64,000 nucleotides of DNA. It comes from Gluconobacter kanchanaburiensis NBRC 103587 (GTDB lineage: Bacteria; Pseudomonadota; Alphaproteobacteria; Acetobacterales; Acetobacteraceae). Shown one piece after another: positions 1 through 64,000 of the stretch (position 1 is the first letter of the stretch; the number at the start of each line of letters is the position of its first letter). The stretch is taken from contig NZ_BJVA01000003.1 in NCBI RefSeq assembly GCF_007988905.1, forward strand, positions 124,001 through 188,000, read 5' to 3'. The notes under the pieces are model-generated. The model had not been told where the DNA came from. It saw only the letters and a program-made list of their open reading frames with translations, and did no database searches. Position numbers and translations under genes: made by a program.

Positions 1-1107
1 CCCCACTCCCTCAACGGCGCCAACGCAGAAATCGGTCTGCCGCACTGGGTCTTCGGTCAACGCAGTATGGTCCCGCTGCCCGGAAACAGATTGCTGGCCC
101 TTGGTATCCGTCATGGCCTCAACCACGTCCTGCTGGAAGACAACGGACGGTGGACGGATGTCTCCCTCGGCACCCCCGTCAACGTCCCGCAACCGCTCGA
201 AGACGGACGTTTCGCCTGGATCGACTCCCCCGCCGATGCCCCAGCCGCCATTGCTACAGGCCGCATTGGCGAGCCCTGCGACCGTTTCCGCAACAGCGTC
301 ACACTCCCGCCCGGCGTTACGAAAGCCGATATCGCAACTCCCACACCCCTGACCTTTCCGACCACCAACGGAGCAGAAGCCCACGCCCTGTTCTACGCCC
401 CAGCCAGCAGCACCAGCGCGTTGCGGGAAGGAGAAAAACCCCCACTCGTCGTCATGGCGCATGGCGGCCCGACCGGCCGCGCCAATCCGTCCTTCGCCTT
501 CAAGGTGCAGTGGTGGACCTCGCGCGGTTTCGCCGTCCTCGACGTCAATTATCGCGGCTCAACCGGCTTCGGCCGCGCTTATCGCGAAGCATTGGACAGG
601 CAGTGGGGCGTCGCGGATATCGAAGACTGTCTCGCCGGCGTGAAGGCCGTTCTCGACCGCGGCCTCGCTGACCCAGCCCGCTGCGTCATCCGCGGTAGCA
701 GCGCCGGCGGCCTGACTGTCCTGGGGGCTCTTGCACAGTCAGACCTCTTCGCTGCCGGAACGTCCCTCTATGGCGTCACGGATCTGCGCGCTCTCGCCGA
801 AGAAACCCATAAATTCGAAGCCCGCTATCTGGACGGCCTGATCGGCCCCTATCCCGAAGACGAGGCGGTGTATCTGAAACGTTCTCCCATCACGCAGGCA
901 GGCGGAATTTCCGTTCCCGTCCTGTTCCTGCATGGCGGCGCAGATAAGGTCGTCCCCCTGTCACAGGCGGAATCCATGCGCACAAAACTCGAACATTCCG
1001 CCCTGCACGTCTATCCGGAGGAAGCCCATGGCTTCCGCGCCCGCGAAACCATAGAAGACGCCCTGCAACGGGAACTCGCCTTCTATCAGCAGGTTTTCAA
1101 TTCATAG
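1..1107 (+). CDS. S9 family prolyl-oligopeptidase-like serine peptidase (3' part)
   Basis: The frame is open from base 1, so the gene starts before the window; the first ATG at 67 lies inside the coding sequence, because the 22 codons before it read as S9-peptidase sequence (...LPHWVFGQRS). About 368 residues are visible: the end of a beta-propeller and a whole alpha/beta-hydrolase domain. The nucleophile motif GSSAGG is at visible residues 232-237 (Ser 234), the probable Asp is in GGADKVVP (Asp 315) and the His in EEAHGFR (His 343), so the triad is intact. The family cleaves short peptides or acylated substrates. No export signal can be judged because the N-terminus is missing. It converges on an unrecognised minus-strand gene 10 bp away. 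Confidence 0.88.
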   Translation, partial: PHSLNGANAEIGLPHWVFGQRSMVPLPGNRLLALGIRHGLNHVLLEDNGRWTDVSLGTPVNVPQPLEDGRFAWIDSPADAPAAIATGRIGEPCDRFRNSVTLPPGVTKADIATPTPLTFPTTNGAEAHALFYAPASSTSALREGEKPPLVVMAHGGPTGRANPSFAFKVQWWTSRGFAVLDVNYRGSTGFGRAYREALDRQWGVADIEDCLAGVKAVLDRGLADPARCVIRGSSAGGLTVLGALAQSDLFAAGTSLYGVTDLRALAEETHKFEARYLDGLIGPYPEDEAVYLKRSPITQAGGISVPVLFLHGGADKVVPLSQAESMRTKLEHSALHVYPEEAHGFRARETIEDALQRELAFYQQVFNS

Positions 1108-1117
1108 ATCCTCGGTC

Positions 1118-1636
1118 TCAGTCGTCGGAAAGTCCGAACTGGCTGGGATAGGGCATGGCGTTGCGGCTGAGCTTCTTCTTTTTCCAGTCTGCCAGCGCCC
1201 TGTCATATTCGACATGGCGCAGGGCGAACTGCAAAGCTTCCACATGCCGCTCGTCGGCCGGGTCCATCATGTTCTTGCGCCAACCCGCCGCAATCAGCCA
1301 GTATTCCCCGGCCAGCCGCCACTCCCCGGCTTCATGATGCTGCAGCGCCAGCCGCTCAAGCCCATGATATTTATTCTTCGGATTGGCGAGCGCGTCGGGC
1401 GTGAGGATGAAATCATCCCCTTTCCAGAGGAATGTCGATTTCATGTAGGGAAACTGCCGGGTCATCACACCCGGATCTCCGAAATGCTCCTTGATCAGCA
1501 TCGGAACCAGCCTGTCGTAAGACCTACGCCATTCGCACTGCACAGACCGTTCCCCTGAAAAGCCGTATTGAAGAATGCCGCTTCTATAACGGGCGCTTCC
1601 ATCAGAGTCGATTTCTGCACCTGAGCCAGAACCCAC
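1118..1636 (-). CDS. Hypothetical protein, 172 aa, start uncertain
   Basis: I do not recognise the family. The reading frame is open for about 172 codons from a GTG, with a basic, Trp/Tyr-rich C-terminal half (GEWRLAGEYW, DWKKKKLSR) that looks like real soluble protein. No ATG lies upstream in frame: the frame is open only about six more codons (ILLC...) before a stop. An overlapping frame does start with ATG at about 1668 and has a hydrophobic beginning. The gene may therefore have lost its true 5' end, may use GTG, or may contain a frameshift. The 200 bp upstream are AT-rich, unlike the rest of the window, which suggests a junction or a strong promoter region. Medium-low confidence. Confidence 0.45.
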   Translation of the reverse strand: MGSGSGAEIDSDGSARYRSGILQYGFSGERSVQCEWRRSYDRLVPMLIKEHFGDPGVMTRQFPYMKSTFLWKGDDFILTPDALANPKNKYHGLERLALQHHEAGEWRLAGEYWLIAAGWRKNMMDPADERHVEALQFALRHVEYDRALADWKKKKLSRNAMPYPSQFGLSDD

Positions 1637-1856
1637 GCAAAGCAGAATCGAATGTCAATCAATAACATTTTTAGTGTTATATATAAATAAATAAATGTTA
1701 CATTGAAGTGCGTAATAAATTAGGGAAGAAAATGTCCGCTATTCTGTAAACGGGTTTGAATTCCCATAATACTTCTTCTAAGAAGCCTCACCGAAATTAC
1801 TGGTGCCCTGTTTCAGGCCTGCCTATTTCCTCTTCTCTTTAGAATCCCAGAGTCTC
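1637..1856. other. AT-rich intergenic block
   Basis: A stretch of about 220 bp with runs such as ATATATAAATAAATAAATG, markedly AT-richer than the surrounding GC-rich sequence. No gene or clear inverted repeat is visible. It separates an unrecognised minus-strand gene from a plus-strand permease gene, so it must hold the promoters of both if both are expressed. It could also mark an old insertion boundary. Confidence 0.5.
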
Positions 1857-2822
1857 ATGGACACCAAAACCCTCTTCTCCGGAATGGCGCTGGCCTTCGG
1901 AGCCTATTCCGCATTTGCCGTCAGCGACGCCTTCTCCAAACTGCTGGACGGGAGTCTCGATCCTTTCGAGGTTGCGTTTTTTGGCGGGGTGTTCGGGTTC
2001 CTCATTCTTCCCTTCATCCGCAAATCAAACGAATCCTATCTCGACATCGTACGCCCGAAGCTTCGTGGCATGTGGCTGCTGCGGGCCATCTGCGTCTTCG
2101 TTGCTACGGCGGCCAGCGTTGAAGCCTTCATGTTGCTTTCGATGCCCGAGGCCCTGTCGATCACCTTTCTGATGCCGCTGTTCGTCACGATCCTTTCCGT
2201 CGTGCTGCTCAAGGAGAAAGTGACATTCTGGGCGTGGCTTGCGGTCGCTTTGGGCTTTGCGGGCGTTCTTATCGTGCTGCGTCCGGGAATGCGCCCGCTC
2301 AATCTGGGCCATCTCTGCGCGCTTCTGGCAGCCTGCGCCAATGCGGGTAGCGTGATCGCCTACCGGATCGCCAGCAAGGAAACCGTGCGCCTGTCGCTCT
2401 TCGGGTCCAGCCTGATGGGCGCACTGGTCGGCAATGGTCTCCTCATGCTCGCCCATGCCACATGGCCCTCTAACACAAAGATCTGGTTCTACCTGTTCGG
2501 CTACGGCTCCCTGGCCGCCCTCGGACAACTCTGCATGATGCTCGCAACCGCCAGAGCACCGGCAAACCGTGTAGCTCTGCCACAATACAGCCAGATGGCC
2601 TGGGGTGTCGCGCTGAGCTACCTCCTCTTCAAACAGCCGCTCGACCGCTGGACCTTCGTCGGCATCGCGGTCCTGACAGCATCAGGCATGCTGAACTGGA
2701 TCCGTCAGCGCATCCGCTACGAAAAAATGGCGATGAAAGAGCGTCTCGAACGCCTCAAGGCGCGCAAAGTCGCCAAGGGAAACCTCAAAGCCGCCAAGAA
2801 GAGCGCGCTCTCCACACGCTAA
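1857..2822 (+). CDS. DMT-superfamily (EamA) permease
   Basis: A 321-residue integral membrane protein with about ten hydrophobic segments arranged as two EamA repeats (residues about 8-140 and 155-290), followed by a basic cytoplasmic tail (KERLERLKARKVAKGNLKAAKK). EamA/RhaT-type permeases export or import small metabolites such as amino acids; the substrate cannot be told from sequence. I placed the start at ATG 1857 (MDTKTLFSG) rather than GTG 1803, because the extra 18 residues from the GTG do not fit the family's N-terminus, which begins directly with the first membrane helix. It stands alone, convergent with a MATE exporter gene. Confidence 0.82.
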   Translation: MDTKTLFSGMALAFGAYSAFAVSDAFSKLLDGSLDPFEVAFFGGVFGFLILPFIRKSNESYLDIVRPKLRGMWLLRAICVFVATAASVEAFMLLSMPEALSITFLMPLFVTILSVVLLKEKVTFWAWLAVALGFAGVLIVLRPGMRPLNLGHLCALLAACANAGSVIAYRIASKETVRLSLFGSSLMGALVGNGLLMLAHATWPSNTKIWFYLFGYGSLAALGQLCMMLATARAPANRVALPQYSQMAWGVALSYLLFKQPLDRWTFVGIAVLTASGMLNWIRQRIRYEKMAMKERLERLKARKVAKGNLKAAKKSALSTR

Positions 2823-2889
2823 ATACTCGTTCCGCTGCTGTGCATGCGGGTCAGAATGCTGACTTTCAGAGACGCGGCGGCACTTCTGA

Positions 2890-4275
2890 TTATGGTTCTA
2901 TAATTCCCGGCTCCAGCTTCCGGATCACCCGGAATGCCATCACGACCGCCAAACTGCCGAACAGCACCACGCCCAGCGACTGCCCAACCAAAATTCCGAC
3001 TGGTCCATAAGCTGACCCGAACCAAACGAATGGAATGGTCCCCAGAGTCGCCCGCCCCCAGTTGAAACCGGTTGAATAAAACGGGTGTCCCAGATTGTTG
3101 AACGCCGTATTGGCCACGAACAGCAATCCGACGAACATGTAACTCAACACTAGCCAGCAGCAGAACAGCCGTACGATGTCGACGCCCACACCCTGAAGTT
3201 CGAAAAGCTGGATGATGGAATTATGTGCCACCGCCAGAACCAGCCAGGTCGCGCCTACACAGAGTGCCGTCAGCTTCAGCGCCGCCAGTAGCGCCTCCTG
3301 AACACGATGGATCTGCCGCGCGCCGAGGTTCTGGGCCATGATTGGCCCGACCGATCCTGTCAGTGCGAAAACCAGCGAAAACGCCACCGGCACGATCCGG
3401 TCAATGGTCGCCTGCCCCGAAACGGCATTGAGTCCGAACCGCGCCATCGCATGCGTCACGAACAGCGCGCCTGTCGGGGTTGCCAGATTGGTCGCAATCG
3501 CCGGAACCGCAATCCCGCCAATCAGCCGCGTGGATGGCCCGAAAGCGGAACGTCGGGGCCATTCCAGCATGGCATGGCCCCGAAGATTCAGAAATCCGCT
3601 CGCCGTAATGGCCAGCCGCGCCAGAAGTGTGCTGATCGCAGCTCCCTCAAGCCCCAGATGCAGTCCGAAAATCATGATCGGATCCAGACACGCGGACACA
3701 GCCGCCCCCGTCAGTGTCACTCGCATCGAGCGTTTGGCATCCCCCACCGCTCGCAATAGCGAAGACAGCGCCATCCCTAGACATACCAGCGGCAGTGCCG
3801 GTGAGACGATATGCAGGAACGTGGCGGCGTTCCGCTGCGCTTCGCCATGCGCGCCAAGCAGCCCGAGCAGAGGCATGGCAAATGTCGCCGTCAACAGGCC
3901 CAGAACGGTCGCAATCGCCACCATGACCACCAGAAACGCCGAGGCCATCCGCCGTGCCTCGGCATGCTGACATGCTCCGATCAGCCGCCCCGTGCAGGCC
4001 CCGAGCCCGATCGTCATCCCGATTGATACCGAGACCTGCACGTAACTGACCGCCGTCGCAAATGCGATAGCCGCCGTCAGCGTTTTGTCATGCAGATGCG
4101 AAATATATCCGTAATTGAGCAGATCGACGGCAAACACGGCCATCAGCCCGATCGCCCCGGTTCCGGCCATGGTCACGACATGACGCATGATGCTGCCATG
4201 AACGAATCTGGCCGGCCTTACCGGAGAATCGTCAGGAATACAGGGCTTTTTGGGATCGTCATCTGGCTCTGGCAT
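2890..4275 (-). CDS. MATE family efflux transporter
   Basis: 461 residues with twelve predicted membrane segments in two six-helix halves, the layout of multidrug and toxic compound extrusion (MatE) proteins, which export cationic or aromatic compounds using Na+ or H+ gradients. The N-terminus (about 28 residues, acidic and proline-rich) precedes the first helix (GTGAIGLMAVFAVDLLNYGY). The second half begins near a conserved SGQATIDRIVPVAFSL stretch. The gene is divergent from flgE; the 207 bp between them must contain both promoters. No partner gene suggests a substrate. Confidence 0.88.
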   Translation of the reverse strand: MPEPDDDPKKPCIPDDSPVRPARFVHGSIMRHVVTMAGTGAIGLMAVFAVDLLNYGYISHLHDKTLTAAIAFATAVSYVQVSVSIGMTIGLGACTGRLIGACQHAEARRMASAFLVVMVAIATVLGLLTATFAMPLLGLLGAHGEAQRNAATFLHIVSPALPLVCLGMALSSLLRAVGDAKRSMRVTLTGAAVSACLDPIMIFGLHLGLEGAAISTLLARLAITASGFLNLRGHAMLEWPRRSAFGPSTRLIGGIAVPAIATNLATPTGALFVTHAMARFGLNAVSGQATIDRIVPVAFSLVFALTGSVGPIMAQNLGARQIHRVQEALLAALKLTALCVGATWLVLAVAHNSIIQLFELQGVGVDIVRLFCCWLVLSYMFVGLLFVANTAFNNLGHPFYSTGFNWGRATLGTIPFVWFGSAYGPVGILVGQSLGVVLFGSLAVVMAFRVIRKLEPGIIEP

Positions 4276-4482
4276 GTCATTGTATCATGCCCGTTTCAGG
4301 GCGGGAGAACCAGAGGCCGGCAGCGTTTTTTCGCCTCCATCCTGGCTCTGTCTCTGTTCGTAACAGTAGGCGAATCCGTCCTTTTCGGGCTTGTAAGGAC
4401 TTCTTTAATATCCGGTGTGGAATCTTCCCTGATGATGCTCGGGCATACGACCCGCAGCCTGTTCCATGTCCGGGAGTATGCC

Positions 4483-5742
4483 ATGTCCTCGATCATCAAC
4501 GCGGTTCAAACCGCCGTCAGTGGCCTGAACGCCCAGTCCCACGCCTTCACTGACCTCTCTAACAACATCGCCAACAGCCAGACCACGGGCTACAAAGCGA
4601 GCACCACCAGCTTCGAGGACTACGTCACCAATAACGACCTCGCCAGTGACGGCGAAGCTCTGAGCGACAGTGTCGTCGCCACGACCCGACAGCACAATGA
4701 CAACCAGGGCATGGTGACAACCTCGACCAACAGTACGGCCCTTGCCATTTCCGGGAACGGCTTCTTCAACGTCGTGCAGGCCACCGGCCAGAGCAACGAC
4801 AGCACGCCTGTTCTGGGTTCGCAGCAGTATTACACCCGTAACGGTGACTTTTCGCAGGACAAGAACGGCTATCTGGTCAACACGTCCGGCTATTATCTGG
4901 AAGGATACAACGTCAACGCCTCGACGGGCAGCCTGGGCACGTCTCTCAGCCCCATCCAGGTTCCTTCCACCATCAAGTTTCAGCCGACCGAGAGCACGAA
5001 GCTGACCATGACAGGCCAGATTGGCAGCAGTGCGACCAGCAGCGGTGGCAGCAGCACCACCTCGGCCACGGCCTATGACAGCAAGGGCAACGCTCAGACG
5101 GTCAGCCTGAACTGGACGCAGGTGAATGCTACGACCTGGACCGTCAGCAATGCGAGCGATCCGACCAACAGCGCGACCGTGACCTTCGATGCTTCGACCG
5201 GCGCCCTTGCCTCCGTCAACGGCCAGTCCCAGTCTTCGGGGTCGGCTGCGACCTTCGAATATGAGGGCTCGCCCCAGAACATGACAGTCAGTCTTGGCAC
5301 TATCGGCAATACGAGTGGCGTCAGCATTGTAACCGATGGATCCACACCTACAGGTGTGACTACGGTCTCCGACAGTGTCACGAGTGGAACGTTCTCGGGA
5401 ATTTCCATGCAGACCGATGGTTCCGTCATGGCGACCTTCGACAATGGCTATTCCCAGCTCGTCGCAAAGGTGCCATTGACCACTTTCGCCGATCCGAACA
5501 GCCTTTCTCCCGAGAACGGGCAGGCCTATACCGCAACGTCCCAGTCAGGCAGCCCGCAGATCAAGACGGTCGATACCAATGGTGCCGGCACCCTGACGAC
5601 CGGCTCCATTGAGGAGTCTACATCCGATCTGACCGGCGATCTCAGCAAACTGATCGTGGCGCAGCAGGCCTATGGTGCAAACACCAAAGTGGTCTCCACG
5701 GCAGATCAGCTTCTTCAGACCACACTGGCAATGATCCAGTAA
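4483..5742 (+). CDS. flgE: Flagellar hook protein FlgE
   Basis: 419 residues forming the polymeric hook that joins the flagellar rod to the filament. The N-terminus has the axial-protein signature SNNIANSQTTGYKAS, and the C-terminus ends with the matching amphipathic region (LIVAQQAYGANTKVVSTADQ) used for coiled-coil packing of rod, hook and filament subunits. The Ser/Thr/Gly-rich middle is the surface-exposed domain. The frame stays open far upstream to 4090, but ATG 4483 is the right start: it is preceded by GGGAG at a good distance and yields the canonical MSSIINAVQTAVSGLNAQ beginning. The gene is followed 23 bp later by flgK and then flgL, a hook/junction operon. Confidence 0.93.
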   Translation: MSSIINAVQTAVSGLNAQSHAFTDLSNNIANSQTTGYKASTTSFEDYVTNNDLASDGEALSDSVVATTRQHNDNQGMVTTSTNSTALAISGNGFFNVVQATGQSNDSTPVLGSQQYYTRNGDFSQDKNGYLVNTSGYYLEGYNVNASTGSLGTSLSPIQVPSTIKFQPTESTKLTMTGQIGSSATSSGGSSTTSATAYDSKGNAQTVSLNWTQVNATTWTVSNASDPTNSATVTFDASTGALASVNGQSQSSGSAATFEYEGSPQNMTVSLGTIGNTSGVSIVTDGSTPTGVTTVSDSVTSGTFSGISMQTDGSVMATFDNGYSQLVAKVPLTTFADPNSLSPENGQAYTATSQSGSPQIKTVDTNGAGTLTTGSIEESTSDLTGDLSKLIVAQQAYGANTKVVSTADQLLQTTLAMIQ

Positions 5743-5765
5743 GATCATACTGAAGGGATCGCCTC

Positions 5766-7274
5766 ATGGGACTGAGCAGCGCACTTTCGATCGCAACGTC
5801 TGGCCTGAATGCCGTTCAGAACGCCATGGCAGTTGCGTCCAACAATATCTCTAATGCCGGAACGAGTGGCTACATCAAGGAAAATGCCAACGTCCAGTCG
5901 AGTGTCTCGACCAACACAGGATCTGGCGTCCGCACCGCTGTCACGACTCTCGCAACCAACGAACAGGTCCAAAAGGCGCTCTACGCCCAGAATTCGGAAG
6001 TCGCGGCTTATACCGCCACCAGCAATTCCCTGTCTAACATCACGGCACTGCAGGGCTCCACCAGTGCCACGTCCGGTAGCAGCGGAACCCTGTCCGATCA
6101 GCTCGGAAATCTTCAGTCTGCCCTGACCTCTCTGACCTCGACCCCGGACAGTGCTTCGGCCCAGAGCACAGTGATTTCCGACGCCGCCAGTTTCGCGCAG
6201 TCGGTCAATAACCTCTCATCCGCCTATCAGACACAGCGCCAGACTGCTCAGAACGCCGTCGTCTCTTCGGTTTCGGACATCAATACCGACCTTACAACGA
6301 TCGGCAGCCTGTCCACCAAGATCATGAACCTCAAGAGCACTGGCCAGGACACGGCCGCTCTGGAAAACCAGCGTTATACCGCCCTGTCGTCGCTTTCGTC
6401 CGAACTCTCGGTATCGTGGTCGGAATCGGCGAATGGTGACATGACCATTTCGACGGCAGATGGCGTCACACTGCCAACGCGCGATACCAGCGGTGCCAAT
6501 GGTGCGACCATTTCCTCCACCTGGCCGCTCTCCACATCTTCAGCCCAGATTTCCGTCAGCACCACCTATCCCGGTACGTCTTCCAGCAATACAATTCCGG
6601 CCATTACTCTGAATGGTCGGGACATCACCACGCATCTGACGGGTGGCACGCTGGGCGCGAACATCACCCTGCGGGATACGACGCTTCCAACCATGCAGGC
6701 ACAGCTGGACTCGCTGACCTCGACGGTCGCGACCCGTTTCAGCGATCAGGGCATGCCTCTCTTTACCTCAGGATCGGGGGGCGACGTGCCGGGAACGTCG
6801 CAGACAGATCTGACCCCTGCGGGCAGTGTCGGGTTCTCACAGGAGATGGGCGTCTCCAGCACCTATTCTGATGATCCCTCGAAGCTGCTTGATAACAGCA
6901 CTTCCGGGACCCAGACGGTTCTCAACGTGCTGAACAACAGCTTCGGCAGTAGTGGGACGCCCGCTCCAAGCACAAATCTTGGCATGACCGGAAACCTGTC
7001 CACAGGATATACTGGCAATCAGGGAATTATCTCCCTGGCGACGTCCCTGACGGCCAATCAGGCAGCGACGGCGAGCAATGCCAGCAGCGGCCTGAGCCTG
7101 TCCCAAACGACGCAGACAAGCCTGACATCCAATCTTTCGGGAACGTCAACGGTCTCCGTCGATACGGAAATGGCCAATGTCGTTACCCTGCAGAATGCCT
7201 ACGCTGCCAATGCCAAGGTCGTTTCGACCGTCCAGACAATGTTCAGCGCCCTGCTGAGCGCGATTGGAGTCTGA
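5766..7274 (+). CDS. flgK: Flagellar hook-associated protein 1 (FlgK)
   Basis: 502 residues. FlgK is the first hook-filament junction protein, exported through the flagellar type III apparatus. The N-terminus MGLSSALSIATSGLNAVQ and ASNNISNAGTSGYIKE carry the axial-protein motif; the C-terminus (VTLQNAYAANAKVVSTVQ) is the paired coiled-coil region. The middle is a low-complexity Ser/Thr-rich domain. It sits between flgE and flgL with 2 bp before flgL, so the three are almost certainly co-transcribed. Somewhat shorter than enterobacterial FlgK, typical of alphaproteobacteria. Confidence 0.92.
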   Translation: MGLSSALSIATSGLNAVQNAMAVASNNISNAGTSGYIKENANVQSSVSTNTGSGVRTAVTTLATNEQVQKALYAQNSEVAAYTATSNSLSNITALQGSTSATSGSSGTLSDQLGNLQSALTSLTSTPDSASAQSTVISDAASFAQSVNNLSSAYQTQRQTAQNAVVSSVSDINTDLTTIGSLSTKIMNLKSTGQDTAALENQRYTALSSLSSELSVSWSESANGDMTISTADGVTLPTRDTSGANGATISSTWPLSTSSAQISVSTTYPGTSSSNTIPAITLNGRDITTHLTGGTLGANITLRDTTLPTMQAQLDSLTSTVATRFSDQGMPLFTSGSGGDVPGTSQTDLTPAGSVGFSQEMGVSSTYSDDPSKLLDNSTSGTQTVLNVLNNSFGSSGTPAPSTNLGMTGNLSTGYTGNQGIISLATSLTANQAATASNASSGLSLSQTTQTSLTSNLSGTSTVSVDTEMANVVTLQNAYAANAKVVSTVQTMFSALLSAIGV

Positions 7275-7276
7275 TC

Positions 7277-8338
7277 ATGACCGGAATTATTTCCAGCTTC
7301 GGTTTCGGCGGTGTCTCCGCTCAGCTTATTCTGGGCGTTCAGAATCTTTCCCACTCGCAAGATGCACTTCAGCTTGAGACCGCAACCGGCGTCCGGGCCA
7401 GCAGTTATGCCGATCTCGGGGCTTCCCGCACGCAGGCCCTCGCCCTTCAGCCCGCAATCACGCAAATCTCCGCATGGAAAAGTAACGTCACCAACGCCCA
7501 GAATACCCTGACCACAACCCAGACGGCCCTTACACAGATTTCCAGCATCGCGGAAAACCTGACAAGCTCGCTCTCTACTCTTGGAAGCACGCTGTCTTAC
7601 TCGACCCTCACGACAGCCGCGACCGCAGCACAGTCCGCCCTGACTACATTGGGAAATCTCCTGAACACGAAGCAGGGGGACAGCTACGTCTTCGCCGGGC
7701 AGCAGAATACCGTCGCCCCTGTCAGTACGGATCTGGGAACTTCGGAGCTGTCCAGTCAGATCAGTCAGGCCGTCAGCCAGCTTGCCTCCACCAGCGCAGC
7801 GGATGTCCTCAGCACGACGCAGACCCTGGTCGATAATACCACGGCCGATCAGCCGTTTTCTGCTTCAGTCTCCTCCTCGCCTGATGAGGCTTACCAGCAG
7901 AAAACCCAGATCGTCGTGGGACAGGCCGAAACGGTGTCTGTAGGTATGGTCGCCACGCAGGGCGCCACCTCCACCTCCACCAGCTCTCCCATTCGCGATC
8001 TGATGCGGAATCTCATGGTTGTAGCTTCTCTCGGCTCATCCTCTACCAGCACCTCGGACTATCCCAATCTGATTGCAGGTCTTCAGAGTTCCATGGACAA
8101 GGTCACGACAGGTCTGGGAGACATGAGTGGTCTGATGGGTGTCCAGCAGAACAGCCTTACGGGCCAGAGTTCCATGCTGGCTCAGATGTCGTCTGCTTTG
8201 ACCACTCAGCTCGGGCAGGTGAAAGATGCGGACCTGGCTCAGGTTTCAACACAGGTTACCGATACGAACAACCAGCTTCAGGCCTCCTATTCGCTCATCG
8301 CGGATATGAAGAGCATGACGCTTGCATCCTACCTCTGA
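7277..8338 (+). CDS. flgL: Flagellar hook-associated protein 3 (FlgL)
   Basis: 353 residues, the second junction protein linking FlgK to the flagellin filament. It is recognised by position after flgK, by flagellin-like heptad-rich ends (residues about 20-140 and 280-353), and by the GDSYVFAGQQNTVAP stretch, equivalent to the conserved YLFSG segment of FlgL. There is no filament or chaperone gene next to it. The following htpG is 66 bp away with its own Shine-Dalgarno. Confidence 0.87.
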   Translation: MTGIISSFGFGGVSAQLILGVQNLSHSQDALQLETATGVRASSYADLGASRTQALALQPAITQISAWKSNVTNAQNTLTTTQTALTQISSIAENLTSSLSTLGSTLSYSTLTTAATAAQSALTTLGNLLNTKQGDSYVFAGQQNTVAPVSTDLGTSELSSQISQAVSQLASTSAADVLSTTQTLVDNTTADQPFSASVSSSPDEAYQQKTQIVVGQAETVSVGMVATQGATSTSTSSPIRDLMRNLMVVASLGSSSTSTSDYPNLIAGLQSSMDKVTTGLGDMSGLMGVQQNSLTGQSSMLAQMSSALTTQLGQVKDADLAQVSTQVTDTNNQLQASYSLIADMKSMTLASYL

Positions 8339-8404
8339 TCCCGGTTGAAAATCTTATCGTGACATCGCATATCCAGATCACTTTCCTTGACGGAGATTGA
8401 TGAT

Positions 8405-10276
8405 ATGAGCGACGAAAATAACCAGAAGACCGCCGAAAAGCATGAGTTCAGCGCCGAAGTTGGCCGTCTTCTGGACCTGGTGGTCCACGCCCTTTATTCT
8501 GATCGTGAAATATTTCTGCGTGAGCTTGTCGCGAACGCTGCCGATGCGACTGACAAGCGTCGTTTCGAGGCTCTGACAGACAGTGCGCTGTCCTTGCCGG
8601 AAAATGCTTCCATCCGCATCAATCCGGACAAGAGTCAGAAAGAACTGACGATCTCCGATGACGGTGTGGGGATGACCCATGACGAACTGGCACAGAACCT
8701 CGGCACCATTGCCCGTTCCGGCACTCGTGCTTTTGGTGAAAAGCTGAATGCCGCCAAGCCGGAAGACCGCCCGAACCTGATTGGTCAGTTCGGCGTCGGT
8801 TTTTACGCGGCCTTCATGGTCGCGAACCGTGTGGATGTAACGTCACGGAAGGCAGGGGCCGAGGATGCCTGGACGTGGTCTTCCGACGGTAAGGGTGCTT
8901 TTACGTTGACGCCTGCTTCGCGTTCTACGCCGGGCACCGATATCGTCCTGCATATGAAGGATGATGCCGAAGAGTTTCTTGATAGCTGGCGCTTGCGGTC
9001 GATTATCCGCAAATGGGCGGATCATGTTTCCTGGCCGATTACCCTGCGGGAGACGAAGGAAGACGGCACAACGGAAGACCAGTCTGCCAATGAAGGTACG
9101 GCTCTGTGGAGCAAGCCAAAATCCGAGATTACACCCGAACAGTATGCCGAGTTCTATCGGCATGTCTCACATGCCTTTGACGAACCTTATGCCACGCTGC
9201 ACTGGCGCGCTGAGGGTGTGACAGAGTTTACAGCATTGCTCTTTCTGCCCGGCGCGCGCCCGTTTGATTTCATGGAGCAGTCGCGTGAAAGCCGGATTCA
9301 TCTTCATGTCCGGCGGATGTTCATTACCGACGAAGCCGAGCTGGTCCCGAACTGGATGCGTTTCGTTCAGGGTGTTGTGGACACCGAAGACTTGCCGCTG
9401 AATGTCTCGCGTGAAATGCTCCAGGCCACGCCGGTTCTGACCCGTATCCGCAAGGCGGTTACCAAACGCGTTCTGGCGGAAATCCGTAATCGCGCAAAAG
9501 ATGCGGAAAGCGGTTTCAATACTTTCTGGGAAAACTTCGGCGCCGTCATCAAGGAAGGTTTGTGGGAAGACGCCGAGCATCGCACAGAAATTGCTGGCTT
9601 TGCCCGTTTTCATTCGACCAATGGCGAAGACCTTGTCACGCTGGATGATTATATCTCCCGTATGAAAGAAGGTCAGGACGCTATCTATTACCTGACCGGT
9701 GATAGTCTCGACGCTCTCAGATCTTCCGCCCAGCTTGAAGGGTTCCGGGCTCGGGGGCTTGAAGTCCTGCTGTTGTCGGATGCAGTGGATGGTTTCTGGC
9801 CAGAGCGGCTGTCCTCCTATCAGGATAAGCCTCTACGCTCCGTAACCCATTCTCACGGTGATCTGGAGAAATTTGAATCTGCGGAAGCCGACACGACGGA
9901 AGCTGCGGATGTCACGCAGCTTGTGCCAGCCCTTAAGGATGCTCTGGGTGACCAGGTTAAAGATGTTCGCAGCACCGTGCGCCTGACGGGCAGTGCTGTG
10001 GTCATCACCTCTGAAGGCGGTCCGGATCTGAGCATGCAGCGCTTGATGCGTCGCTCTGGTCAGTCCATGCCTGCCATGCCGCCAATTCTTGAGATCAATC
10101 CGAAGCATCCGCTCATCAAGGCCCTGGCCGAGCGGGTAGCAAAGGGCGAGGAAGTCAAGGATTATGCCAGTGTTCTGCTTGATCTTGCCCGCGTACAGGA
10201 GGGTGAACCGCTGCCCGATCCGACTGGTTTCGGGCGCTCGCTGGCCACTCTTCTCGCTGGCCCTGCGGCGGTTTGA
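8405..10276 (+). CDS. htpG: Molecular chaperone HtpG (Hsp90)
   Basis: 623 residues, the normal length for bacterial Hsp90, an ATP-dependent cytosolic folding chaperone. GHKL ATP-binding motifs are present: [12 protein letters not shown] (the usual N of SNASDA is kept), [19 protein letters not shown]. The middle domain has the conserved catalytic-loop region [10 protein letters not shown], and the C-terminal dimerisation domain ends at LLAGPAAV. I chose ATG 8405 ([15 protein letters not shown]) because GGAG lies about 9 bp upstream; the TTG at 8387 only adds six residues. An intrinsic terminator follows. Confidence 0.96.
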
Positions 10277-10317
10277 AGCAGGTCTGGAAGACCGTAAGAA
10301 CATATTTTAGGTGACTG

Positions 10318-10352
10318 AAAGGCGAGGGGATTATCCCTCGCCTTTTCTTTTT
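10318..10352 (+). terminator. Intrinsic terminator after htpG
   Basis: GGCGAGGG pairs with CCCTCGCC across a six-base loop (10321-10342), followed directly by TTTTCTTTTTCTTT. A textbook Rho-independent terminator that separates htpG from hldE. Confidence 0.93.
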
Positions 10353-10407
10353 CTTTCGCTCCTGTGACATATGAAGTGCCGTGCATGACTGAAGGAGACG
10401 CAGGCCC

Positions 10408-11847
10408 GTGATCGACGATTTTCGCTTTGGCCGTATCACGGTGATCGGTGACCTGCTTCTGGATCAGTATATTTCCGGGGATGTCAGCAGAATTTCTCCT
10501 GAAGCGCCTGTGCCTGTGGTGCTGCATGATGGTCTTCGCTGTGTGCCTGGAGGCGCGGCCAACGTTGCCGTCAATGCGGCTGCGCTGGGTGCGGAGGTTC
10601 ATCTGGTTGGTCTCGTGGGACATGATGAATCGGCGCAACGTCTGGAAGAGACGCTGAAGCTTTGGCCGACGATCCGGATCGGTGGAATTGTTTCGGCCCC
10701 TGACTGGACCACCATTACCAAGACCCGTGTTGTCAGTGGGCGTCAGCAGATTGTGCGGATCGATGTTGAAAAGCTTACCCCTCTCTCCAGGTCCTTACAG
10801 CAACGCATCATCGATGCCGCTACTCGCGCCATCGCGGTGTCCGATGTGCTGGTGTGCTCCGATTACGCCAAAGGAGTCCTGACGGATGAGGTCCTGCGGG
10901 CTGTTATCGCGGCCGGTCGGGAACGAGGCATTCCCGTCATAGTCGACCCTAAACGACGTACTCTGGAAGCTTATGCGGGTGCTACGCTCGTAACACCCAA
11001 TCGCATCGAAGCCGAGCAGGCCAGCGGTCTTTCGGCCCGTACGGATGCTGAAGTCCTGAACGTCGCGGAAACCCTTTCAAAGCAGTTCGGGGGGGATGTG
11101 CTTGTGACACGCTCGGAAGACGGCATGACGCTTTGGCAGCGGGCTTCAAAACCGCTGCATGTCGCTAGCCGCAAGTCCGAGGTCTTCGACGTCTCCGGTG
11201 CGGGCGATACTGTGGTGGCAACGGTGGCGGCCGTGCTGTCAGCGGGGCAGCCACTGGAAACGGCCGTCGTCATCGCAACAGCCGCGGCCGCTCTCTCTGT
11301 CAGTAAATTTGGGACTGCCACGGTTTCGCGCGAGGAACTTTGCCGCGAACTCCTGCAGGAAATGCCCGAAACAGGTGCACTGGTTCCGGTGGAGCAGGCG
11401 GCTCGTATTGTGGAAAACTGGCACCGGCATGGCGCGAAAGTGGTTTTCACTAATGGCTGCTTTGATCTGGTGCATCCGGGGCATGTCAGCCTTCTCCAGG
11501 CGGCAGCCCGCGAAGGAGACCGTCTTGTCGTGGCGCTGAATACGGACAGATCAGTCAGCCGCCTCAAAGGACCCACGCGCCCCGTACAGAAGGAAGAGGC
11601 TCGGGCTCGCGTGATCGGAGCCCTGCGATCGGTAGATCTCGTTGTGCTGTTCGATGACGACACGCCGCTGGAGGTGATCCGGATGCTGAAGCCGGATATT
11701 CTCGTCAAAGGTGCCGATTACACGGAAGACCAGGTGGTTGGCGCCGATATGGTCAAAGCTTATGGCGGCAAAGTTGTTCTCGTGGATCTCGTTGAGGGAC
11801 AATCTACGACCCGGCTGGTTCGCGGGATGCAGTTACCCTCGTCCTGA
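10408..11847 (+). CDS. hldE: Bifunctional heptose 7-phosphate kinase / heptose 1-phosphate adenylyltransferase
   Basis: 479 residues with two fused domains. Residues about 1-315 are a PfkB/ribokinase-type kinase (GGAANVAVNAAALG near the start; catalytic DVSGAGDT near 260) that makes heptose 1,7-bisphosphate. Residues about 340-479 are a nucleotidyltransferase (FTNGCFDLVHPGHVSLL with the HxGH motif) that makes ADP-heptose. Both steps supply heptose for the LPS inner core. The GTG start at 10408 is preceded by AAGGAG at 10392-10397. No other heptose genes are adjacent. The 3' end overlaps the convergent AraC-type gene by 15 bp. Confidence 0.95.
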   Translation: MIDDFRFGRITVIGDLLLDQYISGDVSRISPEAPVPVVLHDGLRCVPGGAANVAVNAAALGAEVHLVGLVGHDESAQRLEETLKLWPTIRIGGIVSAPDWTTITKTRVVSGRQQIVRIDVEKLTPLSRSLQQRIIDAATRAIAVSDVLVCSDYAKGVLTDEVLRAVIAAGRERGIPVIVDPKRRTLEAYAGATLVTPNRIEAEQASGLSARTDAEVLNVAETLSKQFGGDVLVTRSEDGMTLWQRASKPLHVASRKSEVFDVSGAGDTVVATVAAVLSAGQPLETAVVIATAAAALSVSKFGTATVSREELCRELLQEMPETGALVPVEQAARIVENWHRHGAKVVFTNGCFDLVHPGHVSLLQAAAREGDRLVVALNTDRSVSRLKGPTRPVQKEEARARVIGALRSVDLVVLFDDDTPLEVIRMLKPDILVKGADYTEDQVVGADMVKAYGGKVVLVDLVEGQSTTRLVRGMQLPSS

Positions 11848-12723
11848 CAGATGGGGTTTGTGGAGAACGCGCTGGCGGATCTCGCGCGGTGATGCACCGA
11901 ATTTCTGACGGAAACGACGTGAGAAATGGGCAGCGTTGCGAAACCCGTGATTGAGCGCGATCTGTGCGATGGGGAGCGCGTCATGGGTCGGGTTCGTCAG
12001 GTCCGCATGAATCCGTTCCAGGCGGCGATTGAGAATCCAGCCCGCCACCGCGCCCGTTTCCCCATCGAAAAGCTGATAGAGTGCACGGGTTGAAATTCCG
12101 GACGCATCCGCAATGCGCTGTGGCGTCAGGTCAGGTTCGTGCAGGCGTGTTTCGATATAATGACGGATCTGTTTTTGCCGATGCCTGCGACGGCCTGCCA
12201 CGCTGATTTCGAGATCCAGACAGTCCAAAATCGTCGTGATCAGAAGGTCCGTCAAGTGTTGCAGCAGACGCTGGCTGGTCTGTGGAACGGCATCTTCCAG
12301 ACATCCGTCTTCCAACAGGCAGGCAAATGACAGGAGGAAAGCTCCTGGTCCCCTGTCGATGTCAAATTTCAAGGGAGGCAGTCCACTCAGCATGGGGAGA
12401 TGCCGCAGAAGGGCAGGGCGCCTGACACTGAGCAGATAAACATCTGTTGTGGGTTCGATGGCGGGAGGTGCGGTTAGTGCCGCGAACTGCCTTTGGTCAA
12501 GATAGAGTGTTCCCTTTGATTCCCGTGACAGTACAAGAACGGCCCGATCCTGTTTGAGGGTCTCCAGAACAGCTGCAGAGAGCGCCGTGCTAAGACGTGC
12601 CACCACGGGATCCATCCCCCGGGGAGGGACGGCAAGTGTGGCAAGCGGTACGATACGCTGTGTATTCAGGTCACCGCGAGGGGTGTCGGTCACGGTCGGG
12701 CTCTGTGTGAAAAAAGAAAACAC
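11833..12723 (-). CDS. AraC-family transcriptional regulator
   Basis: 296 residues. The C-terminal ~100 residues form the double helix-turn-helix of AraC regulators (LTPQRIADASGISTRALYQL and IAQIALNHGFRNAAHFSRRF, with the GF-x-AHFSR-F signature). The N-terminal ~180 residues resemble an effector-binding domain of the AraC-like ligand-binding type, but the ligand is unknown. It is a single gene convergent with hldE. The 180 bp upstream (12724-12903) are AT-rich and contain no gene; they also hold the 3' end region of the YhaN-like gene. Confidence 0.86.
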   Translation of the reverse strand: MFSFFTQSPTVTDTPRGDLNTQRIVPLATLAVPPRGMDPVVARLSTALSAAVLETLKQDRAVLVLSRESKGTLYLDQRQFAALTAPPAIEPTTDVYLLSVRRPALLRHLPMLSGLPPLKFDIDRGPGAFLLSFACLLEDGCLEDAVPQTSQRLLQHLTDLLITTILDCLDLEISVAGRRRHRQKQIRHYIETRLHEPDLTPQRIADASGISTRALYQLFDGETGAVAGWILNRRLERIHADLTNPTHDALPIAQIALNHGFRNAAHFSRRFRQKFGASPREIRQRVLHKPHLSGRG

Positions 12724-12903
12724 CGTTAAGCATCCTGTTCGGAGAATGATCTCCGGGGAGGCAGAAGACGGTTCAGGGGATATAGGAAAGATAGGATGAA
12801 ATGAAAATAGAGGCGTTGTATTTCATTCTATGTCTGGAAAATCTTTACTCCTGAGACTCCGGATCATTGAACGTTATAAAAGTAAAAAATTTTTATAAAT
12901 TTT

Positions 12904-15900
12904 CTATAGTTCTATAGTTTGAGAAGATAGTTTCGATTGATTTAGTATATACCCATGATGGGTAAAAAACAAAACCTGCGTTTTCTTTGAAATTTCGGAA
13001 AGTATATCAAGCCCGGCTGCTGTTCTTTCTTCGTCAAACGTGATGAACAGGTCATCGGCTAGGAACGGCAGCCGGATTCCACGTTCCAGCGCCTGTTCGA
13101 CCGAGGCGAGACGCAGAGCCAGATAAAGCTGGTCCCGTGTGCCCTCGCTCATGGCGTTCACTGGTACGAGCGCTGTATTCCCCGGACGACGCCCGGCCAG
13201 CATGATACCCCCCGTGCTTTCCTCTTCTGTCGCGAGCCCGCAATATCGTCCCAGCGTCAGACGGGAGAACAGGTTTCCAGCCCGTGACAGGAGGGGGCCA
13301 TGGGTTTTCTGCCGCTCCTGTTCGACCAGTCGCGAGAGCATCATCTGCTGGAGCCGGAGCGAGACATAACGATTGGCACGCTCGGCAATTTCCGCTTCGG
13401 TCTCCTGAATTTCTTCCGCTGTATCATGCACGCCGCGGGCGGTCTCCAGTTCGGACAGGGCGGCCCGTGCCTTGAAAAGACGTTCGTTCACTTCGGAGCG
13501 CCGGGCATCCAGCGTCGCGGTTTCGGCTTCAAGAGCTTCAAAATCCTGTTCAAGCCGCTGCGGGTCCGTTGTGCGCGCTTCCTCCAGAAGAGCGTCAAGC
13601 GGCCTGCCCTGTCCCGCCTGCAAAATCTGTGTCCTCAGTTCATCGCGCCTGTTACACAATGTCGCCCTGTGCTGCGCCCCGGAGAGCGCCTGACGCAGGT
13701 CTTCGTCCTGTGGTGCGCCGAGCCGGACACGCAAAGGAGCCAGTTGCGCCTCTAGTGCTGAAAGACGCAGCCCGGACTGCAGGATGTCATCTTCCAGAGC
13801 GGCCCGCTGTTGCAGAACGGTCTGTCGCTCCTGTTCGCGGGTCAGTTCGCGTTTCAGAAAAGCGTCAAGTTCCGTGGCATCCCGCTGTTCATAACGCTCA
13901 AGGAATACCGTCAGAGCAGCTTTGAACGATGCAATATCCTGCGCGTCGGACGCCTGCTCCCTGCTCTCGCTTTCAAGGCGCCCCCGGATCGTGCGTGCTT
14001 CGCGCATGTCCTGCACATCGACCCGTTCCGGCCGTCCGGGATAATGACAGGCCTGACATGCGACGCTCCAGTCCTTGTTCCATTGTGCCTGACTGCGATC
14101 CAGTTCAGACAGTCTCGTCCTGTCCTGTGTCAGGGTTTTTTCAAGACGCAGACGATCCGTCGCCAGAGTCTCATGACGTTTTGCCAGCGCTTCGTCATGC
14201 TCCAGAAGCGAGGATGCCTGCCGGATCTGAACTGCCAGCCGGTCGGATGTGAAGGTCTTGACGAACACTTCCAGTCGGCGGCGCATTTCATCCCGGCTGG
14301 CTTTTGCTGCATGAAGCTGCGTCCTTTCGGCATGCAGGGCATCTTCTGCCGACAGTGCGCCCTGTCGGCGCGTTATCCACGCCTGAACCAGCGCCGGAGG
14401 AAGAACCGGCAGCCCGAGCGTCTCCAGCGTCTTTTCCCAGTCCGCCTTTCGCCGATCGAGTTCCGCTGCGGCATGCTGTGCCCTGCGGTGTGCATCCTGT
14501 ATCCGGAGTGACAGATCTTCTTCCTGCCGCACCAGTGCAGCCAGTTGCGCCGATTGTTCGGCATGAGCGTGTCGTCGGTCGGCCAGACTGTCCGCGTTAT
14601 GGACCAGAATCCCGAACGCCGCGCGCATTTCGGCTGGCAGACACGTTCCTGACTCGGAATGGTTTTCCATCACCTGCCAGAGGCGGTCACGTTCCTGTCG
14701 GGCCGCGGAAAGCTGTTCCCGCGAAACAGCATGACCTTCTTCTTCCAGCCTTCTGCGTTCCAGCATCAGTTTTGCAGCGGTTTCTTCCCCGGCCTGAGCG
14801 TCTTCAAGCGCCATGCGTCGCTGATCGTCCAGAGAAGCCCAAAAGCGGCATTCCTCTTCGAGAACGGCGCTGTCCGGTAGGGCAATCTCCCTCAGATCCC
14901 CGCGTCGATCTGTCGTTTTCGGTCGCCAGGGTGCAAGTGCGCCATATGCTTCGGCGGTAAGGTTTTCGTGGCGTGAAACGGCCTCTTCAAGCGTATCGAT
15001 CCTGTCGTCGATCGGTCCGAGGCTTCTTGCATCCTCGATTTCCAGCCTGAAAAGACGCAGCCGGTCTGGAGTAGGCGGTTCGACCGGAGCTGTTGCACCC
15101 TCTTCTCCGGCCGCCACAAAGGTTTCCAGCGCCCGCTCCGCATCCTGAATGCGGGCGCGAAGTTCCGTCTCCTGCGCGTGCAGCAGGGCACGGGCATCAA
15201 GCCGGCGGGTCAGATCATCCAGTGCCGAAACTTCTGGCAGGTTTCCCGGCTCCTGTCCCTTTTCATAGCCATGTCGTGCCCAGAACTGCTCAAGCCAGAT
15301 CCCGTCCCGTGTCATGCGGGTTTCCCGGTCTGCGGAGGCCGCATTCAGACGCTCGACAAGCGTGCTTCTGGCCAGAAGGGCGCGGATATCGTCCTGATCC
15401 GCAAGAACGGGATGACGCTCTCCGAACGCGCCGGAATCTTTCAGAACGGCCGCGAGTTTTCCGTTCAGGATCGACAGGGCCTGTTTTTCGTGGCGCAGGT
15501 TTTCAAGCGTTTCGCTGATCCGGTCGCATTCCTGCATGGAAAGACCATGGTCGGGAAGCCTGCTGATTTCCTCTTCTGTCTCTCTGAGCTTCTGGTAGGG
15601 AACAGCCGTCATTTTCAGGCGCGAATTCTCCCGCCGACGCACGCCAAGACGGGCAGAGTCCTCGTCGCAGGTTGCCTTTCCCGTTTCTGAAAGAGAAAGT
15701 TCTTTTGTTGCAATGGAAAGCTGCCGTGCGGTTGTCGTCTGATTGCGCAGCGATTTCTGCAACTCGGTAAGTCTGGTTTGCGCCTGTTTCAGCCCCGATT
15801 TGGAAGATCGGAATTTCCACTCGGCACTGGCTTCGTCCTCCAGGGAACTGGAAAGCCTGCCGATCCCTTCCAGACCGAGCCCGGCCGCCAGAAGCTGAAG

Positions 15901-16335
15901 CCCTGCATCATCCTTCAGGCGTCGCATGTCTTCTCCGCCTTCGCGGAGCCGCGCATGATCCAGCGCCCATGCCGCTTCAAAGTCCTTCGCGTCCAGCCCC
16001 CCGAGCCATGTTTTCAGTGTCAGGTCATCCAGCGGTGTTTCATCATCAGGTGCGAAAAGCGTCTGGCTCCGCCCTCTGCGCCGGATTCCTTCAAGAAGCG
16101 TTCCATCCTGTTCCAGACAGGCGCCGACCCGCAGCAGCGATGCCGCTGTCCTCCAGTCTCCGGAAATATGATGTGGAAACCCGAACAGAAAATCCCGGAT
16201 CGCGCAGAGCGTGGTCGATTTTCCGGCTTCGTTGGGACCATAAATGACATGCAGATCCCGCTCGCCTTTCGGAAAGGCCAGAGTGGTGTCCTGAAAGCCG
16301 CCGTAGCGCAGGAGGTCGAGCCGTTCGAAGCGCAT
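12904..16335 (-). CDS. YhaN/SbcC-like SMC-type ATPase
   Basis: 1143 residues. Walker A GPNEAGKST is at residues 33-41; the C-terminal half-site has an ABC-type signature variant (MSEGTRDQLYLALRLA) and Walker B (LPFLADDLFITFDEE), ending ILSEISKKTQVLFFTHH. About 850 residues of Gln/Arg/Glu-rich coiled coil separate the two halves, with no visible zinc-hook CxxC, as in the YhaN branch rather than SbcC/Rad50 proper. The start ATG overlaps the stop of the upstream nuclease gene by one base (TGATG), so the two are translationally coupled and probably form a complex acting on DNA ends. The final residues extend into an AT-rich 3' region. Confidence 0.87.
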   Translation of the reverse strand: MRFERLDLLRYGGFQDTTLAFPKGERDLHVIYGPNEAGKSTTLCAIRDFLFGFPHHISGDWRTAASLLRVGACLEQDGTLLEGIRRRGRSQTLFAPDDETPLDDLTLKTWLGGLDAKDFEAAWALDHARLREGGEDMRRLKDDAGLQLLAAGLGLEGIGRLSSSLEDEASAEWKFRSSKSGLKQAQTRLTELQKSLRNQTTTARQLSIATKELSLSETGKATCDEDSARLGVRRRENSRLKMTAVPYQKLRETEEEISRLPDHGLSMQECDRISETLENLRHEKQALSILNGKLAAVLKDSGAFGERHPVLADQDDIRALLARSTLVERLNAASADRETRMTRDGIWLEQFWARHGYEKGQEPGNLPEVSALDDLTRRLDARALLHAQETELRARIQDAERALETFVAAGEEGATAPVEPPTPDRLRLFRLEIEDARSLGPIDDRIDTLEEAVSRHENLTAEAYGALAPWRPKTTDRRGDLREIALPDSAVLEEECRFWASLDDQRRMALEDAQAGEETAAKLMLERRRLEEEGHAVSREQLSAARQERDRLWQVMENHSESGTCLPAEMRAAFGILVHNADSLADRRHAHAEQSAQLAALVRQEEDLSLRIQDAHRRAQHAAAELDRRKADWEKTLETLGLPVLPPALVQAWITRRQGALSAEDALHAERTQLHAAKASRDEMRRRLEVFVKTFTSDRLAVQIRQASSLLEHDEALAKRHETLATDRLRLEKTLTQDRTRLSELDRSQAQWNKDWSVACQACHYPGRPERVDVQDMREARTIRGRLESESREQASDAQDIASFKAALTVFLERYEQRDATELDAFLKRELTREQERQTVLQQRAALEDDILQSGLRLSALEAQLAPLRVRLGAPQDEDLRQALSGAQHRATLCNRRDELRTQILQAGQGRPLDALLEEARTTDPQRLEQDFEALEAETATLDARRSEVNERLFKARAALSELETARGVHDTAEEIQETEAEIAERANRYVSLRLQQMMLSRLVEQERQKTHGPLLSRAGNLFSRLTLGRYCGLATEEESTGGIMLAGRRPGNTALVPVNAMSEGTRDQLYLALRLASVEQALERGIRLPFLADDLFITFDEERTAAGLDILSEISKKTQVLFFTHHGYILNQSKLSSQTIEL

Positions 16336-17573
16336 CAGCCTGCATCCCCGACTAGCCGCGCCCGCAACGCCGCTTTGGCCTCTTCAAGTGGAAACTGCCC
16401 TTCGGCCATCAGGCTCTCCCGCTCCACGCAGGCGGGCAGGGCGGAGAAAAACCCTTCAAACGCACCCGGCAGGGAGTCCAGGAAGTCTTCGTCCCGCATC
16501 AGTCCTTCAAGCGCCAGATCCAGTTCCCGCGTCTCCGTCACGCCAGTCCGATGCTCCGGCGCGGAGGTCTCGTTCAGGATCTTTTCCAGACCGATCTGTG
16601 CTCCGCCTGATGTCATCGATGCCGCAATGACCCGCAGATCCTCTTTCCATATCTTCGAGGCGCACAGCTTGTCGTGAAGATGGCTCTGTCCCGTCAGCAC
16701 CACCCTCGCAATCAGCGTTCGTCCCCCCGCTTCGGAGAGCGCGTTTTCCATCCTGCGCCGCGCGGTCCCCATGATAGCCTCCATGTCGTGCAGGTCGCTG
16801 ACATCCAGTTCCAGCCGACACCAGCGCACGACGTCGCATTCCACGAACGTGACGGACCGGACAATCCCGTCTTCCACCGTCACCAGTTCGCAGCCACAGG
16901 CCCCGGTTTCCCGGGCATGCCGGCCCTGAAGCACACCAGGAAACACGATCCACGGATGCTCGCAGACGATCTCGCGTGCATGGACATGCCCCAGCGCCCA
17001 GTAATCATAACCTTTGGTAGAAAGCGTCTCGACGGAGCAGGGGGCATAGGTTTCATGCGCCCCATAACCGGATAACGACGTATGGAGCACACCAATATTG
17101 AAACACCCCGGCACCGGCGCAGGATAGGTGCGCGTCATATCCTGCGTGACATGCCGGTCCTGGAAACTCTGCCCGTGCAGCGCTACGCCCAGTTCGGGCC
17201 AGTGCAGCGTCTGGGGCGCATCATAGGAAAAATGATCGATCCCGGCTGGCAGAGGCAGGTCACGCGCAATGACTGACTGGGCATCATGATTGCCGGAAAG
17301 CGTCACGACCCGGATCCCGGCCTGAACCAGCCGACTGAGCGCCCGGACCATGTAAAGCCCGGTTCCCACGTCCTGCCAGGTGCCGTCATACAGATCACCG
17401 GCCAGCACGACGAAATCCACTTTCTCCGTCAGCGCCGTCTCGACCAGCCGGTCCAGCGCGCGACGTGTGGACCCCCGGATTTCCGCTTCCGGAAGACCGT
17501 CATAGCGGCTCAACCCCCTTAAGGGGCTGTCCAGATGAATGTCAGCAGCATGCAGAAAGCGGAATGAAGACAT
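16335..17573 (-). CDS. YhaO/SbcD-like metallophosphoesterase (DNA repair exonuclease)
   Basis: 412 residues. Calcineurin-like phosphoesterase motifs are all present: ADIHLDSPLRGL (residues 10-21), VLAGDLYDG, SGNHD and the later LGHVHARE. This is the Mre11/SbcD/YhaO family, two-metal nucleases that process DNA breaks together with an SMC-type ATPase, here encoded immediately downstream with a one-base overlap. Length and absence of a capping domain fit YhaO. Nothing upstream suggests SOS control; the start is 15 bp from a possible GC-rich leader and no operator was recognised. Confidence 0.88.
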   Translation of the reverse strand: MSSFRFLHAADIHLDSPLRGLSRYDGLPEAEIRGSTRRALDRLVETALTEKVDFVVLAGDLYDGTWQDVGTGLYMVRALSRLVQAGIRVVTLSGNHDAQSVIARDLPLPAGIDHFSYDAPQTLHWPELGVALHGQSFQDRHVTQDMTRTYPAPVPGCFNIGVLHTSLSGYGAHETYAPCSVETLSTKGYDYWALGHVHAREIVCEHPWIVFPGVLQGRHARETGACGCELVTVEDGIVRSVTFVECDVVRWCRLELDVSDLHDMEAIMGTARRRMENALSEAGGRTLIARVVLTGQSHLHDKLCASKIWKEDLRVIAASMTSGGAQIGLEKILNETSAPEHRTGVTETRELDLALEGLMRDEDFLDSLPGAFEGFFSALPACVERESLMAEGQFPLEEAKAALRARLVGDAG

Positions 17574-17666
17574 GCGGGAAGTTTACGCCCTCGCAGATGT
17601 CTTGCAAGCCGGTTCGCGGATCCCGGCTGATCTGTTTCGGAAGACGGATTTCGACGGAGAGCTATT

Positions 17667-18185
17667 TCAGGACGTCGCCTTCTGGCTCGCGGCCAGATAT
17701 TGCGACGTGATTTCCGGCATCAGGCTTGCAAGAGCATCGGTGGCAGCCGTTTCCTCGTCCTTCAGGCAGTCCAGAACGGCCGCGTCCTGCGTAAAGCCAA
17801 GCTGGCGCGCCATCAGGATCAGAGACCGTAGGGAGGCGATCTGATGCGCGCGATACCCGCTCGCCGCCAGAACGTTTTTCAGCACATCATGATCCTCGCC
17901 GCCATGCAGCAGGCCCGAGACCGTGCTGAGAATGGACGACACCGTTTCGTGGGGCACCGGGGCAGGGTGGCCATGCCGGGACAGAAGCGTTGTGATTTCC
18001 CGCGCGTGGCTCCGGCTCATGGCCAGATCCTCTTCCATGCGGCGGCACAGCCCTGGATACTGCTCGCAGACAAACAGCTCCGACAGCGTCGTCTCGATCG
18101 CCTTGGACTCAATGGACAGGTGATCGCGAAGGGCGCCCAGATAGATGTCCGGCCCCGATCTGGCCGTCGTTCTCGTTCTGCCCAC
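17667..18185 (-). CDS. DUF892/YciE-like ferritin-like protein
   Basis: 172 residues, all helical. The N-terminal half matches the ferritin-like DUF892 pattern (YLGALRDHLSIESKAIETTLSEL, then a helix of EEDLAMSRSHAREI), and the C-terminal half a second helical pair (ASLRSLILMARQLGFTQDAAVLDCLKDEE). Members of this family are stress-associated and of unclear activity. Not all canonical metal-binding Glu/His of ferritins are obvious, so function as a metal protein is not shown. It is 93 bp upstream of the nuclease gene on the same strand and could share its promoter. Confidence 0.6.
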   Translation of the reverse strand: MGRTRTTARSGPDIYLGALRDHLSIESKAIETTLSELFVCEQYPGLCRRMEEDLAMSRSHAREITTLLSRHGHPAPVPHETVSSILSTVSGLLHGGEDHDVLKNVLAASGYRAHQIASLRSLILMARQLGFTQDAAVLDCLKDEETAATDALASLMPEITSQYLAASQKATS

Positions 18186-18281
18186 CGTGGATCCTTTTCA
18201 TCTCTGGTGTAATGTAAATGGCCATATCGGCAGGGTGAGCGCAAGGGGCGGTCAGCGCTCCAGACGCGCCATGCAGACATG

Positions 18282-18312
18282 AAAAACCCCATGCCGGAGA
18301 CCAGCATGGGGT
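18282..18312 (-). terminator. Intrinsic terminator after the TonB receptor
   Basis: On the minus strand CCCCATGC pairs with GCATGGGG (18287-18294 with 18304-18311) around a nine-base loop and is followed by TTTTT. It lies 28 bp beyond the stop of the receptor gene and isolates it from the ferritin-like gene. Confidence 0.9.
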
Positions 18313-18339
18313 ATTCAGTTTCAGCAGGATCTGAAGGGA

Positions 18340-20859
18340 TCAGAAACCGGCGCTGATTGAACCGGTTGCAGCGAACGGTGCTGCGATCATGTAAGTCGGA
18401 GCCGTTCCTTTGACGCTGTTTCCGAAGATGCCACGCTGTGTCTGTGCGTTGGTCTGAACTCCGGTCGGAAAACCGAGGTAATGGTTGTTGGTGATGTTGG
18501 TCAGGTTGAACTTGATGTTCGGTGCTTGCAGGAAGCCCAGATTCTTGAAGCGATAGCCGACCGAGATATTCATTTTGACGTAACCCGGAATATGCTGGTC
18601 GTCCATGAATGTCGAATACTGCTTGGCAACGTACTTCAGGCTGTAAGCGCCAAAGATATTACCGTCGTCATAGTCGAGGTTGAAGCCAACCTGGTATTTT
18701 GGGGTTTCAGGAGCAAATTTTCCGGCGGTATGCAGGTAGTCGCTTGATGCACCGCTACCAGCGCGCAGGTTACTGGTGGTGCGGGCGTCAACGTACTCGA
18801 AGGACGCATAGGGCCGCAGGTGATAGAAAATTGGACGCGTTCCGATTTCGGCATCCACACCGTTCGTGCTCTGACCACCGGCATTGATATTGGTCGTGGC
18901 GTAGTTGGTGCACGCTGAATTCAGACATTCGGTCTGAGAGAACAGACGGTTTGTGAAGTTATAGTGGAAGTATGTGATTGAGGCCATGACCGTTGGGCCA
19001 GTGTAACGCCAGCCGGCTTCTTCTGAAATGGAAATTTCAGGCTGCTGGTTTGCATTGGCCTGCGTGCTGTATCCGCCGTTTTTATAATATGTACCCGCGT
19101 CATAGAGCGAGTAGTTCATCGGGATACGGAAGTTCGTCGCGCCAGAGACGAAGACCTGCATTTCCGGATTGATCTGATAGCGGATCGATGCTGTCGGCAG
19201 AGGCTGATAGAATGTTTTGTTGATGTAAGGACCTGTTGACGTATCGGGCAGCATATTGTGAGCGTCGCGTGTGACGATTGCATACTTCAACCCGGCGTCG
19301 ATGGTCAGCTTGTTGTTCAGCAGCGACAGGCTGTCACCAATAAACATGACGTGGGTGCGGGTCTGCGTCAGACTGGCGCGGTACTGATAGGTCGTGCCGT
19401 CATTGAAGATGAAATTCGGACCACTGCCCCAGATGTTCCAAGGTGTGCCGTTGGATGCGATGCCTGTTGCAGGCGCCGTCTGGATTTGCTTGGCATATTC
19501 AAACCAGTATCCGACCATCAGGCGGTTAACGCCGGTTGTCAGTGTCAGCTTTGTGACGGCACCCGGGCGATAGGTCGTGGTGAGCGAGGGTTCATACATC
19601 AACGTGCTGCTGGAGGGCTTTTTGCCGTTCAGTGTGCCAGTCATGCTCGTGGCGCCCCAACTTGTTGGTGTCGTGTAAGCACCGCCGCCGCTGCCGTCAC
19701 CGTACCAGAAATAAGGCGTTTCTGTGAGAACAAGGTGATCCGTTAACTTGAAGGTCGAGGGGGCACTAGCGTAGATATTGGTAAACGGATTCTGATGGAG
19801 TTTATAGTAATTGCTATTATTTTCTTTGTATGTGCCATTATAAACTGTATTGTTTATTGTGGCATTGCTTGTGTTTTTAAAAGTAGTTCCATTCGGGCGA
19901 GTGCAAGTGGAACCAGCATAACACGGTGCAACGTAACCCGTTTTCTCGCCAAAACCATACGCATTCCACGATGGAAGATTTACGCTTGGTGACAGGTAGT
20001 TATAGAGTCGGTTTCCGACGATAGCGAGCGAGACGCGGTTGCCATCACCCCAGTCGTTTACGAATTTCGCTTCAGCATGGAGCTTGCGGTTCGTTGCTTC
20101 AGAGTGGATGGCGTCTTCTGTGGCATAGGAGCCAGAGAAGTAGGCGCGCAGATTGGTGTTGCCGATCTTTCCGGTGTCGAGGCGTAGGAAGCCACGCGTA
20201 TAGGCATACGATCCGTAAGACACGTCGAACGCGCCACCCTTCTTCATTTTCGGGTCGATCATGTACATGTCGACCACGCCGCCGGTGGCGCTGAGATGGG
20301 GGCTATCAAGGTCAGAGGAACCCTGTGCAAGGCTGACCTTGCGGAGGTTCTCTGAGTCCGCGATTTCCTGTGAATAGACTGAGAAAGACCCGATATCGTT
20401 GATTGGGAAGCCTTCAAGCGTAAAGCCCATCTGCGACTGGTCGAGACCGCGGGTGCTCATGTGGCTGCCCGTTAGACCGGCTGGATCGGAAGACGTGACG
20501 TTCGCACCCGGAAGCAGAGCGATAAGCTGCATTGGGTCCTGACCCGGTGCCTGCTTTTCGATGTAGTCGCGGGAGATGGCGGAAACGGACTTGGCCGCAT
20601 CCTGTTTCTGCATCAGTCCACCACCGACATCGCGACGTGTTACGCCATCGAAATAGGAGCGGTGACCGCTGACGGAAACATGTTCTTCGTGTTCGTCTGT
20701 TGGAGCCGTGTTGCCCATCATGGACGGGGCGGAGGCGGCAGCGACTTTCGTCGGACCCTTCTTGGTTGAAGGGGCCGTACTGTTTGCGGGTGCGGCAAAG
20801 GCCGACACCGTACCGAATGCAAACAGGGCCGAAGTCGAAAGCAGGCGAGCAAGGCGCAT
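18340..20859 (-). CDS. TonB-dependent outer-membrane receptor
   Basis: 839 residues with a cleavable signal peptide (MRLARLLSTSALFAFGTVSAFA), a plug domain (DYIEKQAPGQDPMQLIALLPGANV; MSTRGLDQSQMGFTLEGFPI) and a 22-strand-type barrel ending in a terminal aromatic residue (GSISAGF). Such receptors bring scarce substrates across the outer membrane using TonB energy. The N-terminal 60 residues after the signal are Ala/Pro/Thr-rich rather than a signalling domain, so no transmembrane sigma regulation is suggested. The ligand is unknown: the barrel is Tyr/Asn-rich like siderophore and oligosaccharide receptors, and no Fur box or transport genes are adjacent. Confidence 0.87.
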   Translation of the reverse strand: MRLARLLSTSALFAFGTVSAFAAPANSTAPSTKKGPTKVAAASAPSMMGNTAPTDEHEEHVSVSGHRSYFDGVTRRDVGGGLMQKQDAAKSVSAISRDYIEKQAPGQDPMQLIALLPGANVTSSDPAGLTGSHMSTRGLDQSQMGFTLEGFPINDIGSFSVYSQEIADSENLRKVSLAQGSSDLDSPHLSATGGVVDMYMIDPKMKKGGAFDVSYGSYAYTRGFLRLDTGKIGNTNLRAYFSGSYATEDAIHSEATNRKLHAEAKFVNDWGDGNRVSLAIVGNRLYNYLSPSVNLPSWNAYGFGEKTGYVAPCYAGSTCTRPNGTTFKNTSNATINNTVYNGTYKENNSNYYKLHQNPFTNIYASAPSTFKLTDHLVLTETPYFWYGDGSGGGAYTTPTSWGATSMTGTLNGKKPSSSTLMYEPSLTTTYRPGAVTKLTLTTGVNRLMVGYWFEYAKQIQTAPATGIASNGTPWNIWGSGPNFIFNDGTTYQYRASLTQTRTHVMFIGDSLSLLNNKLTIDAGLKYAIVTRDAHNMLPDTSTGPYINKTFYQPLPTASIRYQINPEMQVFVSGATNFRIPMNYSLYDAGTYYKNGGYSTQANANQQPEISISEEAGWRYTGPTVMASITYFHYNFTNRLFSQTECLNSACTNYATTNINAGGQSTNGVDAEIGTRPIFYHLRPYASFEYVDARTTSNLRAGSGASSDYLHTAGKFAPETPKYQVGFNLDYDDGNIFGAYSLKYVAKQYSTFMDDQHIPGYVKMNISVGYRFKNLGFLQAPNIKFNLTNITNNHYLGFPTGVQTNAQTQRGIFGNSVKGTAPTYMIAAPFAATGSISAGF

Positions 20860-21084
20860 CGTATTTTCGGTCTTTCTCGGTCAGGGGAACTTTCAGCCGA
20901 GAAAAAGCATGAGTGGCAGCCTTATTTCAATCAGATGTGGACTGACATGATATGACATGCAGGAGATATGGCAATTTAGTCACATTTCATTGGCGTAACG
21001 GTGAAAAAACGGCAGGAAACCTCTTAATGATTGTGACATTTGAAAGACAGGCGTCGTTTTTCCGTCCCCGATCGTTACGGTTTC
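20860..21084. other. Intergenic region upstream of the TonB receptor
   Basis: 225 bp without a gene. It should contain the minus-strand promoter of the receptor. I see no Fur box, riboswitch or terminator in it. Confidence 0.4.
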
Positions 21085-21945
21085 CTATCCCGCGGGTCTC
21101 AGCGCCTCGTCTGCACTGTAAAGTTGACGAATCCTTCTGGCCTGGGCGGCCGTAGGAACGAGGTCATGATGATTGCGGTTGAGGTGGGGTACCGTGCGGT
21201 TCCGAAATGCGGGGACGAGGTCAGGCAGGGATGAGATCTTCTCCATAGGAAACAGCTCATCAACGGCAAGTTTTCCGTCTCGGTCACAGACATAAAGTGT
21301 CTGGGGGCGAAAGACATGATCCATGTCGTAGACCGAGGCGCAGGACTCTACATGGTCGATCGCATCGTCCAGCGTGTGAAACGAGCGGTAGAGGGCATTG
21401 ACGGACGCGTGGATCCGGACCCGCGATGTTCCGCCGCGCCGGGCAAAGGCCCAGGCGGAGACAAAGCGCTCCACCGGATCGCGCCAGATTGCGAAACTGG
21501 GAAGGGTCTGGCCCAGATCAGGTGCGACATGCTGATAGTAACGCCAAGTTTCATGCATCATGATACCGCCGTAAAGCAGTTCGCAGATCGATGTGCCGCC
21601 GTTTTTGGGAACATGGATGAACAGGACACCGGCTTGCCGGATCTTTTCGATCCGCAGGAGACGCTTGCGGCCCAGCGGCAGTCGCAGGTGCAGGTCGGCG
21701 GCCCGCGCATGGACATCATTATACTGGCGGACCCGGAACACCGTACACAGCAGGCGGTGGGGGAGGCCAATTGCCGCTGCGCTGCCCGTATTACAGTCGG
21801 CCTGAAGAGATGTGTCCGGCTGGGCAGTGGAGAGTGCAGCAGAAGGAGGCGTCATAACCGTGTCCTGATTCTGTATCCGGTGGCGCAACACTGGCGGTGG
21901 GAAAAGGTCAAGGCAAAGGACGGATTGTAACCGAATGAAATTCAT
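21085..21945 (-). CDS. Sulfotransferase-like protein
   Basis: 286 residues from the ATG at 21945; a second ATG 30 codons later (MTPPSAALST) may be the true start because neither has a clear Shine-Dalgarno. The middle carries FIHVPKNGGTSI, which matches the 5'-phosphosulfate loop of sulfotransferase family 2, and IWRDPVERFVSAWAFA, which matches the 3'-phosphate (PB) region, so binding of PAPS or a similar nucleotide is plausible. The acceptor is unknown; relatives modify surface polysaccharides. It lies alone between a TonB receptor and the divergent cobalamin riboswitch. Confidence 0.68.
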   Translation of the reverse strand: MNFIRLQSVLCLDLFPPPVLRHRIQNQDTVMTPPSAALSTAQPDTSLQADCNTGSAAAIGLPHRLLCTVFRVRQYNDVHARAADLHLRLPLGRKRLLRIEKIRQAGVLFIHVPKNGGTSICELLYGGIMMHETWRYYQHVAPDLGQTLPSFAIWRDPVERFVSAWAFARRGGTSRVRIHASVNALYRSFHTLDDAIDHVESCASVYDMDHVFRPQTLYVCDRDGKLAVDELFPMEKISSLPDLVPAFRNRTVPHLNRNHHDLVPTAAQARRIRQLYSADEALRPAG

Positions 21946-22028
21946 GTTGCAGGGAGAGAATGTGTCAAATCCGTCACGGACGGTTTTTTGTATTTGACTC
22001 GCCGGGTCCGGAGCGCTTCATGACATCT

Positions 22029-22208
22029 GACGGTGCCCGGAGGACGGGTGAAAAGGGAACGCAGTGCAAGGCTGCGGCTGCCCCCGCAACTGTAAGTGCC
22101 CGCTGCTCTGTCCGGACGGACGGACGGCGCGGTTTCGGGACATGAACCCACTGGTGTCTCAGCCGGGAAGGGCCTGAAGCCTCAGGACGAGCCAGGAGAC
22201 CTGCCGTC
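22029..22208 (+). promoter_or_regulatory. Cobalamin (adenosylcobalamin) riboswitch
   Basis: The leader contains the conserved blocks of the cobalamin element in order: GGTGCCCGGAGGACGGGTGA, AAAAGGGAACGCAGTGCAAG, GCTGCCCCCGCAACTGTAAG, then CCACTGGTGTCTCAGCCGGG and the B12 box GACGAGCCAGGAGACCTGCC. It sits about 120 bp before the btuB start and so should repress the uptake operon when cobalamin is plentiful. A -35-like TTGACT lies at 21994-21999; the matching -10 is weak. The 384 bp between the divergent sulfotransferase-like gene and btuB hold this element and no gene. Confidence 0.96.
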
Positions 22209-22329
22209 AGCATGAGTTGTCCGAAGGACGGTCCGGGCGGGGTGCATCGGAACGCCGGGTCAGGCCCTTTTGGCATGGGTCTGCCTCCTTCTTGAGGGCA
22301 ACGCTGAACGACGAGACATTGCCATCACC

Positions 22330-24348
22330 ATGCCCCGTATTTCCTGTCTTCTTCTTGCGAGCAGCATGCTTGTCGCCGTGCCTGCGCTGGCTGCGCCAGT
22401 CGCTCAACCGGCACAGGAACCGCTCCTGTCGCAGAAGCTCAAGGCACCCCCGGCACCATCTGCGCAGAAAGCTCCGGGTACTGCGATGCGCGCGCCAAAT
22501 CAGGCTCCGACAGCAGTTTCATCGTCTTTTCCCGAGACCGTGACGGTGACTGCGAACCGTATGCCGCAGGATCTGAGTAGGGTCGGTTCGCAGGTTACGG
22601 TTGTGACCCAGCGTGACATTGAACTGCTTCAACGGCGCGATCTTGCGGACCTTCTGTCGCGCGAACCGGGCCTGAACATGGTGCGCACGGGCGGGCCCGG
22701 CGGTACGGGGTCGATCTTTATGCGCGGCACCAACGCCAATGAAGTGAAGGTGCGGCTGGACGGGATGGACATCAACGATCCGTCCACGCCGGCCGGTGCA
22801 TTCGATACAGCGCAGTTTCTTACCGATGGGCTGGCCCGTGTGGAAATCCTGCGTGGACCGCAGAGTGGCCTGTACGGCGCGGATGCGATGGGCGGCGTCA
22901 TCGACATGACGACCAAACAGGGGCAGGGACCGCTGCACGGTTTCGTCCGGCTCGAAGGCGGCAGCTACTCCACCAAGAACCAGACGGCCGGGTTCTCGGG
23001 ATCGCTGCGCCGTTTCCATTACATGGTCGAAGTCTCGCACAATCATGTCGGCGACTATCAGGCCGTACCAAAAGCCATTCGCGCGCAGGTTCACGACCAT
23101 GACGTTGCGTCCAACCGTAACGACAACCGCACAGCCAATGTGCGGCTCGGCTACGACGTGACGGACAATTTCGATCTCGGCTTCACGGCCCATCTCACGC
23201 AGGCGGATTACGAATACGTCGCTGACGATTACAGTTCCTACCCGACGCTGCCCTCAGCCCAGCAGAATGAAAGCGATCTCAAACAAGCAATTCTGCGCGG
23301 AACGGCCCATCTGAAATCCTTCAAGGGTGTGTTCGAGCAGACGCTCGGCGTCGGGTACGTCACCTATCGCCGCCATGACATCACGGCTGGAGAATCAGAT
23401 ATCGCGTCCAATCGTGGCGATCGTCTGAAGGTGGACTGGCAGGGCCTGACCCATCTTGGTCATAATGGCTCCTTCCTCGTGGGATATGATTATATCCGCG
23501 AACGGATCATGACCCCGGTCGCAGCTCAGACCACGACGAATGCCGCCTGGGGTCAGCTTGAAGGTCATTGGCACGATATTCTCTTCGGTTCGGCCAATAT
23601 CCGTTACGACAACAATTCCCGTTACGGTAATTACGTGACCTGGCGTGTCGCCCCGGCGGTGAAGATCCCTGGTACCGGTCTGACACTGAAAGCCAGCGGT
23701 GGTTCGGGTTTCCATGGACCGTCTCTGAACCAGCTTTTCGTCAGCTATCCGGCCTATTACTCCCTTGCCAATCCGAACCTGCGAGCCGAGCGTCTTCTGG
23801 GCTTCGACGCTGGGTTTGAGGAACGTCTTCTGGGCGGCAAGCTGACCTTTGGTGCTGACTATTATGGCAACCATGTGCGGAACCTCATCAATTACGCACT
23901 GTCGGGCTACAACTACACCTATATCAACGTCGCCCGTGCGCAGACGCATGGTGTGGAAGCTTTTGTTGATTACCACATCATCAAGAGCGTAGATCTGCGC
24001 GGTACTTATACCTGGACGGACGCCACGGATCGCAGCACGGGTGCGGCCCTCGTTCGCCGTCCCCGCCACAAAGCCACGGCCAGCGTCATCTGGACGCCGA
24101 CCAAGCGCCTGAGCATCACGCCAAGCCTGCTCTATGTCAGCGGCTGGCACGATCTCGACCGCTACACGTCCATGAACACGATCGGTCATGACTACGTCAC
24201 AGTGAATATCGCTGCGGAATACAAGTTGGCTAATTTCGTAACCCTGTTCGCGCGTGGCGATAATCTTGGGAATCGATATTATGAAAACCCGGTCGGTTAT
24301 CTCCAGCCAGGGCGTTCTTTCTACGGCGGTGTGACGTTTGGCCTCTAA
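22330..24348 (+). CDS. btuB: TonB-dependent vitamin B12 receptor BtuB
   Basis: 672 residues from ATG 22330, chosen because it gives a normal signal peptide (MPRISCLLLASSMLVAVPALA); the GTG-started extension from 22270 would run through leader sequence. After a Pro/Ala-rich linker comes a TonB box-like segment (ETVTVTANRMP), a plug (LADLLSREPGLNMVRTGGPG; MRGTNANEVKVRLDGMDI; VEILRGPQSGLYGADAMGGV) and a barrel ending GGVTFGL. The upstream cobalamin riboswitch and the downstream BtuF/C/D-type transporter identify the substrate as cobalamin or a related corrinoid. Confidence 0.92.
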   Translation: MPRISCLLLASSMLVAVPALAAPVAQPAQEPLLSQKLKAPPAPSAQKAPGTAMRAPNQAPTAVSSSFPETVTVTANRMPQDLSRVGSQVTVVTQRDIELLQRRDLADLLSREPGLNMVRTGGPGGTGSIFMRGTNANEVKVRLDGMDINDPSTPAGAFDTAQFLTDGLARVEILRGPQSGLYGADAMGGVIDMTTKQGQGPLHGFVRLEGGSYSTKNQTAGFSGSLRRFHYMVEVSHNHVGDYQAVPKAIRAQVHDHDVASNRNDNRTANVRLGYDVTDNFDLGFTAHLTQADYEYVADDYSSYPTLPSAQQNESDLKQAILRGTAHLKSFKGVFEQTLGVGYVTYRRHDITAGESDIASNRGDRLKVDWQGLTHLGHNGSFLVGYDYIRERIMTPVAAQTTTNAAWGQLEGHWHDILFGSANIRYDNNSRYGNYVTWRVAPAVKIPGTGLTLKASGGSGFHGPSLNQLFVSYPAYYSLANPNLRAERLLGFDAGFEERLLGGKLTFGADYYGNHVRNLINYALSGYNYTYINVARAQTHGVEAFVDYHIIKSVDLRGTYTWTDATDRSTGAALVRRPRHKATASVIWTPTKRLSITPSLLYVSGWHDLDRYTSMNTIGHDYVTVNIAAEYKLANFVTLFARGDNLGNRYYENPVGYLQPGRSFYGGVTFGL

Positions 24349-25198
24349 GACGCTTTTTCACGTCTTTGCAGTCCCGATGGCAAGTTTCCTGCTGTGGGGC
24401 TGTTTTTCCGGATCGGCCTGTGCCGGTCCGGTGCGGACCCGTATCGTCTCGCTCAATCTGTGTACGGACGAACTGCTGCTTGAACTGGCGGACCCGTCTC
24501 ATATCCTTGGTCTCAGCCCGTTGGCCACGGACTGCGCGGAATCCGTTCGCTGTGAGGCTGCAAGGGCTTATCCTGTCCAGCGGCCTGATGGCGAAAACCT
24601 TGTTGTCACCCATCCGGATGTTGTTCTGGACGGGACATGGCACCGTCCGACCGTTCCGCTCGTGACCGATGTGCTACATGTCCCCTTCGTGCAGCTTCCC
24701 TCCATTGCATCTCTAGCGGATATTCCCACCCAGATCCGCACAGTCGCCCACGCCATCGGCGAAGATGCACGCGGCGAGGACATGATCCGTGCGTTTGGTA
24801 AGCGTCTGGAAAGTCTCCATCCTGTTCATCCGGAGCAGATCCTGACGGCTACGGTCATCGGCGCGAACCTTGCCGGAGAAGAGGGCGGCTTGATTACCGA
24901 TTTGCTGAAACGCGCGGGCTTCCGCCTGTCTGCGTCCGAGCGACCAGATGGCACCATCGCGCTGGAAACGCTGATTGCCCATCCGCCGGATCTTTTGGTG
25001 ACGGGCATGATTTCGGAAGGCGTCTCTTTAGCGGAAGATGCCGTTCATCATCCTGCCCTGCGGGACCGTTTCACGGGCATGCATCTGTTAGCCCTTCCCG
25101 GTCGGCTGACCATGTGCGGCACGCCTGATACTCTCGATGCGCTGACCGCCCTGATCGCCGCGCATGACCGTCTGACCGGCGCGGAGTCTACACCATGA
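24338..25198 (+). CDS. btuF: Cobalamin ABC transporter substrate-binding protein (BtuF-type)
   Basis: 286 residues from TTG 24338, which overlaps the btuB stop; ATG 24377 is an alternative that still gives a signal peptide (MASFLLWGCFSGSACAG). The mature protein has the helical-backbone fold of class III binding proteins (TRIVSLNLCTDELLLELADP; LGLSPLA; later LPGRLTMCGTPDTLDALTAL). It would capture corrinoid in the periplasm and hand it to the permease encoded next, with which it overlaps by four bases (ATGA). Substrate inferred from the riboswitch. Confidence 0.85.
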   Translation: MASKTLFHVFAVPMASFLLWGCFSGSACAGPVRTRIVSLNLCTDELLLELADPSHILGLSPLATDCAESVRCEAARAYPVQRPDGENLVVTHPDVVLDGTWHRPTVPLVTDVLHVPFVQLPSIASLADIPTQIRTVAHAIGEDARGEDMIRAFGKRLESLHPVHPEQILTATVIGANLAGEEGGLITDLLKRAGFRLSASERPDGTIALETLIAHPPDLLVTGMISEGVSLAEDAVHHPALRDRFTGMHLLALPGRLTMCGTPDTLDALTALIAAHDRLTGAESTP

Positions 25199-26181
25199 GC
25201 CGTTATGCCCTGACCGTTGCCATTCTTACCACGCTGGTTCTGGCTCTCGCCATTTTGTCATTGGCCGCAGGTCTGGCGGGGATCGGCGTCACTCAGGGCC
25301 TGTCCGACATGCTGCATGGCCGCGCGACGATCGCCGCGACCATCATCGGCCAGATCCGCCTGCCGCGTATGACCCTCGCTTTGCTGATCGGCGCAACGCT
25401 GGGTCTGTCGGGGGCGGCGCTTCAGGGACTGGTCCGTAATCCACTCGCTGATCCGGGCGTGCTGGGTATTTCGGGCTGTGGTGCTCTTGGGGCGGTATTA
25501 GTCTTCTATACTGGCGTCTCGGCAGTCTGGGCGCCCGCACTCCCGCTGGCGGCGTTGTCCGGCGCTGGGCTCGCGACACTCCTGCTTCTGGTCCTCACGC
25601 GCGGCGGTACGCTGGTTCTGGTACTCGCCGGTGCGGCGCTGGGCTCCATGAGTGCCGCGCTTCTGGCTTTGACGCTCAATCTCGTGCCAAGCCCTTATGC
25701 GTCTTATGAAATCATGCACTGGCTCATGGGCTCCCTGTCGCGTGCCAGCCAGCAGGATGTTCTGATTGCGATGCCTGGTCTGCTGATCGGCTCCGCGCTG
25801 CTTTTCAGCACGGGGCGGTCGCTGGATGCCCTGACCCTTGGTGAAGACGTTGCCCAGACGATGGGCTTCCCCCTGCGGGCCGTGCAGTGGCGCGTCGTGA
25901 TCGGAACAGCGCTTGCGGTCGGCAGCGGGGTTGCCGTTGCGGGCGGGATCGGGTTTGTCGGGCTCGTCATGCCGCATCTCCTGCGCCCGCTCGCCGGAGC
26001 GCGCCCGTCACGTCTGCTGTTGCCCTCTGCCCTTGGTGGCGCGGCGCTCTTGCTGGCGGCTGACCTGTTTGTACGCCTGCCCGTCAGCGGGGCCGAACTG
26101 CAACTCGGTGTCGTCACGTCGCTGATCGGAACACCGGTCTTTTTCTGGCAGGTCTGGCGCCTGCGCGGCCGGCCGGTATGA
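25195..26181 (+). CDS. btuC: Cobalamin ABC transporter permease (BtuC/FecCD-type)
   Basis: 328 residues with about ten membrane segments of the FecCD/BtuC family. The conserved LSGAALQGLVRNPLADPGVL loop near residue 65 and GGIGFVGLVMPHLLRPLAG near residue 250, which contacts the ATPase, are present. Start overlaps btuF and the stop is 10 bp before the ATPase gene, so the transporter is one operon with btuB. Confidence 0.92.
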   Translation: MSRYALTVAILTTLVLALAILSLAAGLAGIGVTQGLSDMLHGRATIAATIIGQIRLPRMTLALLIGATLGLSGAALQGLVRNPLADPGVLGISGCGALGAVLVFYTGVSAVWAPALPLAALSGAGLATLLLLVLTRGGTLVLVLAGAALGSMSAALLALTLNLVPSPYASYEIMHWLMGSLSRASQQDVLIAMPGLLIGSALLFSTGRSLDALTLGEDVAQTMGFPLRAVQWRVVIGTALAVGSGVAVAGGIGFVGLVMPHLLRPLAGARPSRLLLPSALGGAALLLAADLFVRLPVSGAELQLGVVTSLIGTPVFFWQVWRLRGRPV

Positions 26182-26191
26182 GGAGTGCGTC

Positions 26192-26962
26192 ATGATCCTC
26201 CAGACAGATACGATCAGCCTGACCCTTCAGGGCAATAGACTTCTCAATGATATTGCACTCGAGGTGCGTCCCGGCGAAGTCCTCGGCCTGATCGGCCCTA
26301 ACGGTGCGGGCAAGAGTACGCTCCTGCGCGTTATGGCCGGACTGCTTCGCCCCGATACGGGCTGTGTTTTTCTGGATGGACGGGACCTGTTCACCATGCC
26401 GCCCGAAGAGCGCGGTCGCCATCTGGCCTATCTCCCGCAGGAAGCCCCGGCCTCAATCGGAATGAGCGTGCGGGACGTCGTGGCCCTCGGTCGTCTGCCC
26501 CATCGCCGTACGGCTTCAGCGCAACAGGACGCCGCCGCCGTGCGACAGGCGCTCGACGCGGTCGGGATGAGCGCCTTCGCCGACCGTTCTTCCGCCAGTC
26601 TGTCAGGCGGCGAACGCGCTCGCATTCTGCTCGCGCGTGCGCTTGCCGTTCAGGCTCCTGTGATGCTGGCGGACGAACCCGTCGCGGCCCTTGATCCCGC
26701 GCAGGCCCTGACTGTTATGAACCTTTTTGGCCAGTACGCCGCACAGGGCCAGGCCGTCGCTGTGGTTCTGCACGATCTGGCGCTCGCGGCCCGCTTCTGT
26801 ACTCGCATTGCGGTCCTTTCGGAGGGACGTCTTGTCGGTATTGGGACGCCCGCCGAAGTGCTGACGGATGCTTTGTTTGCCGAAGTTTATGGTGTGGCAG
26901 TGCGACGCTGCGGTGAGGTCGCCGTGCCCTGGTCGCTGGTTGCGAGCACGCGACGACCATAA
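26192..26962 (+). CDS. btuD: Cobalamin ABC transporter ATP-binding protein (BtuD/FecE-type)
   Basis: 256 residues. Walker A GPNGAGKST is at about 35-43, the signature LSGGERARILLARAL near 137 and Walker B PVMLADEPVAALDP near 157, with the H-loop VVLHDLALAAR. It energises the BtuC permease. The last 76 bp overlap the 3' end of the convergent transporter gene, which is a long coding overlap; the C-terminal tail (RRCGEVAVPWSLVASTRRP) may be less constrained. Confidence 0.91.
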   Translation: MILQTDTISLTLQGNRLLNDIALEVRPGEVLGLIGPNGAGKSTLLRVMAGLLRPDTGCVFLDGRDLFTMPPEERGRHLAYLPQEAPASIGMSVRDVVALGRLPHRRTASAQQDAAAVRQALDAVGMSAFADRSSASLSGGERARILLARALAVQAPVMLADEPVAALDPAQALTVMNLFGQYAAQGQAVAVVLHDLALAARFCTRIAVLSEGRLVGIGTPAEVLTDALFAEVYGVAVRRCGEVAVPWSLVASTRRP

Positions 26963-27909
26963 CGCCGGGCCAGCAGCGTACAGGTGAAGAGCTGGATCTG
27001 GTGGTAGATCATCAGGGGCAGCACGATAATGCCGACCGACGCCGCCGGAAAAATGACGCTCGCCATAGGCACGCCTGACGCTAGTGATTTTTTCGAGCCA
27101 CAGAACTGGAGCGCGATCTTGTTTTCCGTCGTCTGTTCCAGACCGTCGCCCATCAGATGGGACAGCACAAGAACCAGCGCTAGCATGAGACTGTCGAGTA
27201 GCGCGACTTCCAGTAGATGCGCGCCCGAAACCCGGTGCCAGATCCCTTCGACCACGGCCGAACTGAACGCCGTATAGACCACCACGATGATGGACCCACG
27301 ATCGGTGAATGAGATCAGGATTTTGTGCCTGCGTACGATCGGCCCGACCCATTTTTGTAGGATCTGCCCCAGCGCAAATGGCAACAGCAACTCCTTGCTT
27401 ACGTCGAGAATGGACTCCAGCGGCGAATGTCCCGCGCCCACATGCCCGAGCACTAGTCCCGTCAGTAGCGGTGTGAGCGCGATACCTGCGATGTTGGAAA
27501 CCGTTGCCGCGCAGATCGCCGCCGGAACATTGCCCTTCGCGATGGAGGTCAGCGCGATGGAAGACTGCACGGTGGATGGCAGGCAGCACAGGAACAGAAT
27601 GCCCGACCATAGATCCTCACCGAACAGGGCATCCGGAAAGACGCTTCGGAACAGCAGATGCAGTCCGATCCCCAGTAGCGGAAACAGCGCGAAGGTGCAG
27701 AGCAGCACGCTGCCCTGAAGTTTCCAGTCCTTCACGCTGTCCACGATGGCATGACGTTCGAGCTTTGCGCCCTGAAAGAAGAACATGAACGTGATGAGGA
27801 TCGTCACAACATGCTGGAGGATATGCTCCATCTGCCCACGGCAGGGCAGAAAAGAGGCCAGTGCAATGGCGGCGATAAGAGACAGGAGAAAGGGGTCGAG
27901 ACGCTTCAT
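26887..27909 (-). CDS. Bile acid:Na+ symporter (SBF/YfeH-like) family transporter
   Basis: 340 residues with about ten hydrophobic helices of the SBF-like family (MKRLDPFLLSLIAAIALAS; LFLCCLPSTVQSSIALTSIAKGN; ALQFCGSKKSLASGVPMASVI). The conserved PST...S and CGSKKSLASG motifs place it in the YfeH-like branch, which in bacteria transports organic anions of unknown identity rather than bile acids. The C-terminal 25 residues lie on the strand opposite to the end of btuD. Transcribed alone. Confidence 0.82.
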   Translation of the reverse strand: MKRLDPFLLSLIAAIALASFLPCRGQMEHILQHVVTILITFMFFFQGAKLERHAIVDSVKDWKLQGSVLLCTFALFPLLGIGLHLLFRSVFPDALFGEDLWSGILFLCCLPSTVQSSIALTSIAKGNVPAAICAATVSNIAGIALTPLLTGLVLGHVGAGHSPLESILDVSKELLLPFALGQILQKWVGPIVRRHKILISFTDRGSIIVVVYTAFSSAVVEGIWHRVSGAHLLEVALLDSLMLALVLVLSHLMGDGLEQTTENKIALQFCGSKKSLASGVPMASVIFPAASVGIIVLPLMIYHQIQLFTCTLLARRYGRRVLATSDQGTATSPQRRTATP

Positions 27910-28020
27910 GCCGCACTATGTCCGGATCATTCGTGGACATGCAACGGTTCTGGAGGTCACATCCTGTTTGTTGCTAGGCGACGGAGAAGAGTCTGTGAAG
28001 CTGAAACCTTTTACCTGCGC

Positions 28021-29031
28021 TCAGCAATGGGGCGGGAGGTAGGTCAGATAGGTCGCTTCCGAAAATAATCCCATTTCGGCGCGCCGCCGGTCCAGTGTCT
28101 TTGGATCTTCTCCGCCCGCATCAAGCGAATAGGGCGCATAGTGATGGTTTTGGCACGAGAGCTGGGAGCCATAATGCTGTTTGCCTGTTGTCGCCAGCAT
28201 GACCCGGTCTGTCAGAAGCGCAAAATCGGGTTTGTTGAATTCGCCTGCGCGCGCATATGGCGTAAGCTGACGCAGGGCTTTGGCCTGAAAAGCTGGGTCG
28301 TCATCCGCATGCTGCACCATAAGCCAGATCATTTTTGCGGTTCTTGGTCCCGTCTTTATGACTGCTGACCATCCCTTTGTTTCCAGCAAATGCCGCACCC
28401 AGTGACTGTTGTCCCAGTCTACATTCTCTATGCTCTGTTCAGTACGGTTCTTCAGCATCCTGAGCGTATCGGCATCAACTCCGGACAAATTGTCTAACGT
28501 TCCCATTCCAGGGGGCCCCCGCCAGGCCTGATCGGGAATAACGCGTGCTGTGGCCTCTTCTTCGAGTGTGTTCTCTTCTGCCCCGTGAATGGCATTGACT
28601 GAAGCCGTGATCCCGGCCTCGTAAGTCTGGAAATAGGGAATGCTGCGGGACAATGCTGTCCGGAATGCCTCCCAATTCGCAAAACCTTCCCGCGCAGAGG
28701 TGACGTCAAGGATCTGCGAACACAGCCGGTCCTGATAACCGCGATCTTTCGGGACGGATGCGATAATTCCGAGCTTTTTCAGCTCCGTGTCCTGCACGAG
28801 TGCCGCATCTTGCATGCAGGTCTTGCCGTAAGCTTCAATGGCCTTCCAGTCTGCCGCCTGCTGCGCTGTCGCGCCCGGAAAAGCACCACGGGCAAACCTG
28901 TAATCGCCGGGATTGAAACTGCCGTCATGAATAAAGGGCGCCAGAACGGCTGGTGGTGCAGGAGCCGCGGACGCTGTCGAAAACGCGCCCAGACCGGTCA
29001 GCAGAAAGATCATACGAAAACGGGCCATCAT
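28021..29031 (-). CDS. Secreted DUF6624-domain protein
   Basis: 336 residues with a signal peptide (MIFLLTGLGAFSTASA after two possible Met starts). The C-terminal half has the DUF6624 pattern: NVDWDNSHWVRHLLETKGWS, then MIWLMVQHADDDPAFQAKAL and LLTDRVMLATTGKQHYGSQL. The family has no established activity. The N-terminal half (residues 30-160) is not recognised; two cysteines there may form a disulphide. It is a single gene in an accessory stretch. Confidence 0.7.
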   Translation of the reverse strand: MMARFRMIFLLTGLGAFSTASAAPAPPAVLAPFIHDGSFNPGDYRFARGAFPGATAQQAADWKAIEAYGKTCMQDAALVQDTELKKLGIIASVPKDRGYQDRLCSQILDVTSAREGFANWEAFRTALSRSIPYFQTYEAGITASVNAIHGAEENTLEEEATARVIPDQAWRGPPGMGTLDNLSGVDADTLRMLKNRTEQSIENVDWDNSHWVRHLLETKGWSAVIKTGPRTAKMIWLMVQHADDDPAFQAKALRQLTPYARAGEFNKPDFALLTDRVMLATTGKQHYGSQLSCQNHHYAPYSLDAGGEDPKTLDRRRAEMGLFSEATYLTYLPPHC

Positions 29032-29103
29032 GACGACATCCTGTAAGGAAATATTTCGTCATGATGATCCGCATCAGAGGGTCAGATCAAGACCGTAACG
29101 GTC

Positions 29104-29733
29104 TCAGTCCCCTGTGATCTTGCTCTTGAGGTTATGAAGACTGGTCGAAACCTGCTTCTGCCATTCGTTCATGCGCTCGTGCCATTCATTGGAATGCTGC
29201 TGAACAAGAACGCGCTCGGCTTCTGCTGCCGCTGCGGCCTGTGCTTTCTGCTGGGCAAGAACTTCGCGTTCGACTGCCTCGATCGGGCGCCGCAGCACAA
29301 GGGAAGCGCCGAGAGAGGCCGCCACCTGGTCCACGACCTGCGGGACATATTCTTGTACTGTGGCGATGACCGCTGTCGTCCCTGCGGGAATAACGGATGC
29401 GATCTGCGCCAGAAGGCTGCTGCGGATTGCTGCGTCTTCGACCGACAGGCTCTCTCCCACCAGAGCGCCCATGGAGGCTCCGAGCAGGACGCCCAGCGGA
29501 CCCAGCAACAGCCCTACAACCGATCCCAGCAGGGTACCGTTCAGAACCTGCTCTCCGGAAGAATTCTGTGCCCAGTTGTCGTGAATGACGAGCGTACCGT
29601 CCGGATTGCGTTCGACAATGGCTTCGTTGACGACAACCAACTTCTGGTCTTCAGCCTGTTCGCGCAGTTCGGAAAAGGCCTGGAAAGCTTTGCTCTGCTC
29701 GGTGAAGGAGAGAACAAGAATATTGGTGTCCAT
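29104..29733 (-). CDS. DUF1269-type membrane-associated protein
   Basis: 209 residues. The start (MDTNILVLSFTEQSKAFQAFSEL) and the glycine-rich membrane hairpin (NGTLLGSVVGLLLGPLGVLLGASMGALVG, in two pieces of a helical pair near residues 67-95) match the DUF1269 family. A long Ala/Glu/Gln-rich coiled coil follows (residues 150-200). The function of the family is unknown; members are often stress-induced. It follows the small secreted protein gene with an inverted repeat between them. Confidence 0.6.
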   Translation of the reverse strand: MDTNILVLSFTEQSKAFQAFSELREQAEDQKLVVVNEAIVERNPDGTLVIHDNWAQNSSGEQVLNGTLLGSVVGLLLGPLGVLLGASMGALVGESLSVEDAAIRSSLLAQIASVIPAGTTAVIATVQEYVPQVVDQVAASLGASLVLRRPIEAVEREVLAQQKAQAAAAAEAERVLVQQHSNEWHERMNEWQKQVSTSLHNLKSKITGD

Positions 29734-29806
29734 GATCTGTCATGCTCCGCTCCCCCGCAAAGGATGGCTGGAAGAGGCGGGCATGCGGGGGCTGTCCACC
29801 CTGTGA

Positions 29807-29831
29807 CCGAGGCCTTTCTGGAAGGCCTCGG
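29807..29831 (-). terminator. Possible terminator hairpin between two accessory genes
   Basis: CCGAGGCCTT pairs perfectly with AAGGCCTCGG around a five-base loop. It lies 16 bp after the stop of the 153-aa gene (minus strand) but has no uridine tract on either strand, so it could be a Rho-assisted terminator, an RNA-stability hairpin or an operator. Confidence 0.5.
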
Positions 29832-29846
29832 CAGGAGGACACCAGA

Positions 29847-30308
29847 TTACCTGCTCAGCGTAAAGGTCAGACCCTGTGCCCCTGCAGCCAGGCGCGCGCC
29901 CTGGGTTGCGGTTTCAATCTTGATGCGCACGCCATTGCTGTTGGTCAGGACGGCTCCGCCCAGTCCCTTGTCCAGAGTTGCTTCTCCGGCGAGTGCGCCA
30001 TAGCTGCCGTCGAAATCATGCAGATGCTTGAGATTATAGACGGTGCCTTCGGCCTTGAGGGCCGAATATCCAACGGCTGCGATGTTCGCGCCTGTTACCT
30101 TGAAATGGTAAGTCTGATGCCCGTAGGTCAGGGTTCCGTCACCCCAGGTATAGCCGATGCCGACATCGGCCGACCGTGCAGAAAGCGTGACGTGTCCAAC
30201 TGGTGTTCCAAGAGTATCGGCGGCATGTACGGTGGGGGCGGCAGCCAGTCCCGTTCCGAACAGGAGTGCTGCGAGAGCGATACCACGGCGGTTGATACTG
30301 ATGGACAT
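29847..30308 (-). CDS. Small secreted protein, 153 aa
   Basis: A signal peptide (RRGIALAALLFGTGLAAAPTVHA) precedes about 120 residues of predicted beta structure: VGIGYTWGDGTLTYGHQTYH, then GTVYNLKHLHDFDGSYGA and LTNSNGVRIKI. The order of a YNL segment, a GxYGA segment and a terminal glycine-rich strand is reminiscent of EipA/DUF1134-type periplasmic proteins, but I cannot assign it with confidence. It may be periplasmic and envelope-related. Confidence 0.6.
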   Translation of the reverse strand: MSISINRRGIALAALLFGTGLAAAPTVHAADTLGTPVGHVTLSARSADVGIGYTWGDGTLTYGHQTYHFKVTGANIAAVGYSALKAEGTVYNLKHLHDFDGSYGALAGEATLDKGLGGAVLTNSNGVRIKIETATQGARLAAGAQGLTFTLSR

Positions 30309-30453
30309 TGTCTGGAACCTTTCATGCGTCTGAAGAACTGTGTCGTCCTGAGGACACCCGGCTGCGAGCCGGCATGGAGATCTGAACGTGTCAGAAGCTC
30401 TCCAGATGCATGAAAAGTGAGTGTTCCTTATTCCTGCATTGATTGCGGACCCT

Positions 30454-31593
30454 TTATTTCGTCAGCTGATTGAGCGCTTCCAAGCGCTCAAAGGCGAGCT
30501 TCTGCGCCTCCTGCAGCAGGACACGGGGGTCATTGAGTGCCGATTCCAGTTCGTGACTGTGAGTGTCGGCTTCCTGAAGCTTGTCCAGCCGCTCGGCCTC
30601 CGGAGCCTCCTCCCCGGGAGCGCTCTTCGGGCTCTGGTCGGATGGAGCGTTGTCGGTTGTTGCCGCTGGACTGAGAAAGTCTTCATAGGCCCAGGGAAGT
30701 AGCGGTTCGATCTGGGAACGATAATTTTCGAAACTATGCGCTGGAAAAGAAAAATAATGCAGTGTGAGTCCGAGCAGCAGATCTGCGCAGTCGAGTGATG
30801 AAATTTCTTCATTGTATTCGATCCAGATCAGGGAGTCTCCGGTCGCCACAAATTCCCGATCATCCTTGAGGATGGCATATTCCATACCTTCGGCGTCGAT
30901 CTTGATGAGATCGAAGGGGCCGTTCTGCTTTCGCAGTTCAGTCAGGGGGAGTGTGGCTTTTACCGGAACATCATCTGGGACATTCGCCGTTGCTTCGTCA
31001 TAAACGAAGGATGTGGATCCGAGATTTTCCTCCTGACCATAATGGCCATGCACCTCGTAACCCGAAGGGGCGACAATCGCATTGATAACAGAGGTTGTCG
31101 GGCATTGGGCAGCGAGGGAGATGTTCGCATTCAGAAAAGGAATGAGCTCGGGATTACCTTCCACGGCACACAGGCTCGTTAGCCGGCGCAGGGAGGCGAC
31201 TCCCAGACCGAACGTTCCGATGAATGCCCCAATATCAAGAACCCTTGCGCCTTCTTTAAGAAGAGACGCACAGAACTTGACTTCGTTAAAAGCCCATTCA
31301 CCACAATAATCAAGAAAACGTCCGATTAGATCATGCTTTAGGCTCAGGCCCCATTGATTTGATTGTAGAAATCGGATTCATGCCCTGCATTCCGGGGCGA
31401 AGATCCCGCGGAAAACCAGTCAAATACGACAAATGAAAATATAAACGCCGCAATCGCATCGAGATCATGTTCGGAAGGCTCAAGGACTGGCGGAGGGTAG
31501 CAATCCGCTACGACAGATGCCCCACCGTCATCTTCTGCCTATGAGTCCTGAGCTTAGGAGTAATCCAACGTCTTTGATTGTTCTGCTATTCAT
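30454..31593 (-). pseudogene. FkbM-family methyltransferase gene, interrupted by a mini-IS
   Basis: The 3' 890 bp encode an FkbM-type SAM methyltransferase: motif I GARVLDIGAFIGTFG, then AVEGNPELIPFL, and FDLIKIDAEGMEYAIL, followed by an acidic, coiled-coil tail. The frame has no ATG, GTG or TTG upstream of motif I; the first usable start (GTG 31164) lies downstream of it and would remove SAM binding. Taking out the 212-bp element at 31342-31553 with one copy of its TTAG flank restores one open frame with ATG at 31593: MNSRTIKDVGLLLKHDLIGR leading straight into the methyltransferase. With the element present, translation from that ATG stops 21 codons in. Hence a recent insertional pseudogene. 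Confidence 0.85.
31342..31553 (+). mobile_element. 212-bp internally deleted IS5-family element (MITE-like)
   Basis: Ends are GCTCAGG (31342-31348) and CCTGAGC (31547-31553), a perfect 7-bp terminal inverted repeat that continues imperfectly inward, flanked by a 4-bp direct repeat TTAG at 31338-31341 and 31554-31557. A YTAR target duplication is typical of IS5-type elements. Inside, the plus strand encodes the C-terminal end of an IS5-type transposase (CIPGRRSRGKPVKYDK, then a TGA at 31434, then KYKRRNRIEIMFGRLKDW and RYDRCPTVIFCL, stop at 31542). The catalytic E-containing region is partly kept, but the rest of the gene is missing, so movement would need a transposase in trans. Confidence 0.85.
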
Positions 31594-31733
31594 GCAGACC
31601 ATAGATCATTTCAGCGCATGGCAGACAAAAAGACCAGAAGCACACGGCGAAACCGTGTTCTGTTGCGAAAAGCGCAGATCGCGCCAGAGATGCCGACGCG
31701 TTTTTAATTATTTTCGTGATTTATGGTTAATAA

Positions 31734-31809
31734 TGGTGCCCAAGGGCGGAATCGAACCACCGACACTGCGATTTTCAGTCGCATGCTCTACCAACTGAGC
31801 TACTTGGGC
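31734..31809 (-). tRNA. tRNA-Phe (GAA)
   Basis: A 76-nt cloverleaf with encoded CCA. The acceptor stem is GCCCAAG/CTTGGGC, the D arm GCTCAGTTGGTAGAGC, the anticodon stem-loop GCGACTGAAAATCGC with GAA in the loop, and the T arm GGTGGTTCGATTCCGCC. It lies 60 bp before yacG's stop, downstream of the yacG gene on the same strand, and next to the accessory block. Confidence 0.97.
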
Positions 31810-31869
31810 ACCGAAGCCACAGGGCGGACCCTGCTGCGGAATGGGGTTTAGCGGATGATTGAGGTGGGA

Positions 31870-32049
31870 TCAACCCTCTCCGTCGTGATATTCGTTCTGC
31901 TCTTCGTCATTATCCTGCCGGAAGGACGGAACCCGGTATGATCCATTGAACCAACGGCCCAGATCCACGTCTGCACAGTGTCGGGAGCAGAACGGGCGGA
32001 ACTGGGGATCTGTGGGGCGGTGGCAGATCGGACAGGTGGACTCGCTCAT
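31870..32049 (-). CDS. yacG: DNA gyrase inhibitor YacG (zinc-finger protein)
   Basis: A 59-residue gene, MSESTCPICHRPTDPQFRPF followed by CSRHCADVDLGRWFNGSYR and an acidic tail. The four cysteines (CPIC and CSRHC) bind zinc, and DLGRWF is the conserved core of YacG, which binds GyrB and blocks gyrase in E. coli. Its ATG overlaps the stop of the upstream RNase gene (ATGA), so it is translationally coupled to it. Confidence 0.92.
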   Translation of the reverse strand: MSESTCPICHRPTDPQFRPFCSRHCADVDLGRWFNGSYRVPSFRQDNDEEQNEYHDGEG

Positions 32050-33089
32050 GACAGGCTCCAGCTTGCGGGTGGGGCATTGGGATCAAGGATAAGGTCCAGC
32101 GGCCGGGCGCGGCGGGACGTGAAATCAGCAAGCGCCTCGGGGTCACTTTCCAGTGCTTTGATAAGGCCGATCGAAGTTGTCAGCGTCTGGCCTGGGCGCT
32201 CTTCGCGCAGGATCGTCCGCAGGAGGGACAGAGCCAGACCTTGTGGGGAAGACAGAAGTTCATGCAAAGGAGGGCGACGGCGAGGGCGCGTCAGTTCCAG
32301 CAGGCCCGACGGTGTTGCGCCGAGAACATCTGGCTTGAGCGGATCGTCTGACAGGGCTTCGCGCAGGAATGCGACCAGCGCGGGGCGTTTGCGCGTCTTT
32401 ACACCTGCCGGATCTACCAGAATCGTGCCTGAGAGGTTCCGCAGGCGGATCTGCCGCGCCAGTTCGGGAAAGGCCGCTACATTCCCCTTGAAGTCAGGAG
32501 TGCCAGTGCTGTCGAGGTCGACAGCGACAAGGGCGGGGGTCGGAAAAAAACTGGCGGTCAGCAGGCCCAGATCGGCATCGGAACTGCCAAGACTGTCGAA
32601 ATCGGCCTCAAGCGCGCCATCGAATGCCTGCTGGCAACGCTGGAGGCGCGGACGCAGCCGGACAGGGAGTTTTGCGGCAATGCCCGGATCATCCACGAAA
32701 ATCGGAGCCTCCGGATAGCGGTCCGCAAGTTCGTCGAGCGGGGTCGGGCCGCGTTCCAGGAGTTTTGGAGCGGAGGGGGCTTCGGTGGGCATGTCCGCCC
32801 GACGCAGGCGCAGACCCTTGTTGTTCTGGGCTGCGCGACTGACGCGCGCTGCGGTCAGAGCCCCTTCGATCAGGGTTTCACGTGTGGAGAGAAAGCCGCT
32901 CTGGCCGTCTTCGAGCAGGACGAACGCGCCACCCAGAGCGGAAGCGGCTTTCTGGACGCGGACAACATGCCAGTCTTCCAGACCATCCGGGCTGCCGGGG
33001 CGCCAGATCGCGGCATCCAGGAGCGTGTCATGATCTGTGACGGCAATCCGCACTTCACCTGGAGAACAGGCTGCGCGGATTTCGGTCAT
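32046..33089 (-). CDS. Ribonuclease E/G family protein
   Basis: 347 residues, much shorter than RNase E and shorter than RNase G (about 490). The C-terminal part keeps the catalytic DNase-I-like region: LVAVDLDSTGTPDFKGN and IRLRNLSGTILVDPAGVKTR contain the two acidic metal ligands, and LAFLREAL-type helices follow. The N-terminal part has a weak S1-like RNA-binding segment (GGAFVLLEDGQSGFLS). I see no Zn-link cysteine pair, so oligomerisation may differ. It starts inside an ATGA overlap with maf, in a run maf-RNase-yacG that is common in alphaproteobacteria. Confidence 0.82.
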   Translation of the reverse strand: MTEIRAACSPGEVRIAVTDHDTLLDAAIWRPGSPDGLEDWHVVRVQKAASALGGAFVLLEDGQSGFLSTRETLIEGALTAARVSRAAQNNKGLRLRRADMPTEAPSAPKLLERGPTPLDELADRYPEAPIFVDDPGIAAKLPVRLRPRLQRCQQAFDGALEADFDSLGSSDADLGLLTASFFPTPALVAVDLDSTGTPDFKGNVAAFPELARQIRLRNLSGTILVDPAGVKTRKRPALVAFLREALSDDPLKPDVLGATPSGLLELTRPRRRPPLHELLSSPQGLALSLLRTILREERPGQTLTTSIGLIKALESDPEALADFTSRRARPLDLILDPNAPPASWSLS

Positions 33090-33742
33090 GCGATCCAGCC
33101 ACCTGAGGGCTTGCCAACCGGCTGACCGCGCAGGAGCTGCGCGGTTTCAAACAGGGGTAGCCCTACAACGGCGGAGTAACTGCCGCCGATTTGGCGGATA
33201 TGAGCAGCGGCGGCGCCCTGAATGGCATAACCGCCTGCCTTGCCCTTCCAGTCCCCCTGCGCGATCAGAGCGTCGATCTGAGCATCCGTCAGGCGATGGA
33301 AAATGACGGAGGTTTCCACCAACCGCTCGCAGGAATTGCCCTGCGGCCAGCTCGCGCTCGGGCGCAGGACAACAGCGGTCAGAACCTTGTGCCGACGGCC
33401 CGATAGCAGCTTCAGGCACGCGCGGGCTGTCTTTTCGTCTTCGACTTTCGGCAGGATGCGCCGACCGACCGACACCACGGTATCCGCGCCGAGGACCAAT
33501 GCGGCGTCCGTGCGCTGCGCGGCCACATGCTCCGCCTTCTGGCGGGCGAGGCGCTGCGCGAGCGGGCGCGGCAATTCGCCGGGGCGCGGTTCTTCGTCGA
33601 TATCGGCGCTGACGATGGCGTCAGGCACGATGCCGATCTGTTCCAGCAGGCTCAGGCGGCGCGGGGAGGCAGAGGCCAGAACGAGCTTCGGACGGTCCAA
33701 AAGGCCGGATGACCCTTCTGCGGAAGACGGGGATGCGGTCAT
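33086..33742 (-). CDS. maf: Maf-like nucleoside triphosphate pyrophosphatase
   Basis: 218 residues. LVLASASPRRLSLLEQIG near residue 20 is the nucleotide-binding signature, followed by ADIDEEPRPGE, AALVLGADTVVS and GGYAIQGAAAAHI. The enzyme removes non-canonical nucleotides (dTTP/UTP-type substrates in related proteins) and is linked to septum formation. It follows infA by 14 bp in the housekeeping run. Confidence 0.92.
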   Translation of the reverse strand: MTASPSSAEGSSGLLDRPKLVLASASPRRLSLLEQIGIVPDAIVSADIDEEPRPGELPRPLAQRLARQKAEHVAAQRTDAALVLGADTVVSVGRRILPKVEDEKTARACLKLLSGRRHKVLTAVVLRPSASWPQGNSCERLVETSVIFHRLTDAQIDALIAQGDWKGKAGGYAIQGAAAAHIRQIGGSYSAVVGLPLFETAQLLRGQPVGKPSGGWIA

Positions 33743-33755
33743 GCGGCGGACTGTC

Positions 33756-33974
33756 TTACTTGAAGCGGAACGTGATCCGTCCCTTGGACAGGTCGTAGGG
33801 CGTCATTTCGACATTGACACGGTCACCGGCCAGAACGCGGATACGGTTCTTGCGCATCTTGCCGCTCGTATGGGCGAGGATGGTGTGCTCGTTGTCGAGC
33901 GTGACGCGGAACATGGCGTTAGGGAGCAGTTCCATGACGGTGCCGGTAAACTCGATCAGGTCTTCTTTTGACAT
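33756..33974 (-). CDS. infA: Translation initiation factor IF-1
   Basis: 72 residues, exactly the family length, a single S1/OB-fold: [35 protein letters not shown], ending GRITFRFK. It binds the A site during 30S initiation. The gene has about 195 bp of non-coding sequence upstream (33975-34169), in which I find no gene. Confidence 0.97.
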
Positions 33975-34169
33975 GTGAATCCTTGCTTCAGGGACAGGGT
34001 AATGATCTGCACGTGGCAGTGGCCCCGGTGCGGAGCCAGAAAATCCAGCCCGCTATGTGCGGACTGTCAGCCCAAAGGTCAAGCATGGCCGGTCCCTGTC
34101 CGGGGATTCTTGCGGTTTTTTGGCACTCTGGCGTCGTGCCGCCCTCTCAGACAGCACGATAGGGTCCGT

Positions 34170-35465
34170 TCAGGACGTCTTGGCAGCAGCAGCCCGGGCG
34201 GCCATTTTTTCCTCTTCGGTCCAGACGCGGCGCTCGCGCACCTTCTGCGGCTTGACCTGCTTGACCGGACCACCGCCGAGGACGGGCGGACGCATGGTGG
34301 AGTTCCGGGCCTTTTCGCAGTGCCATTCATGGCTGTCATGAACGTCCAGAGTCCGGCCGATCTCACGCTCCACGGCATGGAGCCAGGCGCGCTGTTCGGC
34401 ATCGCAGAGCGTGATGGCAAACCCGCTGCGGCCTGCACGGCCCGTGCGTCCGATCCGGTGCACATAGCTTTCCGGCAGGCTCGGCAGATCATGGTTGATG
34501 ACATGCGTGACCGTATCGACGTCAATACCGCGCGCCGCGATGTCGGTCGCCACCAGAACCTGAACGTCGCCGTCGCGGAACGCATTCAGCGCCCGCTCGC
34601 GCTGACCCTGCGACCGGTTGCCGTGTAGCGCTTCCGCCGTGATACCGGACTCCGTCAGGAAGGTGCAGACCTCGTTGGCGATGTTCTTTTGCAATGTGAA
34701 GACGACGGCCTGACCGATCCCCGGCGTCTGAAGCTGGGACAGGAGGGCCGCTTTCTTGTTGGACGCATCGAGGAACATGACAGACTGCGCGATCCGGTCC
34801 ACCGTGGTCGAAGGTGGTGCGATCTCGACCTTTGCCGGGTCGCGCAGGAGGCTCTCGACGAGGGCTGTAATGGATTTCGGCATGGTTGCGGAAAACAGCA
34901 CTGTGTGACGGTCTGCTGGGAGTGTTGCGACAATGCGTTCGATCGGCTTGGCAAAGCCCATGTCCAGCATCTGGTCGGCTTCGTCCAGCACCAGCGTTTC
35001 AAGCTGCGACAGATCGCACAGGCCCTGCTCGATCAGGTCCAGCAGGCGGCCCGGTGCGGCCACAATGATGTCCATGCCCTCTTCAAGAGCCTTGACCTGG
35101 TGGACCTGACTGACGCCACCGAAAATCGTAGTGACACGCACGGGCTGGTGACGGCTGAAGCTCTCGAACCCGTCCGCAATCTGCGAAACCAGCTCGCGTG
35201 TGGGCGCCAGAACCAGAATGCGCGCGCCGTTTTTAGGGGCTGGGCGCGGGGTTTCGGCAAGCCGGTGCAGCAGGGGGAGTGCGAAAGAGGCCGTCTTGCC
35301 CGTGCCGGTTTGGGCCAGACCGAGCAGATCGCGGCCTTCCAGCAGAAACGGAATGGACTGGGCCTGAATGGGTGTGGGCTTGACGTAGCCTGCGTCGTCC
35401 AGAGCGCGAAGGATTGTGGGCGTAAGGCCGAGATCGGCAAAAGTCGTAGCGGAAGTCGGGGACAT
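34170..35465 (-). CDS. DEAD-box ATP-dependent RNA helicase (RhlE-like)
   Basis: 431 residues. The motifs appear in order: Q motif (GYVKPTPIQAQSIP), I AQTGTGKT, Ia PTRELVSQI, II LVLDEADQMLDMGF, III SATMPKS, V ATDIAARGIDVD, VI HRIGRTGRAGRSG. The tail is basic (KQVKPQKVRERRVW...). It unwinds short RNA duplexes, probably in ribosome assembly or mRNA decay. Start at ATG 35465 gives the usual N-terminus (TFADLGLTPTILRAL). Confidence 0.93.
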   Translation of the reverse strand: MSPTSATTFADLGLTPTILRALDDAGYVKPTPIQAQSIPFLLEGRDLLGLAQTGTGKTASFALPLLHRLAETPRPAPKNGARILVLAPTRELVSQIADGFESFSRHQPVRVTTIFGGVSQVHQVKALEEGMDIIVAAPGRLLDLIEQGLCDLSQLETLVLDEADQMLDMGFAKPIERIVATLPADRHTVLFSATMPKSITALVESLLRDPAKVEIAPPSTTVDRIAQSVMFLDASNKKAALLSQLQTPGIGQAVVFTLQKNIANEVCTFLTESGITAEALHGNRSQGQRERALNAFRDGDVQVLVATDIAARGIDVDTVTHVINHDLPSLPESYVHRIGRTGRAGRSGFAITLCDAEQRAWLHAVEREIGRTLDVHDSHEWHCEKARNSTMRPPVLGGGPVKQVKPQKVRERRVWTEEEKMAARAAAAKTS

Positions 35466-35592
35466 TATAAAGCGGCGCCTCCGGCGCTGAGTAAAGCTGC
35501 GCCTGATGGGGCTTCGCGGATTCAGAAAGCGGGCTTGTACGAATGATGCTTTCCGGCGTCAACGCGGCGGAAACATGTGCTGACTCAGCCCG

Positions 35593-36033
35593 TCAGGACA
35601 GTTTGGAAAGATCGCGCATGGCGACGACCAGATTCATGTGCGACGCCAGAAGTCTCTGCGGCAGGGAGGGAAGATAGATCCGGATGGCCTCAAGTCGTTT
35701 TGACTCCGGAAGGGCCGCAAATGGCGTGCGTGATCCCGGACCGTCACTTCCTGCGTCATAGCTTTTTGCAATCGCGGCAAGCAGCGCCGCGGGGACGGAG
35801 GCCAGAAGCGCTTTCTGTGCCGGATTTAGAAGACGGTCCCGTAGAGGGCCGGAGAGCGTGCGCTCCTCGGCTATTTTCGGAGCCTCATAGGGTTTGAGCT
35901 GGCTCAGAGGGAACTCGATCTCCACGCCATTGGCCTGCTCGATATAGCCAGTGGTGCCGTCGATATCGACCAGCCTGCCGTCATGCGTGCCCTTGAGGTC
36001 CGAAACACGGTCACCGATCGACAGGCGGGCCAT
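35593..36033 (-). CDS. Conserved hypothetical protein, 146 aa, downstream of hisD
   Basis: The family is not recognised. The N-terminal 45 residues (ARLSIGDRVSDLKGTHDGRL; DGTTGYIEQANGVEIEF) look like a small SH3-like beta barrel; the rest is helical (residues 70-146) with a Leu/Ala-rich region. The ATG overlaps the hisD stop by one base (TGATG), so expression is coupled to histidine biosynthesis. No catalytic motif is visible. Confidence 0.7.
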   Translation of the reverse strand: MARLSIGDRVSDLKGTHDGRLVDIDGTTGYIEQANGVEIEFPLSQLKPYEAPKIAEERTLSGPLRDRLLNPAQKALLASVPAALLAAIAKSYDAGSDGPGSRTPFAALPESKRLEAIRIYLPSLPQRLLASHMNLVVAMRDLSKLS

Positions 36034-37325
36034 TAATTTTTCTCCAGCCGGGCCGACAGGCTGAGGGCATGGGCGTCCAGTCCTTCGGCGGTCGCCAGTG
36101 CCACCCCGGCCGGGCCGATCCGGCGCAGGCCGGCTGCATCGGTTTCGATGGTGGTGGTGCGTTTGATGAAGTCGAACACCGACAGGCCGGAGGCGAACCG
36201 CGCCGTGCGGCTGGTCGGCAGAACGTGGTTCGGACCGCCGACATAATCGCCCACGGCTTCGGGGCAGTTGCGGCCCATGAAGATCGCACCCGCATGGCGG
36301 ACCATCGCCGAGAAGTCGCGCGGGGCGTCGAGCATGACTTCCAGATGCTCGGGTGCCAGTGCGTTGACGATCTCGGCGGCTTCCTCAAGCGAGCGTACGA
36401 CAATGACCGCGCCATGATCGTCCCAGCTTTTCGTGGCGATGGCAGTGCGGGGAAGGGTTTCCAGCTCTTTGCGGACGGCCTCGGCGGCACGTTCGGCAAA
36501 GGCGGCATCCGTCGTCACGAGAATGGCCTGAGCCTGTTCGTCATGCTCGGCCTGAGCGAGCAGATCAAGTGCGACAAGGCGCGGATCATTCTGTCCGTCG
36601 GCCACGACCACGACTTCGGATGGCCCGGCGATGCTGTCGATACCGACATGTCCGAAGACCTGCCGCTTGGCTTCCGCAACATATGCATTGCCCGGCCCGA
36701 CGATGCGGTCCACCGGGGCGATTAGGTTCGTGCCGAATGCCATGGCGCCCACGGCCTGCGCGCCGCCAATTCGGTAGATCTCCGTAACGCCGCAAAGCTG
36801 TGCGGCTGCGAGAACCACCGGGTTCAGCACGCCGTCCGGGGCCGGAACACACATGGCCAGCCGCTTCACGCCCGCCACGCGGGCGGGCAGGGCGTTCATC
36901 AGCACGGAGGACGGATAGGCCGCCTTGCCACCCGGAACATAAAGCCCGACAGCATCCAGCGGCGTCCAGCGCATGCCAAGTCGAATGCCGTCTTCGTCCG
37001 TGAAGTCCAGATCCTTGGGCATCTGGGCGGCATGAAACGTCTCGATCCGGCGGGCGGCGGTTTGGAGGGCGTCCATCAGGTCCGCCGGGACGCGCGCGGC
37101 TTCGGACGCGATTTCTTCTGCGCTGATGCGCAGCCTGTCAGCGGGCAGGGTCAGACGATCGAACCGGGCGGTGTAGTCGCACAGGGCGTCGTCGCCCCGG
37201 CTGCGGACGTCTGCGAGGATCGCACGGACCGGTTCGGCCACGCTGCGTTCGTCGCTTCCACGCGCGGCGAGCAGCGTGGTGAAGTCTGTGGAAAAACTGG
37301 CTGCGGATGTATCGAGGCGTTTCAT
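36033..37325 (-). CDS. hisD: Histidinol dehydrogenase
   Basis: 430 residues. The enzyme oxidises L-histidinol twice with NAD+ to histidine, using zinc. The signature GPSEVVVVADGQNDPRLVAL and AQAEHDEQAQAI stretches are present, with YVPGGKAAYPSSVLMNALPA earlier and HVLPTSRTARFASGLSVFDF near the C-terminus. It starts one base before the end of hisG (ATGA-type overlap) and is followed by a coupled 146-aa gene. Confidence 0.96.
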   Translation of the reverse strand: MKRLDTSAASFSTDFTTLLAARGSDERSVAEPVRAILADVRSRGDDALCDYTARFDRLTLPADRLRISAEEIASEAARVPADLMDALQTAARRIETFHAAQMPKDLDFTDEDGIRLGMRWTPLDAVGLYVPGGKAAYPSSVLMNALPARVAGVKRLAMCVPAPDGVLNPVVLAAAQLCGVTEIYRIGGAQAVGAMAFGTNLIAPVDRIVGPGNAYVAEAKRQVFGHVGIDSIAGPSEVVVVADGQNDPRLVALDLLAQAEHDEQAQAILVTTDAAFAERAAEAVRKELETLPRTAIATKSWDDHGAVIVVRSLEEAAEIVNALAPEHLEVMLDAPRDFSAMVRHAGAIFMGRNCPEAVGDYVGGPNHVLPTSRTARFASGLSVFDFIKRTTTIETDAAGLRRIGPAGVALATAEGLDAHALSLSARLEKN

Positions 37326-38050
37326 CAGACCGCACCCTCCGTGGCAAGGGCTGTGCGGAAACGCTCGATCAGGGCGCTGATTTCTTCAGGCCGGGTCTTG
37401 AGCGCGACGCGGTTGACGATCAGGCGGCTCGTGACATGGGCGATGGTTTCGGTTTCCATCAGGCCATTGGCACGCAGCGTGGATCCGGTATCGACCAGAT
37501 CGACGATGACGCTTGCCAGATCCAGCGTCGGCGCGAGTTCCATCGCCCCATTCAGATGCACGATCTCGGCGTTGATGGCGCGGGAGGCGAAGTGGCGGCG
37601 GGCAATGGTCGGATACTTCGTGGCAACCCGCAGGCGGGACTGACCTGTTGCGGGGTCTTCGATCATGGTTTTGGGGCGCGCGACACAGATGCGGCAGCCC
37701 CCGATGCCCAGATCGAGCGGGGCATAGATGTCCGGATAGTCGAATTCCATCAGGACATCCGCGCCGCAGACGCCGATATCGGCGCCGCCATAGGCCACGA
37801 AGGTTGCGACATCGAAGGAACGGACCCGCACGACATCCAGATTCGGATCGGAGGTGCCAAAGCGCAGGCGGCGGCTGCTTTCGGTCAGGCAGTCCGGATC
37901 GGGTTCGATGCCCGTGCGCGTCAGAACCGGAGCCAGCGCCTTGAGGATGCGGCCTTTCGGAAGGGCAAGGATCAGCGGCGTATGATGATGCGCAGTCGTG
38001 TCCGTTCCGTTCCGGGTCATGATCGGGGGGTCGGTCTGGAGCGCTGTCAT
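37325..38050 (-). CDS. hisG: ATP phosphoribosyltransferase, short form
   Basis: About 241 residues from ATG 38050 (MTALQTDPPIMTRNG); the frame is open further upstream to 38140 and another Met at 38020 is possible. HisG catalyses the first, feedback-regulated step of histidine synthesis. Motifs LILALPKGRILKAL, GGADIGVCGADVL and VIVDLVDTGSTLRANGL are clear. The length and missing C-terminal regulatory domain show the HisG-short type, which works with a HisZ subunit; no hisZ is in this window. First gene of the minus-strand run. Confidence 0.92.
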   Translation of the reverse strand: MTALQTDPPIMTRNGTDTTAHHHTPLILALPKGRILKALAPVLTRTGIEPDPDCLTESSRRLRFGTSDPNLDVVRVRSFDVATFVAYGGADIGVCGADVLMEFDYPDIYAPLDLGIGGCRICVARPKTMIEDPATGQSRLRVATKYPTIARRHFASRAINAEIVHLNGAMELAPTLDLASVIVDLVDTGSTLRANGLMETETIAHVTSRLIVNRVALKTRPEEISALIERFRTALATEGAV

Positions 38051-38210
38051 GCGACGTCTGGTCCTTGGCTGTCCGCAGTCACTGGGAACGGCAGCGCATA
38101 TCACGAAGCCGAGGGTTTCCCAAGCTTTGCGCGGTTTCAAACGGCCCTAATGAGCCTTTGACGCCGAATCTTCTTGACGGATGTTCCGAAAACGGATCAC
38201 TCTTGTATGC

Positions 38211-38651
38211 ATGTCTGCTGACATAGAAACATATCTCTTCCCCACGCCGCTTTCGGATGCCAGCGCCCTGCCGCTGCGTGTTCAGATCCGCGAGCGCGTG
38301 CTGGCCGCCATCGGTGCGGGGTTGCTGAAGCCCGACGACCGCCTGCCGACCATGCGCGCGCTTGCCGTTCACTTGAGGGTAGATCTCAACACTGTTCAGC
38401 GGGCCTATGCGGAACTTGAACGGCTGGGCGCGATTCGGACGCTGCGGGCCCGGGGCAGTTTCGTCAGTGACACGCCGCCACACCCGGACGGTGCGCTCAA
38501 AGCCGCGGAAGCACGGGCGCTCGCGGCCTCCACCATCGCCCGCAGTCAGGCTGCGGGTCTTGATCCCGAAGCGGTCGTTATGGCCATGCGCGATCTTCTC
38601 AGTCTGCCTCTCCTCCCATCCGAGCCCGAGAGCGGCTCTGCCAAAGGCTGA
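38211..38651 (+). CDS. Short GntR-family (YtrA-like) transcriptional regulator
   Basis: 146 residues from ATG 38211. The winged helix-turn-helix (LPLRVQIRERVLAAI, then LPTMRALAVHLRVDLNTVQR and LERLGAIRTLRARGSFV) is followed by only about 50 helical residues, the arrangement of the YtrA subfamily, which usually regulates the operon it heads. The stop overlaps the next start by one base (TGATG), so it probably controls the downstream slipin gene. It is divergent from hisG. Confidence 0.83.
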   Translation: MSADIETYLFPTPLSDASALPLRVQIRERVLAAIGAGLLKPDDRLPTMRALAVHLRVDLNTVQRAYAELERLGAIRTLRARGSFVSDTPPHPDGALKAAEARALAASTIARSQAAGLDPEAVVMAMRDLLSLPLLPSEPESGSAKG

Positions 38652-39601
38652 TGTCCATGCCGGATTTCCCCGTCCCTCCTTCCATGTCGCTGGTGCCATC
38701 CATGAAGCGGAAACTGCCTCTCAACACGATTTCTGCCTCCATTGTGGCGGCGTTACTTCTGCTCTCGGCCGGACTGACGGCCATGACACGGCAGCCCGGT
38801 TGGGTTATTGGCGGTGTTGTGCTCGCGGTGCTCGTGCATATGTCGCTTAAGATGTGCAATTCCTGGCAGCGTGTTCTCGTGCTGCGAGCGGGAAAGATTC
38901 AGGGTCTGCGTGGGCCGGGCCTGTTCCTGATCGTGCCTTTTCTCGATCAGATTGACGCCGTTGTGGACCAGCGCATCCGGACGGTGCCCGTGCATACGCG
39001 TCAGACCCTGACGCGCGATACGACGCCGGTGGATGTGGACGCGGTCGTGTTCTGGATGGTGCATGATCCGCTGCGGGCCATCACGGAACTGGACAACTAC
39101 GAGGGTTCGGTCTCGATGGTTGCGCTCACGACGCTGCGCGAGGTTGTCGGTAGTTCGGATCTGGCGACGCTGCTGGAAGACCGCCGCCGCATTGACGGCG
39201 AACTGCGTGATCTCATCGAAAGCAAGACGCGGGAATGGGGCGTTACGGTTCAGGCCGTCGAAATCCGCGACGTGCAGCTCCCCGACAGCCTTCAGGACGC
39301 CATGAGCCGTCAGGCGCAGGCTGAGCGTGAGCGTTCTGCCCGCGTCACGCTGGCTTCGGCAGAGCGCGAAGTGGCGCATGAACTGGCGCAGGCCGCCAAG
39401 ACTTACGAGGCTGCGCCGATCGCGCTCCAGATCCTTCAGATCAACCGTATTTTTGAAATGAACAAGAACCGCGGCACCACCATTCTGATGCCGACGACTA
39501 TGGCGGATGCCATGACATCCGCAACGGCCTTCGCCGCCGCGATGCAAACCGTCCAGCCGGAGCCGGGTGCTCCAGCTGCGACCGGTGAGGTCAGCGGCTG
39601 A
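38651..39601 (+). CDS. Slipin/stomatin (SPFH domain) membrane protein
   Basis: 316 residues: two N-terminal membrane helices (ISASIVAALLLLSAGLTAM and WVIGGVVLAVLVHMSL), then the SPFH domain (VLRAGKIQGLRGPGLFLIVP; VDVDAVVFWMVHDPLRAITE) and a coiled-coil region (RQAQAERERSARVTLASAER). Slipins organise membrane microdomains; many have an adjacent NfeD, but none is present here. Translationally coupled to the preceding regulator. The end overlaps gmk by 11 bp. Confidence 0.87.
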   Translation: MSMPDFPVPPSMSLVPSMKRKLPLNTISASIVAALLLLSAGLTAMTRQPGWVIGGVVLAVLVHMSLKMCNSWQRVLVLRAGKIQGLRGPGLFLIVPFLDQIDAVVDQRIRTVPVHTRQTLTRDTTPVDVDAVVFWMVHDPLRAITELDNYEGSVSMVALTTLREVVGSSDLATLLEDRRRIDGELRDLIESKTREWGVTVQAVEIRDVQLPDSLQDAMSRQAQAERERSARVTLASAEREVAHELAQAAKTYEAAPIALQILQINRIFEMNKNRGTTILMPTTMADAMTSATAFAAAMQTVQPEPGAPAATGEVSG

Positions 39602-40217
39602 AGCTGGCGACCATGTCCAGCAGGTTGCGCTGCCGCCGCGTGGCAAGCCGCGCAGCTGTTAGCACGGAGCGAGCCTGAGAGATGGCGGTATCGAGGTCAG
39701 AATTGATGATCGTGTGATCGAATTCGGACCAGTGTGAAATCTCGTTCAGCGCCGCCTGCATGCGCTTGGCGATTTCTTCCGGATGGTCCGAAGCGCGCTT
39801 GTTCAGGCGGCGTTCCAGTTCTTCCAGCGACGGCGGCAGAACGAACAGGCTCACCACATCGTCCGGCAGGGCCGCGCGCAGAAGGCGGTGTCCCTGCCAG
39901 TCGATGTCGAACACCATGTCATGTCCGGCATCCAGCGCTTCCTCAACCGGCGCGCGTGGCGTGCCGTAGCCCCGACCGAAGACTTCCGCCCATTCCAGAA
40001 GCTCGCCCTCCGCAGCCATGCGGCGGAATTCTGCGATATCCCGGAAATGGTAATGCACACCCTCGACTTCGCCCGGGCGGGGCCCGCGTGTCGTGACCGA
40101 GACGGAATGGCGCAGGGTCGGCTCTGAAGCGCGCAGGGCATTGGCAATGGTGGACTTGCCTGCACCAGACGGGGCCGAGATCACCAGACAGACGCCACGG
40201 CGGGACAGTTGAGGCAT
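39591..40217 (-). CDS. gmk: Guanylate kinase
   Basis: 208 residues, the family size. The P-loop SAPSGAGKST is near residue 14, with VSVTTRGPRPGEVEGVHYHF and DIDWQGHRLLR following. It converts GMP to GDP. The start at 40217 is supported by AAGGAG six bases upstream; the frame is open further to 40412, but those residues are not family-like. Convergent end overlaps the slipin gene. Confidence 0.95.
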   Translation of the reverse strand: MPQLSRRGVCLVISAPSGAGKSTIANALRASEPTLRHSVSVTTRGPRPGEVEGVHYHFRDIAEFRRMAAEGELLEWAEVFGRGYGTPRAPVEEALDAGHDMVFDIDWQGHRLLRAALPDDVVSLFVLPPSLEELERRLNKRASDHPEEIAKRMQAALNEISHWSEFDHTIINSDLDTAISQARSVLTAARLATRRQRNLLDMVASFSR

Positions 40218-40400
40218 GGGATCTCCTTGCGGTTCGGACTGTTGTTTTCCAGACGGGACGGAACTGTCCTTCGGGATTGTTCTTATGGACATATCCCTTG
40301 GGGGTGTTTCTGTCGAAGCGTCTAGCGTGAAAATGGTTCTTCTGACCAGTGATCCGAAACTCTGCAAGATTTGTGTTGCCGCTCTGTTTTGCGTCGTGAG

Positions 40401-42179
40401 ATGGAAAGTCATGCAAGCATTTCAATGTCAGCGACCGGGTTCATGAATAACGACGAGCACCGTCACGGAGTCGCTCTGACAACCCAGGGTTCTCCGGATC
40501 AGCCTTCCCTGCAGGACCGTGAAGCGCTGAACGCGCGCGAGCCCCGGCACTGGGCCCAGACCCGGATCAGCGACCCGACACTTGAAAACAAAAGCAATGT
40601 CTTCTTTGCCGCGGTCGAGATGACACGGATGCCCATGATTCTGGCAGATCCGAGGCTTCCTGACTGTCCGATCGCGTTCGCCAACAACGCCTTCCTCGAC
40701 CTGACGGGATATGAGTCCGGCGAGGTTGTCGGAAGGAACTGCCGCTTTCTCCAGGGGAGCGGTACCGATCCCAATGATGTCCGGCAGTTGCGGGAGGCGA
40801 TAGCGGAATGCAAACCCGTCGCTCTCGAAATCCTCAACTACCGACGCAACGGGACCCCTTTCTGGAACGCGATTTTCATGGGCCCTGTCTTCGACGAAGA
40901 CGGTGAACTGATCTATTTCTTCGCCAGCCAGCTTGATGTCTCAAAGCGGCGTGAGAGTGAAATGGCCCTGCGTCAGGGTCAGAAAATGGAAGCGATCGGG
41001 CAGCTTACGGCGGGGCTGGCCCATGATTTTAATAACCTCCTTCAGATCCTGAACAACAGTCTGGAAAGGATGAAGGAAAAACGGCTCGACCATCAGGCGT
41101 TCGAGCGACAGCACATGATCGCACAGCAGGCGGCGGAACGCGGCGCCAGGCTGACGCGGCAGCTTTTGTCCTTTGCCCGACGCACCCGTCTTGATCCGGT
41201 GGAAATCAATCTGAGTTCCTTGATCAATTCCTTTCGGGAACTGATCGAAATGTCAGTCGGAAACCAGATCGAACTGTATCTGAATCTCCGTCTACGCCTG
41301 CCCGATGTGAAGCTTGATACGAATTACTTCGAAATGGCGCTTCTGAACGTCATTGCCAATGCCCGGGACGCATCGATGCCGGGCAATGCGATTACGATCA
41401 AGACGGAACTTCTGCATCTGAACGGCAATGCGGAGGCGCGTCGTCTCAAGCCTGGCGATTATGTTGTCGTGACGGTATCGGACGAGGGGCAGGGCATGCT
41501 TCCCCATATCGTCATGCGTGCGACCGAACCGTTCTTCACCACAAAGCCGTCCGGACAGGGCACAGGGCTGGGTTTAGCTATGGTGCAGGGTTTCGTCCAA
41601 CAGTCGGGCGGACGCCTTGAGGTCGAGAGCGAGTATCAGCGCGGCACCAGCATTCACATGATCTTTCCGGTACACGCGCCCCGGGATCCGATTGAAACTG
41701 GCACGAAAAATACGGGATATAAGGCCCATTTTGTGGAGGAAGGAGAACATTCTCCCCATATTCTGGTGGTCGAGGACAATTCCGATATTGCCCAGTATGC
41801 GTCGGACTCCCTCACGGAGATCGGCTATCAGGTCACGATCGCGCAGAATGGAACGGAGGCGCTGGAAGTCTTCGAAAGGGCTCTTGCTGCGAAGAAGCCT
41901 TTCCGTGCCGTCTTTTCGGACGTCATCATGCCGGGGGGCCTCAATGGCCTGGTTCTGGCGGATAAAATCAGTCGGCTTCATCCGCAGACCCCCGTCATTC
42001 TCACGACCGGCTATAATGATGAAATGTCGTTGAACGGACCTGAGAACAACAATTTCGAAGTTCTGGGAAAACCCTATCAGCGTTCCGAACTGATCGACCG
42101 GATTCAGGCCGCCCTGAAAAACGGCTCACGCAGCGGGGATGGCCGGCAGACCTCCGACTTCGGACATGTGGAAGAATAG
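40401..42179 (+). CDS. LOV-domain hybrid histidine kinase with receiver
   Basis: About 592 residues from ATG 40401 (other ATGs at 40425 and 40443 are possible). Residues 65-185 form a LOV photosensor: GRNCRFLQ with the flavin-adduct cysteine at 114, NYRRNGTPFWN, and FFASQLDVS. All residues typical of FMN binding are kept, so blue-light sensing is likely. A HisKA-type dimerisation domain follows (AGLAHDFNNLLQ, His 208), then HATPase_c motifs (NVIANARDAS; VSDEGQGMLP; TGLGLAMVQG) and a C-terminal receiver (HILVVEDNSD; FSDVIMPGG; LGKPYQRSEL). No separate response regulator is adjacent, so the output may be through phosphotransfer or an unlinked partner. It is divergent from gmk. Confidence 0.9.
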   Translation: MESHASISMSATGFMNNDEHRHGVALTTQGSPDQPSLQDREALNAREPRHWAQTRISDPTLENKSNVFFAAVEMTRMPMILADPRLPDCPIAFANNAFLDLTGYESGEVVGRNCRFLQGSGTDPNDVRQLREAIAECKPVALEILNYRRNGTPFWNAIFMGPVFDEDGELIYFFASQLDVSKRRESEMALRQGQKMEAIGQLTAGLAHDFNNLLQILNNSLERMKEKRLDHQAFERQHMIAQQAAERGARLTRQLLSFARRTRLDPVEINLSSLINSFRELIEMSVGNQIELYLNLRLRLPDVKLDTNYFEMALLNVIANARDASMPGNAITIKTELLHLNGNAEARRLKPGDYVVVTVSDEGQGMLPHIVMRATEPFFTTKPSGQGTGLGLAMVQGFVQQSGGRLEVESEYQRGTSIHMIFPVHAPRDPIETGTKNTGYKAHFVEEGEHSPHILVVEDNSDIAQYASDSLTEIGYQVTIAQNGTEALEVFERALAAKKPFRAVFSDVIMPGGLNGLVLADKISRLHPQTPVILTTGYNDEMSLNGPENNNFEVLGKPYQRSELIDRIQAALKNGSRSGDGRQTSDFGHVEE

Positions 42180-42203
42180 TCGGCCCTGTTCCTCCCGTTC
42201 TCT

Positions 42204-43640
42204 TCAGTGCGTTGACGGACGTGTCGTTCGCGGGCGGAGCATGAACAGGACAATACATCCGACGAAAACGGCGTAATAGAGTTCCGACACGACTGTTTCC
42301 GTCATGAGGTCCGGCATGAGGAAGGCGGCGGCGAGAATCATGGCATTGCCGATCACGCATCCCACAACCCAGCCGGGGGTCAGTCGTCCCAGAATATGGG
42401 TGGCAAGACTGTCACGGGCGAAACCAGCGGCCTTTTCGCGCCGCCGCCGTGCATCCACCCAGAGGCGGTTGCCTGTATAGAACAGGGCAGCCCCCGCAAA
42501 ACCCAGAACGACATAGCCCCACCGGATGGCGTTGCCTCCAAAGCTGCCGAAATGCAGCGCGAAGAAAACGGTCAGGATCGCGAAACCGGTTTTCTGGTGA
42601 CCGGGGAGATAGTCTGCAGACAGGATTTTGCCGGTTCGCGGATCCATGGTTGTAAAACCTGCAACGGGGCCACGGGTACTGTACCGGCTGTCGTGACCCG
42701 TAACCCTCAGCGTCATGTCACCGCGCCCGTTATGACTGTAGAATAGTGTATCCGCCACAAACCCCGGTGCCTGCGTTTCGAGAGTGGCAAGGAGGTCGGT
42801 TGGGGCCAGAAGTGCGCTTTCGTCATGGCTGATGGCGGGGTGTGGTCCGGGATGTCCGTCTGCGATCTCGTGCATCGGACCCGGCGTCCCTGCGTGCATT
42901 GATCCGGGCATCGATCCGTCTACCGATGCGTGGCGGGCAGACGGTGAGGCGAAAAGACGGCTCTGCACGGCGAAAATGGGGTCATGAAACGCAAAGACGA
43001 CCGAGGTTACCGCCATGACGATGTGAAAAGGCAGCGAGAAAAAGCCAAGCAGATTGTGAATGTCCAGCCAGAACTTGCGGGGGCCGTCTATCCTGCGGAA
43101 GGCAAAGAGGTTGCGGGCCAGCGTGGGGAGGAACACCAGCGTTCCGGAAATCAGGGCAAGTCCGTAAAGCAGTGCCACGACGCCCATAACCGGGCGGCTG
43201 ATCGCAGGCGGTAGCGGCAGGCCCACCTTCTGATGGAGGGTATCGATGAAGGATGCAACCGGCGAGACCTGGGGCTGACGGACCACCAGCGCACCATCGG
43301 AGCCCAGCGTTGCGACATTCAGGACACTGGCACCGTGCCCCGGTGGATGGGAGCGCCAGGCCACACGGCCGGGCAGGCTCCGGTCGGGGGAGAGGACGAC
43401 CGTGTAGCTCCGCCGGGCCTGCGGATAGGCCTTGAAGACCTGCTCCAGAAGAGCAGGCGTTTGTGACAGCGGGGTCGGCGGGGGCAGGTCGAGCGCCGGT
43501 GTGGTCAGGTTCTGGAGCGGGCGTTCGAACATGCTGATCGCACCGGCAAAAAATGCCACGAATAGCAGCAGCCCGGCGCAGATCCCGACCCAGCTATGGA
43601 CCTCTCGATAGACGCGAAGGATATCGGGGCGGATTTTCAT
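42204..43640 (-). CDS. PepSY-domain membrane protein (iron-uptake associated)
   Basis: 478 residues from ATG 43640; the frame is open 88 codons further upstream, but MKIRPDILRVYREVHSWVGI is the typical beginning. It has four or five membrane helices and PepSY-like periplasmic repeats (YTVVLSPDRSLPGRVAWRSH; MDPRTGKILSADYLPGHQKT). Proteins of this PepSY_TM type are probable ferric-siderophore reductases in the inner membrane. His-rich loops (GHPGPHPAISHDES) may bind metal. Its start overlaps the DUF3649 gene by four bases. Confidence 0.82.
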   Translation of the reverse strand: MKIRPDILRVYREVHSWVGICAGLLLFVAFFAGAISMFERPLQNLTTPALDLPPPTPLSQTPALLEQVFKAYPQARRSYTVVLSPDRSLPGRVAWRSHPPGHGASVLNVATLGSDGALVVRQPQVSPVASFIDTLHQKVGLPLPPAISRPVMGVVALLYGLALISGTLVFLPTLARNLFAFRRIDGPRKFWLDIHNLLGFFSLPFHIVMAVTSVVFAFHDPIFAVQSRLFASPSARHASVDGSMPGSMHAGTPGPMHEIADGHPGPHPAISHDESALLAPTDLLATLETQAPGFVADTLFYSHNGRGDMTLRVTGHDSRYSTRGPVAGFTTMDPRTGKILSADYLPGHQKTGFAILTVFFALHFGSFGGNAIRWGYVVLGFAGAALFYTGNRLWVDARRRREKAAGFARDSLATHILGRLTPGWVVGCVIGNAMILAAAFLMPDLMTETVVSELYYAVFVGCIVLFMLRPRTTRPSTH

Positions 43641-43954
43641 GACAGAATCGTTCGCAGCAGCAGAAAAAATCCCCAGAGAAGGACGCATCCCCCGCCGAGA
43701 ACGGCCCAGGCCTGACGGGCCGAGGCGAACAGGAAACATGTTCCAAGAACCAGCAGCCACAGCGTCGCTGTCAGCCACATCAGCGCCTGTGCGGACAGTG
43801 TTCTGGGGTCGCCGGTCGTGCCACTCAGCAGTCCAAGAAGGCCCATGATGGCAAAAGCCAGTCCGCAGCCCGGAAAGACTGCCGCAAGCACTTTGGGCAA
43901 CCACTGCCGGTTGTTGAGGCCGTGGCGGCGTGCTGTCTGCCGGGTGTTACTCAT
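43637..43954 (-). CDS. DUF3649 small membrane protein
   Basis: 105 residues from ATG 43954 (MSNTRQTARRHGLNNRQWLP), with three membrane helices. DUF3649 proteins occur almost only in siderophore-receptor/PepSY operons, as here, but have no assigned activity. The start overlaps the DUF3325 gene's end and its own stop overlaps the PepSY gene start. Confidence 0.75.
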   Translation of the reverse strand: MSNTRQTARRHGLNNRQWLPKVLAAVFPGCGLAFAIMGLLGLLSGTTGDPRTLSAQALMWLTATLWLLVLGTCFLFASARQAWAVLGGGCVLLWGFFLLLRTILS

Positions 43955-44228
43955 GATCGTGCTGATCGCGGCAGAAGGGAGCAATCAGTGGCAGCAGGGA
44001 CCAGATGATCATGAGGAGGATCATGATCATCAGACATGCTGTGCACGCACTCGCCGCCGCCATGAGTACGGCGCCCCCCGCGATGATCAGCCCGGTGCCG
44101 ACCAGCATCGGAAGCGGACCGCGCAGTGCGTGACGCAGAAGGATCTGGTTCGACGAGCAGGCATAGAGGAGGATGGCTCCCCCCGCGACAAGCAGGGTCG
44201 ACAGCCCGTAAAATAGCGTTTCGCTCAC
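43947..44228 (-). CDS. DUF3325 small membrane protein
   Basis: 93 residues, three membrane helices, with a cysteine- and methionine-rich middle (AAASACTACLMIMILLMII) and a His/Asp-rich end (CRDQHDHE). DUF3325 is the usual neighbour of DUF3649 in iron-uptake operons. The ATG overlaps the receptor's stop (ATGA). Confidence 0.78.
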   Translation of the reverse strand: MSETLFYGLSTLLVAGGAILLYACSSNQILLRHALRGPLPMLVGTGLIIAGGAVLMAAASACTACLMIMILLMIIWSLLPLIAPFCRDQHDHE

Positions 44229-46501
44229 CAGCGGTATTCCAGTCGGGCGGTGAGATTTCTGCCCTGCCCGTAATAGCAGGCGGCCACTGCCGTACAGGTT
44301 GCGACGAAGCGCTTGTTGGCGACGTTGCGCATGTTAAGCGAGAGCATCAGGCCCTTATAGGCGGGATGGGCATCGCCGATATCGTAGCGGAGGAAGGTAT
44401 CGAATAGCGTGTAGTCGGGGATGGCCAGTTTGTTGGCCGTATCGCCGTAGCTTGTGCCAGTGTAGCGCACGCCGCCCCCGACCCCCAGACCGCGGAGGGC
44501 GCCGTAGCGGATGCGCTGATCGATGAAGAGCGAGGCCATCCATTTTGGCGCCTGCGGCAGGTAGTTGCCGATCTGCCCTGCCGTGTTGGACTGCCGGATG
44601 CGGGCGTCGCTGCGCGTTCCGGTGAAGATCACGGCCATGTCCCACGGAAGGGTGGCGCGTCCTTCGAGTTCGAGACCGCGGACGCGACCCTTGCCTGTCT
44701 GGATCAGGCAGGTTGCGGTGCCACAGGTTTCGCCGTCGGGGTCGGGGGTCGTCATGTTCTTCTGGGTGATCTGATAACCACCGAACGTGACATAGATGCT
44801 CTTGCCGTACTGGTAGCGGATGCCGGCTTCGTACTGGTCGCCGGTGGTCGGCTTGAAGGGCAGGCCGTTCTTGGCCGTGGATGGATCGGAGACGGTCGGC
44901 TGGAAGGACTGGGCATAGCTGAAATACGGTGCCAGTCCGTTATCGAACAGATAGACACCGCCCGCGCGCCAGGTGAAGGCCTGCGAGGGAGTGATGTATC
45001 GTTTGTGGGTCAGGATATTGTAGGTGTTGTCATTGGCCCAGTCCTGACGACCGCCGATCGTAACGCGCAGGCGCTCGAACTTGAGCTGATCCTGAAAATA
45101 GATTCCGTTCTGGCGGCTGACCGTGGACGTATAAACCTGCGGGGACAGGTTGCTTTCGTAACCCGCGCTGCCGCGGCTGACAGGATCGAAGATGTTTAGG
45201 AGTGGCTTGACCAGTGCCGAGCTGACGAGGTCGCGGTCGTGGTTCCAGTCCGTATAGAAATAGTCTGTCCCGGCAAGGAGGAGGTGACGTACGGGTCCGG
45301 TGCGGACATGGCCTTCGACCTGTGTGTCCATGGCGACGCCCTGTGACCGCCCCCGGCCTTCCACGGCGCGGCGGTTGACCGTCTCTCCCGCCACGCATCC
45401 CGCAATAGTGCTGGCGCATTTCGCAAGCGTATCGCCCGAGAGGACCGTGGAGCGGTAGAGCGTGTCGAGATAGGTATAGCGGACGTTGTTCCGAACCGTC
45501 AGGAAACGGTTGAAGCGATGTTCCAGGAACGATCCGAAAAGGGCCTGATTGCGGTCGAATGTGTTCCAGTCGGGTTCGCCGATATTGGCATCATTGGCGA
45601 TGTAACGGCCTTTGGATGCGTAAAGCGTGCCTGTTGCGGGCAGGAACTGGAACGTCGAGCCGCCGACATCGCGCTGGTATTGCGCAAGCAGTGTCCATGT
45701 CGAATGGGGGGCAAATTTCCATGTCAGACTGGGCGAGACATAATAGCGGCCTGCCGTGACATCATTGACCTGCGTACCGCCGTATTTGGCCAAGGCTACC
45801 ATGCGCCCCATAACCGTTCCACTGTGGTTCAGCTTTCCTGACACATCGCCAGAAGCCTGTCCCTGCCAGTTTTCCAGATCTGTATAGCCACTGCTCTGAA
45901 GGAAGAATTCGCCTTCACTTTTCTCGGTCGGACGTTTTGTCACGAGATTGACGACGCCGCCGGGGGCCGTCTGCCCGTAAAGTGCGCCTGAGGGGCCTTT
46001 CAGAACATCGATCTGTTGTAGAGCGAACGGATCGAAAGACGTGCGCGTCCACTGTCCACCAGCGGGAAGACGCAGACCATCGACGAAGTTGTTGTTGGAC
46101 GAGAAACCGCCAGCGCCGAACCCACGAACTGAAACTTCGTCGACACGGTTGTCGATGCCCTGAGGCTCCGCCTGTACACCGGCCGTATAGGCGAGGGCGT
46201 CCGCAATGGTGGGAGATGAGCGCAGCTCGATCTCTTCACGGCTGACGATGGAAATCGTCTGCGGCGATTCAATAATGGGCGTCCGTGTTTTGGTTGAGGC
46301 ACCTGCCTGCGACAGTCCCGTTGCCGTCACGGTGATGATTTCCGCCGGGGTTGCCGCATCTGTGCTGCGCGGTTTCGTAACCTGCGTCGTGGCCGGTTTG
46401 GCTGTCTGTTTTTTCTGCGGATCGAGGGACGACGCAGAGGCGATCTGCGTGCTTAGGGCAAGGCAGGAGGCCGTGCCGCAGATGATCCGGGGAAAACTCA
46501 T
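44225..46501 (-). CDS. TonB-dependent siderophore receptor
   Basis: 758 residues. Signal peptide (MSFPRIICGTASCLALSTQIASA), Lys/Thr-rich linker, TonB-box-like EIITVTATG, plug (ESPQTISIVSREEIELRSSP; VSVRGFGAGGF; VLKGPSGALYGQTAPGGVVN) and a barrel ending LTARLEYRW. The plug pattern is that of ferric-hydroxamate receptors (FhuE/FoxA type). A strong Fur box lies 40 bp upstream, and the three downstream genes complete an iron-uptake operon, so ferric siderophore is the substrate; which one is unknown. Confidence 0.92.
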   Translation of the reverse strand: MSFPRIICGTASCLALSTQIASASSLDPQKKQTAKPATTQVTKPRSTDAATPAEIITVTATGLSQAGASTKTRTPIIESPQTISIVSREEIELRSSPTIADALAYTAGVQAEPQGIDNRVDEVSVRGFGAGGFSSNNNFVDGLRLPAGGQWTRTSFDPFALQQIDVLKGPSGALYGQTAPGGVVNLVTKRPTEKSEGEFFLQSSGYTDLENWQGQASGDVSGKLNHSGTVMGRMVALAKYGGTQVNDVTAGRYYVSPSLTWKFAPHSTWTLLAQYQRDVGGSTFQFLPATGTLYASKGRYIANDANIGEPDWNTFDRNQALFGSFLEHRFNRFLTVRNNVRYTYLDTLYRSTVLSGDTLAKCASTIAGCVAGETVNRRAVEGRGRSQGVAMDTQVEGHVRTGPVRHLLLAGTDYFYTDWNHDRDLVSSALVKPLLNIFDPVSRGSAGYESNLSPQVYTSTVSRQNGIYFQDQLKFERLRVTIGGRQDWANDNTYNILTHKRYITPSQAFTWRAGGVYLFDNGLAPYFSYAQSFQPTVSDPSTAKNGLPFKPTTGDQYEAGIRYQYGKSIYVTFGGYQITQKNMTTPDPDGETCGTATCLIQTGKGRVRGLELEGRATLPWDMAVIFTGTRSDARIRQSNTAGQIGNYLPQAPKWMASLFIDQRIRYGALRGLGVGGGVRYTGTSYGDTANKLAIPDYTLFDTFLRYDIGDAHPAYKGLMLSLNMRNVANKRFVATCTAVAACYYGQGRNLTARLEYRW

Positions 46502-46540
46502 GGAGTGCTCTCATTAAATGAAAATTTATTCTCCTATTTC

Positions 46541-46559
46541 GATAATGAGAATCATTGTC
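46541..46559 (-). promoter_or_regulatory. Fur box upstream of the siderophore-receptor operon
   Basis: GATAATGAGAATCATTGTC matches the 19-bp Fur consensus GATAATGATAATCATTATC at 17 of 19 positions. It lies 40 bp upstream of the receptor ATG, where it would overlap the promoter, so iron repression is expected. Confidence 0.85.
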
Positions 46560-46614
46560 AACTAGATTCTGGAAAGCCGGATGCCCCGAAAGACGTGGAA
46601 ATCTCGTGTGAAGG

Positions 46615-47874
46615 TCAGGGGTCCGACTGGAGCTGTGCGACGATGGCGCTGCTGATCGTGCGTCTTGTAGGGCCACCGAGGACATGTCCCAGTGGAGCCA
46701 GCACTTCAATATGGTCGCAGACGATCTTGAAGACGGCTAGCATTGGCACTGACAAAAACGCGCCAGAAATGCCCCACATCCAGTCCCAGAACAGCAGCGA
46801 TCCCATGACGAAAACGGGATTGAGCGTAAAGCGCCGGGCCAGCAGCATGGGCGTGATGGTTTCGCCTTCCAACACATGGATCAGCAGATAGATCGATGGC
46901 GGCAGGAGTGCGTAAAGCAGGGATGGGAAGCTGAACAGACCGACCACGAAATAGACCACGACACCCGTCAGTGGTCCGATGATGGGAATGTAGTTCAGCA
47001 GGAACGCCAGCACGCCCCACAGAAGCGGGTTGGGCATGCCGGTCGCCCAGCACTGGATCATGTTTACCAGCCCGACACCCAGATTCATCATCGTGATCGT
47101 CACGAGATAGAGCGACACGTTCTGCTCGATCTGTGTCGCCATTTCCACGAGGCGGCGCTTCTTGGCGTAGGTTGGCATGATTTCGACGCAGCGGCGTAGT
47201 AGCGTGTCGCCTTCCGTCATGAGGAAGAACAGCATCAGCAGCATCGAGAAAAAACCGCCAGCCAGTTCCCGCGTCCCTGCTAGGACGGAGGACCCAAGCC
47301 GTGACAGCGCGGTCTCTCCCCCAATCGTTCCCGCTACACCATGACTGGCATGGGTCGCTCCCGAATGACCGCTGAACATGGCTGACAGGCGCATGTAATC
47401 CCGCTGCATGACGTCGATCGGGCCGCTCAGGACCGCCAGCTTGCTCTGGAGTGCCGGCAGAGTTTGCGGTGCCCGCGTGATCCATCCGGCTGCGGGCACC
47501 GAGATGGTTGTGGCAATCCCTCCTACGACTCCGAACATCATGACAATTAAAAGCAGACCCGCCAGATGCCGGGGCAGCCGCAGCCGCTGCGTCAGGAATC
47601 GCATGGGGGTGATCATCAGCAGGTTCAGAACCAGCGCGAAGACAAACGGCAGAAGGATGGGCGCTGTGAAATACAGCGAGTAGAACACTGCAAGAATCGT
47701 CAGGATCAGGACACACATGTCCCGGATATTGAGATGGTCGCGCAGCAGGTTGCGATCGAGCGTCGGATCCGGAAAATCATCATCGGGAAGTAGTTTTTCG
47801 CCGTTTTCTTCGGGTGACGCTGTCCGGGGAGGGCAGGCAGTGTCGGCGGAAGAGTCAATGGGACGACCGGACAT
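46615..47874 (-). CDS. AI-2E family (PerM/YhhT-like) membrane protein
   Basis: 419 residues from ATG 47874 (MSGRPIDSSADTACPP); the upstream frame is open but does not look like family sequence. About eight membrane helices, with the conserved PFVFALVLNLLMITPMRFL, then LNYIPIIGPLTGVVVYFVVG and the final GLFSFPSLLYALLPPSIYLL region. The family includes autoinducer-2 and unknown exporters, so the substrate cannot be told. It is divergent from pqqA. Confidence 0.84.
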   Translation of the reverse strand: MSGRPIDSSADTACPPRTASPEENGEKLLPDDDFPDPTLDRNLLRDHLNIRDMCVLILTILAVFYSLYFTAPILLPFVFALVLNLLMITPMRFLTQRLRLPRHLAGLLLIVMMFGVVGGIATTISVPAAGWITRAPQTLPALQSKLAVLSGPIDVMQRDYMRLSAMFSGHSGATHASHGVAGTIGGETALSRLGSSVLAGTRELAGGFFSMLLMLFFLMTEGDTLLRRCVEIMPTYAKKRRLVEMATQIEQNVSLYLVTITMMNLGVGLVNMIQCWATGMPNPLLWGVLAFLLNYIPIIGPLTGVVVYFVVGLFSFPSLLYALLPPSIYLLIHVLEGETITPMLLARRFTLNPVFVMGSLLFWDWMWGISGAFLSVPMLAVFKIVCDHIEVLAPLGHVLGGPTRRTISSAIVAQLQSDP

Positions 47875-48066
47875 GTTTTCTGCCTGAAACGGAAGACGGA
47901 GCGCGCGGATCAAACGAGGCGCAACAGGACACAGTTGCGTGTTCTGCCCAAAAACCCCCTTGAACTCCAGTGCCATCCGGTCACTAAATCATGAGGCGCG
48001 CCTGTGAATGCAAATGGATCATTGCCTGTTGCACTCGCCGGTTGTCGGAAACCAAGGAGAAGAAAC

Positions 48067-48147
48067 ATGGCCTGGAACACGCCGAAAGTTACCGAAATCC
48101 CGCTGGGCGCAGAAATTAACTCGTATGTCTGCGGCGAGAAGAAATAA
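48067..48147 (+). CDS. pqqA: PQQ precursor peptide PqqA
   Basis: A 26-residue gene: MAWNTPKVTEIPLGAEIN continuing SYVCGEKK. The conserved Glu and Tyr (E-x3-Y, in AEINSY) are the residues that become the PQQ skeleton. AAGGAG lies 7 bp upstream. The peptide is cross-linked by PqqE with PqqD and then processed by proteases to PQQ, the cofactor of glucose, alcohol and polyol dehydrogenases. Confidence 0.98.
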   Translation: MAWNTPKVTEIPLGAEINSYVCGEKK

Positions 48148-48184
48148 GCCACTTTCCCGAGGCTTCGTCCTTGAGGAATAAGGC

Positions 48185-48214
48185 ACGGCCGCTCCCCCTG
48201 GAGCGGCCGTTTTC
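48185..48214 (+). terminator. Hairpin between pqqA and pqqB (partial terminator)
   Basis: ACGGCCGCTCC (48185-48195) pairs perfectly with GGAGCGGCCGT (48200-48210) and is followed by TTTTC. It lies 37 bp after the pqqA stop and 46 bp before pqqB. It probably lets most transcripts end after pqqA, giving more precursor peptide than enzyme. Confidence 0.86.
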
Positions 48215-48259
48215 ATTCATGGGTGCCACAGGGCGCCCCAGTCAGACGGTTTGTGAAAA

Positions 48260-49174
48260 ATGATTGATGTCATCGTGCTCGGCGCGGCGGCAGGGGGTGG
48301 ATTCCCGCAATGGAACTCCGCAGCGCCCGGCTGTGTGGCGGCCCGCACGCGACAGGGCGCCAAAGCCCGGACCCAGGCCTCCATTGCCGTCAGCGCCGAT
48401 GGAAAACGTTGGTTCATTCTCAACGCCTCTCCCGACCTGCGCCAGCAGATTATCGAAACACCTGCCCTCCATCATCAGGACAGCCTGCGAGGCACGCCCA
48501 TTCAGGGCGTCGTGCTGACATGTGGGGAAATCGACGCCATTACGGGGCTTCTCACGCTGCGCGAGCGTGAACCCTTCACGTTGATGGGAAGTGCGTCCAC
48601 CCTTCACCAGCTTGCAGAGAATCCGATTTTCGGTGCGATTGATCCGGACATCGTGCCGCGCATTCCCCTGATCCTCGACGAGCCCACATCCCTGATGAAC
48701 AAGGACGGTATTCCCTCCGGTCTTCTGCTCACGGCGTTTGCCGTGCCGGGCAAGGCTCCTCTTTATGCGGAGGCATCGGGGTCAAAGCCGGATGAAACGC
48801 TCGGCCTTTCCATCACCGACGGAAAGAAAACGATGCTGTTCATCCCCGGCTGCGCCCATATCACGCCTTCGATTGTGGAGCGTGTGGCAAAAGCCGATCT
48901 GGTTTTCTTCGACGGAACGCTGTGGCGGGACGATGAAATGATTCGCGCCGGGCTGAGCCCCAAAAGCGGGCAGCGGATGGGGCATGTGTCGGTCAATGAT
49001 GCGTGTGGCCCCGTAGAATCTTTCACGACATGCGAAAAACCCTGTAAGGTGTTGATTCATATCAACAACTCGAATCCAATTTTGTTCGAAGACAGTCCCG
49101 AACGCAAAAGCGTCGAACGCGCCGGCTGGATGGTTGCGGAAGACGGCATGACTTTCAGACTGGATACACCATGA
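48260..49174 (+). CDS. pqqB: PQQ biosynthesis protein PqqB
   Basis: 304 residues, metallo-beta-lactamase fold. GAAAGGGFPQWN near the start is the PqqB signature. It is thought to hydroxylate a tyrosine in the precursor after cross-linking. The classical HxHxDH is not typical of PqqB and is absent here as well. Stop overlaps pqqC start (ATGA). Confidence 0.97.
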   Translation: MIDVIVLGAAAGGGFPQWNSAAPGCVAARTRQGAKARTQASIAVSADGKRWFILNASPDLRQQIIETPALHHQDSLRGTPIQGVVLTCGEIDAITGLLTLREREPFTLMGSASTLHQLAENPIFGAIDPDIVPRIPLILDEPTSLMNKDGIPSGLLLTAFAVPGKAPLYAEASGSKPDETLGLSITDGKKTMLFIPGCAHITPSIVERVAKADLVFFDGTLWRDDEMIRAGLSPKSGQRMGHVSVNDACGPVESFTTCEKPCKVLIHINNSNPILFEDSPERKSVERAGWMVAEDGMTFRLDTP

Positions 49175-49890
49175 CGCTCCTTACTCCTGATCAGCTTGAA
49201 GCAGCGCTTCGCCAGATCGGTGCCGAGCGGTACCACAACCGGCATCCGTTTCATCGCAAACTGCATGACGGCAAGCTCGACAGGGCACAGGTTCAGGCCT
49301 GGGCGCTGAACCGCTATTATTATCAGGCGCGCATTCCCGCCAAGGATGCAACATTGCTGGCCCGCCTGCCTACGGCCGAGCTGCGCCGTGAATGGCGTCG
49401 CAGGATCGAGGATCACGACGGCACGGAACCGGGAACGGGTGGTGTCGCGCGTTGGCTGATGCTGACGGATGGTTTGGGGTTGGGTCGCGACTATGTGGAG
49501 AGTCTCGACGGCCTGCTTCCGGCCACACGCTTCTCGGTTGATGCCTATGTGAACTTCGTACGGGATCAATCGATTCTCGCCGCTATTGCGTCCTCCCTGA
49601 CGGAACTGTTCTCGCCAACGATCATCAGTGAACGTGTTTCGGGCATGTTGCGACATTACGATTTCGTGTCGGAAGAAACGCTGGCGTATTTCACGCCGCG
49701 TTTGACGCAGGCTCCCCGGGATTCCGATTTCGCCCTTGCCTATGTACGCGAAAACGCCCGCACGCCCGAGCAGCAGAAAGAGGTTCTGGGAGCGCTCGAG
49801 TTCAAGTGTTCCGTGCTGTGGACCATGCTGGATGCGCTCGACTACGCTTATGTGGACGGCCATATCCCGCCGGGCGCCTTCGTTCCATGA
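49171..49890 (+). CDS. pqqC: Pyrroloquinoline-quinone synthase PqqC
   Basis: 239 residues. All-helical, cofactor-free oxidase that closes the ring and oxidises the last intermediate to PQQ. Family sequence is clear throughout (YHNRHPFHRKLHDGKLDRAQ; WALNRYYYQARIPAKDA; PTIISERVSGMLRHYDF). It overlaps pqqB at the start and pqqD at the end. Confidence 0.97.
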   Translation: MTLLTPDQLEAALRQIGAERYHNRHPFHRKLHDGKLDRAQVQAWALNRYYYQARIPAKDATLLARLPTAELRREWRRRIEDHDGTEPGTGGVARWLMLTDGLGLGRDYVESLDGLLPATRFSVDAYVNFVRDQSILAAIASSLTELFSPTIISERVSGMLRHYDFVSEETLAYFTPRLTQAPRDSDFALAYVRENARTPEQQKEVLGALEFKCSVLWTMLDALDYAYVDGHIPPGAFVP

Positions 49891-50177
49891 CAGTAGCCCC
49901 TCCAGGTATCGCGGAGGAGACAGTGCTCTCCTTCGCCCGTGGCCACCGGCTCCAGCATGATCGCGTGCGGGACCTATGGATTGTGCAGGCCCCCGAAAAA
50001 GCATTTGTGATTGAGGGCTCCGCGCCGCATATTCTGCGGCAGCTGGATGGGAAACGCAGCGTCGGCGATATCATTCAGCAGCTTACAAACGAGTTTTCCG
50101 CCCCGCGTGAGGTCATTGCGAAGGATGTCCTCGCGCTTCTTTCTGAACTGACAGAAAAGAACGTCCTGCATATATGA
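49887..50177 (+). CDS. pqqD: PQQ biosynthesis peptide chaperone PqqD
   Basis: 96 residues from ATG 49887, overlapping the pqqC stop; the longer frame from 49806 is inside pqqC. Family pattern: LSFARGHRLQHDRVRDLWIV, then LDGKRSVGDIIQQLTNEF. PqqD binds PqqA and delivers it to PqqE. Confidence 0.96.
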   Translation: MTVAPPGIAEETVLSFARGHRLQHDRVRDLWIVQAPEKAFVIEGSAPHILRQLDGKRSVGDIIQQLTNEFSAPREVIAKDVLALLSELTEKNVLHI

Positions 50178-51250
50178 CACTTCCTTCGCCGCCGATGAGC
50201 CTTCTGGCTGAATTGACGCATCGATGCCCGCTTTCCTGCCCCTATTGTTCCAATCCGCTTGAACTTGAACGAAAGACGGCAGAACTCGATACTGCCGGCT
50301 GGCGTTCCGTACTGGAACAGGCGGCGGATCTGGGAGTTCTTCAGGTTCATTTTTCCGGCGGTGAACCCATGAGTCGGCCTGATCTGGTCGAACTGGTCTC
50401 CGTTGCGCAGAAACTGAATCTCTATTCGAACCTCATTACGTCCGGTGTACTCTTGGATGAGCCACAGCTTGAGGCACTAGACAAAGCAGGGCTCGACCAC
50501 ATCCAGCTTTCCTTTCAGGATGTTACGGAAGACGGAGCCGAGCGTATCGGCGGCCTGAAAGGTGCGCAGGCACGAAAGATCCGGGCGGCGCGTCTCATTC
50601 GTGCCTCCGGAATTCCGATGACGCTTAATTTTGTTGTGCACAGGGAAAACGTAGCCCGGATCCCGCAGATGTTTGCGCTGGCCCGCGATCTGGGGGCCGC
50701 GAGAGTCGAGATCGCTCACACGCAGTATTATGGGTGGGGGCTGAAAAATCGTGGAGCCCTTTTGCCCAGCCGTGAACAGCTGGAAGCCTCAACGCGCGCT
50801 GTCGAAGAAGAACGTGCAAAAGGAGGTCTATCCATTGATTACGTCACACCGGATTATCACGCCGACCGTCCCAAGCCCTGCATGGGAGGCTGGGGCCAGC
50901 GTTTCGTGAACGTCACGCCGTCCGGGCGGGTGTTGCCGTGTCATGCGGCGGAAATCATTCCCGATGTCGATTTTCCGAATGTAAAGAATGCGACCCTGTC
51001 GGAAATCTGGAACGCCTCTCCCCTCTTCAACATGTTCCGCGGAACTGATTGGATGCCTGAGCCCTGCCGTTCCTGTGAGCGTAAGGAACGGGACTGGGGT
51101 GGATGCCGCTGTCAGGCTCTGGCTCTGACCGGAAAGGCCGAAAACACCGATCCGGTCTGTGAGCTGTCTCCATTCCACGGACAGGTAAAACAAGCCGTGG
51201 AAGAGAGTTCTTCGAAGGGAGAGGAGCTGGTCTACAGGCGTTACAGATAG
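50174..51250 (+). CDS. pqqE: PqqA peptide cyclase PqqE (radical SAM)
   Basis: 358 residues. The radical-SAM motif CPLSCPYC (Cx3Cx2C) is at residues 19-26, with FSGGEP next. The C-terminal SPASM domain has the auxiliary iron-sulphur cysteines (CMGGWGQRF, LPCHAAEI, CRSCERKERDWGGCRCQA). The enzyme makes the Glu-Tyr carbon-carbon bond of the precursor. It overlaps pqqD by four bases and ends 10 bp inside the convergent esterase-like gene. Confidence 0.97.
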   Translation: MTLPSPPMSLLAELTHRCPLSCPYCSNPLELERKTAELDTAGWRSVLEQAADLGVLQVHFSGGEPMSRPDLVELVSVAQKLNLYSNLITSGVLLDEPQLEALDKAGLDHIQLSFQDVTEDGAERIGGLKGAQARKIRAARLIRASGIPMTLNFVVHRENVARIPQMFALARDLGAARVEIAHTQYYGWGLKNRGALLPSREQLEASTRAVEEERAKGGLSIDYVTPDYHADRPKPCMGGWGQRFVNVTPSGRVLPCHAAEIIPDVDFPNVKNATLSEIWNASPLFNMFRGTDWMPEPCRSCERKERDWGGCRCQALALTGKAENTDPVCELSPFHGQVKQAVEESSSKGEELVYRRYR

Positions 51251-52455
51251 GTGCCGTAGACATTCACTTTGCTGAGGTGAAGAAAGGACGTGCCATCCAG
51301 CACGATCCGGATATGCCGGGTGACGAGGTCTGTCTCGATCTGCAGGGGTTCACCGAATTCTCCGCCGATATATTCGGTGCTGGTTTTTTGATAGAATTCT
51401 TCCCAGTAGAGGCCATCGTCGGATTTGAGCAGCGAAAAACGACTCAGTCTGCGGGCATATTCCTCATTGTCGCAGCGATTGAAAATAATGATCTGCCGGA
51501 CATGGGAGAGCTGCCGCAGTTCAAGGCTCCACCAAGGATTTTTCTCGAAACCGGTATGGAAGGCCGGGATCATTCGCAGTGGTTCGGAAATGGCCCGCTG
51601 GGCCTCCGCTTCCGTATTGATCCTTTCGAAAGAATATTCGCAGACGCTGCTCTGGGTGGCGCGTCCTTCCTCTGAAATCAGGGGAAGATCAGGAAGATCG
51701 ATAAAAATATCGTACCGGAATGTCTGGTTCCCAATCCATTTCACAAAGGCTTTTGGATTGGGTTCAACAATATTACACAGAAGATTCGAGAATAATTTTT
51801 CTGAAAAATCCACTTTCATATTGTAAAAAGTATTCAGAACAATGTTTAGATAATTTATATCGTAGTCTTTTTTGAGGTGACGGGCAATATCGTGATGGGT
51901 TGTATTCAGGACTACGACTTCAAAATTTTCAGATTTGAAAAATTTTGCGTGAAGATTGTCTTCATAGGAACAGGAAGGATAAATCAGAACGGCTTTGGAG
52001 GCCGCACTTTCGGGAGCATAATCGCTGAAAGCGAAAGTGCCGATCGCTCCGTCTAAAGGAGAGAGTGGCCCATACCATTTGCAGAACGAGGGCAGGGCCG
52101 AATATTGCGGACTGAATGCCAGAATGCGGGTAATTTTTGAGCAGTACTTTGAAAAAAGCAGTGCACCGGATCCACCCAGGCTTTCCCCCATGGAATAAAT
52201 ATACTGGTATCTGCGACAGAAGGCATCAAGAAAACGAAACATCCTGACGGCATTGGGATTATTGTACCAGTCCAGATGCTTTGATCTTACGAAAACATAA
52301 GACGTATTGAATTTGCTGATCGTGTTTCGGAATTCCTCGACCGGCTGTGCTAACGCTAGGGCACCCGCGCTTGAGAAAACTACGGTGACATTATTGGTTT
52401 TTCGGTTCCAGTATGAAATTTCGTAGTTATCATCATCATGGATAATTTCGGACAT
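51241..52455 (-). CDS. Alpha/beta-hydrolase-like protein with discoidin-like C-terminal domain
   Basis: About 404 residues from ATG 52455, which has AAGGG upstream; ATGs at 52494 and further are possible. Residues about 20-240 look like an alpha/beta hydrolase: VTVVFSSAGALA, then the nucleophile motif MGESLGGSGALLF and a later TTHHDIARH that can supply His. Residues about 290-404 look like an F5/8 type C (discoidin, CBM32-like) fold: WWSLELRQLSHVRQIIIFNR, LSRFSLLKSDDGLYWEE, HIRIVLDGTSFLHLSKVNVY. Together this suggests an enzyme acting on glycans or surface polymers. No signal peptide is seen. Base composition is clearly lower in GC than pqqE. Confidence 0.62.
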   Translation of the reverse strand: MSEIIHDDDNYEISYWNRKTNNVTVVFSSAGALALAQPVEEFRNTISKFNTSYVFVRSKHLDWYNNPNAVRMFRFLDAFCRRYQYIYSMGESLGGSGALLFSKYCSKITRILAFSPQYSALPSFCKWYGPLSPLDGAIGTFAFSDYAPESAASKAVLIYPSCSYEDNLHAKFFKSENFEVVVLNTTHHDIARHLKKDYDINYLNIVLNTFYNMKVDFSEKLFSNLLCNIVEPNPKAFVKWIGNQTFRYDIFIDLPDLPLISEEGRATQSSVCEYSFERINTEAEAQRAISEPLRMIPAFHTGFEKNPWWSLELRQLSHVRQIIIFNRCDNEEYARRLSRFSLLKSDDGLYWEEFYQKTSTEYIGGEFGEPLQIETDLVTRHIRIVLDGTSFLHLSKVNVYGTYL

Positions 52456-52583
52456 GCACGGATCCCTTTTCAGAGGCCTCTCGAGACTGGACATATTGCT
52501 TAAACGAGATCTAGCGCTATCCGTAGAATGGTCAACAATCAAAATACATTGAAAAGCCGGCGTCGGGTGCCTATCCAGAAAAT

Positions 52584-54701
52584 TCAGTTTGAGAGTGTAT
52601 TATTCTGACTGTCAGTCCACTCTGCCGCACTGGCGTGCCAATAGACTTCTACACCAGAGATGTTGTTCAATTTGCAATCCGAACACCAGAGATGATTGCC
52701 GTCGGTTTCATTCTTGGTCGGAAGAGCGGCAAGAGTGTAGGACGCCTGCCTCATAGCTCCGCCAGTTGCGGTATCTGTCGTTGTATTCCAGTTGCCGTGG
52801 CCATCGGCATGAAAGCCGGAAATGTTTCCGTCCGTCATCGTGGACGAAGATGTTCCGCCGGTGCTCTCGAAATCTCCCGATACCTTTACGAAGATTGTGG
52901 CTGCCGTATTGGAGCATGTGGCCATCAGATAGCTCGTCGGAGCGCACCAACCACTATACAGACCGTTACTGGACGTCGTGGGGTCGATCCAGAATGTCTT
53001 TCCACCTTTGAGGTGCATGTCGGCTGTGAAGGACGCTGCTCCCGTGACATTGAGAGCGCCGCTGCCCAGAACCGACAGGCCGCAGGCGCTGCCGAAGCCG
53101 CAGAGTGAAATGCTGCCGTAACTGGCACCCACATTCCATTCGATGTCACCCTGTTTGGAGCCGCCTGGATTTCCTTCCGATACCGGATCGCCGTCAACGG
53201 TCGGGCCAAAATGGCTCACAGCCTGCTGCCAGCCCTGCGTGGCGCTGGGGTTCCCGTAGGAGTTCCACAGAAGGAAGCGAAGACGGTTTGCACCAGCGAT
53301 CCACTGATCCCATTCCTGGTAAATCTGTGCCGTGTTCTGTGCCGTCAGTGACTGGTTTTTCAGGGACGGGACATAGATGTTGTCGCCATCAATAAGCCAG
53401 TTTCCTTCACCACCATCAAACAGGAGGTGATGGTTGACGTTGCCGCCCAGAAAGATCTGTCGGCTGTCGGTCGTCAGCGCGGCGGGCTGATTGCCTGCAT
53501 TCATGCTGATGCCTTGCCAGTCGACGGAGTTGGCGGGAGCGGTGCCATTTACGATGTTCAGGTCAACTTCAAGCGGCGTGATCTGGTGAATGAACGACCT
53601 GTTGGAGGTAGAAGGCGTCAGGTCCGTGGCCTGAAGATTGAAGAACCAGTTGTTGCCGAACGCACTTGAAGCCGCACCACCGCCGAGCAGAACCGTCGGA
53701 GAGGTGTACTGGCTCCAGACGGTATCCAGTGTGGTCGTCTGCGGGACCTGTCCGCTTGCTTTGGTGCCATAACCTGCCACGTCCCAGGCGTAGACACTGA
53801 TCGATGTATCGCCTGCGGATGGGACTGTGCTGACGAAACCGGCATAGAGGTTTCTTTTTGGCAGGGTGCCGGCTGTATTCGTCAGGGAAAGGGCGGGATT
53901 GGGGCTGTTGGTTGTGATGTACATGTTGGGATGGATCTGCGCGGCCTGAGCTGCCGTCAGAGGACTGGCAAGCTGGACCGAAGTCGCCGTGTAGCCTGTG
54001 GCTGTCAGGATGAGGCGTGCCGGCAAATTCGATACCAGAACGCAGTTTGCAACAGTGTCGAAGCCTCCCACGCCCACAACCGCACTGGCCCCGTTATGCG
54101 GGTCCTGCTCCGAGACCGGATACTGGGAGTTGTAGATCGAACCCGTCATGGCGACACCCATCGCACATCCGGCTGAATAGGGGCCGTAAGGGTCGCTCTG
54201 GATCAGGACAGAGCGGGGCTGAAACGTATTGTTCCCTTCGTTCGTGCTGGTTTGGCCGCCAAAGAGCGCGCTTTCATACCCCTGTGCGAACATGTCCACC
54301 TTGGGCGCGTTTTTTTGCCAGGCTCCCAGCCAGTCCGTCCCGGACGTCAGGGGGTTGGTCAGATCCATATTGGCGTCTAGGGCCGCAACACCGTTGGCCG
54401 TATTCATGGAAGACTTCTGAACATAGTTCAGAAGGGTGCTGGCATTGGTACTGTCGGCACAGACAAGAGGATGATTGTCTGAATCCACGCCGCAGGCCTG
54501 CACTGAGACCGTTGTGTTGTGCCACTGTCCCTGCTGGTCCTTGTAAGATCCGACCACAGGTTTTCCCGAGGCATCGAGACCTGACGTGATGGTAACGGAA
54601 CGATACTGGTTGTCGGAAGCCCGATAGGCCTGTGGGATCACGTCCGATGCCAGGGCCGGACTGGACAGCAATGCGCAAAAGAAAATAAATTTCTTCAACA
54701 T
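52584..54701 (-). CDS. Large secreted protein with tail-fibre-like repeats
   Basis: 705 residues with a signal peptide (MLKKFIFFCALLSSPALA). The first 120 residues carry a phage tail-fibre-like piece (STLLNYVQKSSMNTANGVAA, LDANMDLTNPLTSG), and the rest is Asn/Thr/Gly/Ser-rich with many predicted beta strands, as in receptor-binding or adhesin shafts (VLGSGALNVTGAASFTADMH; LHLKGGKTFWIDP-like). A Sec signal is odd for a phage part, so this is more likely a surface protein that has recruited fibre modules. Cysteine pairs near the end (WCSDC). I do not recognise a full-length family. Confidence 0.55.
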   Translation of the reverse strand: MLKKFIFFCALLSSPALASDVIPQAYRASDNQYRSVTITSGLDASGKPVVGSYKDQQGQWHNTTVSVQACGVDSDNHPLVCADSTNASTLLNYVQKSSMNTANGVAALDANMDLTNPLTSGTDWLGAWQKNAPKVDMFAQGYESALFGGQTSTNEGNNTFQPRSVLIQSDPYGPYSAGCAMGVAMTGSIYNSQYPVSEQDPHNGASAVVGVGGFDTVANCVLVSNLPARLILTATGYTATSVQLASPLTAAQAAQIHPNMYITTNSPNPALSLTNTAGTLPKRNLYAGFVSTVPSAGDTSISVYAWDVAGYGTKASGQVPQTTTLDTVWSQYTSPTVLLGGGAASSAFGNNWFFNLQATDLTPSTSNRSFIHQITPLEVDLNIVNGTAPANSVDWQGISMNAGNQPAALTTDSRQIFLGGNVNHHLLFDGGEGNWLIDGDNIYVPSLKNQSLTAQNTAQIYQEWDQWIAGANRLRFLLWNSYGNPSATQGWQQAVSHFGPTVDGDPVSEGNPGGSKQGDIEWNVGASYGSISLCGFGSACGLSVLGSGALNVTGAASFTADMHLKGGKTFWIDPTTSSNGLYSGWCAPTSYLMATCSNTAATIFVKVSGDFESTGGTSSSTMTDGNISGFHADGHGNWNTTTDTATGGAMRQASYTLAALPTKNETDGNHLWCSDCKLNNISGVEVYWHASAAEWTDSQNNTLSN

Positions 54702-54965
54702 TAAATTCCTCGATTTTCAGGAAGAAAATGTAATCGACCTTGGCCCGATGGCATCGGGAAGGAATATCTGATATATTTTCAGGAATGTTGCAAAGAGTTA
54801 AATGAATACTCTTCTGCATTCGGTAAATATACCAAAATCTGCGTTCAATTGCAAGTCTGACGGAATATTTAGTCTGTCATATGCTTTCGGGTGAAAACGT
54901 CTTGTCAGAAGATGGAGCCCGAACAGTCGCGAAAAACAGACCGCAACCGTCGGGCTACACGCTGT
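54702..54965. other. Non-coding region between the tail-fibre-like gene and ribH
   Basis: 264 bp, AT-rich in its first 180 bp. It probably holds the promoter of the tail-fibre-like gene and the 3' end of the rib transcript. No hairpin followed by T's or a gene was recognised. Confidence 0.4.
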
Positions 54966-55445
54966 TCAGGGCTGGCCGGGAAGGCTGCGGAGAAAGGCTA
55001 CGCTTTCCACACAGGCTGCCGCTGCTTCGCGGCCCTTGTTCTCTGCATCCGCCCGTGAACGGTCGACCGCCTGCTGTTCTGTGTAGGTCGTGAGGATTCC
55101 GAAAGCGATCGGCACTTCGGTGGCAAGCTGGGCCTGCATGATGCCGATGGTCGCGCCGAGCGAGATGAACTCGAAATGCGCCGTGTCGCCCTTGATGACG
55201 CAGCCAAGGCAGATCACGCCTTCATATTTGCCGGACTTCGCCAGACGCTGGGCCAGAAGCGGCAGTTCGAAAGCGCCAGGCGCGTCATAGACGTCCACAT
55301 CCGTGATGCCGCGCTCTTCCAGCCATTCGAGCGAACCGTTTTTCAGGCCGCCCGTGATGTTCGTGTTGAAGCGGCTGACCACGATGGCCATTTTCGGCGC
55401 AGGCGAAAGACGCAGGTCGGGGGCGACGGGGATATGCTTGCTCAT
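54966..55445 (-). CDS. ribH: 6,7-dimethyl-8-ribityllumazine synthase
   Basis: 159 residues, family length. VVSRFNTNITGGLKNGSLEW, VDVYDAPGAFELPLLAQRLA and GCVIKGDTAHFEFISLGA are the substrate-binding segments; FGILTTYTEQQAVDRS follows. It makes lumazine from the ribBA product and the pyrimidine. Last gene of the rib operon, overlapping ribBA by four bases. Confidence 0.96.
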   Translation of the reverse strand: MSKHIPVAPDLRLSPAPKMAIVVSRFNTNITGGLKNGSLEWLEERGITDVDVYDAPGAFELPLLAQRLAKSGKYEGVICLGCVIKGDTAHFEFISLGATIGIMQAQLATEVPIAFGILTTYTEQQAVDRSRADAENKGREAAAACVESVAFLRSLPGQP

Positions 55446-56695
55446 GCCGGCTGTTCCTGAAGGAAATGGCCCATCCGTGTGCGTTTTGTCGCAAGATAGG
55501 CGCGGTTGAAAGGGTTGGCTTCGATTTCCAGCCGTTCGCTGGACTGCACGTCAAAGCCGAAGCGGACGAGGTTAGATTCCTTGTCCGGATTGTTCGTCAG
55601 AAGGCGGAGCGAACTCACGCCCAGATGCCGCAGCAGGTCGGCGGCCGCATCCCATTCGCGGGCATCGGCGGGCAGGCCGAGAGCTTCGTTGGCCTCCACT
55701 GTATCCATACCGTGATCCTGAAGCTCGTAGGCGCGGATTTTGTTGGCCAGTCCGATCCCACGGCCTTCATGGCCCCGCAGATAGACCAGCACGCCGGATT
55801 CGGATGCCGAAATCCGCTCCAGAGCCTCGCGGAGCTGCGCGCCACAGTCGCAGCGCATGGAGCCGAGCGCATCGCCCGTCACACATTCCGAATGCAGACG
55901 CACCAGCGGCACGCCTTTGGATGGATCGCCCTTCACCAGCGCGACATGTTCTACGCCATCGACAGCGCGGAAGGCATGAATGCGCAGATCGTGGCCGCCG
56001 AAAATGCTGGGGAGGGCGGATTCGGCCACCATTTCGCCTGCAGCCGGAACGGGGGTGCAGATCAGGTCATGGTCTGCGACGGGCCCACGGCCATGCTCGC
56101 GGCACCACTCCTGAAGATCCGCGATGCTGACGATGGGCATGTTGTGGCGTGCGGCATATTTTCGCAGTTCGGGCAGGCGCATCATGCTGCCGTCATCGGC
56201 CATGATCTCGCAGATCACGCCTGCGGGCTCCAGCCCGGCCAGACGCGCGATGTCGATCGAACCTTCCGTATGACCGTTGCGGCCCAGAACGCCTTCAGGG
56301 TGTGCCCGAAGCGGGAAAATGTGACCGGGTGATACGACGTCTTCCGGTGTCGCAGTCGGATTGGCGGCGATGACGATCGTGCGGGCGCGGTCGGCGGCAG
56401 AAATGCCGGTCGTCACACCTGTTGCCGCTTCGATCGAAACCGTGAAGGCCGTGCCGCGCGGGTCGCGGTTGCGTGCCACCATCGGGGGCAGGGCCAGGCG
56501 GTCGGCCTGTTCGGCTTCCAGCGGCAGGCAGATCAGCCCGCGCGCCTCGCGGACCATGAAGTTGATGGCTTCCGGCGTGGCGAACTGTGCCGCCATGACC
56601 AGATCGCCCTCGTTCTCCCGGTTTTCGTCATCGACCATGACGACCATGCCACCGGCGCGGATGGCCTCGATGGCTGCTTTCAGGGACGGCTTCAT
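55442..56695 (-). CDS. ribBA: Bifunctional DHBP synthase / GTP cyclohydrolase II
   Basis: 417 residues. The N-terminal half has VDDENRENEGDLVMAAQF and HTEGSIDIARLAG of 3,4-dihydroxy-2-butanone-4-phosphate synthase. The C-terminal half has HSECVTGDALGSMRCDCG, whose three cysteines bind zinc in GTP cyclohydrolase II, and YLRGHEGRGIGLANKIRAY. Both early riboflavin branches are therefore in one protein. Overlaps ribE and ribH. Confidence 0.96.
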   Translation of the reverse strand: MKPSLKAAIEAIRAGGMVVMVDDENRENEGDLVMAAQFATPEAINFMVREARGLICLPLEAEQADRLALPPMVARNRDPRGTAFTVSIEAATGVTTGISAADRARTIVIAANPTATPEDVVSPGHIFPLRAHPEGVLGRNGHTEGSIDIARLAGLEPAGVICEIMADDGSMMRLPELRKYAARHNMPIVSIADLQEWCREHGRGPVADHDLICTPVPAAGEMVAESALPSIFGGHDLRIHAFRAVDGVEHVALVKGDPSKGVPLVRLHSECVTGDALGSMRCDCGAQLREALERISASESGVLVYLRGHEGRGIGLANKIRAYELQDHGMDTVEANEALGLPADAREWDAAADLLRHLGVSSLRLLTNNPDKESNLVRFGFDVQSSERLEIEANPFNRAYLATKRTRMGHFLQEQPA

Positions 56696-57330
56696 GAGGC
56701 CACCTTTCCAAGGCTGGGGGAGAACCGCAGCAGGTTCTCGACATATTTGGAAAGCACATCGACCTCCACATCCATCCGGTCCCCGACCGACAGTGTGGAG
56801 AGGTTGGTGTGTTCCCAGGTGTGCGGGATGATCGTCAGGCCGACTTCGAAACCGGCCTGATTGCCGCGCGTGATGTCATCATGCAGATCGTTCACCGTCA
56901 GGCTGATGCCGTCGAAGGTGATGGAGCCCTTTTCCACGACATACTGGCGCAGTGCCTGCGGGACGAACACGCGGAGGGCATAGGAATCGCCCGCTTTTTC
57001 AACACTGGCGAGGGTCGCCACGCCATCCACATGACCCTGCACGATATGGCCTGAAAGACGCGTGCTGGCAGCAACGGCGCGTTCCAGATTGACGCGCGAT
57101 CCGGCTTTGAGCTGATCCAGTGGTGTGCGGGAGAGCGTCTCGCCGCTGAGATGGAATGTCGCCACGCCCGCTGCATCGAAGGTCTCGACCGTCAGACACA
57201 CGCCATTGACCGCCACGCTTTCGCCGAGTTCCAGATCGGGAAAGCCTGTCTCCACGGCCAGGTCCATGGCCTTGTCGCGGACGGATGCTGAGCGGACTGT
57301 GCCCAGACGCTCTATGATTCCAGAGAACAT
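56692..57330 (-). CDS. ribE: Riboflavin synthase alpha subunit
   Basis: 212 residues in two lumazine-binding repeats: MFSGIIERLGTV, then NGVCLTVETFDA and SRVNLERAVAA; second half ITFDGISLTVNDL with IPHTWEHTNL. It forms riboflavin from two lumazines. The gene overlaps the end of ribD by 19 bp. Confidence 0.95.
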   Translation of the reverse strand: MFSGIIERLGTVRSASVRDKAMDLAVETGFPDLELGESVAVNGVCLTVETFDAAGVATFHLSGETLSRTPLDQLKAGSRVNLERAVAASTRLSGHIVQGHVDGVATLASVEKAGDSYALRVFVPQALRQYVVEKGSITFDGISLTVNDLHDDITRGNQAGFEVGLTIIPHTWEHTNLSTLSVGDRMDVEVDVLSKYVENLLRFSPSLGKVAS

Positions 57331-58346
57331 GCGTTTTCCCTCAGCAGTCGCAGCGGGCTCTCGTCCCGCGATTTCAGGTCGATGCGGTCAGCGCCCGCAG
57401 TTTTATGAATGGTGAGCCAGTCATCCCACAGCCCGGCTTCGGACACTGAGGCCAGCAGGGCAGGTCCCGCTTCGACCATCGCCCAGTTCACACCCCGCTC
57501 CGCCAGCATGGCGGGGACCGAGAGCAGATCATGGCTGGAAATGACGTCGAACCCGGCCTGCGTCATCTCGGCTGTCCAGTCTGCCGGAAGACGGCCGTGG
57601 CGGTCGCAGACGACGAGCAGGCGGGGTTTGCGGTCCTCATGGTCCGGAACATGTCGGACCGTGAAGCGTGGTCGGTCCGCCAGAACGGTGCCAATCCCGG
57701 TGATGATCGCATCCGTTGCCCGGCGCAGGCGATGCGCGAGGACGAGCGAGTCCGGAGATGTGAAGGTTTTCTGCCCCGGCGGCGGCACCATGGAGCCGTG
57801 TTCGTCCAGCGCCTGCTTTACGCTGATCCACGGGCGGTGCCGGACAACGCGGCTTGCGAAAGGCGCCAGAAGGGCTTGGCAGTCCCGTGCCAGATCGGCC
57901 ATCTCCGGCCGGTCCGCCAGCATGATCACGCGTTTTGCACTGGGCTCTTCGCGCAGCCGGGCGGCTCCGCCAGAGGCCTGCGGGTTTGGGTCGGCTGCAC
58001 CAATCCAGACCTCCTGAACCGGGCTGTTGCGAAGGGCTTCGCTGCACGGAGGGGTGCGCCCGGTGTGATTGCATGGCTCCAGCGTGACAAGAGCCACCCG
58101 TGCCTGATCCAGCACGCCTGCCGTCCGGGCCTGCGCCAGAGCCATCGCTTCGGCATGGGGTTGCCCTGTGCGTGGATGAGCGCCGATTGTCAGGATACGA
58201 CCTTCCGCATCCAACAGCGCGCATCCGACGGATGGGTTGGGTGCTGTGGCACCAAAGGTCTCGACAGCCTGCGAGATGGTCGCACGAAACCCATTGCGAA
58301 TGGCGCTTGGTGCTATGGTGTCGGAAAGGGTGGTCTGGTCAGGCAA
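57312..58346 (-). CDS. ribD: Bifunctional diaminohydroxyphosphoribosylaminopyrimidine deaminase / reductase
   Basis: 344 residues. The deaminase domain has the zinc site HAEA (residues 64-67) and EPCNHTGRTPPC; the reductase domain follows from about residue 160 with KQALDEHGSMV and TDAIITGIGTVLADRP. It carries out steps two and three of riboflavin synthesis. First gene of the operon, behind the FMN riboswitch. Confidence 0.94.
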   Translation of the reverse strand: MPDQTTLSDTIAPSAIRNGFRATISQAVETFGATAPNPSVGCALLDAEGRILTIGAHPRTGQPHAEAMALAQARTAGVLDQARVALVTLEPCNHTGRTPPCSEALRNSPVQEVWIGAADPNPQASGGAARLREEPSAKRVIMLADRPEMADLARDCQALLAPFASRVVRHRPWISVKQALDEHGSMVPPPGQKTFTSPDSLVLAHRLRRATDAIITGIGTVLADRPRFTVRHVPDHEDRKPRLLVVCDRHGRLPADWTAEMTQAGFDVISSHDLLSVPAMLAERGVNWAMVEAGPALLASVSEAGLWDDWLTIHKTAGADRIDLKSRDESPLRLLRENACSLES

Positions 58347-58465
58347 GTTGCGTCTTCTGGTCCCGTTACGATCGGGACGTCCGCAAGGCGCACGCTGCCC
58401 TCAGCCGGAGCGAAAAACAGGCGGGACTGCAAGTGCCCAACCTGTCCGCGACCGGACAAGTGCTG

Positions 58466-58613
58466 CGTTCTCTTCCATCCGGACTATGACCGTCGGCTCC
58501 GGAGTCTCACCGGATCTGCTTGTCCCTTCCGGACCGAAATCCGGAAGGCGCTCGCGGGCTGAGGCGGGGAAAACCGCCAATACCGCCGGTGGGGAATTTC
58601 ACCCCGCCCTGAG
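58466..58613 (-). promoter_or_regulatory. FMN riboswitch
   Basis: The minus-strand leader of ribD has all the conserved elements: TCAGGGCGGGGTGAAATTCC, CCACCGGCGGTATT, GAGCGCC, GATTTCGGTC, GATCCGGTGAGACTCCGGAG, CCGACGGTCATAGTCCGGAT and GGAAGAGAACG. It should repress the rib operon when FMN is abundant. About 120 bp lie between it and ribD, enough for an expression platform. Confidence 0.96.
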
Positions 58614-58681
58614 AACGTCTGTGTTCAGGAGGAACTATGGAACCGTCCGGACGGGAATGACAAGCAAAAATCCACTTTCGT

Positions 58682-58718
58682 CTTTCACCTGACAGAGAGG
58701 CGTCATGTCAGGTGAAAG
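58682..58718. repeat. 12-bp perfect inverted repeat upstream of the FMN riboswitch
   Basis: CTTTCACCTGAC and GTCAGGTGAAAG are perfect complements, 13 bases apart. It lies between the FMN riboswitch and the entericidin-gene terminator, in or near the rib promoter region. No T-tract is attached, so it may be an operator rather than a terminator. Confidence 0.7.
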
Positions 58719-58741
58719 GATAGATCAGCTCATAGATATAG

Positions 58742-58771
58742 AAAAACCGCCGATCACAAGACCGGCGGTTT
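58742..58771 (-). terminator. Intrinsic terminator after the entericidin-like gene
   Basis: AAACCGCCG (58744-58752) pairs with CGGCGGTTT (58763-58771). On the minus strand it ends in TTTTT, 28 bp beyond the stop of the lipoprotein gene. Confidence 0.88.
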
Positions 58772-58798
58772 CGAAATTTCTGTGCGGGACAGAAGTGT

Positions 58799-59002
58799 TC
58801 AGTGCGTGGATGCGTTGGTATTGCGCTGGATCGCATCCTGCGTCGCATTAGCGCCACGGGAGACATTGTGCCCGATGGAGCTTACGTCCTGCCCGGCGCC
58901 ATGTACGGTATTGCAGGCTGAAAGCGAAACGCCCGCACCCGACAGCAGAGCCAGAGACAGGGCAAAACGGGAAAAGGACTTTGCAAAGGACTTGGTTGAC
59001 AT
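58799..59002 (-). CDS. Entericidin-like small lipoprotein
   Basis: 67 residues. A lipoprotein signal ends in the lipobox LSAC, and the mature part, CNTVHGAGQDVSSIGHNV, is the entericidin pattern. Enteric EcnA/EcnB act as an antidote/bacteriolytic pair; here only one copy is present, so a toxin role cannot be assumed. It lies divergent from phrB, with 198 bp of intergenic sequence in between in which no gene is seen. Confidence 0.82.
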   Translation of the reverse strand: MSTKSFAKSFSRFALSLALLSGAGVSLSACNTVHGAGQDVSSIGHNVSRGANATQDAIQRNTNASTH

Positions 59003-59200
59003 CGGTGGAAATCCTCTAAAGAGCGTTTTGCCTTGTAAACGACATGCACGGACAAAGGTTCACAGCAGCAAAAGAATTTTCTTCGACAGATCATCAGCCG
59101 CTTCAGGACAACCATGACCTGGACAGGTACGGTGCAACCTTTCTGAACGAACCCACCCTTCATGCGCTCTGTCAGTTGTTTTCCCCAGTTGTGAGAATCC

Positions 59201-60640
59201 ATGCCCAGTTCCAGCCCCCTCCCTGCCATCGTCTGGTTTCGAGACGATCTGCGCATGGCAGACCATCCTGCTCTGCATGCAGCGGCAGATTCAGACCGGC
59301 CGCTGATCTGTCTCTATGTTCTTGATGACATTACGCCAGCCCTTCACCCTCTGGGAGCCGCTGCCCGCTGGTGGCTGCATGGAGCGCTGGCGGATCTGCG
59401 ACGGGACCTGAAGAAACAGGGCGGAACGCTGCTGACATTGTTGGGGTCTGCCGAAAAGCTGCTTCCCCAACTCGCGAAGTTGACAGGCGCAACCTCGGTT
59501 TATTGGCATCATCGACTGCATGAAAAGGAGCGGGCGCAGGACGACCGTATCCGGACAGCACTGGAACAGCAGGGATGTGAGGTTCGTCCTCACTGGGGCA
59601 CGGTTCTGGTGGACCCTGAAACCGTGCAGACGAAACAGGGTGGATTTTACAAGGTCTGCGGCTCGTTCTGGAAGGCGCTCCAGACTCATGCTGTCCCTGA
59701 ACCGCTAGAGGCGCCCTCCCGTCTGTCCTTTCGTGTTGTTCCCTCCTCCATCCTGTCCGATGCAAGACTGAACGAGGATGATCTCTGCCCGCACGCTCCT
59801 GACTGGGCGGTGGATTTCAGAAAAACATGGGAGCCAGGAGAGTCTGAGGCGCAGGAACATCTTGAGGATTTCCTCAGACATTCCGTTGCCCACTACTCTA
59901 CGGGGCGTGATCGGGTGGCGGAGGAGGGAACATCCCGCCTGTCGCCCTATCTCGCTTCGGGAGCCGTCTCGCCGCGGCAGGTCTGGGCAGCCATTCAGAA
60001 ATATGGAGCCCATACAGAAGGTCCAAGAATTTTCCTGTCAGAACTCGGATGGCGGGAATTTGCGCGTTACACCCTGTATCATCTCTCGAAGCTTCCATTC
60101 GAAAACCTTAATCCGAAGTTTTCAGGACTGAAATGGCGCAGTAATGCAGCAGATCTCAAGGCATGGCAGCAGGGCCGGACCGGTGTGCCGATCGTGGACG
60201 CGGGGATGCGTCAGCTCTGGCAGACAGGCTGGATGCACAACCGGGCGCGCATGATTGTCGGTTCCTTCCTGACGAAGCACCTTCTGATTGACTGGAAAAA
60301 AGGGGACGCCTGGTTCCGTGACACGCTGGTGGACGCGGATTTCGCCAACAATGCCATGAACTGGCAATGGGTCGCGGGAACGGGGATCGAAGCCACGCCT
60401 TTTTTCAGGATTTTCAATCCGACCAGACAGGCTGAGAAATTCGATCCGGACGGAGATTACATCCGTCAGTGGGTGCCGGAACTGCGTGGGCTCTCAGGTC
60501 GCGCTCTGTTTGAGCCCTGGGCTGCGAAAGACGATGACCTGAGAAAAGGTCGTGTCCAGCTTGGCCGAACCTATCCGCATCCGATTGTCGACCTGAAAGA
60601 AGGGCGGGACCGGGCTCTTCAGGCTTTCAGGGAACTATGA
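59201..60640 (+). CDS. phrB: Deoxyribodipyrimidine photolyase
   Basis: 479 residues. The N-terminal photolyase domain (IVWFRDDLRMADHPAL) and FAD-binding domain (GRDRVAEEGTSRLSPYLASG; RTGVPIVDAGMRQLWQTGWM; NWQWVAGTGIEATPFFRIFN) are complete. It repairs cyclobutane pyrimidine dimers using blue light. The GTG/ATG region around 59201 fits MPSSSPLPAIVWF. A 14-bp inverted repeat surrounds the stop codon. Confidence 0.95.
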   Translation: MPSSSPLPAIVWFRDDLRMADHPALHAAADSDRPLICLYVLDDITPALHPLGAAARWWLHGALADLRRDLKKQGGTLLTLLGSAEKLLPQLAKLTGATSVYWHHRLHEKERAQDDRIRTALEQQGCEVRPHWGTVLVDPETVQTKQGGFYKVCGSFWKALQTHAVPEPLEAPSRLSFRVVPSSILSDARLNEDDLCPHAPDWAVDFRKTWEPGESEAQEHLEDFLRHSVAHYSTGRDRVAEEGTSRLSPYLASGAVSPRQVWAAIQKYGAHTEGPRIFLSELGWREFARYTLYHLSKLPFENLNPKFSGLKWRSNAADLKAWQQGRTGVPIVDAGMRQLWQTGWMHNRARMIVGSFLTKHLLIDWKKGDAWFRDTLVDADFANNAMNWQWVAGTGIEATPFFRIFNPTRQAEKFDPDGDYIRQWVPELRGLSGRALFEPWAAKDDDLRKGRVQLGRTYPHPIVDLKEGRDRALQAFREL

Positions 60641-60658
60641 GTCACTGAAAGCCTGAAG
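60617..60658 (+). repeat. 14-bp perfect inverted repeat across the phrB stop
   Basis: CTTCAGGCTTTCAG (60617-60630) and CTGAAAGCCTGAAG (60645-60658) are exact complements with a 14-base loop that includes the stop TGA. There is no T-run behind it. It may serve as a transcript 3' end for phrB, or reduce read-through into the convergent gene. Confidence 0.6.
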
Positions 60659-60669
60659 AAGTCTGAAAT

Positions 60670-60691
60670 CCGCCCCGCCGGAGCAGGGCGG
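60670..60691 (-). terminator. Weak terminator-like hairpin after the coiled-coil gene
   Basis: CCGCCC (60670-60675) pairs with GGGCGG (60686-60691), and on the minus strand is followed by ATTTC. It lies 10 bp beyond the end of the 151-aa gene. The U-tract is short, so confidence is low. Confidence 0.45.
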
Positions 60692-60700
60692 AAAAGCAGT

Positions 60701-61156
60701 TCAGAGGCCGCCGTTCAGGAAGTTGCTGACATCCCCACGGGCTTTGGTGCCCAGATTGTTAAGGCGGTCGCGCTGTTCCTTGGGAGCATTCTTCAACTGC
60801 TGAAGGCGCTGGCTCTGCTGGTCGCGCAGGTTCGTCAGTTTGCCCTGCTCATTGCTGATCTGCTTCTGCAGACGGGCCTTCTCGTTCGCAGGGGCATTCG
60901 TATATTTGTCCTTCAGGTCCTGAATCCGCTTTTCACGGGCCGCCTGTGCCTCTTTTGACTGCTTTTGGTAGTTCTGGACCTTGCTGTTGAGGCAGTCTTC
61001 CCGCTGTGCCAGACGGCCAATGACATCATTCTGGCCTGTCTGCTGGCAGGCTGTAGAGGCCTGCGTATCGGCTGCGCGGCTCTGTGGAGCAAAGGAAACC
61101 GCTCCGGCAATCAGTCCTGCAGCCAGCATCGAGCGGGAAAAAAGGGTGAAATTCAT
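60701..61156 (-). CDS. Secreted coiled-coil protein, 151 aa
   Basis: A signal peptide (MLAAGLIAGAVSFAPQSRA) precedes about 120 residues that are almost entirely charged helix (KVQNYQKQSKEAQAAREKRI, RLQKQISNEQGKLTNLRDQQ), with two cysteines near the mature N-terminus (STACQQTG and EDCLNSK). It could be a periplasmic scaffold. No family recognised. Confidence 0.6.
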   Translation of the reverse strand: MNFTLFSRSMLAAGLIAGAVSFAPQSRAADTQASTACQQTGQNDVIGRLAQREDCLNSKVQNYQKQSKEAQAAREKRIQDLKDKYTNAPANEKARLQKQISNEQGKLTNLRDQQSQRLQQLKNAPKEQRDRLNNLGTKARGDVSNFLNGGL

Positions 61157-61230
61157 AACATCTCCTGTAAACGGATGGATGAATCAAAGCACGTTCTGAT
61201 GGCGGGAATGTGGCCTTTATGAAGAAGGCC

Positions 61231-61953
61231 TTATTCCATGCCTTCAGCGATCATCGAGATCCGTTCCGGCATCAGAAGTGTAATATGTGTAATGCTTCTG
61301 ATACTGATGAATTTCTCTTTTTTGAATGCACTGAGGATGCGGCTGACTGTTTCAATAGTCAGTCCGAGATAATCCGCGATATCGGTGCGGGGCATCGGAA
61401 GGTCCAGTTCGACGGGCTGCGACACATCGGATCCGTGCAGCGCACTGCACCGTTCGATCAGAAAGGTGGCGACCCGCTCGCGGGCCGTTTTACGCCCAAG
61501 CAGGGTCATGCGGGCTTGCATAAGAGCCAACTCGCGGGACGCTTCCTCCCGCAACCGGTGTTCGAGACTGGGAAAACGTTCCGTCAGACGCTGCATTCCC
61601 GCGTGGGGAAAGCGGCAGAGCGTAGCCCCCCCGAGTGCCTCTGCTCCGAATGCATAGCTGGTGGAGGCCGCGAGCCCCAGAAAATCTCCGCCTTCCGCAA
61701 ATCCCGTAATCTGGCGACGTCCATCCGGCAGAAGAGTAAAGAGCTTGACCCTCCCTCCCGTCACGACAAAGAAATCATGAGCCGGCGCGCCCTCTTCTAT
61801 AAAGGAGCGCCCGTCGGTGACCGTCATGCGCGAAGACTCGTTGGCCAGAATTGCCAGATCACAGTCGTCAATACTGTTACAGATACTCAGACGTCGCCCC
61901 ACGCAGTGTGCACACCGATCATGAATCTCGTCTGAACCCTGTGACGCCGACAT
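61231..61953 (-). CDS. goxR: FNR-type oxygen-responsive regulator (GoxR-like)
   Basis: 240 residues from ATG 61953. The N-terminus has Cys 14, 17 and 25 (CAHCVGRRLSIC), and a fourth at 113 (GATLCRF); this Cx2Cx7C plus central Cys pattern is that of FnrL/FnrN proteins, which carry an oxygen-labile [4Fe-4S] cluster. A cNMP-like beta-roll follows, then the HTH TDIADYLGLTIETVSRIL with the E-x2-SR pattern that recognises TTGAT-N4-ATCAA sites. The GTG at 62004 is another possible start, but the cysteine numbering fits 61953 better. Location near pqqABCDE fits my memory of G. oxydans GoxR; identity is inference. Confidence 0.85.
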   Translation of the reverse strand: MSASQGSDEIHDRCAHCVGRRLSICNSIDDCDLAILANESSRMTVTDGRSFIEEGAPAHDFFVVTGGRVKLFTLLPDGRRQITGFAEGGDFLGLAASTSYAFGAEALGGATLCRFPHAGMQRLTERFPSLEHRLREEASRELALMQARMTLLGRKTARERVATFLIERCSALHGSDVSQPVELDLPMPRTDIADYLGLTIETVSRILSAFKKEKFISIRSITHITLLMPERISMIAEGME

Positions 61954-62026
61954 GATGAACCCCGTTTCCGTTGCGCTGAATGCGCCCTGATGACTTTCAG
62001 CCACACTACCACATAATTTACCAGAC

Positions 62027-62040
62027 TTGATTCAGGTCAA
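62027..62040. promoter_or_regulatory. FNR box between goxR and the OmpW-like gene
   Basis: TTGATTCAGGTCAA agrees with TTGAT-N4-ATCAA at 9 of 10 specified positions. It is 58 bp upstream of the OmpW-like start and in the goxR promoter region, so both autoregulation and control of the porin gene are possible. Confidence 0.75.
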
Positions 62041-62098
62041 GGTGATGGGGAGGAGGGAGTGCTTTGTGAGGCTCAACGAATGTTGATGGAACACTCAG

Positions 62099-62905
62099 AT
62101 GAAATTTAACGCTCTCGCTCTGGCCGCCGCAGTCGGTGCCGTTGCAACCCCGGCGTTTGCCCAGACGGTGCCCCAGGCGGCCCCTGTCACTGCTCCCCAG
62201 GTCATGGTCAGCGCCCCGATGACGGCCGCTCCCGTCCCGACCGTAAACATCCATGCTCCTGCATCGGGTCACTGCGGCTTGTTCCAGACCTGCGCCAATA
62301 CACGCATTGGTCTTGGCAAGGGCGATTTCATCGTCCGTCTGTCCGCTCTTGGTGTTCTGCCGGAGGACCGTGACAGCAGCCTCTCACTGAACGGCGCCCA
62401 TCTTGGTGGTCGCGTGAAGGCGACGCGTCAGGTCATGCCGGAACTGACGTTTGAGTATTTCTTCACGGATAACGTATCTGTGGACCTGATTGCGGCCAGC
62501 ACGCGTCATGAAATCGCTGCTGAAGGCGTTCCGGGTCTGGGTAAGGTCGATGTCGGTAGCGCCTGGGTTCTGCCACCGACGGTCACGTTCGCCTGGCATT
62601 TCCGTCCACACAAGCGTTTCAATCCGTATGTGGGTGTCGGCGCCACGCTGGCATGGTTTCACAACGTGTCTCCTGCAGGTGGCCCGCTGACCCAGAAGTT
62701 GAACCTCGGCGTGACCGGTGGCCCGTCCGTCAATGTCGGTTTCGACTATCAGGTTGTCGGCAACTGGTTCTTTAATTTCGATGTGAAGCAGATGTTTATG
62801 CGGGTCCATGCCTGGGCGCAGAACAATGCCGAGACCACAAAGATTACGGCTCATGATTCCCTTGACCCGACCGTTGTCGGCGCTGGTATCGAATACCGCT
62901 TCTGA
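62099..62905 (+). CDS. OmpW family outer-membrane protein
   Basis: 268 residues with a signal peptide (MKFNALALAAAVGAVATPAFA) and a Pro/Ala-rich stretch. The eight-stranded barrel has the OmpW order: IVRLSALGVLPEDRD, then LTFEYFFTDNVSVDLIAA, WVLPPTVTFAWHF, NPYVGVGATLAWFHNV, and a terminal aromatic (GIEYRF). OmpW forms a narrow channel for hydrophobic molecules. Divergent from goxR with an FNR box in between, so it may respond to oxygen limitation. Confidence 0.92.
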   Translation: MKFNALALAAAVGAVATPAFAQTVPQAAPVTAPQVMVSAPMTAAPVPTVNIHAPASGHCGLFQTCANTRIGLGKGDFIVRLSALGVLPEDRDSSLSLNGAHLGGRVKATRQVMPELTFEYFFTDNVSVDLIAASTRHEIAAEGVPGLGKVDVGSAWVLPPTVTFAWHFRPHKRFNPYVGVGATLAWFHNVSPAGGPLTQKLNLGVTGGPSVNVGFDYQVVGNWFFNFDVKQMFMRVHAWAQNNAETTKITAHDSLDPTVVGAGIEYRF

Positions 62906-62930
62906 TTCTCAGGTCAGGATACGGATCTTG

Positions 62931-62970
62931 AAAAAAACGGCCCCTCTCCTGAGAGGGGCCGTTTTTTTTC
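62931..62970 (+). terminator. Intrinsic terminator after the OmpW-like gene
   Basis: AAAAAAACGGCCCCTCTC pairs with GAGAGGGGCCGTTTTTTT around a tiny loop, so the T-run continues on both strands. A very strong Rho-independent terminator, 25 bp after the stop. Confidence 0.95.
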
Positions 62971-63185
62971 ATTTTTGTGGCAATCTCATAAAACTTTTGC
63001 AATGAGATCATTCGGGAAGTGCAAAAGTCCCTTCATTTCCTTATGTGACATCTGTCGTGCTACCATGGGCATGGTCAGGCCATCTGCCATGAAAATGTCT
63101 GACTGGTGGCAGATATATCATCTTTCAGACGTTCCGGACGAAACGGGTCGTCTGTTCTGACAGAGTTACGGGGTTTTCTATCAGC
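62971..63185. other. Intergenic region before the RND adaptor gene
   Basis: 215 bp with no recognisable gene. It must carry the promoter of the following adaptor. I see no FNR, Fur or metalloregulator box. Confidence 0.4.
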
Positions 63186-64000
63186 ATGCGCGTTCCACGC
63201 GTCGGCGCGCTGGCCATAGGCCTGCTATGCCTGGCCATTCTTCTTGTCGTCGTCGTGCGGTTCCGCACCCCGCACTCATCCGTTGCCACGGCCGAAGCCC
63301 CAATGGTGATGCAGTCGCAGGGCAGACTTGTCGTGCGCGACGGCAGCCCTCTTGCCAAACGCCTGACCATTCAGCCGGTTGCCAGTGTTTCCCGGGGCCA
63401 TGACCTCACCTTGCCCGCACAGGTCATGGCGGAGCCTGATCGTCAGGTGAATGTCTATGCGCCCGTCACCGGACGGATCACAGGTGTTCAGGTCCATCTG
63501 GGGGAGAAGGTCCATCGGGGACAGGTTCTCGCCACGATTGCCGCCAGTGATCTGGATCAGGCCTGGGCTGACGACAGCCGTGCCCGCGCGGCCCTCGATT
63601 TCGCTCGACGGGCCTATACCCGCGCACAAGGAGTTCAGGCGATCGGCGGTAACGCTGTGAAGGATCTCGAATCCGCCCGCAACGATCTGGCACAGGCTCA
63701 GGCAGAAGCCGAGCGGACGCAGCGCAGACTTCAGGTTCTTGGCGCACGGCCAGGCTATGCAGCACAGGGCGAAGCGCCGCTGGTTTCCCCGGTAGATGGC
63801 GTGGTGTCCATGACGACCATGGCCCCGGGCGAAAACATCACAGATGCGACAGCCATTCAGATGACGGTTCTGGATCTTTCGGAAGTCTGGATCGCAGCCG
63901 CCATTCCGCAGGACAACCTGTCCCAGATCAGCGATACGAACGTTTTGTCCGTCGGTTTCGACGCCTTCCCCGGTCGGACCTGTTCAGGACGCGTGGTGAG
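63186..64000 (+). CDS. Efflux RND periplasmic adaptor subunit (HlyD/CusB-like, 5' part)
   Basis: About 271 residues are visible and the frame is open to the last base, so the gene continues past the window. An N-terminal membrane anchor (ALAIGLLCLAILLVVVVRF) is followed by the lipoyl-like half (VNVYAPVTGRITGVQVHLGE), an alpha-hairpin (residues about 125-190; ARAALDFARRAYTRAQGVQA), and the second lipoyl half (APLVSPVDGVVSMTTMAPGE) with a beta-barrel segment. Such adaptors join an inner-membrane RND pump to an outer-membrane channel. The substrate (metal or drug) cannot be told; the pump gene would be downstream. Confidence 0.88.
   Translation, partial: MRVPRVGALAIGLLCLAILLVVVVRFRTPHSSVATAEAPMVMQSQGRLVVRDGSPLAKRLTIQPVASVSRGHDLTLPAQVMAEPDRQVNVYAPVTGRITGVQVHLGEKVHRGQVLATIAASDLDQAWADDSRARAALDFARRAYTRAQGVQAIGGNAVKDLESARNDLAQAQAEAERTQRRLQVLGARPGYAAQGEAPLVSPVDGVVSMTTMAPGENITDATAIQMTVLDLSEVWIAAAIPQDNLSQISDTNVLSVGFDAFPGRTCSGRVV

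Follow-up and report, generated by a model that had tools for sequence, protein, structure and literature searches.

The locus described here raises the question of how an fkbM gene of Gluconobacter kanchanaburiensis NBRC 103587 came to lose its beginning. In the 64,000-nucleotide stretch that we analysed (the window, in whose coordinates positions are given), an fkbM reading frame is cut off at its 5' side by a short insertion sequence (IS)-like element. A sequence-only reading of this DNA had proposed that a mini-IS recently inserted into an otherwise complete fkbM gene starting at ATG 31593, producing a TTAG target duplication, and that the ancestral frame could still be recovered. The fkbM remnant lies on the minus strand (30454..31341, with the stop codon at 30454-30456), in a frame which is open for 295 codons and runs through the SAM motif DIGAFIGTFG. 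Its product matches the PF05050 (FkbM) profile with an E-value of 1.4e-6 and 29 bits, against a Pfam cut-off of 22.7. Scanning this frame for ATG, GTG or TTG ahead of the SAM motif found none, as the sequence-only reading had noted; the first such codon past the last in-frame stop is GTG 31164, downstream of the motif. Recalculation also reproduced its other observations on the break: an IS-like element of 212 bp (31342-31553) sits there, translation from ATG 31593 reaches a stop after 21 codons when the element is present, and removal of the element together with one TTAG (216 bp) opens the frame.

Intact fkbM genes are present in three of the 25 other genomes of the genus, namely those of Gluconobacter roseus NBRC 3990 (G013), Gluconobacter sp. 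Dm-62 (G016) and Gluconobacter cerevisiae LMG 27748 (G005). The three orthologues start with MTRTxFSxxxDTxTRYGKLKxPD and share approximately 100 bp of upstream DNA. Similarity of the window to them begins at codon 24, the remnant protein being 88% identical to the G. cerevisiae orthologue across residues 23-248 of the latter, and both the first 23 codons and the conserved upstream DNA are missing. The remnant is also shorter than the intact orthologues in its C-terminal, coiled-coil-like part. With 23 codons and the upstream DNA gone and no start before the SAM motif, this is not a complete, expressible FkbM gene, and the startless remnant is not expected to yield an enzyme.

The right flank of the element (31557..31733, 177 bp), which contains ATG 31593, is unrelated to the 5' end of fkbM. 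When compared with the 5' regions of the three orthologues it scored 16, 16 and 18. Out of 300 shuffles (averages 15.5-16.0), 160, 153 and 49 did at least as well, whereas the three orthologue 5' regions score 242-285 among themselves. Furthermore, a frame that is open into the junction is easily obtained by chance, as it was found with an ATG in 35% and with ATG, GTG or TTG in 58% of shuffled flanks (2000 shuffles each). Alignment to the FkbM proteins of other Gluconobacter, which had been suggested as a check, contradicts the reconstructed start, since the match begins only at codon 24. The N-terminus MNSRTIKDVGLL is rejected as ancestral, because the orthologue 5' ends differ from it and because open frames are common among shuffles; the two flanks do not jointly form an uninterrupted gene homologous to fkbM. 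A search with positions 31557-31733 in the 26 genomes of the genus returned the genome of origin and no match in the 25 others, while among 299 genomes of the family (own genome included, with two candidates scored per genome) the matches shown contained a single other one, weak and 49 bp long.

The element itself (31341..31554, plus strand; 214 bp when its terminal bases are counted) is a decayed IS copy. It ends in GCTCAGG...CCTGAGC, which are IS ends, and codes for a C-terminal transposase fragment interrupted by an in-frame TGA. Judged by its features, we assign it to the IS5 family as an IS427-like element. The parent IS is about 829 bp long: the 11 two-ended copies found in relatives measure 820-832 bp, long copies carry the inverted ends GGCTCAGG...CCTGAGCC, and both of the relatives' copies that were translated (829-830 bp) contain two overlapping transposase frames. 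A relative's copy matches PF13340, PF01609 and PF13586, as a DDE transposase of the IS4/IS5 type does, while the window relic matches PF13586 with an E-value of 8e-4 and 20.2 bits, under the cut-off of 29.2. With IS427-group elements as described in PMC3281130, among them IS1248 with its 832 bp, the relatives' copies agree in length, two overlapping frames, a 2-bp TA duplication and DDE transposase domains; in contrast, the 214-bp window relic has neither the length of approximately 830 bp nor the two frames, and lacks a working transposase. Compared with the long copies, the relic has lost most of the interior and, close to the right end, a further 33 bp. The 33-bp gap recurs in another copy of this genome, which lies on contig C2 and is about 90% identical over the right part. 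Besides the relic, the genome holds five two-ended copies of 526-822 bp. We also considered a mobile mini-IS or MITE family, which was rejected: a 220-bp query against the window's own genome found no other whole-length copy (27 matches; 40 of 45 candidates scored), and none of the 25 other genomes of the genus matched the whole element (E-values up to 1e-40, with no more than 30 candidate places scored in any one genome). Within this scope, close relatives carrying the same 212 bp, which would have spoken against the sequence-only reading, did not turn up. The element therefore looks like a decayed IS and not like a mobile mini-IS.

The identical TTAG on both sides of the element had been taken as an intact 4-bp target duplication. 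TA is present at its left edge, on the fkbM side (31339..31340), and at its right edge (31555..31556). In 16 other copies the two ends could both be recognised. TA is found at the left edge of 14 and at the right edge of 15 of them, and the flanking base next inside is usually an end base of the IS itself, with G on the left in 15 copies and C on the right in 14. Identical flanking 4-mers occur in none of the 16, one right edge consisting of only three bases before a contig end. The target of the parent IS is YTAR, of which TA is duplicated; for comparison, of 11 IS427-group elements in PMC3281130, 10 have 2-bp repeats and one has repeats of 4 bp. At the right end of the window's element a T takes the place of the inner C, similarly to copies L009 and L010 of the same genome, and both sides consequently read TTAG. 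Agreement of the window with the empty site of the orthologues stops after TAG. The duplication thus amounts to no more than TA, as every insertion of this IS should produce, and because TA plus IS end bases account for both copies of TTAG, these are no proof that the two flanks were once joined.

In G. roseus NBRC 3990 and in strain Dm-62, fkbM stands between the same left neighbours as in the window and tRNA-Phe, being followed by a six-gene cluster, and codon 24 of fkbM is separated from tRNA-Phe by 9.7 kb in both genomes. The window shares the left neighbours with these two loci, including the EipA-like gene (29847..30308, minus strand; with 23.9 bits it stays under the Pfam cut-off of 30.8), which adjoins fkbM in both relatives as well, and conserved synteny resumes at tRNA-Phe (GAA; 31734..31809, minus strand), whose 3' end borders DNA that is variable in the genus. 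It differs from them in having no fkbM start, upstream DNA or neighbouring cluster genes, besides the shorter C-terminal part of fkbM. One gene of the cluster encodes Glycos_transf_2 and one Glycos_transf_1 domains; the other four gave no match in a Pfam search at 1e-3, and that these are related to glycans is only our reading. Relocation of the cluster within the same genome was rejected, as the 9.7 kb of G. roseus had only two short, weak matches there (48 and 64 bp) and neither of the two cluster proteins searched had a close one, the 713-aa and 822-aa proteins finding distant matches of 24-45% and 27-36% identity.

The absence of these 9.7 kb bears directly on whether a single recent insertion of a mini-IS split a gene starting at ATG 31593. 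Such an event would account for the frame that opens upon removal of the element and one TTAG, and for the equal 4-mers on either side. Nevertheless, we regard it as very improbable: the flank lacks homology to the 5' end of fkbM, more than a third to over half of the shuffles would give the open frame, the 4-mer follows from TA, the IS terminal bases and the target preference, and it is precisely on that side that 9.7 kb are missing. The sequence-only reading is therefore supported only in part. It was correct in seeing an IS-derived element at the break of a dead gene that has lost its start; however, the element marks the edge of a deletion, and the interpretation as a clean insertion largely fails.

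The cluster has a patchy distribution in the genus. Genome G002 carries several of its genes at tRNA-Phe and has no fkbM, whereas G005 and G009 carry some of them on other contigs, and the fkbM gene of G009 is decayed. The latter (L111, G009 C24, 95-452) has an internal deletion and lies beside cluster genes, apparently representing an independent loss. In a midpoint-rooted tree of one gene, which covered 21 of the 26 genomes (five were dropped, the matching gene being partial or not found) and was read regardless of support values, the window pairs with G020, a genome in which fkbM is absent and the 822-aa gene has no close match.

Several other features of the window were recorded in the course of these comparisons. 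Positions 29022-30308 are only about 78-82% identical to G020, while the DNA up to 27946 and from 31720 is 93-94% identical, suggesting that this segment was replaced by recombination in one of the two genomes. A DUF6624 gene is found at 28021-29031, where G. roseus NBRC 3990 and Dm-62 carry a gene resembling a GH32-type sugar hydrolase (named by eye); G001, G011, G012, G017 and G018 match both the DUF6624 and the hydrolase-like genes. Cobalamin and FMN riboswitches, at 22015-22222 and 58463-58620, score above the gathering score.

It is quite likely, in our judgement, that an IS-associated deletion removed the cluster and the start of fkbM, leaving behind an IS copy that later became shorter. 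The ancestor would have had fkbM and the six-gene cluster between the EipA-like gene and tRNA-Phe, an arrangement still seen in NBRC 3990 and Dm-62, and an IS5-family (IS427-like) element would have inserted at a YTAR site in codon 24 of fkbM. This IS would then have taken part in a deletion of approximately 9.7 kb. It may have recombined with a second copy that lay near tRNA-Phe, or it may have made an adjacent deletion while transposing intramolecularly into a TA in that region. The deletion would have taken away codons 1-23 of fkbM together with the DNA upstream of the gene and the cluster, one IS copy remaining with TA on either side, and internal deletions would subsequently have worn this copy down to 214 bp. 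Both routes predict the order fkbM from codon 24, TA, IS, TA and distant DNA, which is the order found in the window; the two are indistinguishable here. The sequences themselves show that the fkbM 5' end and the cluster are missing, what kind of IS is present, that it is truncated and that its flanks are of the TA type. We infer a single IS-driven event behind the loss, and likewise its precedence over the decay of the IS, the exact size of the deletion and its extent towards tRNA-Phe.

Related events have been described in the literature. Adjacent deletions beside IS elements have been described in laboratory evolution (PMC11708052), and IS1248, of the IS427 group, forms cointegrates, suggesting replicative transposition (PMC3281130). 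Similarly to the deletions by adjacent events or IS-IS recombination treated in PMC11708052, the window has an IS copy where the two sides of a large deletion meet, with flanks that come from different places. It differs from them in that the event is deduced from sequence comparison and has an unmapped right end, and in the TA on both sides, as predicted for a TA-targeting IS. The unmapped right end follows from an observation against an IS-associated deletion: when the right flank was compared with the DNA next to the tRNA gene in seven relatives, no score stood out clearly from those of shuffles, 26 to 226 of 300 of which reached it (uncorrected for seven tries), so that other DNA may have replaced this side. 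Among the loci of relatives that were examined, none showed an IS copy near tRNA-Phe. Moreover, G020, the sister in the one-gene tree, has neither fkbM nor the cluster and so does not reveal what the locus looked like immediately before the event, and the patchy presence of the cluster makes independent gain and loss possible.

A different origin of the right flank is conceivable if two unrelated steps took place, that is, if the IS inserted into fkbM and turnover at the 3' end of tRNA-Phe, for example through integration and loss of a phage-type element, later replaced the DNA up to the IS edge. In G001 the end of tRNA-Phe is repeated (16 bp) 9.2 kb away and an integrase-like gene lies beside the tRNA gene, so tRNA-Phe looks like an integration site in that genome and the DNA there may turn over independently; that the flank is found in no other genome among the 26 of the genus would also agree with such turnover. 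However, we consider the two-step history unlikely, as the boundary of the unrelated DNA coincides exactly with the IS edge, where TA and a purine stand. Such a coincidence is predicted if the IS drove the event, but not if the steps were unrelated. The G001 locus (L081, G001 C106:33000-49000; 2415-2456 and 11629-11644) has phage-like as well as integrase-like genes beside the tRNA-Phe 3' end, both named by eye.

The junction could in principle also be an artefact in which the assembly joined the fkbM side to the tRNA-Phe side through an IS copy, given that the genome is in 46 contigs, some of which start or end in IS copies. This is highly improbable, as the element is short, no second copy of the whole element was found in this genome among the 40 of 45 candidates scored, and the 9.7 kb cluster cannot be traced elsewhere in an assembly with a completeness of 99.97%.

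Regarding the age of the loss by an IS-associated deletion, the description of the event as recent is only half borne out. The remnant is free of stops over 295 codons, while the IS copy has been shorn of about three quarters of its length, which suggests that it is not a fresh arrival, although the wear may predate its coming to this site. In a rough neutral simulation with one substitution model, the probability of finding no stop in 295 codons was 0.083 at 0.10 and 0.037 at 0.15 substitutions per site. The branch leading to the window is roughly 0.39 long, taken as half of the dS of 0.785 between G005 and the window. Since a stop-free frame becomes unlikely (P below 0.05) somewhere between 0.10 and 0.15, fkbM was probably inactivated late on its branch, in partial agreement with the earlier view. 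Replacement and silent changes specific to the window number 9:8, compared to 23:45 pooled for three other lineages, a ratio that is not significantly raised (Fisher p 0.17).

The locus illustrates how an open frame and equal 4-mers can mimic a clean insertion, the edge of a deletion being revealed only by relatives: with a TA-targeting IS whose end bases are conserved, equal 4-mers at the edges do not prove a single insertion. The cluster appears to have been gained, lost or rearranged more widely, with genes but no fkbM in G002, genes and a decayed fkbM in G009, and a stump without the cluster in the window. From this it could be argued that loss of FkbM at the tRNA-Phe locus is recurrent and selected, and that IS activity and integration at the tRNA site together act as a slow switch of surface glycans, a reading which we hold to be unlikely. 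What the window records is an ordinary gene loss at a variable tRNA-Phe locus, and this strain is missing a cluster with glycosyltransferase genes that stands beside tRNA-Phe in its relatives.
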